Origin: Physcomitrium patens
Taxonomy: Eukaryota > Streptophyta > Bryopsida > Funariales > Funariaceae
Assembly: GCF_000002425.4 (NCBI RefSeq)
Contig: NC_037266.1
Coordinates: forward strand, 710,714 to 774,713
DNA: 64,000 nt
Direction of reading: 5' to 3'
Both the position numbers and the translations under genes were made by a program. How positions within the stretch are numbered: position 1 is the first letter of the stretch; each line of letters begins with the position of its first letter. Of the stretch, positions 1-64,000 are shown piece after piece. The notes under the pieces are model-generated. The model made no database searches and was not told where the DNA came from. It was given only the letters and a program-made list of their open reading frames with translations.

Positions 1-93
1 CTGATAGATTTGACCCGCAAAAAACTAATAGTCAACACCTTCTACAACCAGATTTCCGACGCGTTCTTGAGCAAGAAAGCATGTAGTACGACA
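1..93 (+). repeat. 3' end of RLG-A 5' LTR
   Basis: Positions 54-93 match 3121-3160 closely and also match, on the minus strand, the sequence ending at 42528. In all three the terminal bases are tacgaca or tacaaca. The sequence just after 93 is again similar to that after 42528, so 94 starts the leader and primer-binding region. I could not assign a tRNA primer. Confidence 0.7.
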
Positions 94-163
94 TATGTGG
101 TGAATTCGACATGAAAGCTTGAGGTGGAAGGTATTAGATTTTGTTTGATTTTATTTTTATTTT

Positions 164-1735
164 ATGGAAAACGAAAATAAAAATTTTAAAGGATCTTTGG
201 GAGGAGTTTCTGGTGAGGGTTCTTCTAAAGGACAAGGTATGCACATGGATCCTTCTATTGCTAGTATGTTTCAAGCCTTTTCATTATCAATATAGCAACA
301 GCAAAGCAATGATCAAAAAGAAGCTTTGGCAACCAAAGCATTGCAAGCAGTGGTTAATAAAATTGATCAATTTGATGGAAGGAATATTTCAAGGTATTTA
401 AGATGTTATGTTCGTGAAATGGAATTAAATCGGATTTTTGAGAAGAAAATGGTTGAATTATTTGGACTTGCCACGATACCGGAGATAAGAGACCATATTA
501 TACCGATTACGGATCGTTATGAGAATTCATGGGAGGTTTTTTCACATGCATTGAAAGATGAATATTTCTTGAAGGATGTTGATCGCGTTACTAAGAAGTT
601 GTTTCTGGAATGGATTGAACGGCCTAATAAGAATTTGCAAGCAACAAAGCTACTAAGGAAATTTGAGAGGCAGTACTCTCAATTGTCAAAGGTAGAAAAA
701 TTGACATCGGAGCCGAACAAAGTTGATCTATTTCTTCAAGCTGTTGATGGAGAATTACAAGAGAAATTAGAACTCCTTCTTGAAGACAAAGAAGAAGATG
801 AAGGATTGACAACAAAGTGGAAGAACGTTGAAGATGTGGTGGAGTTGCTTACAAAAAAAGAAAGGAGGAAGGATAGGAGCAATATTCCAAAAACAGTACA
901 AGCACCCAAAGCTCCAGTACGTACAACATTGCCAACAATGCCTACAATTCAACCTTCGACATCCTTATCAAAGAAAGCAGATATGGAGATGGAAGAAATT
1001 ATACGAGGAATGCGAGATCTTCAAATCAAATTGGCAAGACTTGAAGAGAATACTTCTACAAACAATTCGAAGAATGTTTCAAAACAAAGATATGTACAAA
1101 GATGCATTTGGTGTGATGATGCTTCACACACTAGAAAAGATTGCAATGAATTTAATAATATGATATGGCAAGAAATTATTTGCTGAAAAGATAGGAAGAT
1201 AGCATTGAAAGATAGGGAGGATCTTTTTCAAACCAATTTTGGCAAGGGAAGAATGAAAGCATTGGTTCAAGATTACTTAAAAGAGCATGAAACAGCAGCA
1301 CGAGAAAGTGCAAGTTATGGTGCTAGAGTAGGTGATGACCTTGGTGGAAGTACGGAAACTAGTGAGTTTTGGGCTTCTGCCATTTCTACAATGCAAAAAG
1401 GGAAATTACCTCGAGAAGCGTTATTGAGGACTGCAGCTACAATACGAGGTGCAACAGATTGGGAGGATCCTGTTGAGTCTCTTTCAGTTCATGCATATAT
1501 TGCTAAGAGCCAACATGAAGCTTTGATGGAAGAAAAGAGACGAGGAAATTTTGATGATACTAGAGAAGGAAATTCTTCTAAGAGGCAAACTCGAGGAGAC
1601 AAGGCTCGGGAGGCAGCTTCACAAGAATTACCTGTAAAGGATACCTGAGCATCATTGGAAGAAAAAACAAGGGAGACAAAAGATGAGAACAAATCAATTG
1701 CTTATAAGCTACTTTCTGAAATTGAAGCGACAACA
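164..1735 (+). pseudogene. RLG-A gag (broken), running into the start of pol
   Basis: One frame starting at ATG 164 encodes a Gypsy Gag. A stop (TAG 293-295) lies in the N-terminal region. The capsid-like part follows (about 330-890, with a conserved segment reading DQFDGRNISRYLRCY), then a single CCHC zinc knuckle (CIWCDDASHTRKDC, about 1109-1150). A small frameshift near 1160-1200 precedes a second domain from 1205 that ends in a charged tail at the TGA 1646-1648. Reading on past that stop gives protease-leader residues (KTRETKDENKSIAYKLL) until about 1735, where similarity to the pol-bearing copy stops. Gag packages element RNA. The domain after the knuckle recurs at 41401-41622 on the minus strand, which confirms the family. 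Confidence 0.75.
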
Positions 1736-1739
1736 AATT

Positions 1740-2518
1740 TCAACTGCAAATTCGTTGCGAATCTTGAGATATCTTCAAAATCCTAACAGTTACTTCAAAC
1801 CCTAATCTTTATATATCTACACATAATTTTCTTCATATCTCACAAACCATAAGTTTAAATGCCACGAAACTTATATAGATAGCTTCTTAACACAAATGTT
1901 TACATTCTTATAAAGTTTGAGCCAAAATTTCATTCGAAAACTCAAGTTATGGCTCCTAACACGACTTTGAACAAAACCGTTTACTTACTGCCTTTGATTG
2001 GAATGCGCTGTCTTTAACTCCCTATAACTCCTTCACATAAACTCCAAATGCAAATTTTCCTTCGCAAAAGATGTATGTCTTGAAGTTGCCCTTCCAGCCG
2101 CACCTTGCGATCTCCAAAAGCTTCCGTAAGACTCCTCTTAAACTCAAAAGAGTAACAGTAGGTCTCAAATTGACACCTTAACTTCAAACGGCTATAACTT
2201 ATTCATCCTAACTTCAAACCCTATAAAATTTGCACAAAAATTGTAGCCAAAACCCCAAAATTAACAACCCTTGCCTCTGATTTCCTAATGGCCTCTTTGA
2301 AGTCCCCGAAAATCCTTATCAAGGTCGCGGGCAGCCTCCTAAAAGCCCATTGGGCATGGATTTCGACCAATGGGGATGAAGATCCTTATTTCTACCTTCA
2401 TCCAACCATGCCTTGGTTTCATCCCTTCCAATTAACCTCCTATTAGTTTAAATCTTCATCTTTAGGCTTCTACCTTCTTCCAAGGCTTCATCCTAAACAT
2501 TTAGGTCCTATATATATA

Positions 2519-2558
<40 letters not shown>

Positions 2559-3160
2559 ATATCAAAATCAAAAGAAATAAAGAAAAAAAGTAAAGTTTCT
2601 TATATCAACTCTTTTTAATTTAATCTACTAGCCACTCTAACACACATCTAGATTTATCAATATATAATATGTTTAAACTAATTTTTACATACTGTAAGCA
2701 TTTATAATACGACATCGATGTTTTGTACTCGTGAATTGGGATTTTTAATGAAGTGGGTGTGATTACTCTTGACTATTTTGTGAAATCGAAGTTACGTCTA
2801 TGATGGAAGAATTTAAAAGGGTGTCTATAGGATTGAGTATGCAGAGTGAATGAAAATTTTTGGGTTAATCTAACAAGACAGTCAGTGGATACAAGGTCAT
2901 GAGTATAAAGCGGTATCAGAGATTAGCAGATTGGATTGTTCGGGGTTCTCTGTAACGTCTAGAGACCTACCGGCTGGGACAAAAAGGGTTTCGGTGAACA
3001 GTCAAAGGACATCTGTATAGATTTATGGTATATTCTTGGGATCGTTTATATTCCAACAGTCAAAAACCGATAGATTGCTTGATTATTAGCAAATCTCCAT
3101 ACTACCTCCTATAGCCAGTCGCCCGATGCGTTCTCGAGCAAGAAAGCATGTAATACGACA
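1740..3160 (+). repeat. RLG-A 3' LTR (left boundary approximate)
   Basis: Non-coding, ending in the LTR terminus shared with position 93. Much of it is repeated in reverse orientation at about 59.9-60.97 kb, including the segment around 2320-2350 (gcagcctcctaaaagcccat). A shorter piece is repeated at 28944-29165. The length of about 1.4 kb fits the roughly 1.35-kb 5' LTR proposed for the minus-strand copy at 42528-43876. I could not fix the left end, because the matching 5' LTR is outside the window. Confidence 0.5.
2509..2556. repeat. (TA)n microsatellite
   Basis: Almost pure TA dinucleotide repeat with one TT interruption, inside the RLG-A 3' LTR. Confidence 0.95.
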
Positions 3161-5203
3161 ACGGTAGAAAAGTATATATTTTATACTATTTAAGTCAATT
3201 TCTTAAGATATATCATTTCAAATGATAGACTTATGATGGATCCTAAAAAAATTTAAACTATTATGGATTGGAAGATCCCATAAACGGTAAGAGATGTCCA
3301 ATGTTTTTTGGGATTTATTAACTATTATCGGATCTTTATCAAAGACTTCTCTCAAGTTGTGGCTCTACTTACACATTTGACTTATAAAAACAAACTTCAA
3401 TGGAATGAAGAAGCGAAAGTACCATTTGAAGCTTTGAAGACAACCTTTGTTTTTGCACCAATCTTGTATTGCATTGATTTTTCTAAACCATTTTTTATTA
3501 AAATAGAGGCATGAAACTTTGCTTTGGATGCTATAAGATCAACTATGAGATCTATAACAAAGAACTTCTTGCAATCATAGATTTATTTCAAAAATTATGC
3601 CATTATCTAAAAAGTGCTCCTAGCCCAGTCATCATATATATAGATCACAAGAACCATGAATATTTTATATCAACATGTGTTGTGAATCATCGCCAAGCTT
3701 GTTGGAATATGTCTTTGTGAAGATTTGAATTTAAGATCACTTATCGACTAGAAAAACAACAAGGTTTGTCAGATTCAATCTCTAGACAATCTTATCTTCT
3801 ACCAAAAGAAAGAGATGCTGCTTTTGATCAACAATAAACAATTCTCTTGAAGCTAGAGCATCTTCATCTTTGAATAATGAAATCAATACTAATTATTGAT
3901 TCAAATTTTATTAAGTAAGTTCAATCAAATATGTCTTTTGATTTTCTTAATTGTGATATTAAAGAAAATCCTTCAAAGTCTCATGATACTTTTAAGTTTG
4001 AATTCAAGAAAAATCTATTATATTTCAAGGAACGCCTATATGTTTGAGAAGGTGAAGCTCAATTACATATTTTTTAAGCTCGTCATGACTTTCCAATAGT
4101 ACGATATTTTGGATACAATAAAACTTTGGAATTAATATCTAGGGATTTTTAATGGCGTCAAATGTGAAAAGTAATTAAAGATTTTGTACAATCTTATGAT
4201 GTTTGCTCAAGATCAAAAACTCTTCATCATTGACATTATAGACTTTTTCAACCATTACCTATATCTAAGCAACCATGGTCTTTTATATTCTATGGATTTC
4301 ATCACGGATCTTCTAATCTCAGGTTCTTATAATTTTATATTCATGATAGTAGATTATTTTACTAAGATTGTATATTTTATACCATGTACAAAATCTATCA
4401 CAAGTGAAGAAATAGCTAAGGTCTTCCTTGGAAATATCTATTGCTATCATGGATTATCCAAAGATATTATATCAGATGAGAGAACTCAGTTTGTATCAAG
4501 ATTTTGGCGGACTCTTTTTAAGCTTCTAAAAGTGGATATAAAACTATCTTTGGCATTCCATCCTCAAACTAATAGACAAATGGAGTATATTAATTAAGTT
4601 TTAGAGCAATATTTAAGATGTATTATCAACTACTAATAAGATCTTTCGATAATTCTTTTGCCATTAATAGAATTTGCTTACAATACCATGGTACATTCTT
4701 CTACAAAACAAACACCTTGTTTTGCTAATTATGATTATCATCCATGACTTGATATTTTTGACTTTTCAAAAGTTAATAATCTTATGATAAAAGATTTAAT
4801 AATATATTTATCAGAGCTATATGCAATATTAAGACCACTCATCCTTGTGACAAGTTGGATTATCAAAGGCTTAGACCATTTTTTATTTCTATACAAATCA
4901 ATCCAATTTCATATCGTTTATATCTATCAGAATCAATGAAAATCCATTCAATATTTTATATGTCTCTTTTCAAACCTTATAAGACAGTGGATATATCAAG
5001 AAGAAGAAAAGTTCTACCTCCTTATATAGAAGTAGACAATAATGAAGAATTCAAAGTAGAAGAAGTTCTAAATTCAAGGCAACACCAAAATAAATTAGAA
5101 TATTTTGTCCATTATTGCAGATATGATATCAGTAAACATACATAGGAGCTAGTAGAGAATCTTACAAATGCAGCAAAGGCAATGGAGACTTTTTATTGGT
5201 AAC
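3161..5203 (+). pseudogene. Outer chromovirus pol fragment (RT end, RNase H, integrase, chromodomain)
   Basis: Remains of a Ty3/Gypsy polyprotein. At 3200-3300 the RT C-terminus reads MMDPKK followed by the GFINYYRIFIKDFS segment. RNase H coding covers about 3400-3800. The integrase core at 4284-4640 keeps MDFITD, then SDERT, then HPQTNRQMEYIN (DDE order retained). A chromodomain lies at about 5035-5190 (EEFKVEEVLNSR, then YFVHYCRYDIS, with TGG to TAG in the TWE motif). Chromodomains direct integration to marked chromatin. Many stops and frameshifts make it non-functional. The left side is cut by the RLG-A element ending at 3160, and the right side by RLG-B at 5204; it resumes at 14697. Confidence 0.85.
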
Positions 5204-5902
5204 TGTAGAATAAGTAGTTATTTGCTGAGTTGTAGATACTTAGTTTATAGTGTAAACAGGGATAAATGATTGTTGAAAAGGTAGTTCAGTAGGTAAAATG
5301 GATGAATAGTTAAGAAAAGCAGTTTTCATTAGAGTTGTAGCAGTTGTTATCTCGTGGTAGCATAAGGAGGATGGGAGAGAGGAAGTAGGGGCCAGACTGT
5401 GATAGTGTGAGCCGGGGTAAGCTTGGTGCTATATCTTTTCTTTTGTTTGTTATTTTCTTTGAATAAGAAGATTAAGAGTTTCTGAATATTGTGAAAGTGA
5501 ATTATAGAATGGAAGTATGATTGTTATTAAATGGAAAGAAGAAAGATTGAATGCTGAAATCTGATTGTAGTTCAGCAGAGAGAATGAGTCTGTGTTTGTG
5601 TGAAACATTGTAATGTGAAGGCAGTTGATGGTGAAGAACTCCAGAGTTTGGATTATAGTATGATTATGACCTGTCATTTAGGATAGTGCGGGATTACATG
5701 TTGTTGTTATCAGTGATGGTGGAGTATTATTAGGAAGTGGAAAGCATTGTAGTGTTTCTTGGGTGTTTTAAGTAGTGCAGAATACAGTTAATTGTGTGAC
5801 CCTAACGTGTAAGCTCATGCGGTATTCTTTCCCTGTGTTCGAATTCTCCTATACAGGTTTACTCTGATTAGATTAGTTAGAATAAGTAAAACGACAATCA
5901 CA
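5204..5902 (+). repeat. RLG-B 5' LTR
   Basis: Begins tgtagaataagtag and ends acgacaatcaca. It aligns end to end with 13998-14696 at the same 699-bp length. It is followed after three bases by the primer-binding site. Confidence 0.97.
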
Positions 5903-5905
5903 TTT

Positions 5906-5922
5906 TGGCACCGCTGTCGGGA
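5906..5922 (+). promoter_or_regulatory. RLG-B primer-binding site, tRNA-Asp type
   Basis: The sequence tggcaccgctgtcggga starts three bases after the LTR. It matches the complement of the plant tRNA-Asp 3' end (TGGCGCCGTTGCCGGGA type) except at three transition sites. Athila-like plant elements commonly prime from this tRNA. Confidence 0.75.
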
Positions 5923-6242
5923 AAATTGATAATAGCATGGAGTGTTAGGTATTAACTGCCGGTTGAAGTAGATGGAAAATAGGTAGCAGTCGCAGAAGAA
6001 TATAATGAAAGAGTATGGTTATTAAGAATGAGAACTTAACAGTAAAGAAAATACGACAGTCAAGAGAGAGAATAGAGAGATCGCAACCAAGAAATTTATT
6101 TCAAAACGAGCAACAAAGAAAGTTAAAAAGGAATCATAGACAAAGCTGGATTAGGCCATGGTTGCATGCTTGTCGTCATATTTGAGCATACCTAGAGGCT
6201 AATCGATATCTAATATTTCAAAAGTATATACCGTTAGAGAAA

Positions 6243-7974
6243 TTGCCAAAAGCACTTGCGGAAAATTTGGTCAATAGGCCAGGGTTTCTTCTGAGATCGT
6301 TAACTGAGAGTGGAGGAATCACAGAAGAGTTGGGTACTCCATTGGGTACGTTTTCAATTGCGGAAACTGCCGATTCCATCAAAACTGGTTCCATAGAGTG
6401 GCATAAATTATTGGTCAATAAGGGCCAATTCAGTGTGTTTCAAAATCCATCATTCTCACCTCCTATTCAACCGATAAACTTGTTCAAGGATAATAATAGT
6501 AAATTGAGCAGGGTAGAAAGTTTGGAAAATATATTTGGCAGAGACGCAGACTATATTAACAAATGATTAAGTGTCACGTTGTCAAATTCAATGAGGACGG
6601 GAGGTCCAGCGGTTCCCATAGCAGTACAAATGGGTACTGTGAGTGATCGCAGAACTAGCGTGGCTCCATTACCTATCTTTAGGGGCTTTCTGGGTGCGGA
6701 TCCAGATCAACATTTATCGCAGTTTTTGACAGCATGTGTCGCCAATAATGGGAGAACCAAGGATATTTGATTATGATGGTTGCCAGCAACCTTAAAAGAT
6801 ACAACGTTTGAATGGTATAATCGTCAATCACTTGGTCAATTTTTGAACTTGAAAGCATTGAAGAATGTATTTTTGACCCATTTTCGACCAATTGGTTTTG
6901 AAGACCGTCTTCGAGGAAGGTTAATGAACAGCAAAATAATCCTAGGAGAGGCGGTGGAATCGTACTATGGCCGAGTGGCTAATATACTTAGTAAATGGCC
7001 GAACCACCAAATGCCAGAGGTATTTATATTATCTATATTAATAAATGGTTTGTACCCACCATAGCTAAAAATGTTTGTCAAAGAAGCTCAACCAGTTACG
7101 GTATCTGCATCCCTTGATAGAGCCAAGGTTTGGGAGGAATGCCATTATGATCAGTTTTTAACTGCGAGTGCCACGATGATACCAGTTCAAAGCAATTATC
7201 AATATCCGGCTTTGAACGGATCAGTAGGTAGTTATCTACAGATGATCGAAACAGTGGCCTATTCAAGTGCCAATACTCAGGGACTAGTTAATGTTACCCC
7301 ATTGCAAGCTTTACCACCGCAAGTCACAACAGCGTATGCTCCATATTTTCCATATCAAACACAAGAGTCAACTTTGACAGAAAAACAAATAATACCAGCT
7401 TCAAAAGATTCCAATGAAGCCTTGTTATTGAACTTGACGAAGAAAATGGAAGAAATGGCCATTAATATGGCCAAAGATAAAGAGAAGAGGCAAAAGCCAA
7501 CTAATACGAGGACCAATGTATGGTGCAGTATTTGTCAGGGCCAAACCTAGTGGGTATATACCAGTGGAGACACCCAATATGCCTGATGGGGGTGCAAAAA
7601 GGCCATTGCGTTGTTTCCGTTGTAGACAGATTGGTCATTATGCCAATGAATGTCCCAATCCAAGAGCCAGTGACGATTATGCGCCAGTTTGTGGGAATTG
7701 CAAGCAGTCAGGGCATACGTATCAGCAATGTAATGCTCCATTCAATTTCAATAATCGAGATCAGCAGATCCAGAGTCCAGACAAAATAGAGGGGATAAAT
7801 CGAGGTCCTCAAGACTCTCTAGTAAATCGGGTGGAATGTGTCCATACCGTTCTTGCTAGGAGTCAGCAAAAAAAAAAGGCCCAATTAAACATTTGGAAGA
7901 TCCTAAAGCGAAGGGCCAATCACACCCAATTATGGATCCATCCCATTCAGGTCCTGACACTGGAAAAGTCCTGA
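6243..7974 (+). pseudogene. RLG-B gag with two CCHC zinc knuckles (broken)
   Basis: One frame from 6243 to about 7550 is interrupted by stops near 6566, 6770 and 7064. It contains a retrotransposon Gag core around 6660-7060 (residues like FEWYNRQSLGQFLNLKALK). Coding then shifts frame near 7520-7550. The new frame has two zinc knuckles, CFRCRQIGHYANEC and CGNCKQSGHTYQQC (about 7609-7731), which bind element RNA. Double knuckles are unusual beside the single one in RLG-A. The true start lies upstream; the leader from 5923 has other stops and I did not fix it. The frame closes at 7974, shortly before the protease region. Confidence 0.8.
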
Positions 7975-8078
7975 GCCTTGATTTGGTTGCAAAACCCAAT
8001 GAGGTCCCAATTACAAAGTTTTCAGTTCCATCTCGAACCGGTCTGTTCCCACCGTAGTTCCAAGAAGCATCATACTCG

Positions 8079-11000
8079 TTGAAAGATCCCCTTGGCAAAG
8101 GTAGTCCCAAGGAAGGTCAAGCTGCTATTCCAATTCTAAGGCCAGGGTGGCAGAATAATTTACCTCACGGAGTTAAACTCAAACCCATGAAACGGAAGAG
8201 GGCATTAAAAATTACCCTAAATATGGAACCCTACGATATTTTAAAGGATTTGGATGCTATTCGGCCTTCAATTTCTATGAAGCAACTTCTAGCAGTCGCA
8301 CCAGAGTGTCGTTCCACCTTGAATTCATCCCTAACAAGACATCGGCATCGTAATATGGAAGTTTGTGAAGTTAGTTTGAACCCTGATCCAGGTGCACCAA
8401 CCATTGATGTTTCGATTGATGGTCTTCTGATCTCTGGTGTCCAGGTAGATGGAGGTTCCAGCGTCAATTTAATGAACGCAGATACAATGGATGCTTTAGA
8501 TCTCGAACAATTAGTCCCCACGATATTGGTATTACGGATGGCAGATCATAGCCGAGTTAAGCCAATGGGTATTTTACGGAGAGTTCAAACTATAATTGCA
8601 GGTATTGCATATGAAATTGACTACATTATCTTTCGCTTACAACGTTCGACTTTATCGTATCCTATTTTATTGGGACGACCTTGGCTGTATCAAACAAAGG
8701 TCAAGAACGATTGGGGTCGGGGTACTTTGACAATTGGTAAGGGCATAGATAAAATGGTGTTACAAATGTACCCAGTACGCTATCACGGGGAGTCTCAGTT
8801 GCCAGCATCTGAATTGACGTCGGACGAAGAGCTTAGTTCCGAGGATGACACAGAAGTACCGAGTATGGAGGCCAATGTGGAGGCAGCACTACACCCTGGA
8901 ATGGTGTACCAATGTGGAGGTCCGGGGGAGTACTTGATATACTCGAAGGATTCGAAAAACTCTGCTTATGTTAATATTGACTGAAAACCTCCGCACGATG
9001 TGCACCATGTTAGTGCCCTCGAGACGGGATTCGTTACTTCGCATATGTTGGACATACCGAGTAATTTTAAATCATTGCGGGAATTGAAACAGAGTATTGT
9101 TGCTGAACCTGTATGTCAAACTATTAACTTAGCAACCACGGCCGAACCTCGGCTAATTAAGGTCTACGAAGGTATTAAGGAATAAGAGTTGACCTATTGG
9201 ACAGACTTTTTCTTATATTATAAATCCGCTTTTGCTTGGACTTATGATGATCTACAAGGTATCCCCGCTGATGTTTGTGAACATCGTATCATATTGGAAG
9301 AAAATGCTAAACCGGTACGCCAGAGGCAACATCGCCTTAATCTTAAATATTTCCTTATGGTGAAGGAAGAATTGGACAAGCTTCTTGCGATGGATTTCAT
9401 TTACCCGATACCGAATAGTGAGTGGATTTCTCCAATTGTGATGGTGCCGAAAAAGAATGGAAAAATCCGAATTTGTCAAGATTTTTGGAAACTCAATGCA
9501 GCCACCAAGAAAGATTACTTTCCGTTACCATTCATGGATAGTATATTGGACGCCGTCACCGGTCACGAATGCTATTCGTTTCTTGATGGTTTCTCCGAGT
9601 ATAATCAAGTTCAAATTACAAAAGAAGACCAGCTCAAGACAACCTTTACTACGGATTAGGGCACATTTGCTTATCGCGTGATGCCTTTTGGGTTATGTAA
9701 CACCCCAGCCACGTTCCAATGCGTGATGACTCAAGCTTTTCAAGACTATTTTTGGATATTTATGGAGATCTTTTTAGATGACTTTTGTACATTCAATACC
9801 AAACAAGATCATCTTTATTGTTTAGGCAAATGTTTGGCTCAGTGTGTCAAATTTGGGATATCGTTGAATTCGAAGAAGTACCAATTTGGTATTCCGTCCG
9901 GAAAATTATTGGGCCATATTGTTTCCAGTCGTGGTATTGCTACGGATCCTGACAAAGTGTAGCATATCATGAACTTGCCCAGATCGGAGACAGTCTCCAG
10001 TGTTCGAGGGTTCATTGGTCATGTCAGTTATTATCGACGATTTATAAGTTCGTTTGCGATTATTTATCAACCTTTAACGAACTTACTGAAGAAACCTCCG
10101 TCCGATGGTACTAGTCCCCTCTGGACCAAGGAGTGTACCGTAGCCTTCGAGGTCTTAAAGTCAAAATTGATCTCTGCACCAATATTGATGGCTCCTTGTT
10201 GGACAAAGCCATTTCATGTGTATGTTGATGCATCCAATGCTGCTATTGGCTTGGTGTTAAGCCAGAAGGATGATAAGGGATTAGATCATCCCATATATTA
10301 TGCTAGTCGATAATTGGTGGCTGCCAAACGCAACTATACTACTACTGAACGAGAGGCGTTGGGTATGATATACTCGATTCAAAAATTTTGGCACTATTTG
10401 CTTGGATATCCATTTGTATTTTATGTGGATCATGATGCTCTCAAATATCTGATTAATAAGCCTCAATTGAGTGGGTGCATTGTTCGCTGGGTCTTACTCT
10501 TTTAGGAGTTCAATTTTATGGTGGTTGTCAGACTTGGGAAGCAACATACGAACGCGGATCATTTATCCCGGTTGTCTAATATTCTCAGCAACGAGCTTGT
10601 TTCCGATGATCTTCTCGATGCGCATTATTTGTGGTGGATGTGATATCCCCCAAGTATAGCAAAATTATTCAGTTTCTGACCTTCCATACTTTTCCGCCGA
10701 CTTTCACGGACAAGCTTAAGAAGTGCCTTATTCTGAAGAGTGCCCTATACATGATGATTCATGATGCTTTGTATAAACAAGGCCGAGATGGTCTTTTACG
10801 GCGTTGTATCTTTCCCAATGAAGTACAGTCGATACTTACCGGTTGTCATTTGGATAGTTGTGGTGGTCATTTCGCGGGAGACAGCACTGCTCGCAAGGCT
10901 TTAATGGCCGGATATTGGTGGCCCACAATGTTTTTTGATGCCCACTAATTCGTTTGCCGTTGTGATCCTTGTCAACGAATTGGTCGACCTACGGGTACTT

Positions 11001-11903
11001 CCGCCATGCCGTTAGTCCCAATCTTAGCCTAGGTCCCGTTTGAAAAATGGAGTATTGATTTTGTTGGTCCCATTACACCTGCGTCAAAACTTGGTCAAAA
11101 GTGGTATATCTTAGTCGCCACAGATTATGTCACCAAATGGGTAGAGGCGATTGCTACCCACATCGATAATGCCAGTACGGTGGCAACTTTTTCTGTATGA
11201 GAATATTATCACTCGCTTTGGGTGTCCCAAAGAATTGGTCAGCGATCGAGGCACCCATTTCATCAATGCTACCATCGCCGCCTTGACGACCACATATGAG
11301 ATCAAGCATCGTAAGACCACTCCCTATCATCCTCTCACCAATGGGCAAACAGGAAAGACCAATGGCATTTTGTGCAAAGTCTTGACTAAGACAATTTCAG
11401 GGGCCGGTACTGATTGGGAGACCAAACTCTTTGGAGCTTTGTGGGCTTATCGTACCGCCTATAAAGCAACTACCCACTCTACTCCGTTCCAATTAGTTTA
11501 CGGTCAAGAGGCAACTTTACCTATCGAATTGGAGGTTCCCAGTTTACGTATTGTCTTAGACGAACGCCTCAGTGACATCGAGTCATTACACTCTCGGTTG
11601 ATGAAATTGGAGGAATTGGATGAAATACGGGCTGTCGCTCTATTCCACATGGAAGCCACTCAAAAATGGAGGAAGAGTTACTATGATAGTAAACTGTGGC
11701 CAAAGTATTTTATGTCCAATGATTTGATATTGCTGTATGACAGCCGATTCAATTATTTTCTGGGAAAATTTCAAGTTCGCTGGCATGGACCATATCGCGT
11801 AATTGAAGGATTTTTCAATGGGTCTGTTCAATTGGAGGATTTCACGGGCCATCGTTTCAGTACCCGCATTAATGGGAATCATTTGCGGTTATATAATACC
11901 TAA
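8079..11903 (+). pseudogene. RLG-B pol: protease, RT, RNase H, integrase (broken)
   Basis: Polyprotein of the Gypsy order. The aspartic protease is at about 8400-8720, with VQVDGGSSVNLM as active-site loop. RT covers 9189-9960: KKNGKIRICQDF, CYSFLDGFSEYNQVQI, MPFGLCNTPATFQ and the catalytic FLDDF near 9773-9790. RNase H is at about 10190-10600 (VYVDASNAAIGLVLS, later NADHLSRLSN). The integrase zinc domain is at about 10850-10990 (CRCDPCQRIG) and its core at 11040-11400 with IDFVGPI and SDRGTHF. The expected catalytic Glu in the third motif reads NGQTGKTNG, with Gly instead. Stops occur near 8984, 9185, 9659, 9961, 10313, 10505 and 10948, and there is a frameshift near 11150-11200. No chromodomain follows. 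Confidence 0.92.
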
Positions 11904-12365
11904 AACTCGGGACAGGTTTTATTTCATTTGAGGGGAGGAGACTTCGAATGGACTCAGGAGGGACCTAATTATGGTATAAGGCGTAGAGGCGGCTGCAAGG
12001 ATATTTAGTAATCACTATTGTGTCAGATGCGAAGGAAGTGAGAAATGGACAGTATGGATATCATGTTGTCGTTCTCATCACTAGGTAATAGAATAGGAGT
12101 GGGGCTCCTATTAAGGATTATTCTGTGGTGTTATATTCTGTTGTTGCTTATTTATGTTTTATTTTAGTGTTTCGGGCATACTGGAGAGTCGCATTGACAG
12201 TTAGGACCTGTAAGCGTTTGAGTCATGGCGATTGAAAGTACCAAGAGAGCTGTAGACAGAGATGAAAGTGGCCGAAATGTGAGAGCTAAACGCACAACAA
12301 AACCACCGTCTATGATAATCGTTACCAATATGGAGTCGATGAAGTTAGAAATCTGTTGGACGTAG

Positions 12366-13919
12366 AGAAAAATAAGGGATTTTTGGACTACGAAGCTGTT
12401 CCAGTTTTTGCACCATTCAGAGTGTTTACCATCAATCAATGTGTCATTAGTGGAGGAATACATTAAGAATTATGACCCCGAGGATGGATCGAGTGTCGTT
12501 CAAGGGCAAATTATTGGGATTGATGAAACAATCATGGAAAAGGTGTTGTTTCTTCCCATTGGAGAGATGGCAGTAGGGACTGATGAGTCAAGCGATTTCA
12601 GCCCAGGTAGATATTTCAAGGGAAGAATGTCATCTTTTGAAAGGAGCCAAGGATGGCGGACTCAGGAGGCCATTACACCAAAATATGTGGAATGGTTGCG
12701 GTTCGTGCTGAGGCGGTTAGGATTGTATCGACACCCCACTTATGTATCAAAACGATTATTGTATGTAGTAGTAGGAGCGTTTGAAGGGATGGTGTTCAAC
12801 TGGGCGGCTTACGTAGCTACTCGTATTCATGCGGAGATAGGAGCCAAGTTCAAATTGAAAAAGTTCACATCCTTGCTTTGTTCAAATTATGTGTATGCTG
12901 TCATCGTGCACACATTGCGTCAACCACCGTTAAAAGAGAAAAACCCTATACCAGTGTCAGCACCTTTGGAGAGAGAACAAAATTTGTTGGCACAGAATCA
13001 CAATACAGCAGATATAATACACGAAATTGGAGAATCAAGTCGTACATTGATTCAAGGGGCAGTTCCGGTTATCGAAGCGAGACGGGTTCCAAGTGGTGTT
13101 GTGGTGGAAGAGGAGAATCAAGTTCCATTATTGATAGATATCAACCAGTTGGCGTTTCCAGAAGGTCGATTATCTGAAAGAATATTTCTTAAAAATACCG
13201 TATTGAAGCACATTTTGCAAATACATTGTATGGTACGAGCATTGGATGTAGAAGACAGAAGTAAACGGGATTGGGAGGACAATAAAAAAAAGATATCGGA
13301 TCAAAAACAAAAAATTAGGGAGCAAGAACTAAGGATTCAAGAAATTGAAGAAGCCAAATTGGTCCTGGAGCGGAAATTGGTTCTCCAATATGAGGCTTGG
13401 ACAAAGGAAAAAGAACAAATTTCATGGATTGTGGAAGGACAACGGGACGAATTGATTCAGAATAGGAAGTCATGAGATTTGGAATGGGAGAATTTCAAAT
13501 GCCAGTTGCAAGTGGAAGTGGACAAGACAGAGTTATTGGAGACAGAGAAAGCGTTATTGTGTGACCAATTGAGATGTGAAACGGGGAAAATGAGGTCTAA
13601 AATTAAAATTTTACAAAATGAGGTGTCAAAACTGACGGAAGAGTTAACTGTGAGGAGCCAATCTCAAGTGTCGATTGAAGATGTCCCAGAAGGGATGAGT
13701 CCACAGCAACATCAGTTGGAACTTCGCGATGTCCAGATCTTGAAACTGGAAGCTCAGGTCTGAGAATTGGAAGAATACAATGAAGATCTTTCAGCCTAGT
13801 TGAAAAAGGAGTCACTTGAAATATTGGAAGAGGATGAAGATGTACCACTAGAGCCAGAATTGGTGGAACCAATAACGGATAATGAAGTAATTGATCAATT
13901 CGGTGTATCAGATAAATAG
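12366..13919 (+). pseudogene. RLG-B extra 3' ORF, globular N-terminus plus coiled coil
   Basis: One reading frame between pol and the 3' LTR, open from 12366 to 13919 except for TGA 13473, TGA 13761 and one TAG near 13798. Joined, it would give about 500 residues. The first 170 residues look globular (segment SLVEEYIKNYDPEDG, later a pattern like EKVLFLPIGE), loosely recalling putative plant-transposon proteins carried by some Gypsy elements. From about 13250 it becomes strongly charged and heptad-like (DWEDNKKKISDQKQKIREQE), that is, coiled coil, ending acidic. I see no signal peptide or transmembrane anchor, so it is not obviously envelope-like. Function unknown. Confidence 0.7.
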
Positions 13920-13980
13920 AAATTTTGGAGAAGTTTTTTTTTAGTTATGTATCGGTTCTATGTTTGCGAGGACATTGCAC

Positions 13981-13994
13981 AGATGGGAGTAGGG
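13981..13994 (+). promoter_or_regulatory. RLG-B polypurine tract
   Basis: The purine-rich run agatgggagtaggg lies just before the 3' LTR start at 13998, where plus-strand synthesis is primed. Confidence 0.75.
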
Positions 13995-13997
13995 CTA

Positions 13998-14696
13998 TGT
14001 AGAATAAGTAGTTATTTTCTGAATTGTAGATACTTAGTTTATAGTATAAATAGGGATAAATGATTGTTGAAAAGGTAGTTCAGTAGGTAAAATGGATGAA
14101 TAGTTAAGAAAAGCAGTTTTCATTAGAGTTGTAGCAGTTGGTATCTCGTGGTAGCATAAGGAGGATGGGAGAGAGGAAGTAGGGGCCAGACTGTGATAGT
14201 GTGAGCCGGGGTAAGCTTGGTGCTATATCTTTTCTTTTGTTTGTTATTTTCTTTGAATAAGAAGATTAAGAGTTTCTGAATATTGTGAAAGTGAATTATA
14301 GAATGGAAGTATGATTGTTATTAAATGAAAAGAAGAAAGATTGAATGCTGAAATTTGATTGTAGTTCAGCAAAGAGAATGAGTCTGTGTTTGTGTGAAAC
14401 ACTGTAATGTGAAGGCAGTTGATGGTGAAGAACTCCAGAGTTTGGATTATAGTATGATTATGTCCTATCATTTAGGATAGTGCGGGATTACTTGTTGTTG
14501 TTATCAGTGATGGTGGAGTATTATTAGGAAGTGGAAAGCATTGTAGTGTTTCGTGGGTGTTTTAAGTAGTGCGGAATACAGTTAATTGTGTGACCCTAAC
14601 GTGTAAGCTCATGCGGTATTCTTTCCCTGTGTTCGAATCTCCCTATACAAGTTTACTGTGATTAGATTAGTTAGAGTAAGTAAAACGACAATCACA
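13998..14696 (+). repeat. RLG-B 3' LTR
   Basis: 699 bp, about 97% identical by eye to 5204-5902, and followed by gtaaa, the imperfect copy of the left target site. Confidence 0.97.
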
Positions 14697-15296
14697 GTAA
14701 AATCAAGATGAAAACCTTCTTTATAAAAATCAAGATGAAAACCTTCTTTATAAAAAAAATAAGATCTAGGCTAGATAACATTCTACTTTCAATTCTTGTT
14801 TGTAGCTTCTTTGTAGTTGTGATGTTGAAGAGGTGGAGAATCAACAACTAACAGATTTGATTGAAAAGCCTTCGTTTGCTCACTTGTCAGATAAGACATT
14901 ACAATTGCCACATCCTTCAAGACAACATAATCGAGATAAAGATCTTCAAAAATAAAAAAATTCTTCTTCAAATAGATGGCGAAATACATTGCATTTGATA
15001 TCATGATCTTAGAAGGAACTTCCAATATTGGTGATTTTACTAAAGATAGGAAAAATTCTTAATATTATTCTAAATATTTTATTTGAAAGAAGTTATGAAG
15101 GCTGCATCAATGATCAAATAATTGAGTGGTCTTCTCGCCCTCGTATGAGACACTATCGATGGTTGAGAGGCCCTATCAATCATCTTCAAAGAGAACAAAG
15201 ATCAGAGTCTGTTGCAAATATAATTTTTCTCATATTAGATTTCCTCAACATATGATGATTATTCCTTGTGGAATTCGTCTTTAGAAGGGGAAGTAA
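14697..15296 (+). pseudogene. Outer chromovirus 3' region with remnant extra ORF
   Basis: Resumes the chromovirus interrupted at 5203; it aligns with the reverse strand of 62254-62830. A 30-bp stretch around 14702-14750 is tandemly doubled. A broken frame (about 14838-15255) matches the ORF at 62361-62717: residues like KPSFAHLSDKTLQL, RSYEGCINDQI and HYRWLRGPINHL are shared. The purine run gaaggggaag precedes the LTR. The function of this ORF is unknown. Confidence 0.8.
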
Positions 15297-15807
15297 TATC
15301 ACGGACATACACATATAAGCCTATAATTACATATATAAATAAATAGAAATAAATAAGAGTAAATAAAAATAAGTTAATTTAATATTATTTATTATGGAAG
15401 CTTCTTAGAAGCTTTATAGATGCTGCTTTGACTTTATAGATATCTTTAATTGAATTTTTGGATTAGAAACGTGGTTAATAAGTTGGCCATGTACCACTTA
15501 TATTGTTAGCTTGAAGACCAAGCTAATTTTGTGGCTCAAATATAGAAAAACTTGCCTTATAAGTCAAGGCATGTGTCCTACAGAGTGAATACATATTAGA
15601 GGTCCTATAGAACATTGCCATATAGTCCCTACTTAGATAGTATATATAGAAACAAGAAAGATGACTTCTTCACCTTTATCAATTCCTTTCTTGCTTCTAA
15701 TCTAGTTTCAAGAATCTCAAGTTTTCTTATCTTTTAGCAATAAGTCTTTTTAGTTTCTTTAAATATACATATTTTCTTAATTCTATTTTTTCACTCTTTT
15801 TTTGACA
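15297..15807 (+). repeat. Outer chromovirus 3' LTR
   Basis: Begins tatcacggacat (TG decayed to TA) and ends tttttgaca, 511 bp. It aligns with the LTR at 61693-62253 (reverse) and the solo LTR at 47572-48100. It carries a TATA-like tagtatatatagaaac near 15640. Confidence 0.85.
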
Positions 15808-16629
15808 TGGATTCCATTCGCTTATGTATCATCTTTTACTTCATGTCCTTGAAATTGAATTGCTTCAAAAATTTCATGTTTATAGATTTTTAAATCTAAA
15901 TTACTCTTGCCAATTTTGTTTCAATTCAATTGGTAGATTTTGCAAGATTTTAAAAACCCTCACTAATTCTAAATTTCAAATATTGAAGACCTTAATCCAA
16001 TATAATTCTTACTTCCTTTAATCTAATTGTTGTTATATTATGTGTTTTTTTGCTTGAATATACATTGAGTATCTAATTATAAAAAAAATAAAAAAATCAA
16101 CTATAAGTCTATTAAATTTAATAAAATCTTAAAAAATAATTATATTATTTTTAAAAATCTTAATCAAATTTTAATCCATTTAAAAATTATATTTAAAAGA
16201 AGTTACAAAAAAATACAAAGAAGTCATAAATTAATCTCAAAAAAAATATCAAAGAAGTCTTAAAGAAGTATAAAAATAAAACTTTAAAAAAATATTAGAA
16301 ATATAATGTTATAAAGAATTAATAAAGAATTCTAAATAAATATTAAAAATAGAATTTTTAAATAAATCCTATATCAAATCTTAATTAAAATCCTAATTGA
16401 ATTTATTTAATCTTAATCAAAAAGCAAGACTAATTGCAAGAAAATTTAGACAAATTCAAGATTATGGATTATTTGACATTTGTATCTTAGTTATTACATG
16501 GAATACTATCAGGTCAATCTTTGTATTTACAATATAAAAGAATTAGAGTTAAATAGAATATTAAATAAAAAAATATATATACAAATTTTTCTTAACTTCC
16601 AAATCATAATATAAGAAAAAAAAGAGTCT
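15808..16629. other. AT-rich stretch without recognisable gene
   Basis: Very AT-rich with imperfect repeats of the aatcttaatcaaa type, similar in texture to 21230-21540. No coding signature was seen. Confidence 0.6.
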
Positions 16630-16776
16630 ACAAATTGATATGTGGTTTATATGGATTAAAACAAGTGCACATGCATGGTTCTTTCAAATCGATTTTCATC
16701 AAATGAATGAAGGTTTGATAAAAAAATATAGAAAATTATAAACTATACTATTTTATTTGTGATGGCCTATATGTAA
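16630..16776 (+). pseudogene. Copia-3 RT, left fragment
   Basis: The translation contains CKLICGLYGLKQ, the conserved Copia RT segment, followed by decayed residues. It is interrupted at 16776 by Copia-1 and continues at 21028, where the YMDD active-site motif appears. Confidence 0.75.
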
Positions 16777-17187
16777 TATTAAAGTAAAAATAAAATAAGT
16801 TACTTTATAGAGGATATCAACTTAGATAAGTTACTAGTGATCAAAGGTTTGACTCTTGATATATGGTAAGGGCATCCAATGGACATAGGACAAAATCATG
16901 GACGAAGAGTCAAAGTCAAAAGAATAAAATATTAACAAGGAAATATCCAAAGACTAAGTATGAGCCATTAGTGTATGTCATAGGATATCCTTGAGGCTCG
17001 TGAGATGTCAAAAATATCCTACGGCCACATGTATAAAAGTCAAAGAGTGAAAGTTCTTTTTTAAGACAACAACTACTATCTATAAGTAATGGATACTGGA
17101 AGTGAGAGATATCTTATTCCACACTCTCTTTGTATGCAATCTTGTTGATATTAAGTGTTGTGTCTTTAAAGTACTTGTTCTTTAGTA
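16777..17187 (+). repeat. Copia-1 5' LTR
   Basis: Starts tattaaagtaaaaataaaa (TG decayed to TA) and ends ctttagta. Same length as 20617-21027. Confidence 0.93.
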
Positions 17188-17206
17188 GATTATGGACCCA
17201 CTCACC
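17188..17206 (+). promoter_or_regulatory. Copia-1 primer-binding site, internal initiator tRNA-Met type
   Basis: The sequence gattatggacccactcacc directly follows the LTR. It resembles the complement of the anticodon-loop region of initiator tRNA-Met (ggttatgggcccac...), as used by Drosophila copia, rather than the usual plant tggtatcagagc 3'-end site. Confidence 0.65.
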
Positions 17207-17757
17207 TTTATTTGTGAGTTTTGAAGTACTTTGAAGTCTTTCTTATTATGAAGAATAGATCTTATGGTTGTTGCTGAAGTTTGAGTTTGCTCTCTTCTAA
17301 CCCTTCTTATGCATCTAATTGTTGATATAGTTTTTGCTCTTACTTGTTGTTAAATGCATTGATAGTCTTGGTTGTTGTTAGACTCAATATAATGATGTTT
17401 TAGAACTTTAGTATTGTATTTCTTTGCTGATTTTCATCATTGGTACTCTAACTTTGTGCTTTCATATACTTAACTTCATAAAAAATTCTTCTATTGTTAT
17501 AAAATATATTTTGTGTGGTTAAAGAAGTAATTGAAGAGGGGTGATTGAAGAGTGGCAAAGCTTATCCAAGAAGTTTAGATAGAGTATAAGACTTGTGAGA
17601 AGTCTTATATGTGAAGTTAAGAGTGATACAAGAGTGAAATCACTTGTATAATTATATAAAGGGCATTTTGGATTTCTAAGGCAATAATATCTTCTTGTTG
17701 ATTTTGAGAGTTCTATCTTCTCTTTTGTTGATTTTTTTCACACATCCCTTCTTTAGA

Positions 17758-18639
17758 CATGGCTTTAAGTGAAGGTGAGAGCTTGAGAGTGCTTGAAAAT
17801 TTTAGAGGTGACAACTTTTACCATTGGAAGAAGAAAATGGAGCTTTTATTGGCTTCATTGGACCTTTGAAATATTGTTGATGAAAGTGAAGACCCTCTAT
17901 GTAACAATGCTGATATCAAGGTGAAGAAAGAGTATAAATATTATGAAAAGAAGGCTTTTGGGATGATTGCAACAAACCTTGATGATGCCAACTTTTCACA
18001 TGTTATAGCTTGCAATAGACCATTAGAAGCATGGAAGAATCTTTGCAACATCTATGAGAGTAGAAACCTTGTCAACATCCTTTAGATAATGGAGGTGAAT
18101 ATATGTCAAAGTATTTTGATGAATTCATCAAGATTCAAGGTATTGCAAGAGAAATTTCTACTTCTTATACTCCACAACAAAATAAAGATGCTAAAAGAGT
18201 AAATCGGACCATTGTGGAGATGGCAAGGAGTATGCTTCATATATAAAATCTTGGGCATGAGTATTGGATGGAAGCTGTAATAAATGCGGTGTACACAAAG
18301 AATAGGTGCCCTACAAATACACTTATATCAATGATTCTACAAGAAGCTTAAAGTGAGAAGAAACCTTATATTTTACACATGAGGATTTTTGAATGCATTG
18401 CTTATACAAAGATATCAGATATATTAGGTGCAAATTTGATGCAAAAGGTACAAAATATATATTTGTTGGATATTATGAAGGTACCAAAGCATATAGGCTA
18501 ATGTGTTTAGAAACCAAGAAGATCATCAAAAATCGTAATGTAGAGTTTTTGGAGCATGAGAGTGCTTTTGAGTACTTGAAAAAGTATCCAAGTGAGAATA
18601 AAGGTATATTTGTGGACAAATCTTCAAGTTCAACATAGG

Positions 18640-18673
<34 letters not shown>

Positions 18674-20608
18674 ATGATGATGACAATGTACATGGAAGAA
18701 ATAGAAGTCAAGATCAAGTGGCAAAGAAGGTAAATCATAGTGTGCATTCAATTGCAAGAACCAACAATGAAGACAATGAAGATATTGAAAGTGATGATGA
18801 TAATGAGGAATATCAATCTTTAAATGAAGAAAGACAAGCATTAAGGAAGAAGAAGTTTAGAAGAGAGGATGGAATGCAAGAAGAAAGGTCTTCTTAAAAC
18901 GAAAAGAAATATCCTTTGAGAGAAAAAAAACCATAAAGTGAATAATAAAAGGACCACATCTTTCTTCAACTAAATAAAGAACATGCCAATATTGCACTTC
19001 TTATTGATCCATTGAGTTTATATAATATAATGAAGTCTACAAATGCATTGAAGTAGAAGAATGCTATGGAAGAAGAATACAAATCACTTATGGACAATGA
19101 AACATGGGAATTGATTCAACTTCCACCAAATTGATCTTCAATTGGTTGTAAATAGGTATTTAGAATCAAAAAGAATACAATGGACAATATTGTGAGATAC
19201 AAGTTTAAATCGGTTGCTAAAGGCTACTCAAAAGTTGGTATAGATTTCAATGAGACATTTGCTCTTGTGGTCAAATTTACCACCATTAGAACCATTGTGG
19301 TAATTGAGGTAGCATTGGACTTGGAGATGCTTCAAATAGCTATAAAGAAAGCTTTTTTGAATGAAAGTTTGAGAGAAGACATCTACATGGATCAACCTCA
19401 GGGATTTATTGAAGAAAACAAACAACACCTTGTTTGTAAGTTGAAGAAATCCTTGTATGGACTAAAGTAATCACCAAGGGCATGGTACCAATGCATTGAT
19501 ACATTCTCTATAAGTGAAGGATTTATAAAGAGTGAGGATAATCATTCCTTATATGTAATGCAATCAAATAGGTTCATATTAATTGTCATCTTTTATATTG
19601 ATGATTTAATCATCTTAATCAATACATTGAAGATAATGGATTGATTGAAGATAAAGTTAAAAAAAGAATATGAAATGAATGATTTGGAAGAGCTTCATTA
19701 TTATTTAGGAATAGAGTTTATAATAGATCATGCTCAGAAGATTATTACAATGAGCTTAAGCAAGTACATTGAAGAGGTATTGAAACAATTCAAGATGGAG
19801 GAGTGTAAGCCTATTGGAACATCATTGGAGACAAGCTTGAAGTTGATGAAGCTCATGGATGAAGAGTTTGCTAAAGTTGAAGGTCAAATGCAAGGCGTTC
19901 CACACAAGATAGCAGTGAGCTTACTTATGTATGCAATGGTTAGCACAAAGGTGGATCTTGCATATGCGGTGAGTGTTGTGAGATAATACATGTCAATGGC
20001 TGGACCAATCCATTGAAAAACCATCAAAAAGATCATGAGGTACTTAAAAAATACTTTAAATTTTAAATTATGCATTAGAGGTGATCACATTAGTTTGCAT
20101 AATTATTGTGATGTGGATTGAATAGAAGATGCAAATAATAGAATGTTAACAATGGGATATGTATTTTTTGTTAGAGTAGAAGTAATTTCATGGAATTGCA
20201 AGAGAAAACCAACAATTGCAAGGTCAACAATGGAGGCGGAGTACATGGTAACAAGCCATGGTGTAATGGAGGCAATATGGTTGAGACAACTTTTAGAGGA
20301 CATTAGAGATGTGCAAATAGAAGTAACTTCAATAGAGTGTGACAATCAAGGATGTCTTGCATTTACAAAGAATCCAAAGCATCATTCAAGGACCAAGCAT
20401 ATTGACATTCAATATTACTTTATAAGAGAGAAGATTGAAATGGGAGTGATTGATATGAAGTAATGTGCAACGGAAGAAATACTTGCTGATTTGTTGACAA
20501 AGGCATTAGTAAAAGATAGACACCACACATTGATAAAGGCATTAATAAAAGATATACACTACACGTTGACAAAGGCATTAGGATTAAAAGCCATTTGATC
20601 AATAGCAA
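17758..20608 (+). pseudogene. Copia-1 gag-pol remnant
   Basis: Gag begins at ATG 17758 (FRGDNFYHWKKKMELLL) and runs to about 18080. There it jumps directly into integrase DNGGEYMSKYF at about 18085-18360. A lysine-coding poly(A) run lies at 18640-18670. RT covers about 19050-19640 (FNETFALVVKFTTIRTIV, QPQGFIEENK, YIDD near 19595). RNase H is at about 20140-20600 (STMEAEYMVTSHGVMEAIW, then KHHSRTKHIDIQYY). Stops and frameshifts are frequent. Without protease and the integrase N-terminus this copy could move only with help, if at all. Confidence 0.88.
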
Positions 20609-20616
20609 AGTTGGAG

Positions 20617-21027
20617 TGTTAAAATAAAAATAAAATAAGTTACTTTATAGAGGATATTAACTTAGGTAAGTTGCTAGTGGTCAAAGGTTTGATTCTTGGT
20701 ATATAATAAGGGCATCCAATGGATATAAGATGAAATCATGGACCAAGAGTCAAAGTTAAAAGAATAAAATATTAATAAGGAAATATCCAAAGACTAAGTA
20801 TGAGCCATTAGTATGTATTATAGGATACCTTTGAGGCTTTTGAGATGCCAAAAGGATCTTATAGTCACATGTGTAAAAGCCAAAGAGTGAAAGTTGTTTT
20901 TTAAGACAGCAACCACTATCTATAAGTAATGGATACTGAAAGTGAGAGATATCTTATTCCACACTCTCTTTGTATGCAACCTTGCTGATGCTAAGTGTCA
21001 TGTCTTCAAAGTACTTATTCTTAAATA
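20617..21027 (+). repeat. Copia-1 3' LTR
   Basis: Begins tgttaaaataaaaataaaa right after the purine run aaagttggag and ends ttcttaaata; followed by the tgtaa duplication. Confidence 0.93.
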
Positions 21028-21159
21028 TGTAATTGTATTACTTTATATGGATGATTTTATTATTATAAGAAATTATACTAAATAAATATAGAAGATAATA
21101 CTTCAAATTTTACAAACTTTTGAGGTAATTAAACTTGAAGAAGCCATTATAAATTTCAT

Positions 21160-21190
<31 letters not shown>
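21028..21190 (+). pseudogene. Copia-3 RT, right fragment
   Basis: Continues the frame broken at 16776 with residues LLYMDDFIII, the RT catalytic motif, then a thumb-like stretch. It ends in a poly(A) run at about 21164-21190. Confidence 0.75.
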
Positions 21191-21719
21191 TGCTTTAAAA
21201 TGTGGCTTCATTAAAAATGATATATCAATAAATTATTCTTAATCAAAAAATAAGACTAATTGAAATCAAATTCTAATTGAAATCTTGATTGAAACCTTAA
21301 TGAATTTTAATAAAATTTTAGGTAAAACCTTAATAAAATCTTGATGAAATTAAATTTTAAAAAAATTCTAATCAAATCTTAATCAAATCTTAATCAAATT
21401 TTTCTTAAATTTGAATTAACTTCTAATAAAATTTTAATCAAATTTAGAAAAAATCCTAGATCATAATTCAATCTTAAATAAATCCTAATCAATTTATAAT
21501 CAAATTTTAAATCTTAAATAAAAATCTTAACAATCCTATAGTAGATTAAAAATTCAATAATTAATGATTAAACTATTGATTTTGATTCAAACTTTGTTCA
21601 CCTTAAAATAACTAAATTAGCAAAAAGTGTCTAAAATTTGGAATATTGACTAATTTGGAAACAAAAAGTTCAATAATAATTAGTAAGAACTAGATTAATC
21701 AAATGAGTATAAAAATAAT

Positions 21720-22043
21720 ACTAGAGAAATGAGCTAAAGTTCCAAGAGGTGTATTGTCGAGACTGAGGATTCTCTCAGTCTCAGCTCCTATATATTACCA
21801 GTTAGGAAGCTTTTCAAGTAGCTTCCATGAACTAGAAAGCTTCTCAAGCAACTTGTACAAGTTACGAAGCTTCTGAAGTAGCTTCCACAAACTAAGAAGC
21901 TTCTCAAGTAGCTTCTACAAGTTAAGAAGCTTTTCAAGCAACTTTCACAATCTATGAAGCTTCTTAAGAAACTTCCACAAATTACAAGGCTTTTTGAAAA
22001 TCTTCTAGAATCTTCTACCACTTCTTAATGTATATCCTTGACA
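21720..22043 (-). repeat. LTR of minus-strand chromovirus relative (outer end approximate)
   Basis: Reading the minus strand, the LTR begins tgtcaaggatata at 22043. This is the counterpart of tgtcacggacata in the other chromovirus copies, and it is preceded by the same type of purine run. A TATA-like tatatagg lies near 21786-21794. The 30-bp tandem repeats occupy the U3 portion. The far end was not resolved. Confidence 0.6.
21797..21990. repeat. 30-bp tandem repeat, about 6.5 copies, inside LTR U3
   Basis: Imperfect units such as tagaaagcttctcaagcaac plus ten bases repeat every 30 bp, each holding an aagctt core. A minus-strand frame reads through as ten-residue repeats, because 30 is divisible by three, but there is no other sign of a protein. 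Confidence 0.85.
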
Positions 22044-22059
22044 TCACCTCTCCCTTTAG

Positions 22060-22260
22060 ATTTGAGGTCTTCAAGAAGCACTCCTATTACAAATCAGTAC
22101 CAATATAAGAAGTTGAAAATTCATCGCATAATTTCTATAATATACTCCAATTGTTGTTTGTACGGCAAGTAGTTCATTGATCCTTGTAACCAATGATAGT
22201 GTCCTATGCCTTTGATTTTTGACCAAGCATGGACTTCTATTGTTGTGATGTAACACAATT
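22060..22260 (-). pseudogene. Remnant of chromovirus 3' ORF
   Basis: On the minus strand, residues GIGHYHWLQGSMNYL match MGHYRWLRGPINHL of the ORF at 62361-62717, followed by a similar leucine/isoleucine-rich end. It lies immediately upstream of the LTR, the same position as in the other copies. Confidence 0.6.
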
Positions 22261-24232
22261 AATAGGTGAAAGAGTGTGGAGATTATTGTAATTTAAGAGA
22301 TCTTAGTTTAAAGTATTAGAAAAAATTATCTTAGAAATATAGTTAATAGTCAAAGGGAGAGAAAAATTAAAAGGTACCATTACTGCTTTTTAGAAAGGTG
22401 ACTTCTACTTACTTTGTAGCACCATAAGTAAGGCAAAACAAAGTAGATTGGAAAAATAAATGATATGAACATCTTAAGAAGGAAGTTAAGAGTAAATTTT
22501 AAAAAAAATTACCTAGAAAAACTAGATATTGATACCCAGAGAGGGCCATTTATGAAGTAAGGTTGAAATCAGATACTGAGGCACAAAACCGAGTTTTGAC
22601 AATGATTCTGGAGTTCTTTTGGAGTTTGAAGAATGAGATTCAATAGCAAACTAAATAAGCTTTCTATAAACGTTGATTTTGGATGATTTGGAGTTATTAT
22701 GACTTTGTAATAGCTTTGCAAAGTCAAGGTTTGTTTTAGATGACTTAGGTTTTATAAAATAAAATAGGGTTTATGTTTTGGATGATTTCATGAATTCTAT
22801 AGTAGATCTATAGGTAAAAATTTGTAGGTTTATGGTTATAGTTGTTTTTGATATGTATTATAAATTTGAGCTCAATCTAATGGTTGAATTGAGGAATATT
22901 GAGGTTTAAGTAGGTCAAGGTCTCAAAAAGTAGAATTTTAGGTCTAGTGAGTGTTTTTAAGATTTTTTGTTATCTACAAGTTGGATTCAAGTAAAACTTA
23001 TGTGAGAGGATATAAGACTTGTTTTTCTATATATATAAAAATTTGGAGATCAATCGAATTGTGTAAATGAGAGATAATGGCTCTGAAAGATTGGCAACAA
23101 GATTGGAGAAGGAGGCTAGCCAATATCCAAGCACATTTTTGAAATTATCGTCAATTTGGTAATTCCGATCATTTTTAATAATTTTTTACTTATTTTTAAC
23201 TTATTTCTTAAGAAGTGTACAAAATTTGAGTTAAGATTAATAATTTATTCATTAATTATTGAGGATTAAATCTATTATAGGAATTACTAAGGTTTGATTT
23301 AGGATTTGGAATTTGGATTAGGATTTAGTTTATGGTTTGGTTCAGGATTTAGGATTTGATTTAGGATTTGGTTTAGGTTTTAGGATTTGGATTAAAGTTT
23401 GATTTAAGATTTAAGATTTGGATTAAGGTTTGGTTAGGGTTTGATTTAGGATTAAGGATTTCGTTAGGATTTGGTTTAGGATTTGGTTTAGGTTTGGTTA
23501 GGGTGTAAGGTTTAAATTAAGATTTAGGATTTTATTTGGATTTAAGATTTAATTAGTTTTGGCTAAAGTTTGAATGAAATTCAATTAGATTTTAACTAGA
23601 ATTAAATTAAGATTGAATTGTGATGTATTTGAATAATATTTGTAATCATTCTTTGAGGTTTTTGAATTTGATTAAGCTTGCTTAGCATTATTATGGTCTA
23701 ATTAAAATATTATTAGTATTCTATTAGAATTAGGATTTTTTATTATAATTTCCATTCTTCCTTCCACATCCAAGTACCCAAAGCATTCTCAAGTAAGACT
23801 TCAAGTATTACAATACTGTGTCTTCATTATAAAAATGCCTTGCAAAAACTCTTTTGGGAAGATTATTGTAGGCAAGTTCTACCTCAAGCACAATCACTAG
23901 CAACTTATTACTAGATATCTTTTTTCATCTCTATGGTACAAGTGGTTCTTCATCTCGAAGTCATCTTCATGAAATACTTGGTTGAGAAGATATAATTGGT
24001 ATGGTATCTATCTCTTGGCTATTCATATCACACCAAAAAAATACAAGTACTAAATATGGAAGAATGGACTCAAGTTACAGATTTATAGTCTTTAACTATG
24101 TCTTATAGATGTTCCTTCTTTCATTTCTTTGTAAGTCCAAGGATTAAGAAACTTCAAAGAAAAGAAACTTTACTAAAAAAACTTTCATCAAAAGGACTTA
24201 GGTTTCTGAGGATATCATTGATGATACTCTTG
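22261..24232. other. Repeat-derived region without gene
   Basis: No coding signature. The stretch about 22525-22620 matches, in reverse, about 43445-43540, where a proposed RLG-A 5' LTR lies. Nearby sequence at 22690-22760 resembles 50000-50070. This suggests decayed LTR copies of one family. Confidence 0.5.
23262..23560 (+). repeat. Degenerate TTTAGGATTTGG-type tandem repeat
   Basis: Irregular iteration of tttaggatttgg, gatttaggattt and gtttagggt-like units over about 300 bp. The units resemble but do not match the plant telomere unit TTTAGGG. Confidence 0.75.
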
Positions 24233-27200
24233 TATCTTTGTAACGCATTGATAAGATTTTTTGCTAGTTTCCATGTGCCCTCATTGATATCATAGCCGCT
24301 CCAATGTACTAGATACTCAAATTTTTCTCACTTATGCCGTGAATTTAGTACCTTTTCTATCTCATATTTCTCATGGTTCTCAATTTCAATACTACGTGGT
24401 AGTCATTGCACTCTTCCAAGAAAAGATGACTCTCAATAAGGCTCCAATAAAAAAACATGCAAGATTGGATGTACTTTCATAGCAGCTCGTAATTCCAAAT
24501 AGTACGCCACTAAATTAATTTGCTTCTAGATGACAAATGGTTCCAATCTCCAGTAGTCCAATATATCACATGACCACTTGATTTTAATATTCCGTCGAAG
24601 CAGCCATATTTTATTTTCAATTTTGAAACTAGATGCCTGATTTCATTTATCTACGAATACTTTGTAAGCTTCTTAAGTGGTTTGCAATTGATGTTTCAAT
24701 GTAGTTTGAAGCTCTGATAGTTGTTTCACAAATCCTTCAGTTGTCAGATTGTTATTAGTTGATGGACTCAACAAATCAAGCTTTGGATGATACCCATAGT
24801 TAGAAAAGAATGGTGTTTGTTGAGTTGATGAATGAAGGGTGTTGTTATATACAATCTCGACTAATGATAGGTATGCAGTCCAATTATCTTGTTGATAGTT
24901 GATGTTGCATCACAAATACTATTCCAAAGTTTGATTCACTTGTTTCGTTTGGCCGTCAATTTGAAGATAAAAAGCCAAAGAAAGTTTGATATCCACCTTC
25001 AATATCTCAAAAAAGGATCTCCAAAACTTTGATACAAATTAGGTTTCTTGATCCGACATGACATCCTCTGATAAATCATGATATTGATACATACTATCAA
25101 AGAAGAGCCTTACTGTATCTTTGCTTGATGATGTTTTCTTGCAAGGGACAAAGTGTGCCATCTTTGTAAGCTGATCTACTATAACAAAGATGTTGTCAAA
25201 TGAATTTGATGGCCGCAGGTCCGTAACGAAGTCCATGGAAACTGAAGACCATGGCTGACATGAAATAGGCAATGGCTGAAGAAGACCATAAGGACTATGT
25301 CAAGGATTTTTGGATCTTGGACAAATGCCATAGGAGAGGACAAAATCCTTGATGTCCTTTGACATTTGGAATCGCTAAAAATCTCAAGAAATAAGTTCTA
25401 AGGTCTTATTAAATCCAAAATGCCATGTAGCTAGAAAGTCATGTCGAGATAAGAGAACTCGGAGTTGTATTGGTCCTTTTGGAATATACAACTACTCTTC
25501 AAAGTATAAAAGATCTCCTTCCATCTTGAATTTATCGTTATTAACACATTACATGATATTGAAGGCTATAGAATCTCCAATAGTTGCGGTACATACCTAA
25601 TTGAGGAAATTAGCATTAATTGGTACTATAGCAAAACAAAGCTTGAATTATTCTATCATCGACAATATTACATATTGTTAATTAAATCCTGCTTCTCTAG
25701 CCTTTAGCATTAGATACGAACTCCTTGATAATGCATTGGATAGTCCTTGCTGCTTCTCAAGCCGATAAGTAATAACAAAGTCAAACCTGGATAGCAACAT
25801 ATTCTATTGAGCTTGATAACAATTCAAAATCCGAACCAATATGAAGTATTTTAAATTCTTATGATTTGTATATTCGGACATCAAATGCACAGCTCCTTCA
25901 AGAAAGTGATACCACTCTTAGTAAAAATCCACTATTGCAAGAAGTTTTTTATCATGGATTTCATAGTTGATCTTGGCAACAAAAAACTAATAAGAATAGA
26001 ATGCAATTGGATGAAGCTTCTTGTTTGTGCCTATTTACAAAAGTATAGCTCCTATTGCAAAATTTGAAGCATTAGTCTCCAAATAGAAGGTCTTTACAAA
26101 GTTTGGATGTACTTAGATTGGAGCCATATTAAATACCGTCTTAAGATCTTGAAATGCTTATTTCCCAAGAGATCTCCATTTGAGCTTGTCTTTATATATG
26201 AACCAAGTGAGTGGAGTAGCAACTTGAGAATAATTCTTGATGAAGATTTGATAGAACTTAGCAAAGTCAAAAAAATATTGTATATTTTTAATTATCTTTA
26301 GAATATTCCACGATACAATTGCTTCCACCTTCTTAGGATCCATCTTCATACCTTTTGTAATTGCAATGAATCTCAAAATTCCATCTTATTTTGATTAAAT
26401 AAATACTTCTTCAATTTGGCATAAAGACCTCGCTTGCGGAGTTTTTTCAAAGACCAAATGAACGTGTTTCTCATGCTTTTCTATGTTCTTGGAAAATATC
26501 AAAATATCATCTAGATAGATGACAATAAAATTGTCAAGGTGCTCCCAAAAGATGTCATTCATCATGTATTGAAAGACTATCAAAGCATTGGTAAGACCAA
26601 AAGGCATGACATTATATTCAAATTGGCCATACCTTGTATGAAAAGGTGTCTTTCATTCATCTCCTTCTTTAATTTGCATGAGGTTGTAAGCTCTCCTTAG
26701 ATCAATCTTTGTAAAAATCTTTGAATGCTCAAATTACTCTAGAAGACTTGATATTAAAGGTAATGGATAACAATTCTTCTTTGTCACTTTATTGAGAGTT
26801 CAATAATCTACGCACATCCACAGCAAGCCATCTTTTTTCATTACAAATTAGATTGATGTACCAACTAGCAACTTTGAATGATAAATGAAGTTCTTAGCTA
26901 GATTTTTGTCAATGTATTTTTGCAACTCCGCTAATTCCATCTATGACAAATTGTAGATTTGGCCAAAAAGTGGTTGTGCTCCTTCCTACAAATCAATGGT
27001 ACAATCATAAGGTCGATGCTCTGATAGTATGTTGGCATTCTTCTTTTGAAATACGTCTTCAAAATCCTTGTATAACTCCGATATACTTGATTTCAAAATC
27101 TTCTCTCTCTTAGTTGGAATCGCATAAATTACAAACAATGTATCTTCCTTGGATGATGTTACAAATATTCTTACTTCAATAAATAAGGGTTTTTTGATTC

Positions 27201-28250
27201 AAAATCTTTTAATAGACTTATTCTTGAAATATTCTATAAAAAATGTTATCTTTTGTAATCTCCAATCTATCAATGGATTATGCATTTTTAACCAAGAAAA
27301 ATCAAGAAAAATCAAGAATAACTTAGTTTGATGGAGTTTTAATAATATTGAAAATAATATAACTACTATGGTCTTTAAACATCACATCTATAGATTCTGA
27401 TTCATAGATGACACTACTAGACAATAAAAGTCATCTATCTATTACTTCTACGTGAATGGATTTAGATTTTTGTACTAGAAGAATCTTATGATATTTAGTA
27501 AATTCTTTGTCTAAAAAACAAGCACAATCTTTTGAATCTAATAACGCTAAGGTTTTTAATTTTTGAAGGCCAAAAGATAGAAGAATGGTAAAGCAATAGA
27601 CAAGTTGAGCAAAAAAAGAGAGACCTGATTGTTGTTGTGGTATTGAATTGTCCAGCTGCATGGTCCCTATTGTGGCTGGGCATCCTTGTTTTTGTGAACA
27701 AATGTGCCTCTGGTCCTAACAATGAGTTGATTTTACTTCTTGGGGCAATTTCGAGCTCTATGGCCTTCTTCACCACAATACAAGCATAGTCCTTTCTCCT
27801 TATGCCGTTTTTTTCTTCTAGAGTTAGGAATTTGATACGTACCATGTCAATTTGCATGTCTTCCACCTCTGAATGTGAATTCAAGCTACTTACTAACATA
27901 GTTGGAGTGTAGTGTGCTGTATGTTATCTTGAGCATTGGTCTTAGCAACATTGAAATAGTTGATTATTGTACTTCACAGCTTGGCTAATGGCTTTGTTAA
28001 GTATTTGTGGATTGAAAAGAGATAATAAAAAATCCTTCACATTGTCCTTTAAGTCCTAATAAAATTAATTCATCAATGCTTCCTCATCTCAGTTCATGTC
28101 GCATGCTAATTGTCTAAAATTTGATGCATAGATTGACACGGAGCGTGCTCTTTGTTGTAGTGACTGGATCTTTGTTGTAGCCTATTGTGGCTTATTATGT
28201 TTGCCAAATGCTTTCACAAACGTCTCCAAATTTTTTTTGGAGTTGTTCAA
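24233..28250 (-). pseudogene. Chromovirus relative gag-pol, minus strand (heavily decayed)
   Basis: In minus-strand order: Gag core (about 28250-27950). A CCHC knuckle follows at about 27753-27800, reading CLYCGEEGHRARNC and still intact. Protease is near 27530 (ALLDS then CFLDKEF, with the following GA lost). RT covers about 26950-26200 (MPFGLTNALIVFQYMM, IVIYLDDILIFS, MDPKKVEAIVSWN), then RNase H to about 25450. The integrase core lies at 25290-24800 ([10 protein letters not shown], then MSDQET). The chromodomain is at about 24370-24233 (YEIEKVLNSR, YLVHWSGYDINEGTWK). Many stops and frameshifts. It is a different subfamily from the copies at 3.2 and 62 kb. Confidence 0.85.
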
Positions 28251-28255
28251 AATTG

Positions 28256-28920
28256 ATGATCTTTTCTCAAACAAGAAGCAAATAGAACCAAACAAATAAC
28301 CAAACTTTATTGAAAAAAAGAGTTTGAAACCATATCTGACTAAATATCCAAAATGGCCTTGATCAGTCCTATTTATACTTTTTCAATTATCTTGTAACTT
28401 TCTAGAATGTCCTTAATAGTAGATCCAAATAAGATAACCTCCGTTCTAGAAGATTTTGGGAATGGGCTCTACCATAATAATTGTCCTAAGTTTTTTTAGA
28501 AGGTTCTATGGTAGATTCCATATAAACCACTATTCTAATTTTAATTCTAAAAACTTCCCAAAAATAATACCAATTACATATCTCTATATCAAAGTAATAA
28601 AAATATCCTATCAATGCCCTATTATAGCTAATATCCCTCTACTAATGCAAAATGTCGTCATTTTGCTCCCAGTGGTAATTTCAAATGGTTTTCTAATAAT
28701 GAGTGAGGTTTTTTATAGGTTCCTAAGTTGTATTCACGATAGAATAACCTTTTCAAAGAACTTTATATTGAAGTTGCAAATATCTATTGCCATAACAAAA
28801 GTAGTAATTTTTCAAAATATTTTCCACTTCTTATTTTTACTGGTCATAAATCACAAATGGTAGTGGTGGTAGTGGTTGATGTTGATCCAAAAAGTACTTT
28901 GATTCAATATAAAACTCTTT
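28256..28920 (-). repeat. LTR-like insertion in the gag of the minus-strand chromovirus
   Basis: Gag coding stops near 28250 and non-coding sequence begins. On the minus strand it holds a TATA-like tataaatagg (near 28370) and an aataaa signal (near 28310), the layout of an LTR promoter and poly(A) region. A solo LTR is likely, but I could not fix its ends or a target duplication. Confidence 0.35.
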
Positions 28921-28943
28921 GAGCTGCAAAATATAAAAGATCA

Positions 28944-29165
28944 ATATTATACTATAATTATTTATAGTATAGAAAAATTACTTGAAACATATAATATGTT
29001 TATAAGTCTTGGTGTATATTATAATGGTTAATAGATTAATTTAAAGAGAGTGAATATAAGTAACTTTATTTTGAATTTTATCTATTTTGATTATGGCATT
29101 TAATAAATTATAGGATCTAAATATATAATATGAAGCCTTGAGAGGAGATTAGAATATAAAGACAA
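28944..29165 (-). repeat. Fragment of RLG-A-type LTR
   Basis: Closely similar to 59922-60135 in the same orientation, and in reverse to the 2460-2690 part of the RLG-A 3' LTR. The shared core includes aagtcttggtgtat and gttaatagattaatttaaag. Confidence 0.7.
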
Positions 29166-29299
29166 AAATTTCAATGCAATATGTAATATCTGAAATTACT
29201 ACAAAAATGTAGAATGATCCAATCTATTGAGGTGTTAGCTTATGGATTTAAGTTCTTATAGCAAATAGAAGATTGGCATTGGAGAACAATACTTGATCA

Positions 29300-30360
29300 C
29301 TCTCTTAGAAGGTCTTATATTGCTGATGGTTATTTTTAGATTACTTCTATTGATTCTATGTAATAAAAAGATGATGTACTACTTTCTACAAGGTTATTTT
29401 AAGCTTTTTTAGAAAGTCCTTTATTGTTGAATTGTTAGTATAGATGGAACAATAGAGAGTTGCTGACGTAAATAGATACTAACGGATATTAAAGAAGAAT
29501 GGTGAATGATCTATACTTGCTTGAATATTATTATTATAGGCAAACTCTAAGGACATCAAATATTCATCTTAGTCATTGTGATGAATTGCCACAAATGTCT
29601 ATAGCATATCCTCTAGGATCCAATTTCTACACCATTTGTGCATCTGTTTGAAGATAAAAGGTCATAGACATGATAAGTTATATACCTAGTAGCTTATACA
29701 AGGCCTACCAAAAATATCTCATGAAGTATGGATCTCAATCTAAAACAATAATAAAAGATAATCTATAGTTACAAAAGATAGTATCAAAGGAGATTTATGC
29801 AAGCATTGAAGCATTAAAATCAGAACGCATTACAACAAAGTGAAGTTGCTTTGAAAGACAGTCTACAAAGATAGCAATTGTAATATAATTATGAAGTATT
29901 TGTGGCAAACTAATAATGAGATCTATAGTTACCTTCTAAATTTTATAAAATTTACAAAATTAGCTCCAAAGTTATGAGATTAATCTTCTTCTCAGTTTTA
30001 CTTTCTATATCTTGCATATCTTAGAAATGGCAAAATCAGTACATACTTAGATATAAGAAAAGTACTAAGTTTTGGATGAATTTTCATAATTCTTATCTAT
30101 GCATTATATAAATTTATAAGTTCCATACTTCTCATCCTATATTAAAACAAAGTTGTATGATTCACCAACTTCTCTAATTTAATAAAATAGATTTACTTGA
30201 AGGATGATATCCATGAGAGTGTCTTTGTATCAATACATTGTCTTCAAAGGGAAGTACAAGGTCAAATTGATCCTTTAAAGGCAGTACAATTGGAGTAGTA
30301 GCAGTCATAATGAGCTCCACAAGTTTTCAAGTTTGTGAAGAAGAAACACATCAGTTTTAG
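29300..30360 (-). pseudogene. Decayed Gypsy integrase region
   Basis: Minus-strand translation at about 29940-29830 gives VTIDLIISLPQ, then IAIFVDCLSKQLHFV, the integrase core start. At about 29540-29450 it gives EFAYNNNIQASIDHSPFF, the integrase C-terminal core. The intervening part is shifted and full of stops. The lineage differs from the other Gypsy copies. Confidence 0.65.
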
Positions 30361-30413
30361 AATTTAGAATTCCAAAGTTCAATAAATTCTTAATCCAAAA
30401 TTTTATTTATGTA

Positions 30414-31592
30414 ATAATTACATCATTGTATCTTTATTATAATGCTTCATTGTAAACAAACATCAATGCTTTTGTATTAAAATGATTCTCAAATACAAAA
30501 CTAGTAGATAGAGCCTTTGTTTTGTAATTATAATATTATAAAAATTATCTTTTATTCAATCCTTTCAAACAAATATAGATTCTATATAAACAACATGATA
30601 TGTAGAAAGTATCACTTTAGTTATTTCAAGCTCTAATACATAATAACAGCATAGTAATTACACTATTAAATTTATGAAATATGGAAAAACTAGTATGGAC
30701 ATTGTTTTGACTCTCACTTGATATGAACACAATTAATAGCTCCAATAATTAGTAATAATCACCCTTGAGATTTTTAACATATTTTTACTAATTTTAATAC
30801 TAATATAATTGATTTATAGATTCAAATTAGATTTTTAAATTAACTATGATATTATTTATATTTTTAGGTTATTAATTAGTTAGATACTTCTAATTACTAA
30901 ATTGAATGATTTTTAAAAATTCTGAAATTTGTAATTTTAGAAGGTCTATAATTTTTTTTATTTGGTTTAAATTCTCTTTTAATATTAAGATTAGAATTTT
31001 AATAGAATTTCTTTTCTAAGTCCTAGAAATTATATCTTAAATTAATCTAAAATCTTAGTTTTTAAGTCCAAATCTAATTTTTAATTTGACTATGATTAAA
31101 AAATTCTTTAAGTTTAATTTCTCTTTCTTCCTATTTAATTTTTAGATTTTTTTGTAAGATTAAATTTCATGTTGTACTTTAAATGGATTAAAAATATAAA
31201 GTCTAATTATTAAATTAATGATGATTTTTAGAAGATGGAGGTGAGCTAATTTTTGTCGTAGAATTTCTTCTTTTAGTGATTTTAATTCCTATTTGGAATT
31301 GAAAATTAAAAAAAAAAAAAAAAAATCACATGTATATTAATTCAAGGCTAAATTACAATTGGATCTTGGATTTCTTAATATTTTGTATTTAAGGTAATTT
31401 AAATTTAAGAATGGAAATCATGATAGCTTTAATAGCAAGAATCCTTACAAATCTTCAAGTAGACTAATTAAAATTAGAATTATAGTTGAAACTTACAACT
31501 AAATTAGTAAATTAGTTAGTTTTTATAATTTAGAACTTGGATTTGAGCATTTTGATTATATATTTACTATATAGTTGTATTACATCACAACA
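30414..31592 (-). repeat. Proposed 3' LTR of minus-strand RLG-A
   Basis: On the minus strand a purine run aagaaatagtgga (31606-31593) directly precedes tgttgtgatgta at 31592. A similar start, tgttgtaatata, lies at 43876, where the 5' LTR should begin. The far end near 30414 rests on weak similarity to the LTR terminus at 42528, so the extent is tentative. Confidence 0.45.
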
Positions 31593-31637
31593 TCCACTAT
31601 TTCTTAACTTGCACATCCTCTAACATGTACTAAATGA

Positions 31638-34600
31638 ACCATATATCATAATTGGCATCACACCATCTCTTCATTTTTAAATCGAATTCTTCATTATTAT
31701 TTTCACCATTTACTTTAAAATAATTATTTTCTTCAAAAATATTGATATTTTCAGCATGATCTTCTATATTAATTTTTTTATCTTGTCTTTTGAAAATCTT
31801 CACTCACTTTTTAACAATAGGTATCTTCAACCTTGTATCATTCAATCCTTTTAATGAGTCATTATTATCACATATCTTCCAAATCAATATTTTAAAAACT
31901 TCTATAAAGTACTATATTGATTATTTAAACTGCTCTCATAAACAAGTATCCAATCACCTTATTCAATTATTTTAGGCTTCAATCAATGTTGCTTATCAAA
32001 TTGAGTCTTATTTCTTAAGTTTACTTTTTATAATCTTTCTAATACTAGTTCTACATCTTCTAATCTTTGTTCAAGTTGTTGAATTCTAATAGCTAACAAT
32101 TCGTCTATTCTCAACCCATCTTTCTATGATAACATACTCCAAGTTGGCACATATTTTTCAATTAGCATAATTGATTTTTAACTTGTGATAAGTTCTACCA
32201 GTATATATCTTATCATTGAACTACGCATTGTTCAATTAGTCCATAATACATAAGGTAAAAGTTAAGGTCATTCTTTCATTCTTCTATCACAAGCTTTAAC
32301 CAAGGCTTTTACAATTGGTGGATGTCTACATTCACTCTTTCCATTTTCTTTTGGATTATATGTATTAATCAATGATAATTTAATCTTACATCTCTTAAAG
32401 AATTTACAAGCTTTATGTGCATCCAATTTTCTATGATCTATAGTGATCTTTCTTTTTTATAGTGACGAATAACATCCTTAAGTAAAAACTTACAAATTTC
32501 CTTTATTGACTTTGTTCTTACTGCTCTGCCTTTTATTTGGTTTGATAAATCTTTATAAGCTAAAATTAAATATTTTATTTGCAATAATTCTATTGACATA
32601 ATAATCAAATCTACAATCCATTTGAAATAAAAAGCCAAAAGATATGTTGGATGTAAATCATCTCAATGTTGTATATTTGAATACATCTGATAAGTCATAT
32701 AAGATTTTATAAATAAAGTTACATCTTGATATTTATTTTTCTACTGATATTATTTCTTCAATTTATAAAAAGTAGCCCAAATTCTTCTATGTTCTATCTA
32801 TGGACTATCATAAAATTCTTTGAGTAATTTTTGTTGATCTTTTTTGGTATGTACTACTTGTTGTGGTATTTCAATATTTTATTTTGGTCTCTTTTATAAA
32901 AATCCTCTTTGTAATATAAATCTATATGTTTTTTTTTTGATTTTTTAAAAAATTTTAATTAATTAATTAGTATGTTTGATTAATGTGCTTAAATTATGTT
33001 CAATATCTAATAACTCTTTTTCATAATTTTTTTCATGAAATGACTTATCTTCTTTTTTCAATTGTACAACCAAATAAAATTTTGTATCTATATCATCAAT
33101 ATCCTCAATCATCTCATCTTCTCTATCATATATTGCTTGAAATAACATATCTACTATTAAATTGTCTTTTCCTACAACACGCCTAAATTTTGGATTTAAT
33201 GATTTGATATAAGCAATCTATCTCAACATCACAATATCTGGTGTTGTATAATAATCATTCCAAGTAAAGGTAAAAAATTTGTTTCAATTACCACCATTGT
33301 TCCAATCAAATAATCTTTTTCAACTTTCATAGCTAAAACAAATCTCCATAATTTCTTTTTCACTTATGAATAAACACATAGGCAAATACTTGATATATTA
33401 GTTCCAAATTGCACTGCAAATCTCTGTCCATTCAAATCATCTTGGTATATAGCCCATTCAATGGTAATTGGATTAGTATCCTTTGTAAGAATCATTGGTC
33501 TATTGCACTTATAATCAATTTTTTTCAATACTAAAGATGATGTTAATAATTTCTTCAATCTTAACACTACTTTAATATGTTTTTATTTCCATTTAAATCA
33601 ATAGCCTTTGCATAACAGTTCATACAATAGATCTACTATGTGAGTGTAGTAAAGAATCTAAACATAATAAAATATACATGCACCTAAAAACCTATGAATA
33701 TTTATTAAAGATATAAAATCTTTTTTCATTCTCTCAATTGTGTTAAGCTTGGTTGGATCTAATTTTCTTCTATAAAATCTACATAAACGTCTAATAATAT
33801 TGACTTTTTGTACTCCAAATGTAGATTTTGCATCTAATAATATAAGATGAAAATCCTCAAGCCAAATCAATATTTTTTTATAATCTTGTATATGTTCATC
33901 AATATACTTATAATAGCCTCTCTTATCTAAAGTTTCATCTTTGTCTTTTTTTTTTGTATCTTTTTATGAAAAAATTATCTAAAAAAAGATATAGTATTTT
34001 TAAAAATAAAATCCCTCAACACCTTCTTTATTTCGTTCATCATATGCGATTGAGTTAGTTGCACCTTTAGGAAGAGTACACATTCTAACTAGCCTAAGTA
34101 GTATTCTCATTGTCGTTATATCTCTATTCTTTTCTACAAGTTGAAATTGATCATATCCCGAATATAAATCATTCATTGAATAGATTGTCCTTCTTACAAA
34201 TGCTTCAGTAAATTTATTCATTATTGGTCCAATTCCTATATTTTTGATAATTACTACATTCACTAGCTACACATCTTGAATAAATCATAGTGATCCATTT
34301 TTCTTAAGCACTATAAATCATTGATTAGAATATGGTGCAAAAATGGGCTCCAAAATCTTCATCTTTATCTTTTGTTTCAATAATTCCATAAAGCTTGGTA
34401 AATGTGCTCTTGATACTTGAATTGGCCTTTAATTCCAAGGTATATGTGATACAATGAAAATAACCATAAGCATTATAATATTTGGATCTACATACCTAAT
34501 TTTGTGAGATTCAAAGGTAAATGATCTACCTCATTTTGCCAACATCTCTTTGAAATAAATAATTTCTTTTGAAAATAAAAAATCATTAGAATCAATCTTT

Positions 34601-34965
34601 AATTCTTCAAAAGTCTTTTCAAGGTACTTGTGCCTAATATTCTTTAGATTCTTTAAGCTCTTTTCTTTTGAAGCTTCTTCTATCTATTCTTTAGAATCTT
34701 TTGACAAAGATCTAGTAATAGATTTCACATTCTTATATATTGTCTTATATTTTGTTTTAATCATAACCTCTGGTGCTTGAAAAGATTCAATCATATTATA
34801 AACTTCTCTTAAATGAATTTGTATAATTTTATTATTGTTATCAAATCTAATAAATATAATGAATATCAAAGGATCTTCTAATTCATTTTCTTTATAAATA
34901 CTAGTAATCTTTTCATTATTTTTTAATATTCCTAATGCATAAAATTCTTTTACAATAGCATACAA

Positions 34966-34996
<31 letters not shown>

Positions 34997-35517
34997 TCAA
35001 TCTTCTTATATATAATAATTCTATTTTTTAAAATATCAATAAATCCTACATCAAAGGCATCTATATCTTGTGAGAGTACCTCTCTTTTTATACCTCTATA
35101 ATCTTACTTCATAGTGGTATCCCAAAATTCCTTAAATTCTTCAATAATCTTTAATAATAGATTTTTTTTTTAATTTTTCTTAATTTTGTTTATGATTTGG
35201 AAGCATAATCAAAAATTATATTGCTCTCATTATAAATTTATATATAAGTTGAATGATCATCAAGTACCTTTACTTCCATTTGAATTGTAATAATATATAG
35301 TTATCATAAAATAAAAAGATAAATTGTTGCATCTTGAATAAAAAAAATTACTTTATTGTAATATCACTAATTTGAATTTTCACATCTAGACAAGCACCAT
35401 ATAACTCACTTCATGTATTATTAGCTATATGTATTGTCCATCTATACTCCATATTAATTGGCCACCTTTGCTTTATATAAAGATCCTTAGACATAAGATT
35501 TTTTTTCAAACTATAAT
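31638..35517 (-). pseudogene. RLG-A pol (RT, RNase H, integrase), minus strand
   Basis: Minus-strand order: a pre-RT region at about 35100-34300, then RT at about 34263-33650 with the distinctive YSMNDLYSGYDQFQL, MCTLPKGATNS and FLGACIFYY. RNase H-like coding follows at about 33567-33364 (ILTKDTNPITIEWA, a single Asp retained). The integrase part is at about 32640-32430 (KWIVDLIIM, YLILAYKDLSNQ), ending at a stop near 31638. Stops and frameshifts run throughout. The RT belongs to a Gypsy branch clearly different from the chromovirus and Athila/Tat copies here. The upstream end is cut by Copia-2 at 35518-35522. Confidence 0.8.
34970..34991. repeat. Poly(T) run in RLG-A pol
   Basis: An uninterrupted run of T within the decayed pol region, which breaks the minus-strand frame. 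Confidence 0.8.
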
Positions 35518-35522
35518 AAATC

Positions 35523-35818
35523 TATTAAAGTAAATAGAAGATAAGTTAAAAAGTAAAAGATATTATCTTAGATATATTATTAATAGCCAAAAGGTAGAAA
35601 AAAGATGAAGAAAAGTTACCAAAGTGGCGGCTAAGGTTATAAGTGGCAGCTATAGTTTAATTGGATGAAAGTAAGATGAACGCTAAGCAAAATGGATGTA
35701 ACCTCTACATATAAATAAAAAGTATTGGAAGTGAGAGGTATCTCATTCCATATTTTTCTTGTATCTAACCTTGTTGATTTTTAGATACTTATATCTTGCT
35801 TATTGTGTTTCTTCAATA
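35523..35818 (+). repeat. Copia-2 5' LTR
   Basis: Starts tattaaagtaaatagaag and ends tttcttcaata. Same length as 40402-40697. Confidence 0.92.
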
Positions 35819-35836
35819 GGATATGGACCCACACAC
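35819..35836 (+). promoter_or_regulatory. Copia-2 primer-binding site, internal initiator tRNA-Met type
   Basis: The sequence ggatatggacccacacac abuts the LTR. It is the same site type as in Copia-1, resembling ggttatgggcccac, the complement of the initiator tRNA-Met anticodon region. Confidence 0.65.
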
Positions 35837-36300
35837 ACTTTGTTGTGCTATTAAAGTAAGTTGAAGTCATTTGCTGGTTTTTGTTCTTGTGTAGAATTGA
35901 TCTTATGGAGTTTGCTGATGTTAGAGATTGTATGATCTTATCTTATGTTTGGACTTGTGGACGTTTTGATTTGGGTCTTATAGATCTTTAACATAAGTTT
36001 GAAGGTTCTTAACTCATAGGATTGAGTGATTAAGACCTTATATAAAGACCTTTATAGTATCTTTGGTATTGTGGTGAGAAAGTGAGTTTTATAAGTAGAA
36101 GAACTTGATAGTGAGATTGATTGGAGTTCACATATTTGTTAAAAACTTCAAAAGTTGATTTGAGAGTGTTTGGAGTGAAGAAACATTAATTTTTTCATAA
36201 GAGGGCATTTTGAGATTTTGCTAGTGTAAAATTATTTTAGTGATTTTAAGTACATAGGGACTCTTTTTTTTGATATTTTTTGATAAACCTCTTCTAGGAC

Positions 36301-39300
36301 ATGGCTTGAAATGAGGGTGAAGATTTGAGAGTGATTGAAAAGTTTAGAGGTGACAATTTCTACCATTGGAAGGTCAAAATGAAACTTTTGTTGGTATCTT
36401 GGACCTTTGGAATATTGTAGATGAAAGTGAAGAGCTTCCAAGCATGCATGCTAATACTAAAGAGAGGAAGGACTTTACAAAATGTGAAAAGAAGGCTTTT
36501 GACATGATTACCACCAATTTGAATGAAGCCAATTTTTCTCACATCATTTCTTGTAAAAGACGAAAGAAACATGGAAGAATCTTTACAACATATATGAGAG
36601 CAAGAATTTATCCAATATCATCTTCACAAGGAAGAAATTCTTCACTTGCAAGATGGAAGAAGGTGAAGACTTTATGGCTCATGTCAACAAGGTAAAGATC
36701 CTTACTAATCAACTTGAAATTATTGACAAACCTTTAGAAGAGAGTGATATTGTCATGACCTTGCTTATAAGCCTTCCCAAGTCCTACAACTATTTTATTT
36801 TAGCATTGGAGTCCATCAAACTAAAAGAATTTATAATGAATAATGTGATAGCAAGACTTACCTATGAAGTGACCAAGAAAAAAGAAAAAGAATCCTAATA
36901 TGAAGATTTAGCTCTCTTTTCAAGACAAGGCAAGAAAAATCATCCTAACCAATGTGGCAATGTAAAAATTTGCTTCATTTGTAAAAAAATAGGTCACTTT
37001 GCTTGAAATTGCTATAAGGCTAAGAAAAGAGATAGAGAAAGTGCAAACAATGCTTGTGATGAATATGGAGGTGATGATTATGCATTCATGGCAAGTAAAG
37101 GTACTTCCATGGCTGCCATGTCCAAGTGGATCATTGAGTCTAGTGCTACCAAGCACATGACTCCATACAAGTGTTCATTTGATACTTATGAAGAGATTTG
37201 AACAGCAAATATCCTCATGGAAGACAATGGCATAGTACAAGCTATTGAAATAGGCTCCATTGTTACAGGCATTGTTGTGAAAGGCAAAACCAAGAGAATT
37301 AGATTGAAGGATGTCTTACATGTGCCAAAGATAAAAAAAATCCTCATCTTGGTGAATAAACTTATTTTATATGGTTGTAAAGTGTAATTTCATAAGAATG
37401 GATGTTTTGTAAAAATGTTAGAGGGAGATCATATTACAAAGGGCTTTAGAGATGGCAACCTCTACTTCATGAAGTGTAAGAAGGTAAATAGAATTGAAGT
37501 GGCAGCATTTGTTGAATTTCCTCAAAATCAAGATAAGTTTGGTATTTGGTATTGACACCTTGGTCATTTGAATGCCAAGAGCATGAAGGAGCTCCAATCA
37601 ATGGTAAGTTGTTTAAATATTAGTCATATAAGCCACAATGCTATGACACTTACTTATGAAGGTTGTATTCAAGGCAAACAACAAAGGACCTTATTTCCAA
37701 GTGGAGTTACAACACATGCGACCAAGTTACTAGAGATTGTCTATTCTAATGTTTGTGGATCTATAAAGATGCCATCAATAGGAGGTGCAAGGTATTTTAT
37801 CACATTTATTGATGAATTTTTAAGGTGTGGATTTTCATCCTCAAAGCAAAGAGTGAGCGTTTTACATGGTTTAAGGAGTTTAAGGCACTTGTGGAGAAGC
37901 AATGTGAATGTAAAATCAAGGTATTACATACGGACAATGGAGGTGAGTATATGTCAAAGAAATTCAATGGTTTCTTAAAGTTACATGATATTGTAAGATA
38001 AACCTCCACTCTTTATACTCCCCAATAAAATGGAATTGCTGAAAGAGCAAATCAGACTATTGGGGAGATGGTAAAGAGTATGCTTTATACACAACATCTT
38101 GGACATGAGTTTTGGACGGAAGCAGTGGTGAATGTAGTGTACACAAGAAATAGGTGTCTTATAAGTGTACTTACATCAATGATGCTGGAAGAAGTTTAAA
38201 GTAGAAGAAAACCTTGTATTTCTTATATAAAGATCTTTGAATGCATAGTATATGCAAAAATACCAAATTTTATGAGATCGAAATTTGATGCAAAAGGTAC
38301 AAAATGTGTATTTTTTGGATATTGTGAAGATACAAAGGCTTATAGGCTCATGTATTTGGAGATCAAAAAGATCATCAAAAGTCGTGATGTTGAATTTTTG
38401 GAGCACAAGAGTGCTTGTGAGTACTTGGAGATGTGTCGAAAAGGAAGTAATGGTGTATTTATAGACATATCCTCAAATTCAGCAAAGAAAGAAGAAGACA
38501 AAGACAATGATGGTTGTAAAGGTAGAAATGAAGATGAATAAACAAAGAAGGTAGATAAAAAGGCCTCTACAATTGCTAAGACCATCAATGAAGACCATGA
38601 AGATTTTGATGATGATGGTGATGAGTAATATGAACCTTTGAATGAAAAAAGACTATCTTCAAAAAAAAAGAATATTGGAGGTGACCATGGAGTGCAACAA
38701 GTTGAATCTTCTTCAAATAAAAGGAGATATCCTTTGAAATATAGAAAACAACATGGTGAATGGTGGAAGGACCACATGTTTTCTCAAGTAAATAAAGAAC
38801 ATGCCAATGTTGTACTTTCTTGCTGATCCATTGAGTTTATGTGATGCAATGAAGTCCACGGATGCTATGAAGTGAGAGAATGCTACAAAAGAAGTGTATA
38901 AATCATTAATGGACAATGAAATAAAGAAATTGACTCAATTTCCACCAAATCAAGCTTCAATTGATTGTACGTAGATATTTAGAACAAAGAGGGATGGAAT
39001 GGATAATGTTGTGAGGTATAAGGCAAGATTCATTGCCAAAGGCTACTCACAAGTTACTGGTGTTGATTTCAATGAGACATTTGCTGCCATGGCCAAATTC
39101 ACTACCATTAGAACCATTGTAGCAATTGGGATAGCAATGGATTTGGAGATGCACCAAATGGATGTGAAGATGGCTTTTTTGAATGGAAAATTGGAATAAG
39201 ACATCTACATGGATCAACCTCAAGGATTTGTTGAAGAAAGCAAACAACACATTGTGTATAAGTTGAAGAAATATTTATATGGGCTCAAGCAATCTTCAAG

Positions 39301-40390
39301 GATATAATACCAATGTATCGATACTTTTTTTATGAATAAGGGATTTGTGAGGAATAAGGCTGATCATTCCATGTGTGTGATGCAATCAAAAGCCTTCTTG
39401 CTAATTGTTATTCTTTATGTTGATGATTTGATCATCTTGACCAATACTTTGAAAAAGATGGATTAGTTGAAGGTAAAGCTAATAAAAGAATTTGAAATGA
39501 ATGATTTGGAAGAATGCTACTATTAGTTAGGAATGGAGTTTGTGAAAGATCAAGCTAAAAAAATCATTATATTGAGCCAAAAGAAGTACATTGAAGAAAT
39601 ATTGAAATAGTTCAACATGGAGGAGTGTAAGTCCATTGAAATACCTTTAGAGGCAAATTTGAAGTTGATGAAGCTCACGGATGAAGAATTTGCTGAAGTT
39701 AAAGAAGAAATGAATGATGTTCCATACAAGGCAGTAATAAGTTCACTTATGTATGCAATTGTTGATACAAAGGTAGATCTTGCATATACAATGAATATTG
39801 TGAGTCAATACATGTCAAAGGTTGGACCAATTCATTGGACAACCATTAAGAGGATCTTGAGGTACTTCAAATGTAATTTGAACTTCTAATTGTGCCTTGG
39901 AGGTGATAGTATTATATTGCATGGATATTATGATGCGGATTGGATTGGAGATGCAAATGATAGAAGATCAACAATGGAATATATATTCTTTGTTGGAGTG
40001 GGAATAATTTCATGAAATTATAAGAAACAACCAACAATTGCAAAGTCTACAGTGGAGGTAAAATACATGTCAGTAAGTCATGGTGCAATGGATGCAATAT
40101 GGCTAAGATAAGTTTTAGAAGATATTAAACTTATACAATTGGAACCAACTGCAATGAAGTATGACAATTAAGGATGCCTTGCTTTTACCAAGAATCCAAA
40201 GCATCATTCAAGGACAAAGCACATTGATATTTAACATCACTTTATATGGAAGAAGATTGAGATGGGAGTAATTGATATGAAGTATTGTGCAACAAAATAC
40301 ATGCTTGCTGATTTACTCACAAAAGCATTGGTGAAGGATAGACATTAAAAATTGACAAAGAGATTAGGTTTATTAGCGTTTGATCAATAA
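36301..40390 (+). pseudogene. Copia-2 gag-pol polyprotein (broken)
   Basis: Gag starts at ATG 36301 with RGDNFYHWKVKMKLLL. A CCHC knuckle at about 36966-37016 reads CFICKKIGHFA-stop-NC (Trp codon now TGA). Protease near 37129-37164 reads WIIESSATKHMT, so the catalytic Asp is Glu. The pre-integrase HLGHLNAKSM is at about 37557. The integrase core runs from about 37730 (PSIGGARYFITFIDEF) through HTDNGGEYMS-like 37925 to GIAERANRTIGEMVKSML. RT is at about 38870-39600 (FNETFAAMAKFTTIRTIV, YVDDLIILTN). RNase H runs to about 40380 (KHHSRTKHIDI, LADLLTKALVKDRH). Multiple stops, mostly at Trp, Gln or Arg positions. Confidence 0.92.
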
Positions 40391-40401
40391 CAAAGTAGGA
40401 G

Positions 40402-40697
40402 TGCTAAAATAAATGGAGGATAAATTAGAAGGTAAAAGATATTATCTTAGATAAGTTGCTAATCATCAAAGAGTAGCAAAAAGATGAAAGAAAGTTATCA
40501 AGGTAGTAGCTAGGATTATAGGTGGTGGTTAAGATTTAGTTGCATGAAAGTAAGATGAATGTTAGCCAAAATAGATGTAACCTCTACCTATAAGTAAAAG
40601 GTGTTGGAAGTGAGAGGTATCTTATTCCACACTTCTCTTGTGTCTAACCTTGCTGATTTTTACTTACTTGTGTCTTGCTTATTGTATTTCTTCAATA
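40402..40697 (+). repeat. Copia-2 3' LTR
   Basis: Begins tgctaaaataaatggagg after the purine-rich aaagtaggag and ends tttcttcaata; the aaatc duplication follows. Confidence 0.92.
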
Positions 40698-40702
40698 AAA
40701 TC

Positions 40703-42457
40703 AAAGCAATAATTGGCTCATCTATACCTCAAATCTTCATTTATGCCTCTGTAGTTGCTCTAACCCAATGCTTTTGAATATAATGACTTAAAACCTCTTT
40801 ATTCTAATTATTTTGATCATTAAAACATATTCTTTGGTTATAATTCATCCCCTTACTTGTTGATTGTTTGCAACAATTACCAAATTCATCTTCTTCATCT
40901 TTATATATGTATGCATCAATAACATGAGTCAATCTAACTTCTTCAATTAATTTCTTCTTTTATTTAATATTATCAATAATAAAATCATAGAATTTTTTTT
41001 TGTTAATTTTTAAAATTTTCTTCAATATGAATTCAATCTTAGCATTGAATACACATTCTTCAAGCACTTCTTTTAAATTTATTGCCTCTTCAATATCAAA
41101 GAATGATTTTTAAGTTGTCATTTTATCTTAATCTTTTGTCTCTTTTGCTTTTTTTTCAAATATTGTTGAAATATCCTTTATAGGCAATTCTTGTGAATCT
41201 ACTTCTTGAACCTTATCTCTTCAAGTTTGTCTCTTAGAAGAATTTTCATTTCTTATATCATCAAAATTTCCTCTCTTCTTTTCTTCCATTAAAGCTTCAT
41301 ATTGGCTTTTAGCAATATATGCATATATTAACAAAGCTTCTACAAGATCTTCTCAACTTGTAGTACCATAAATTATTATAGCAATTTTCAATAAAGCTTT
41401 CTATAACATCTTCTCTTTTTGCACTGTAGAAATGACAAAAGACCAAAGTCTATTTGATTGAATATTTTCCAAAAATTTGTATTTATCATGATTATCCACC
41501 CTAGTTTCATAATTTACAACTTCTATTGCTGTAATCCTATGTATTGCCAAATAATTCTTAATTAATACTTTCATACTGCTTTTATTAAAGTTGATTTGGA
41601 AAAGATCACCAATATCTTTCAATACAACTTTTCTATCTTTTCAATAAACAATGCTTCATTGTACCATCTCATTGATTTACCACAATCTTTTTAAAAATGA
41701 GAATTATTATCATATCAAATATATCTTTGTACATATCTTTATTTAAAAGTAGTCTTTAAATTTTTTGTAGAAGTCTTTTCTTCAAATCTTATAAATTTGA
41801 TTTAAAGATCTTGTATTCTATGTATAATTTTTTCAAATTCCATATCTTCTTTCTTTAGTGTAGTTAGTGGAGGTTGGACAATAAGTACTATCAATTGAAT
41901 AGTAGGTATTGAAATCTTTAGTACTTGTACCACTCTTTGAGCACCAACCTAATCCTTTCTCTTTTTTCTTTTGGTAAGCAATTCAATAGCATCTTCAATA
42001 GCCCTCTACTATCTTATCAACTCTTCATCCTCTTCTTTGTCTTCAAAAAGAACCTCTAACTTCTCTTGTAATTTTCCATCAAAAGTTTAAAGAGACAATT
42101 CAATCTTATTTGATTCCAATGTTAATTTTTTTATTTTTGATAATTGTAAAAATTACCTTTCAAATATTCTTAATAATTCTATAGCTTGTAAATTTTTATT
42201 AGGTTGTTCAATTTAGAAATGTCCTTTCCATCAAATTGGTCAACCTTATTAACTACCGCTTATAATGCTTTGATTGCCAAAATCTCTTTGTAATCATTGC
42301 CCTATTATTATTGCATAAATAATATAAATGCTTGAAATATTTTTATGGTGTTTGGATCAAAGTACATACTTTATTCATTAGTAGAAAAACTACTTGAAGT
42401 TCCATCCAAAGCTCCATCAAAAACTCCACATTCAACCTTCTTGCCTTTCTACACCAT
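40703..42457 (-). pseudogene. RLG-A gag and protease leader, minus strand
   Basis: Starts near ATG 42457 on the minus strand. Decayed capsid residues lie around 42200 and the knuckle region near 41680-41640. A clear second Gag domain at 41622-41401 (DLFQINFNKSSMKVLI) matches the domain at 1205-1648. It continues past the gag end into protease-leader residues (EEAINLKEVLEECVFNAKIEF, about 41085-41020), which the copy at the left edge lacks. It is interrupted at 40702 by Copia-2 and continues as pol below 35518. Confidence 0.75.
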
Positions 42458-42527
42458 CAATTTTAAATAACCACAAATATAATCTAATATCTTCCAATCC
42501 AAACTTTTATGTCAAGTTCATTACTTA

Positions 42528-43876
42528 TGTTGTATTATGTATCATCATATTTGAGAATGCATCGGGCATTTGGTTGTGAAAGATGGAATTCTGTTTTATA
42601 AATATTGAAGAATCCTAATATGTTTCACCCTTATAAAAAAAAAATGCGATTTTAATTTTAGTTCAAAAGTACTTAAATCCAATAAAAAGTGCTTAAAAAT
42701 ACTCTTCTTAGTAATCTCAACTATACATAAATTCCAATTGCCTTATTACTTTCATAATTAGGTAATTTTGAATTTTCTATGCAAACCTTAATCCTAATTT
42801 ATAAGCTTTAGTGACTTATAGCTCCTAATTTAACTATCTACTTATAACAAAATTTTGCATACAAATGCCATTACAAATCTTCTATGTGTTAAAAAAAAAT
42901 TCATCTCAATTTAAGTTACACATTGTGAGAAAACGTCCAAAAATCACATTGATATTACTTGGCTACCAACTTAAAAGTTGATGCAAATGTTCCAGTAGTA
43001 ATTTTCTCTTCTCCAACTATTAACTTCAATTCAAATTTTTTTTGTAGCTTGATCTTTAAGTCTTCTAACACCATGCCAAATTTTGCCTTGATTCAATTAG
43101 TAGATCTTTAGATATCATAGAAACTTTACTTGACTTTAAACTACCAACTTCGAATACCTTCTTGTACCAAAACCTAGATATCTCTCAATTTTACTATTAT
43201 ATTATCACAAAATTTTACATATATTTAGCACATCTAATTGACCAAGAACTTTCAAATTTTGAACTTTAGAAATGACACCAATTTCACAAACTAATTGAGA
43301 GTGCTAACCTTAATTATGTTGCATAAATCCCAAATTGCCAATACAAAATCTGATTTTGAACAATGATTACAAAGTCAAACCAAATCCTACAAAAAAAAAG
43401 CCTTATATTTCCATATTAAGCTTTAAGCTAACTCTCCAACTGTAATTGCTGATCATTAAATAAAACCTTATTTTGCCCTAGGTGGTCATTTTTGTGGTTG
43501 GAGGTCTGATTTTAACCTTGTCTCTTAAATGATCGACCCCTAAGTATCAATTTAACCTATCATAGGAAATTTTTAGTTCAATCTTAGCCTCAACTTTACT
43601 CTAGTATCAATCATGCTATTTATTTATTTTTTTTAACCTAATTTTACTAATTTATGGTCTTTTTAAGGTAGTAAAAGAGTCTCTACAAACCAGAAGGTAA
43701 AATTACTAACCAATCTTCAACCTACTAAATATTAAGATAAGAAAATAAACTAAAAGGCTTTTATTAAAGCCATGTTTAAATATCTTTAATTATTATTGAA
43801 TTAAGATAATTAGATATTAATAAGAAATTTAATTTTAATTATATTTTTTAATATATAGTCGCATTATATTACAACA
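42528..43876 (-). repeat. Proposed 5' LTR of minus-strand RLG-A
   Basis: The minus-strand end at 42528 (catgatacataatacaaca type) and the following leader match the LTR end at 93 and the leader after it. The proposed start tgttgtaatata at 43876 pairs with the start at 31592. About 1.35 kb. The interior is strongly diverged and may contain insertions. Confidence 0.5.
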
Positions 43877-46800
43877 CTACTACTTTTGGACCTCCTCCCA
43901 CCTGGTTAAAAGGACTTGGGTGGCCAAGCTATCTCTTTTTTTCTCCCTTTTTTAAAGCAAAGCCCAGCCAATTTTTTTCTAAGCTTTTAATTGAAGAAAT
44001 TTTCTCCCATCTTATCATTGCCTTGTCATTTCCTCTCAACCACTCAATTTTTTATGTATTCGAGCAATATTTGGTATTCATCTTCTTCTAGTTATGAAAA
44101 TTTCAACAAAACTAGTCACAAATAATTTAAAACTTGGACAAATTTTTGACGAATTTCCAAGTGGTAGGAGGCCTATTGCCCTTTGCAGTATCAACTTCAA
44201 AAATTTGTGACTCGGTGACATCTAACTCAAATTTATTGTAACTCGTTATTATGAATTTAATTTGAACTCTTGTTTATTAGAAAATTTGAGTTTTTAACTT
44301 CCAAATTATAACTAATTTTTGATGATTTTCAAAGTGAAGACGGATCTGATGCCTTGATAGTTTAGAACAATTAACTTTGGAAAAACGTAGCTTTATACCT
44401 ACTAATGTTTTGTCATCAAATCTTTTTTGGAGAAGAAATTTATTAAGTATAGTTTTAGAAAAAATTAGAATTTTTAACAATAAATTACTAACCAACTTTT
44501 AGTAAATTTTCAAGAAAAAGAGATCTATTGCAAGGCAGCCAAAAATGCTCTACTTGGAAAAAATCAACTTTTAGTTAATAATTTTAACTTAATTTATTTT
44601 ATTTTATTCTATTTTTATTCATAATTTTTAGAATTTATTTATTTTTATTATTTATTTATTTATTTATTTTTATTATTTATTTATTTATTTATTTATATAT
44701 TAATGATTTAAGTACTCACATTGATTAATATTAAATTTTAATCTAAATCACAATTGAATCAAATTGAACTTAAGTGAAGAAAGAAAAAAATCGCTCATAC
44801 TTAAAAAGAATAGTATTGTGATTTTTACACTTTGGAGTGGAATAATTGCACTTTAAAAGAGCAATATTGTGATTTTTACAAACTTATAGTTCTCCTTTTT
44901 TTTCCTTTGATTCCATCCAAAGCAGCTGGCATATCACCAATTAGCAACACAAAATATGTAAGATTATATCAATATCGCTTCAAAAGATTCAACAAGTGTA
45001 CACATTTGTAATCTAGACTTCATGAGTTGTGTAAAAATTTGTTATGAAAGAATCATGCTGTATGCATTTCATGAAGTTTTATATTCGAATAAAAATATTG
45101 CTTTATTTTTAAGTCAAATATATTATTATTGTGAATTGATTATTGTCTTCTATTGCTAATTAGGTTCTTCCAATTGAAATATTATAATTACCTAAAGCAA
45201 TGAAATATTTTATAAAATATTTTTAACATATAATTTGAAGATTAAAATATCAAATCATAGTTGGCATAGAATTTACCTAAGATTAATACATATATTTTGT
45301 TGTATAGAAAAATTTAAAAAAAATATTAAATTTAATAATTCTTCTAATAAAATTGTAAATAATTGATGACACATAATCTACTTCTTTGATAATAAATTCA
45401 TTAATTGATTATTATTAATTTTTCAACCTTTCATGAATAAATTGAATAAAAAAATTAAATAATAATATTATTTAATAAATTTAAATAGCTTTATTAGAAT
45501 TTTACAAAAATATCATAGTATTTATTTTAGTTAATTTTTTTTTTTTTTTTTTTGTCTTCATTGCTTCTTTTGTTACTCCTTCATGTAGTGGTATTGATGG
45601 AAGAAAGAAAATCTATTTTTTTTGTAGATGTTATGGACCATGTAGTGTTTTGGAGTAATAAAGAAAATATCTGTGCACTTATAATAATTGATTCATGATA
45701 TATCTAATGCATAATTTATATTAAAGAAAGACATATAAAGCAATACGACTTATATCTTTATATCTTTGCAATTGAATATAGGAGTAATTAGAAAACTTAG
45801 AAAATTACAACTAGCTTAAGTTAGATTTTTAGCATTTAATACATATTATTGACATTTTGTGGTCTCATCAAGTTCTATTTAATTGTCATATTGGATCTAC
45901 ATTAACATGTTATGTTCTTTGATATATATATCCTATTCTATCTTTTGAAAAGTATTAACTTGTGTTCAAAATTAATTTCAATTTCATTGAATTTGACTTT
46001 CTATAAAATTTGTCTATATTCAATGAGTCCTATTTAAATGACTTTTATAGTATAATAGTTGGTCCATACCTTAGATTTAAAAATAGAATTCTCTTATTAA
46101 ATCTATATTATTCAAATATGCAATCTACATAATAAGAATAAAATGGTAAAATTTCTCTCAAAACAAGTATGTATAGATTGGGCAAAAATTAGTGATACTC
46201 AAATAAAGATGGCCTTGGTTTTTGGATATGATATTTCTATCTATTTTTATTATATATATTAACAATTAAATCTTATTTGATGAGTAACAACTCTTAGGAT
46301 TAAAAGTTATTTAATTCGTAAGATTATAAAAAAATTAATATTTTCATCTATAAAATATTTAGGTATAATTTTTGAAGCAACTCTAGTAAGTTTTATGCAA
46401 CCTTTTATTCTATTTATTTTTATTGATTTTTATAAGAGTACTCTTAATTGATTAATAAATTTTGATTGTAGTATAGTCTTGATAATTTTTTAAACTACTT
46501 CATTAGATCTTAATAGTAATTCATTTTTCAAATAAGAACTATTCATATTTTTTTATTTTTTTGTATCAAATATAAAATTTTAAAAAAATTATAGAAAGAC
46601 TACCACTTTTAAGAGTATACAAACCTATTACATTGTAAAATTTTAGAAATTAAATTACTTTTTATTTTAGTTGAATCCAAGATCTAAGAAGGTTATAGCT
46701 TAGATAAATCTAAACATTTGTATTATTTGAATGTAATTTGAATTATTATTTGGCTTCTTTCAATTATAGAAGTTGATAGGATTATTAAATATATGTTTGA

Positions 46801-47571
46801 TTTTTTAGAATCTTGTGGCATAGAGCAAGGTGTTATTAATTAAAGAAATATAACAATTTAAAAGAAAATATATTAAATTCTATTACATAGATCTATTCCA
46901 AATTAAATAGTACAAGTCTATATTTTAGAAAAAATAATAATATTATAGATTTTTATACTTTTTTTTATCTTATTTCAATTCTTAGAATATGAACTCTATT
47001 TATACTTTGTATAGAACATCCATTTAAAATCAAACTACTATTTTTTAAGAATCACTAATTTTATATGCATTATTTTCTACTTAAAAAATTATTATATATT
47101 TAAATAACCTATTTATAATGTATATATTACTTGTTTAGATAAAAAAAAAAACTATAATTTTATTTTTTGAATCAATTAAATCTAATCTTTTATTTTTTTT
47201 AGATTTATATTAGTCTACTTTGAAATATATTAGTCTTCAAATGTTATTCCACAAAAAGCTTCAAATTATAGTTTTAACTTTATAAATAGATTTTATTATA
47301 TTTATCTATATAAAAATAAAAATAAATAAAAATAAAAATAGGATGCTATTATCAATAACTTTTCTAACTAAGTTAAATCTTATTGAACACTAATAATTAA
47401 ATTTGAATTAAAAAATTTCAATTAAGAACTTGTAAATATTTAATGTTTTTATTGATAGGTCAAATGATGTATCTAGGATTTTTTTAGATTGTTAAAAGAT
47501 ACTTATGTCTATTGAATTTTTTTAATCCATATAAGGCTTATTGTATTCTTATATTGCTAATTTTTATGGAC
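43877..47571. other. AT-rich region without recognisable gene
   Basis: Nothing coding was found on either strand. It contains a ttta-type microsatellite at about 44636-44697 and poly(T) at 45534-45554. Probably decayed repeats. Confidence 0.6.
44636..44697. repeat. (TTTA)n microsatellite
   Basis: Two blocks of tttatttatttattt separated by a ttattattta interruption. Confidence 0.9.
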
Positions 47572-48100
47572 ATACACATGTAGACCAATAATTACCTACA
47601 TGATTAAATAGAAGTAGATAAAAGTAGATAAAAGAAAGTTAATTTCATAATATCTTATATAGAAGCTTCCTAAAAGCTTCATAGACATTTCTTTGAATTT
47701 ATAGGTATCTATGATTGACTTTTTAGATTAAAAACGTGGTTAATAAATTAGCAATGTATTACACATGTTGGTAGCTTGAAGAACAAGCTAATTATTTAGT
47801 ATATACATAAAAAACTTACCTTATAAGCTAAGACATGTGTCCTACAAAGTCAACACATATTAAAGGTCTTGTAGAATATCACCATGTAGTTCCTAATTAG
47901 ATAGTATATATAGAGGCAAGAGTGAAGCCTTCTTCTTTCTTGTCAATTCCTTCCTTTTTTCTAATCTAGATTAAAAAATCTCTAATTTCTTTGTTTTTTG
48001 GCAATAGCCATTCTATTTTATTTTTTTTAATATAAATATTTTTTTATTTCTAATTTTTTATACTCCTTTATTTACTTTCATCAAGTTTTCATTCTTAATA
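47572..48100 (+). repeat. Solo LTR of chromovirus
   Basis: Aligns over its length with the chromovirus LTRs at 15297-15807 and 61693-62253, sharing gaagcttcctaaaagcttca and the tagtatatatagaggcaa box. It is flanked by an exact 5-bp duplication, ctaat, at 47567-47571 and 48101-48105. No internal element sequence adjoins, so LTR-LTR recombination removed it. Confidence 0.9.
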
Positions 48101-49194
48101 CTAATTTGTAATCAATTTAGACTAATTTATTTTTAAATTAAAAGCTAAATTGAACTTTTAAATAATGTGTATTAATATGGATAAACAAAATTCTTTGCTA
48201 TTAATTATGAAAGTAGAATTATTTATATATTGATAGATATAAGTTTTTAAATTATTATATTAATTATTTTTAAAAAAATAATAAACAAATAAGTAGCTAA
48301 TAGGTAGTAGGTATCTTTGTCTAACACTTCTTTGTGTATGAAATTAGTATGTCTTGATTTGACATATTAACTTTCTTACTTCCAATTCTTTAAGTGAATT
48401 TTGAACTTATATCATGTTGAAGAACTCTTAAAATAAAGAACTATAAGTATATTATTTTAAAAAAAAAAATAATAATAATAATAATTAATTCATATGTAAA
48501 GACATGATTTTTGATCATGAAGTTAATGGAAATGCTCTACTAACTCACAAATCTATATCCATAGATGAAAACTATATTGACAACTCAAGAACTATTATTT
48601 GCATAAAAATTCTTATAAACTATCAAATTTTAATGCAAATAAGTATTAAATTATATTTTGATTATTAAAATGAGAAATAAAAATATCGTCTTTATTTATT
48701 TCTTAAGAAGATATCTACCTTCAAGTTGCTTAAAATTCATTGTATATATGTAATATTAAATTCCATATATAATGCTTAATAATTTAGCAACTTTGATCTT
48801 TATTTATATAATATCACTAATATTTATGAGCCTTAAATGGCAATGTAGAAGATCAATTTTTATTTTATTTCTTACAAATATAAATTTAAAATATTAAACC
48901 AATCATTTTAATAGTCTCTTACATAATCTCATATAAATTCTTTATGCTTTTGAAAACTTCCAAATAATATCAAATAATGCAATTCTTAGATCAAATCAAG
49001 AAGGTTTATTATAATTTGGTTCCTATCTATTTTGTAAAAATATATTGCAACATAATATAATGGAGAATCACATAAATTAAACATAAATATTTAAAAAATA
49101 TTAATTAAAAATATAAGTCAAAATCAAATCTTGAGATACAAAACCTTACAATTACTACAATTTTAAGATTCTTTTGTTAATTAAAAAGTAATAT
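48101..49194. other. AT-rich region without recognisable gene
   Basis: No coding or RNA gene signal was seen; short aat-type microsatellite near 48460-48486. Confidence 0.6.
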
Positions 49195-49970
49195 TAAAAA
49201 ATACTATAAAATAGATATTAGTTTATTTTTATAAGATATTGATAAAATAGACTAATAGTCTATTGAACAGTTAGTTCAATAAGACAAATGGTTAATTTAT
49301 TTATTAAAAGCGATTATTATAGGATTACAATTAGAATCTGGAAATCAATAGCAATTATATAGGAGTTGTAGAAGTTTGTTGAGGTGCTAGACTGTGATAG
49401 TCATGAACTGGGATAAGCTCGGTGCTACCTCTTTGTTTTCTTTATTTCTTTGTTGTTGAAGAATAATGAATAGTTTCTGAATACTAAGAAGTGAGTTTGT
49501 GGAATAGATTAAAAATTGATTTATGAGTTATTGATTATGTAACTGGAGTATTATGTGATTGAATTATATGAGAAGTTATTGGAAGATTGATTATAGATGG
49601 AAGATTATGATTATTGTTTATTGAGAGTTGTATGTGTATTTTGGACTAAGAAAATTTGTGATTACAAAAATTATATGAATTTAGATTGGTTGGAGTAAAG
49701 TCTGTTTTTTTTGTGTTGGATGGAATTTTTTGAATTTAGAACAGTCTTTTGAGAATGTAGGATTGCACATTGTGGTTATTAGTTGATGAAGGAGTATTTT
49801 TACTAGAAGGAAGCATTGTAGTATTTCTTGGTGTTTTAGTGGTTTGGATTACAGTTAATTGAGTGACGGTAACTTGTAAGCTCATGTACTTAGTATTTCC
49901 TTGAGTTCAGATTCCTCTATTCATGTTTATTCTGAAAAGAATTTGTAAAATAAGTAAAACAACAATAATA
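49195..49970 (+). repeat. Solo LTR of RLG-B family
   Basis: Matches the RLG-B LTR in order: gactgtgatagt...ggataagctcggtgct, then gcattgtagtatttcttgg, then taagtaaaacaacaataata at the end. It is flanked by an exact aatat duplication (49190-49194 and 49971-49975). At 776 bp it is longer and far more diverged than the 699-bp LTRs at 5.2 and 14 kb, so it is an older insertion. Confidence 0.85.
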
Positions 49971-49975
49971 AATAT

Positions 49976-50088
49976 ACTTTAAGAAGTTTGTTTAAGGATT
50001 TTTTGTGTACAATTTTGATTATTATTGAATTTGTATGAACTATACAAAGTCAAAGATGTTTTAGATGATTTGGGATTTTGAAAAATAA

Positions 50089-50124
<36 letters not shown>

Positions 50125-51364
50125 AATTATTAATAAGATTTTTTTATCTTAAATAATTTTTTAATTATATTAAAATAATTTATTTTTAAGAAAATAGTAT
50201 ATTAAGTTAGCAACATTTCTATCAATTTTGAGAAAAAGTTAATAGTTTAAAAAGAACTATTTTTGCTAAAAAATTAACATTAAAGGTAGAAAAAGAAATC
50301 AATTTACATAAAAAAAAATTAAAATTTTTTTATCTAATTGATAAATTTGATTTTATATATAAAAAAATTATGTATTTATTATTACATTATTGATTGAAAT
50401 GTGTAAAATCTTTGAAGCAAGATCAATGGTTTAATTAAAAATTATTGAAGCTTGAAACTACTAAAAGGATTAATTAATGTTCGTTAGGGTTCAATTAAGG
50501 CTTTGTTAGGATTTTTAATATTTGTAGGATTTGTTTGTGATTTTATTAGAGTTTTTTTACGATTTTAATAAGATTTATACAAGATTTTATAATAATTTTC
50601 TTTATGATTTTTTTAAAATTTTTTAAAAAAGAATTTTATAAAGATTATTTACAATTTCTTTAGAGTTTTTCATGATTTATTTATGATTCTTTTTAAGATT
50701 TTTAGAAAATTTCTTTGAAATTTAATTAATATTTAATTAAGATTATAAAGGCTTAATTAGAATTTATTTAAGATTTTATTAAGATTATTAGGTTCTTTAT
50801 TATTTATGAAAATTAAGTTTATCTATTATAGCTAAGTACATAATACCACATTAGAGATACCTATATAATCTTGAACTCTTAAACTTCTAAACTCTAAACT
50901 ATAAATAAAAAAATAAAAAAAACCATAATCATTCATGTAATCCTAAATTGAAAACCTTCAACCTTAATTTTAATAACTACATATAAATTATTATTTTCAA
51001 GAAAAATATACTAAAGAATCTATAATAATTATATTTAGTACTTACTTAGACTCCAATACATTGACTTTTTCTTCATAAATTTATCTAAATTTATAAAATA
51101 TTTTAAATCATAATAAAAGCTTTGATCATTAAATAAAATTCATAATCTTAGTATATTTATATTTAGATAGTATTAAAAGTTTGCTTTTAACAATTTCACC
51201 AATTAAGATGTATAAGTAGAATTTACAATATATTAAGTAAAAATTCAACAATAAAGATATAAAAAAATTAATCACATCCACATAATTCTTATATTATTGT
51301 ATAATATATATATCTTTTCAAGACTAGATTATATATTCTCACTAACTTATTATAGAATTATTTA
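49976..51364. other. AT-rich repeat debris upstream of the LRR gene end
   Basis: A fragment near 50000-50070 resembles 22690-22760. A (TA)n run lies at about 50091-50120, then many gattttaataagattt-like imperfect repeats. No gene was seen. The 3' end of the minus-strand LRR gene lies beyond. Confidence 0.55.
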
Positions 51365-53613
51365 TTAATTATTAATCAATTTTAAAATATATATTTTTAA
51401 AAATTGATTGACTATTTCTTTTGATGATGATGTCAAGCTTGAGCACCCTCCTATATCAAAGGTAGTCAAAGATGTGAGGTTGCCCAACTCATTTGGCAAT
51501 GATGTCAAGTTTGAGCAATCACTTATATCAAAGGTAGTCAAAGATGTGAGGTTGCCCAATTCATTTGGCAATGATCTCAAGCTTGAGCATTTACTTATAT
51601 TCAAGGTAGTCAAAGATGTGAGGTTGCCCAATTCATTTGGCAATGATGTCAAGCTTGAGCACCCTCCTATATCAAAGGTAGTCAAAGATGTGAGGTTACC
51701 CAATTCATTTGGCAATGATGTCAAGCTTGAGCACCACCTGATATCAAACATAGTCAAAGATGTGAGGTTGCCCAATTCATTTGGCAATGATGTCAAGCTT
51801 GAGCAATTACTTATATTCAAGATAGTCAAAGATGTGACGTTGCCCAATTCATTTGGCAATGATATCAAGCTTGAGTAATTACTTATATTCAAGATAGTCA
51901 AAGATGTGAGGTTGCCCAATTCATTTGGCAATGATGTCAAGCTTGAGCAATCACTTATATTCAATGTAGTCAAAGATGTGAGGTTGCCCAATTCATTTGG
52001 CAATGATGTCAAGTTTGAGCACCTTCTTATATTCAAGGAAGTCAAAGATATGAGGTTGCCCAATTCATTTGGCAATGATGTCAAGCTTGAGCACCAACTG
52101 ATACCAAAGGTAGTCAAAGATGTGAGGTTGCCCAATTCATTTGGCAATGATATCAAGCTTGAGCAATTACTTATATTCAAGGTAGTCAAAGATGTGAGGT
52201 TGTCCAATTCATTTGACAATAATGTATAATTTTCTATCCTTAAATTAGTCAAAGATGTAATATTATTTAATTCATTTGACATTGATGTCAAATGGTTGCA
52301 ATTACTTATATTCAAAGTTGTCAAAGATGTACAATTGCCGAATTCATTTGACAATGATGTCAAGCTTGAATATTTGTTTGTTCTTAAGGTAGTCAAATTT
52401 GTGAGATCGTATAATTCTTTTGGTAATGATTTCAAGCTTTTGTAATCATTTATATTAACAATAGTCAAAGATGTGGGATTTTCTAATTTATTTGGCAATG
52501 TTGTCAAGCTTGAACATTCTCTTGTATCAAAGGTAGTCAAAGATGTGAGGTTACCCAATTCATTTGGCAATGATGTCAAGCTTGAGCACCTTCTTATATT
52601 CAAGGTAGTCAAAGATATGAGGTTGCCCAACTCATTTGGCAATGATGTCAAGTTTGAGCAATCACTTATATCAAAGGTAGTCAAAGATGTGAGGTTGCCC
52701 AATTCATTTGGCAATGATCTCAAGCTTGAGCATTTACTTATATTCAAGGTAGTCAAAGATGTGAGGTTGCCCAATTCATTTGGCAATGATGTCAAGCTTG
52801 AGCACCCTCCTATATCAAACGTAGTCAAAGATGTGAGGTTGCCCAATTCATTTGGCAATGATGTCAAGCTTGAGCACCAATTGATATCGAAGGTAGTCAA
52901 AGATGTGAGGTTGCCCAATTCATTTGGCAATGATGTCAAAAGCTTGAGCACCCTCCTATATCAAAGGTAGTCAAAGATGTGAGGTTGCCCAATTCATTTG
53001 GCAATGATGTCAAGCTTGAGCAATCACTTATATTCAAGGTAGTCAAAGATGTGAGGTTGCCCAATTCATTTGGCAATGATGTCAAGCTTGAGCACCCTTC
53101 TACATTAAGGTTTTTCAAAGCATGAAGACTTCTTATTGATGTTGGTAATAACCTTAAACTTCTATAATATTTTAAATTAAGTATCTTCAAAGAAGTCGTA
53201 TACTCTATTTCATTTGGTAGCATGATTAAGTTTGAGCATCCTTCTAAGTCAAGTTCCAATAATGTAGAAATTTTAAAAAATGAATTTGGAAATTTCTCTA
53301 CAAAAGAATAATTTCTTAATTGAAAGACATTTAAACTTTCAAGTTTAGTTCAAATCTCTTTGTCATATGTAATTTGTAATGCTTGATGTACTAATTCTTC
53401 ATTTAATTCGTATTCCCCTGACATATCTAGTAAAAAATATTTTAAACTAAGAGAATACTTTATCAATACAAAGAAAATGCTCAATATCTTTACAACAATT
53501 TTGGAAGTAGAAACACCAACATTATAACTCAAAAATCGAAGTGATGAAAAAGAAGCACTTCTTATTTTATTTATATTATTATTTTTTATATTATTGTAAA
53601 ATAATCCTTCTAA
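51365..53613 (-). pseudogene. Exon 3: linker and leucine-rich repeats (two lesions)
   Basis: Opens with LEGLFYNNIKNNN and a linker, broken by TGA 53352-53350, after which the same frame resumes with ESLNVFQLRNYSF. LRRs begin near 53270 (LDLEGCSNLIMLPNE). A two-base insertion at about 52937-52941 (caaaagctt where other units have caagctt) shifts the frame. The remaining array is open from 52951 to the TAA at 51365. The C-terminal tail is short (about 25 residues) and shows no transmembrane helix. LRRs usually sense or hold the receptor inactive. Confidence 0.85.
51408..53105 (-). repeat. 72-bp tandem array encoding 24-residue LRRs
   Basis: About 23 units of the form SLTSLPNELGNLTSLTT plus seven variable residues. 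Most differ at only a few DNA positions. Four to five central units (about 52230-52480) are diverged, with one shortened. The block of units with FDIGGCS, LNISKCS, SLRS and FDISDCS occurs twice, near both ends, pointing to multi-unit duplication. Confidence 0.95.
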
Positions 53614-53872
53614 CTGTAAATCAACACAATCAAATATATATTTAAATTAGAATTTCTACATAAGTAATGCACTCAATGTATATACAAATCTAATTACAAT
53701 ACAAGATTGATTTTTCTTATATTACAACTTTATATCAACATATATCTCAAAAACACAATAAACATTATATAATACATATAACTAAATAAAAAATTTAACC
53801 TTTACATAATATTTCTTACATATTATCATTAGTTTTTTACATGCCATTTAGTTAATAGTTAAGTAAAATTAC
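53614..53872 (-). other. Intron 2 of the kinase-NBS-LRR gene
   Basis: 259 bp with donor gtaatt and acceptor gttgatttacag. Phase 0. It separates the end of NB-ARC from the linker to the LRR. Confidence 0.75.
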
Positions 53873-54943
53873 CTTGTTTGCTGATCTATGAAATGGATCT
53901 ACATTTAAATTCCATATTCTTGTGTATTTATACTCCATCTTCTTTTCAACAATACTTTTACCCATGTCTTGTAGTTGATCATGAACTCTTATAATTCCAT
54001 CTTTGTCTACTTTAACCAATGATTGGTTAATCAATGTATCTAACATAAGTTCTACATCTTGTTCAAAGATGTTTTTTTGACTATTGGTCCATATTCGCAA
54101 TGCTCTTTCTTTTGACATGCCTTGTGGACACATGTCACTACAAAAAAAACAACATATGTCCAAAAACATATTCTTTTCTTTAACTTTCAAATTCTCAAAG
54201 CTCACTCTTAATATCTTCCAAATCTTGTAGTTACTATTGTCTTCATCTCCATCCAACTCTCTTCCCTTTTTTAACTTTTGTAAAGCTCGCTCCCAACATC
54301 TTAATCTCTTATTCTCTTTTAAAAATGCTCCCATAACTTTCAAACTCAATGGTAGGCCATTGCAAGCTCTTACAATTTTTTTGGCAATCTCGTTAAGTTC
54401 ATTGGGGAGATTTTCTTGGCCACAAGAATATGTAATAAACAACTTCATACTTGCTCCTTCATCAAGTTCTTCAACATTCATTTTATAAACTTCTTTACCA
54501 CAATGCTTCATTGCTTTTGAATCTCGAGTTGTTGCAATCAATGTACTACCATTGTTAGCAAATATGTCATCCATAGGCACAACATCTTCAATTTGATTTT
54601 GATTCTTCACATCATCAAAGACCAAGATAGTTTTGTTCTCTTCTAAGAATGATTTCAACATTTTTTGAGCTTCTTTTATATCCTTTGGTTTTGATTTGAC
54701 TTTAAATTGTTCCAAAATATTGCAAGAAGTTGTATAGCAATCACCACCACTTTCAATGCACTCAACAAAGCATGAGGCATTATACATGTCTTTTACACTA
54801 GTTAATATAGCCTTAGCTATTGTGGTCTTGCCTATTCCGCCCATTCCAACAAGATACAATGCCTTCACTTCATTTGCACATAGTTGTTTTATTTGTAATA
54901 AATATTGTGCTCTACCAACAATTTCTTCCTCAAATATATCAAC
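53873..54943 (-). CDS. Exon 2: NB-ARC domain
   Basis: 357 codons, fully open and in phase 0 at both ends. Motifs in order: P-loop GMGGIGKTT (54847-54821), kinase-2 KTILVFDDVKN, RNBS-B TLIATTRDS, GLPL as CNGLPLSLKVMG, RNBS-D FLDICCFFCSD, and an MHD equivalent reading RVHDQLQDMG (Met is Val). The kinase-2 end (DDV, then Lys-Asn rather than Trp) and FLDICCFF are of the TIR-NBS type, not the coiled-coil type. NB-ARC is the ATP/ADP switch controlling receptor activation. It ends at the donor acaag/gtaatt. Confidence 0.92.
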
Positions 54944-55143
54944 CTGAAATTAAAAAATTCATACAAAAATCAATAATAAAATCAAAATGAAGCATATACT
55001 ACATATCAGCCTAGTCTTACTAACTTGAGTTTGTAGTAAGATATGTAAACATTATTATGGCATAGAAGACTGTACAAGTTTAAAATACTATCAATATAAT
55101 CAATTCTATACATAATCTCTATAATTATTTGTACAAGTCTTAC
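54944..55143 (-). other. Intron 1 of the kinase-NBS-LRR gene
   Basis: 200 bp, donor gtaaga and acceptor tttaatttcag, very T-rich. Phase 0, joining GLPL to VDIFEEEIVGR. Confidence 0.8.
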
Positions 55144-56802
55144 CAATGGCAATCCAATATGTATTTGTTGAAATTCTATATTTTGATGATAGTTGTTTTT
55201 TGATGCTCCAAACTTTGGAGCATCTGCTACACCAATTCCAGCTAAATACTTTTTCTTTAATAACTCCAATCTTTCACAAATATTTGCAAACTTTGGTCGA
55301 TGCAAAGAATTCAACCTCCAACATTCTTGGATAAGCTCAATCAAGTCATCACAATTTGAAGGTAAGTTTGGTCTTTCACCTTTTTTAATTCATTCTAATA
55401 TCTCTTTCATCTCACAAATATCATGAAATGGATCTTTTTTTGAAAGAATCTTAGAACATATCATTGCAAATGAATAAACATCAACTTCAAAATGACATAT
55501 TTCTATTTTTTGAAATTTATTTCTCAATACCTCTGGAGCCATATATTTGAGACTACCATAAATATAATTATTCTTTGTGGCTTTTGGATTTCTTCCAACT
55601 TCAATCTTGGACATTCCAAAGTCAATCACTTTTACAATAGCATGTCGAACAATCTTATTCATAATCTTCGTCTCCACAATGTCAACCAAAATATTCTCAG
55701 GTTTTAGATCTCGATGTGCAATATGCATGTCATGTAAGTAACACATCCCTTTTGCAATTTGATGCATAATGTCAATAAGAAAAATATAAGATACTTCTTT
55801 TTCTTCTTCCAACATATTGCTCAAATTGTTTTGCATCAACTCCATTCCAATATACAAATATTCTTTTTTGTCTTTTGTTACAATAGACTCAATGCTTCCA
55901 TTGGCACTACCTTTCATTGCAAAATAATATGTTATCAAGTTAGGATGGCTCAAACTTCCTAGAATGCTCACTTCTTTGATGAAAATTTTATCAAGTTTAA
56001 CATCCATCTTTTTAGTTGCACACACAAGTTCCAACCACTTTGATTCATAAACTTCACCACAATTTCCTTTATTTATGCATTTTGTAATTGTAAGACTCTT
56101 CATGTCTGACAAAAATTTCAAATTATCCAACTCTCCACCTTCTATGCAAAGCAAGTCTTCAAATCTTTGTAATAGATGCTTTGCTAATCCATAATATTCA
56201 AAATCTTCTTTTCCAATTTCATGAATCAATTTCTTCCATAAAAACTCAACATCCTCTTCCACTTCATCATGTGTTGCAACATTAAAAGTTGCAAAAGTAT
56301 TCTTTTCAACTTTGTTGGGATAATGGTTCAAAACATCACTTGCTATATCACAACAACATTTTAAATCCAAAAGTAGTTCTCTAAAAGTGTCTTTGTTATT
56401 TAATTGGAAGATAGCTTCTTTGCACCAATTTTCTTTTCCACAATTTTCTACTAGAAAATAAGATTTATTTAAAACAAAAAATAACTCACTCAATAAAGGT
56501 CCAAATTCCAATCCATCATTAGTGCAAGTCATTAGGTGGTCAAAAACCATCGTAACATGTTCAATTTTCTTAAACAAATTAGCACATTGATTTCTGTTCA
56601 ACAAGTTATTTTTCTTCAATAAAACCTTGAATGCTTCAACATAGACTTTAGAACCTTTCCAAGTATCTCCACAAATACCTTCCATATTTAAATTTTTTTC
56701 ATATTGTTCCATTGTTCTTGAAGATCTTTGCATGAAAAGACCATGGAAATAGCTCCAAACCATGAATATATATCGCTTCAATGATTCCAAAAGATATTCC
56801 AT
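55144..56802 (-). CDS. Exon 1: helical N-terminal domain and protein kinase
   Basis: ATG at 56802. Residues 1-230 are mostly helical with no known catalytic motif and resemble the four-helix N-terminal region of MLKL-like plant kinases (inference). The kinase starts near residue 238: loop NKGNCGEV (first Gly is Asn), lysine in CATKKM (K264), helix-C Glu in FIKEVSIL (E277), catalytic IAHRDLKPEN (D365), DFG (394-396), YMAPEVL (about 420). All catalytic residues are present, so the ancestral domain was probably active. Residue 470 is followed by TGA 55392-55390. The frame then continues with the kinase end (LIQECWRLNSLHRPKF) to the splice donor ccattg/gtaaga at 55144/55143. Confidence 0.85.
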
Positions 56803-57117
56803 AATGTATTAATAAAAATAATTTCCAATTTCACCTTCTCGCCACCTATAGCAAATTACACATTAGATTTTCAAAATGTTTAGTATTTCAAAATATTAAT
56901 CAAACTCTTTTTTTACATTGTCCCACAAACCATACAATCTTCCGTCTTACAAATTGAATCTATAATTCTAAAACTGAACCATCAATCTCAAATAAACCTA
57001 AAACCAACACTTCATTTCTTCACATATTTTAATAACCTCACTTCAACCTATAACTTTGATGCAAAAACTACTCATCTCAAATCCAAAAACATCAAATGAC
57101 CACTGACCACCACCACA
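56803..57117. other. Upstream region of the kinase-NBS-LRR gene
   Basis: AT-rich and non-coding. No clear TATA box lies close to the ATG. A minus-strand tatataaaacg lies farther up at about 57722-57732 and could belong to a promoter with a long leader, but that is a guess. Confidence 0.4.
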
Positions 57118-59158
57118 ATGTCTAGAGATCGCAGTTCCTGCTCCTTGATTACATCAAAAGAGGTTTTCAGTATCCACTCAAACATGGAGAAGCACCACCA
57201 TGTTCTCAGACATGAAGGTACTCATGCGTGTGATTGTGAGTTTAGTACACGCTACTTCCTATTCGAGACAGGAACAAAAGACCTGAAACCATCAATCGAA
57301 CCATCAGAAGCTACACAACTCATAACAACTCAGAATTTACTCATGATAGATACTTCACTTAACGCCGGTGTCCGAATTTCTAATCTAAGTAGCAAAGTTC
57401 CTGGTAAGCTGATTTGTAAGGGCAATAAGTCCTAAAATGAAAACAGATAGGGACAGAATTATAAACTGAGATCAAAGCTTTGTATGCTGTAGAGAGATGG
57501 CAATTTTTTAGGTGGCGCCACTCGAAGCCTCCCAGAACTAGGAGAAACTCTCATTTCATGCCCAACATTTTGAGTTGTGTATCAGCACTCGGACAAACAC
57601 ATACCTCAGTATACCTCAAGCACAGAAAGAAGAAATGCAAAGAAAAGATCACACTTCAGACGTCAGAAAACGGATGTGAATAAATTGAGGCACACTACCA
57701 ATCTCCTCACAAGCTTAACGTTTTATATATAATGTCACACTTCAATGAGCTCCGAAAGAAACCCCCCCAATTATGGCGCTTCTAGGAAAGAGAATAAGCA
57801 ACATAACTAGTGGGTCGCTAGCCTCTAAGCCTTGTACAATTCGTTCCTTCATCGCCAAAATGTAAGCGAGCTTTTTCCACGATTTAACATATCAGCAAAA
57901 TCTGCTTTAATGACTACATTTGGTTGCCACATATATGCGAAAAGTGCGGCCACGCGACCGGGGAAATCAAGACATTTCCACAGAATTCATGCAGACGCGA
58001 ATTCAAATGACTAGGACAAGAAGAAAAGCATAAACAGCTGCCTTTACTGTAAACACGCCGAACCAAAGCCTGCAAAACTTGCACGGTCGAACTCACCAGA
58101 GAAGGGGTTGATAAACCAGCCACTCGCCAAAACAATTCCCTCTTTTCACAGAGCCTTCAATTCCGATTCGATTCTTCCTTCCCTTGGTGTCACTAACAGA
58201 CAAGAGCTCTAATGTTGTCAACGGAAACACCAACCAAAAATAAATTGAGGGTCTCTGGTGATCTTCTCTTGAACCTTCTGATTATCCCCAGGAGACCTGC
58301 GCACTGCTGAGAACACCGTGAACTCTACGTCCAACCCAACAGAGACCCTATTCCGACACACCAATCCTGCAACCCTGAGTTCTAAATCTCTGATCCCTAG
58401 CTACTTCCTGAGACAGAACGGTAAAAAAAATCCACTCAACAGAACTGCTGGCGCCGCGACATCCCTCATAGGATCTCAAGGCCAGAATCTGTCCCGACAC
58501 TCTACGTGTCCGCCTCTCCGTAGACCCGATTGCATCATCTCCATCCCCTTCCCATGCCACTATTTCACCTTCGCCACAAAATCCGGCCGAAAAACCTAAT
58601 CGCTCAAGAGAATGCAACCCACAAGCACCTGTTCTCTCCCACTCGCGTTCACACTCCAACAACAGCCAACTTGTCTCCACACAATATCATGCCTCAAGGC
58701 ATCTCCACCGATTGCCTTAATACCCACTTGATGAGTTTTCCCTGCGAGGGGCTCTTTTCACAAATTTGGGCGCCTTCGGCCTAATTACCCCACCGTTGCC
58801 CACGCCATGCAAGAAGTCCGGATTTCGAGGAAGCTCATGCTTCGTCCACAAAGCACCACCTGCCACTCTACAAGCCGCTACACACGCTGCCTACCCTGCA
58901 AGTACATTGGCAAGGCGGGAGAGACTCCCCCTCGTCATTACGTGTCTCAGAAACCTCACAACTCTATCGCCATCGTGGGCCGTCGGATCGCTGCTACCGC
59001 TCAGATGCAATCTCAACCGCTGATCGGATTTCTAGGAAGGGAGGGGGGAACATTGGGGAACCAGGGGAGGGGGGGCAGTTGGAGGGCGGCAGGTTGGGAA
59101 CTCAAAAGCCATTCCTCATTGGGCCAATTCACATAAATGTGTGTTGCTTGTTGTTTAG
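57118..59158. other. GC-richer, ORF-poor island between two host-like genes
   Basis: Clearly richer in G+C and CpG than the rest of the window, especially 58.2-59.1 kb. Several unrelated short frames exist on both strands; none shows a recognisable domain or continues by splicing that I can support. The most economical reading is promoter and untranslated leader sequence of the flanking genes, perhaps bidirectional. The plus-strand end ttgcttgttgtttag/ggg at 59158 looks like a splice acceptor leading into the next feature. Confidence 0.45.
59039..59075 (+). other. G-rich tract, potential G-quadruplex
   Basis: At least four runs of three or more G separated by loops of one to six bases, in an otherwise mixed context about 85 bp before the next exon. 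Confidence 0.6.
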
Positions 59159-59650
59159 GGGTTGCTTCACAACATATCAGTCAGTTTCGAGGGTCTTCGC
59201 AGAACGGCAAAATCTGTCGTTTACCTAGCTTCCTCAGAAAACAGTGGTGAGGAATTCCCTCCGCGAATCTATGCTCGCCAGTGTGCGATTCTTGCAAAGA
59301 AAGCCTCGGAAACTTTGCTTGTCGTTGACGAGTTTGAGAGCATCATCCGCCAGCAAGAGCGTCTCTTGGGAGGATCCGAACGAAGCAGCACTACTCCTTA
59401 TTGGAATGTAGCAGCCACAGAGCTTCGCCATGTGCTGAAAGCTGCGGAGTCTCTAACGAGAAATTGCTGCTCTAAAGTAACTACACGTATTTCTGACACT
59501 AAAAGAATTATGTTTCTTATTGCCAGAGCAGCTAAAAGAATTATTGTCTGCAATTACAAAGAGAAGCTAATGCAATTGAGCATGCACTATTAGTTTGCAA
59601 TTCCCTTCCAAGAGGTGGAGTAGATGAGGTAATTCTCCTAGGCCTAGATA
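59159..59650 (+). pseudogene. Broken exon for a kinase-type helical N-terminal domain
   Basis: Begins after a splice-acceptor-like tttag. The open frame encodes RQCAILAKK, VVDEFE, ATELRHVLKAAESLTRNC. These line up with NQCANLFKK, VFDHL, LSELFFVLNKSYFLVENC in the N-terminus of the gene at 56802; the Cys-to-Asp spacing is 15 residues in both. Frameshifts near 59514 and 59560 are needed to continue into LPEQLKELLSAITKR and HALLVCNSLPRGGVDEV, which correspond to the next helices of the neighbour. Codon use is GC-richer than in the neighbour. No kinase domain follows, so it is a truncated relative. Confidence 0.6.
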
Positions 59651-59919
59651 AAATCTTTTGAATAAAAAGTTAAATAAATGAATTTAAAAAAAATTGAAAT
59701 ACATCTTTCTTCTTTAAAAACCTTGCATACAAAACAACCCACTCTTTTTGCTATTATTGAGGTATTCACTTTTCAAACCAAATCAATATAGTTTTTATAA
59801 TACTCGCAAAAAAAAAAGGAATTTTTACCTCAATCTATAGACTTATCCCTCATTCATAAGAATATCACTATAAGAAATTAATAGTTGATATAACAAAACA
59901 TATTTGAATGTTGTTGTAT
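59651..59919. other. AT-rich spacer
   Basis: No coding or repeat signature recognised. Confidence 0.5.
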
Positions 59920-60970
59920 TATAATTGCTTATAGTATGTAAAAATTAATTAAGACAATAATATGTTCATAAGTCTTGGTGTATGCTAAAATGGTTAATAG
60001 ATTAATTTAAAGAGAGTGGATATAAAAAATTTTAATTTAAATTTTATCTAGTTTGATTATAGCATTTAAAAAAATTATAGGACCTAAATGTTTAATATGA
60101 AGCCTTGATAGGAGATTAAAGCCTAAAGAAAAAAATCTTATCTAATAGGAGGCTTATTGGGAGGGATGAAAGCAAGGAATAGAAATCTTCATTCCTATTG
60201 GTCAAAGGCCATGCCCAATGGGCTTCAAGGAGGCTGCCCGAGGCCCTATTAGGGATTAGAGTTTTTTTATTGAAGTAATTTGAGCTTTGGAGACTATGGT
60301 CATCAAATTTAGGTTTTTTGAGTATAGATTGGATGTAAATTTTGTATGATTTGGAGTTTTTATGGAGGAGTTATTGACTCTCAAATTTAAGGTGTCAATT
60401 TCATACCTACTATCACTCTTTGAGGCATAACATATGTTTACAAAGAGCAATGAAGGATCGGCAATTGAGGTTGGAGAGAGCTTTTCTTGGACTACATTCT
60501 TCATATATTGTTTGATGAATTTAAAATTCAAATAAAGAAGTTATAAAGAGTTAAAATCAACACATCCAAATCAAAGGCAGTAATTAAGTGATTTTATTAA
60601 TAGTAATGATTGGAGCCATATTTTGAGTTTTTAGACAAATTTTTGGCTCAAACTTTTTGGAAAAGCTAGATTATTGTGTCAAAAAGATATACATAAAAAT
60701 TTTGTGGCATTTGAGTCCTTATTTTGTAAGATATGAAGAAAATTGCATGCAGATGTACAAAAATTAGGATTTGAAGCAGTTGTAAGGATTTTGGTGATAT
60801 CTTAAGCTCTGTAATAAATTTGTAGTTGAAATTTGTTATGGTAGTTTTTAAAAGTACATCAATACTTCATGTAAAGTTTGAATGTGTTTGAACAGTCCGA
60901 TTAGAAGATATGAATTTTTGAAGTTTGAAAAAAATATCCCATAAGGATATTTAAGGATTTAAAAGTTTTA
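59920..60970 (-). repeat. RLG-A LTR copy, reverse orientation
   Basis: Reverse complement matches about 1780-2690 of the left-edge RLG-A element in order, including the cgggcagcctcc segment (at about 60226-60243) and aattgacacctta (about 60390). The (TA)n present in the other copy at 2509 is missing here. No gag or pol adjoins, so it may be a solo LTR; ends and target duplication were not resolved. Confidence 0.7.
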
Positions 60971-61040
60971 TCATATTTTGGATATTTTTGGAAACTAAAG
61001 ACTTATATATTTGGTATAATAGCACCTAAAATTAATATAC

Positions 61041-61046
<6 letters not shown>

Positions 61047-61084
<38 letters not shown>
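61047..61084. repeat. (TA)n microsatellite
   Basis: Uninterrupted AT dinucleotide run. Confidence 0.95.
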
Positions 61085-61087
<3 letters not shown>

Positions 61088-61692
61088 TATATATAAATTT
61101 GGTCTTTCTTATCTCAAGACTTAATTGAGCAATTATAGGCAACTAAGAGCCTAGTAGTTTCTTGAGGCAAACTCTCTCTACTCTAACAACGTTGTTTTAA
61201 TCGGCAAAAGAGCCATGCATAAGCAGAGAAGAGTAGCTAGAGAACTTAAACAAAGAATGTTGTAGATTAAAGAACAAGTTCTCTGGAAGTAACTTGGACA
61301 AGGAAAAAATTGCCATCCATAGTTGATGCAGCTATGGTATTACAATCTTAGACCTAATTATAGCTTATGTAAAGGTAAAAGCAAAAAAAATCCTTTCATT
61401 GAATTCTATGTGAATGCAATCTAAATTGAATTCTATAGTAGTTTACAAAACATGGCAACGTACTTATATTGAAGTTATCCAAAGCAAATTTTCTTAAAAG
61501 AGGTAGAATCTAAGAACTTGATTGGAATAAGATCTTATATTGGCCCTATCTTAGATTCTCTTTCCTTAAGTATTGTTCCCCTCTTGTATTCTATGTTATT
61601 TCTTTCTTAATATTATTGTTAAAACAAGACTAGTCTATCTTGAGAGTCTAAGATCATTTTAATCTAGAGCAACATAAAACCTTATTACAAAA
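61085..61692. other. Spacer without recognisable gene
   Basis: Mixed-composition, non-coding by inspection of both strands. Confidence 0.5.
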
Positions 61693-62253
61693 TGTCAAGG
61701 ACAAGAACTCGATGAAAAAACAATTCAAAAAAGTGAGCCTTCACTTAAAGAAAGGTAACAAAATATATATAAACAAGTATATATATTGAAAGAGAAATTG
61801 GAATGGCTATTGCCAAAAGACAAGAAAATTAGAGACCCTTGAAACTAGACTAGAAGCAAGAAAGGAGTTGACAAGAGTAAAGAAGCCTTCACTCTTGTCT
61901 CTATATATATTATCTAACTAAGAGCTACGTGGCGACGTTCTATAGGACCTCCAATATGTGTTGACTTTGTAGGACACATGCCATGACTTACAAGGCAAGT
62001 TCTTCTACGTGTGGGCCACATAGTTAGCTTGATCTTCAAGCTAACAACATATGTGGCACATGGCCAACTTGTTGATCACGTTTCTAATCCAAAAAGTCAA
62101 TTAAAGACACCTATGAAGTCAAAGCAGCATCTATGAAGCTTCTAGGAAGCTTTCATATTAAATACTATAGAATTAACTTACTTTTATATACTTTTACTTA
62201 CTTCTACTTATTTGTATATATAATTACTAGCTTACATGATTATGTCCGTGACA
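61693..62253 (-). repeat. 3' LTR of right-edge chromovirus
   Basis: On the minus strand it starts tgtcacggacataatcatg at 62253 and ends tccttgaca at 61693 (561 bp). The start follows the purine run agaaggggaggtaa. A TATA-like tatatatagagacaag lies near 61895-61910. The same LTR occurs at 15297-15807 and as a solo copy at 47572-48100. Confidence 0.88.
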
Positions 62254-62360
62254 TTACCTCCCCTTCTAGGCACAAGTTCCACGAGGAGTGGTCATCATAT
62301 GTTGAGAAAATCTATGATGCGGCGAATTATATTTGTCACATACTCTGATCTTTGTTCTCT

Positions 62361-62717
62361 TCAAAGATGATTGATAGGGCCTCTCAACCATCGGTAGTGT
62401 CCCATACCAGGGCAAAAAGACCATCTAGTTATTTGATCATTGTTGAGGCCTTCATAACTTCCTTCGAATAGAATATTTGGAACACCATCAGGAGTTGTTC
62501 CTACCTCTAGCACAATCACAAAACATCGAGAGTCCCTTCCCAAATCGTGATACCAAACGCATTGTATCTTGCCATCTATTTGAAGAAGAACATGTCTTTC
62601 TTGAAGATCTTCATCTCGATTACGTCGTCTTGAAGGTTGTGACAATTGTAATGTCTCGTCCTGCAGGTCAGCAAATGAAGGCTTTTGAGTCGAATCCATT
62701 GGTTTTTGGTTCTCCAT
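62361..62717 (-). CDS. Chromovirus extra 3' ORF, unknown protein
   Basis: Open frame of 118 codons from ATG 62717, in the gap between the pol stop and the 3' LTR. It is Arg/Asp/Gln-rich at the N-terminus (SRRRNRDEDLQERHVLLQ), followed by CFVIVLEVG and a conserved end WSFCPGMGHYRWLRGPINHL. It has no zinc finger or membrane segment, and I recognise no family. Matching residues are found at the same place in the copies at 14838-15255 and 22060-22260, so the ORF belongs to the element and was probably selected in it. It lies in the same frame as the chromodomain but is separated by stops, so it may be reached by an internal start or splicing. Confidence 0.6.
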   Translation of the reverse strand: MENQKPMDSTQKPSFADLQDETLQLSQPSRRRNRDEDLQERHVLLQIDGKIQCVWYHDLGRDSRCFVIVLEVGTTPDGVPNILFEGSYEGLNNDQITRWSFCPGMGHYRWLRGPINHL

Positions 62718-62810
62718 CTCCTGAGCATCACTACTACAAAGAAACTACGAACAAGAATTGAAAGTAGAATGTTATCTTGCCTAGATGTTGTTTCTTTTAT
62801 AAAAAGATTT

Positions 62811-64000
62811 TCATCTTGATTTTGATGGATGTTGTCGATGAAAATCCTCCAACACCTTTGCTGCATTTGTAAGATTCTTTATTCGCTCCCATGTGCGTTC
62901 ACTAATACCATATCCGCGCCAATAGACAAGATATTCTAATTTATTTTGGCGCCGCCTTGAATTTAAGACTTCTTCTACTTCAAACTCTTCATTATTGTGC
63001 ACTTCTATAGGAGGAGGTGGAGCTTGTCATCTTCTTGGTATGTCTATTATCTTGTATGGTTCAAGAAGAGACACGTGGAATACAGGATGGATTTTCATTG
63101 ACTCCGATAGATGTAAACGATATGCAACTGAATTGATTTGTGTAGAAATAAAAATAGCCTTTGATAGTCCAACTTATCACAAGGACGAGTGGTCTTGATA
63201 TTGCGACGAAGTAGCCATACCTTATCACCCAAGATGAATGATGGTTGTTTCTTTCGATAGACATCCGCATTGACCTTTTGTTTTTCTTGAGCCTCTTTTA
63301 ATTGCGCCTTCATGGTTACATATAGCTCTGATAAATGAATTACCAAATCTTTCGCATCAAGATTATCAATTTTTTAAAAGTCAAAAGTATCAAGTCATGG
63401 ATGATAACCATAATTAGCAAAGAAAGGTGTTTGTTTTGTAGAAGAATGTACCGTGTTATTGTAAGCAAACTCTGCCAATGGCAAAAGAATTGTCCAATCA
63501 TCTTGTTGGTAATTAATGGTACATCTTAAATATTGCTCCAAAACTTGATTAACATGCTCCGTTTGTCCATCAATTTGAGGATGGAATGCCGAAGATAGTT
63601 TTATATCCACTTTAAGAATCTTAAAAAGAGTCCGCCAAAATCTTGATACAAATTGAGTTCCCCTATCTGATATAATATCCTTGGATAATCCATGATAGCG
63701 ATAGATATTGTCAAAAAAGAGCTTAGCTGTTTCTTCACCTGTGATAGATTTTGTACATGGTACAAAATGTGCCATCTTGGTAAAATGATCTACTATCACG
63801 AATATAGAGTCATAAGAACCTGAAATTGGAAGATCCGTGATGAAGTCCATAGAAACAGAAGACCATGGTTGTTCTAGAATGGATAATGGCTGAAGAAGTC
63901 CAAAAGGTTGATGACGAGGAGTTTTTGATCTTGAGCAAACATCACATGATTGTACAAAATCTTTAACTTCCTTCCACATTTGAGGCCACCAAAAATCCCT
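62811..64000 (-). pseudogene. Right-edge chromovirus pol: integrase and chromodomain (partial)
   Basis: The best-preserved chromovirus copy; the rest of pol lies beyond the window. Integrase 63979-63395 is open: zinc-domain end SCDVCSRSKTPRHQPFG, then SMDFITDLPISGSYDS, SDRGTQFVSRFW and DGQTEHVNQVLEQYL give an intact DDE triad, then EFAYNN. A TGA at 63397-63395 and a second stop near 63378 precede the GPY/F-like region (LGDKVWLLRRNI, about 63230), where a frameshift occurs. The chromodomain at 63002-62811 is intact (EEFEVEEVLNSRRR, YLVYWRGYGISERTWE) and ends at a stop 62813-62811. Chromodomains of this type recognise methylated histone tails to guide integration. Confidence 0.92.

Follow-up and report, generated by a model that had tools for sequence, protein, structure and literature searches.

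The minus strand of the window (the whole 64-kb stretch of DNA from the moss Physcomitrium patens that was analysed) carries, from 56802 to 51365, a three-exon kinase-NB-ARC-LRR gene that is interrupted three times, by two in-frame TGAs and by an insertion of 2 bases. We lean towards reading it as a recently disabled PNL (Pkn-NLR) gene, whose intact form would unite an MLKL/HeLo-like bundle, a brace, a kinase, a TNL-type NB-ARC and an LRR domain, and would act by the mechanism put forward in the last section. The locus itself is a disrupted copy within a class already described, and the interesting part is the head of this class.

Gene structure and membership of the PNL class

The features of the gene are collected in the table. 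When the sequence is read across the breaks, the Pfam matches follow one another in the order kinase, NB-ARC, ROQ1-type winged helix and LRRs, in agreement with the domain order given by a first-pass annotation of this DNA. The PF00069 kinase match (E 2.2e-35) reaches profile position 200 of 263 ahead of the first stop, and past this stop positions 217-258 of PF07714 are matched (E 0.00019); the NB-ARC (E 6.7e-34) and WHD_ROQ1 (E 3.3e-10) matches come next. The stop-to-stop frames on the minus strand are 56808-55390, 55389-55006, 54949-53852, 53646-53350, 53349-52936 and 52960-51365, and the two introns are as clean as the annotation had described them. Its statement that the catalytic kinase residues and the NB-ARC motifs survive is likewise borne out, both by a motif check and by alignment: the kinase keeps Lys264, Glu277, the HRD Asp365, the DFG Asp394 and the APE motif, while the NB-ARC keeps its P-loop, Walker B, RNBS-B and MHD-type VHD motifs, together with GLPL (from the protein alignment), and these motifs agree with those of the relatives. 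In other copies the kinase has decayed, the HRD catalytic Asp being changed to Gly in P0006 and P0122 and the DFG motif being altered as well in P0122. Just 5' of the start codon, at 56850-56829, the DNA past a TATAG resembles by eye the code for the N-terminal extension of P0001; it may be a 5' leader that carries a splice acceptor.

Table. Features of the interrupted gene, in the order of transcription
Feature	Position	Strand	Basis
Exon 1: helical head and kinase	55144..56802	-	splice site, frame, Pfam, alignment
Predicted four-helix bundle, MLKL/HeLo-like (residues 41-159)	56326..56682	-	models, fold matches; conserved in 10 of 15 relatives
Two predicted brace helices (residues 178-221)	56140..56271	-	models: H178-196, H204-221
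Protein kinase domain, with the first stop inside	55267..56091	-	Pfam PF00069, PF07714; motifs
First in-frame TGA; relatives mostly Arg or Lys	55390..55392	-	frames, alignments
Intron 1 at the kinase/NB-ARC boundary, 200 bases, GT-AG, phase 0	54944..55143	-	splice sites; PNL class feature
Exon 2: NB-ARC and winged helix (ROQ1 type)	53873..54943	-	Pfam, splice sites, nearest solved chains
Intron 2, 259 bases, GT-AG, phase 0	53614..53872	-	splice sites
Exon 3: linker and LRR domain	51365..53613	-	frames, Pfam, splice sites
Second in-frame TGA; close relatives Trp	53350..53352	-	frames, alignment
LRR array of 72-base units, about 23 copies	51427..53094	-	repeat analysis
2-base insertion in a T run, with the stop that it creates	52936..52941	-	sequence, repeat units

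The gene is a member of the PNL class of P. patens. As given in an excerpt of Xue 2012, where the class was named, there are 45 members in this moss, 6 of which have all three domains, and incomplete copies are counted as members; a broken copy is thus ordinary for the class. Read across its breaks, the window gene shows the N-terminal kinase, central NB-ARC and C-terminal LRR of the class, and the phase 0 of its kinase/NBS intron is that reported for PNLs (excerpt of Xue 2012); it differs from the class pattern in that two stops and one frameshift take the place of an intact open frame. Its nearest relatives are P. patens PNLs. A protein search with query residues 1-910 matched 235 proteins, and among the best 120 of these 235, ranks 1-14 are all from P. 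patens (the top one, P0001, being about 75% identical), rank 15 is a JGI protein, and the lower ranks are mainly plant NLRs, many of the TIR type, along with kinases. The identity ceiling across the protein matches is 78%, for P0122 (65% of the head). Among solved chains the NB-ARC is nearest to Roq1, which places it on the TNL side, as in the rest of the class. The search therefore agrees with the moss lineage that the annotation had proposed. Its wider claim, that this domain order is mostly confined to mosses, holds for the existence of a moss PNL class but has to be relaxed, since monocots also have kinase-NLRs with the kinase ahead of the NLR, such as wheat Tsn1 (excerpt of PMC10952240). 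In the NB-ARC tree these belong to the CC/RPW8 part, whereas most bryophyte ones lie near TIR-NLRs (excerpt of PMC11218826).

Elsewhere in the 64-kb window, no second PNL piece was found with eight relatives as queries, and a tRNA scan and an Rfam scan (gathering cut-off) gave no matches. Of the ten other open frames scanned, six contain mobile-element domains at a Pfam E-value of at most 0.001: integrase (two matches), reverse transcriptase, zinc knuckle, Transposase_32 and gag-pre-integrase, only the zinc knuckle passing Pfam's own cut-off. The stretches 4175-13475 and 37556-37978 hold remnants of decayed retrotransposons, with domains of the integrase, reverse transcriptase, zinc knuckle and gag-pre-integrase types, most of them below Pfam cut-offs. 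The stretch 58282-59593 is GC-rich (0.446 in 58001-60000) and holds several overlapping open frames, four of which were scanned against Pfam and matched nothing.

The predicted helical head

Over the roughly 235 residues that precede the kinase, structure models predict a four-helix bundle and two brace helices. By this predicted fold, a bundle and brace ahead of a kinase-like domain, the protein resembles MLKL; it departs from AtMLKL and animal MLKL, which are pseudokinases, in that its kinase has the catalytic residues. Were the head a generic four-helix bundle (of the CC or Cbl-N type), there would be no MLKL ancestry and no membrane killing, and the PNLs would signal by phosphorylation. 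We find this account rather unlikely, since six of the seven top solved structures re-aligned to the head are MLKLs, from plants, human and mouse (4btf among them). In Foldseek, the exon-1 model matches AtMLKL3 best; one single alignment with this protein spans bundle, brace and kinase, and the kinase begins at the identical offset, 229, in both, which also argues against a generic bundle. A Foldseek query with the bundle alone was uninformative, and no sequence profile match was found between the head and MLKL. The plant HeLo profile PF06760 (DUF1221) was unlisted for the heads of the window protein, P0001, P0002, P0006, P0010, P0015 and P0121, in a HMMER search whose filters drop weak matches.

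The likeness to MLKL extends to order and spacing: AtMLKL2 and AtMLKL3 have the bundle, brace and kinase predicted here, arranged alike, whereas the window gene adds an NB-ARC and LRRs after the kinase and its head is without the PF06760 match. By description (excerpt of PMC10951266), the AtMLKLs are pseudokinases, whereas the window kinase has the Lys, the HRD Asp and the DFG Asp. Wheat Pm13, likened here by its description in the same excerpt, is an MLKL in which bundle and brace precede a kinase with conserved catalytic residues, but it has no NB-ARC and no LRR.

Ten of the 15 relatives have the bundle and brace (at least 150 of 181 residues), with 36-132 residues identical to the window protein; the five without the module (P0005, P0009, P0011, P0012 and P0013) are gene models starting later. 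P0123 and P0125, found via the divergent P0015, also have it. As judged from these sequences, the module thus belongs to the PNL class as sampled, and not to the window copy alone. In the excerpts of PNL class literature searched, no helical module ahead of the kinase is mentioned, and Chia 2024 (excerpt of PMC11218826) treats the kinase heads as one structural cluster and employs MLKL only as an annotation label. The first-pass annotation, too, had overlooked this conserved module. No link between moss kinase-NLRs and MLKL was found in the excerpts of literature searched, the scope of which left out subscription journals and supplements. No membrane-anchoring role is claimed for the first helix (residues 2-37): the hydrophobic moment peaks at the start of this helix in P0001, P0002 and P0004 (0.36-0.44), in the window protein it peaks at residues 23-40, and the block pLDDT of the helix is 31-48.

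The breaks and their age

The open frames and the lengths of the repeat units confirm the two TGA codons and the 2-base insertion. The alignment with P. patens proteins stays in frame across both TGAs, far beyond chance. At the insertion, one unit of the 72-base LRR array has 74 bases, and the frame ends at the TGA at 52938-52936; past it, the units are all of 72 or 63 bases, the last one having 66. Exon 1 was aligned with 15 relatives, P0003, P0007 and P0008 being set aside as apparent isoforms and P0014 as lacking the region. At the position of the first stop, 14 of the 15 carry a residue: Arg in 8, Lys in 3, Tyr in 2 and Ser in 1. The idea that both stops were once TGG therefore fails, as Trp occurs at the first in 0 of 14. 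At the second, the well-aligned relatives have Trp (P0001, P0002, P0005) or Leu (P0010), the remaining rows being gapped or poorly aligned.

If the change has been neutral, the two stops correspond to 33, 41 or 55 substitutions over 4,968 bases (kappa 1, 2 and 4). This amounts to about 0.8% (0.1-3%), or to 0.7-1.1% depending on kappa, with 95% limits of 0.08-4.0% across the three kappa values. Of the 766 columns shared by six proteins, 275 do not vary among the five relatives, and the window protein differs at 14 of these; the corresponding counts are 18/279 for P0001, 5/266 for P0002 and 3/264 for P0004 (these last two being lowered because they are close sisters), 36/297 for P0006 and 96/357 for P0010, so that the window shows no excess of substitutions. 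Relative-rate tests of the window against P0001 with four outgroups gave chi-square values of 0.87, 2.49, 1.44 and 0.05. A second set, of 585 columns, gives the window protein more unique changes, 43 at 403 against 3-17 of 363-377 in the others; here, however, the remaining four fall into two close pairs, so that the window protein is also the longest branch. Taken together, the change counts, the stop-based age and the array lengths favour the young pseudogene that had been one of the readings offered by the first-pass annotation.

Parts of the LRR array are near-copies of one another: two five-unit blocks (52933-52574 and 51790-51431) agree at 348 of 360 bases, which reflects recent copying. 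Because of this, the pN/pS of 0.89 obtained over 21 of 24 units (the insertion unit, the 63-base unit and the last unit being left out), with pN highest at codons 19, 18 and 16, is unusable as proof of selection. The antisense open frames across the array arise from its 72-base repeat structure.

About 63 of the 263 kinase profile positions, at the C-terminal end, are lost through the first stop, which lies 246 bases ahead of an exon junction, a position from which message decay is expected. The locus codes at most for a product of 470 residues with an incomplete kinase and no sensor, and is therefore most likely non-functional. The kinase-only protein that the annotation had also considered is an unlikely working product, since the stop deletes the C-terminal part of the kinase. 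By precedent, the 470-residue product is probably unable to work either: in wheat Pm13, loss of resistance accompanied mutations in any of the bundle, the brace and the kinase, a stop within the kinase among them (excerpt of PMC10951266).

Two other explanations would spare the gene or its product. The breaks could be sequence or assembly errors in an intact gene, as the insertion extends a T run within a repeat array, a typical place for errors, the catalytic and NB-ARC motifs are otherwise preserved, and the 766-column set shows no excess. Such errors would, however, have to produce two independent nonsense changes and one indel in one gene, and most PNLs of P. patens are broken or partial (excerpt of Xue 2012), which makes this improbable. 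Slightly less credible still is the expression of the 470-residue bundle-brace-partial-kinase protein as a truncated executioner or decoy. The predicted bundle and brace are complete ahead of the first stop, short P. patens gene models of the head exist (P0121, 274 aa; P0122, 418 aa), and the N-terminal domain of animal MLKL suffices by itself for killing (excerpt of PMC11476962). Against this stand the cut inside the kinase profile, the expected message decay, the altered HRD and DFG motifs of P0122 and the Pm13 kinase stop. We thus keep to a recently disabled PNL gene.

Proposed working of the intact receptor

In the intact form of this PNL gene, the LRR domain would hold the receptor off; ligand sensing would then lead to nucleotide exchange in the NB-ARC and to ring formation, the clustered kinases would phosphorylate each other, the brace would release the bundle, and the bundle would attack membranes, so that the cell dies. 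AtMLKL2 and AtMLKL3 were solved as tetramers, according to their entry titles, and Roq1 forms a tetramer; by analogy, one ring could therefore serve both the MLKL and the NLR halves.

On the models, moss PNLs may be single-chain MLKL-kinase-NLR fusions. We suggest more tentatively, with doubt having a slight upper hand, that moss Pkn-NLRs are single-chain necroptosis receptors, in which an NLR sensor sits on a complete MLKL-type executioner with an active-looking kinase. If this is true, a receptor, its activating kinase and the killer, which elsewhere are separate proteins, would be found in one polypeptide. A review conjectures that, in TNL immunity, plant MLKLs work together with helper NLRs while remaining separate proteins (excerpt of PMC9950082); if there is an MLKL-type executioner in the moss kinase-NLRs, it would be physically fused to the sensor. 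The response to a P. patens kinase-NLR head in Nicotiana was modest and variable, and the constructs may have included the bundle, since they ran up to the NB-ARC (excerpt of PMC11218826). If the proposal is true, how kinase-NLRs execute cell death would become directly testable.
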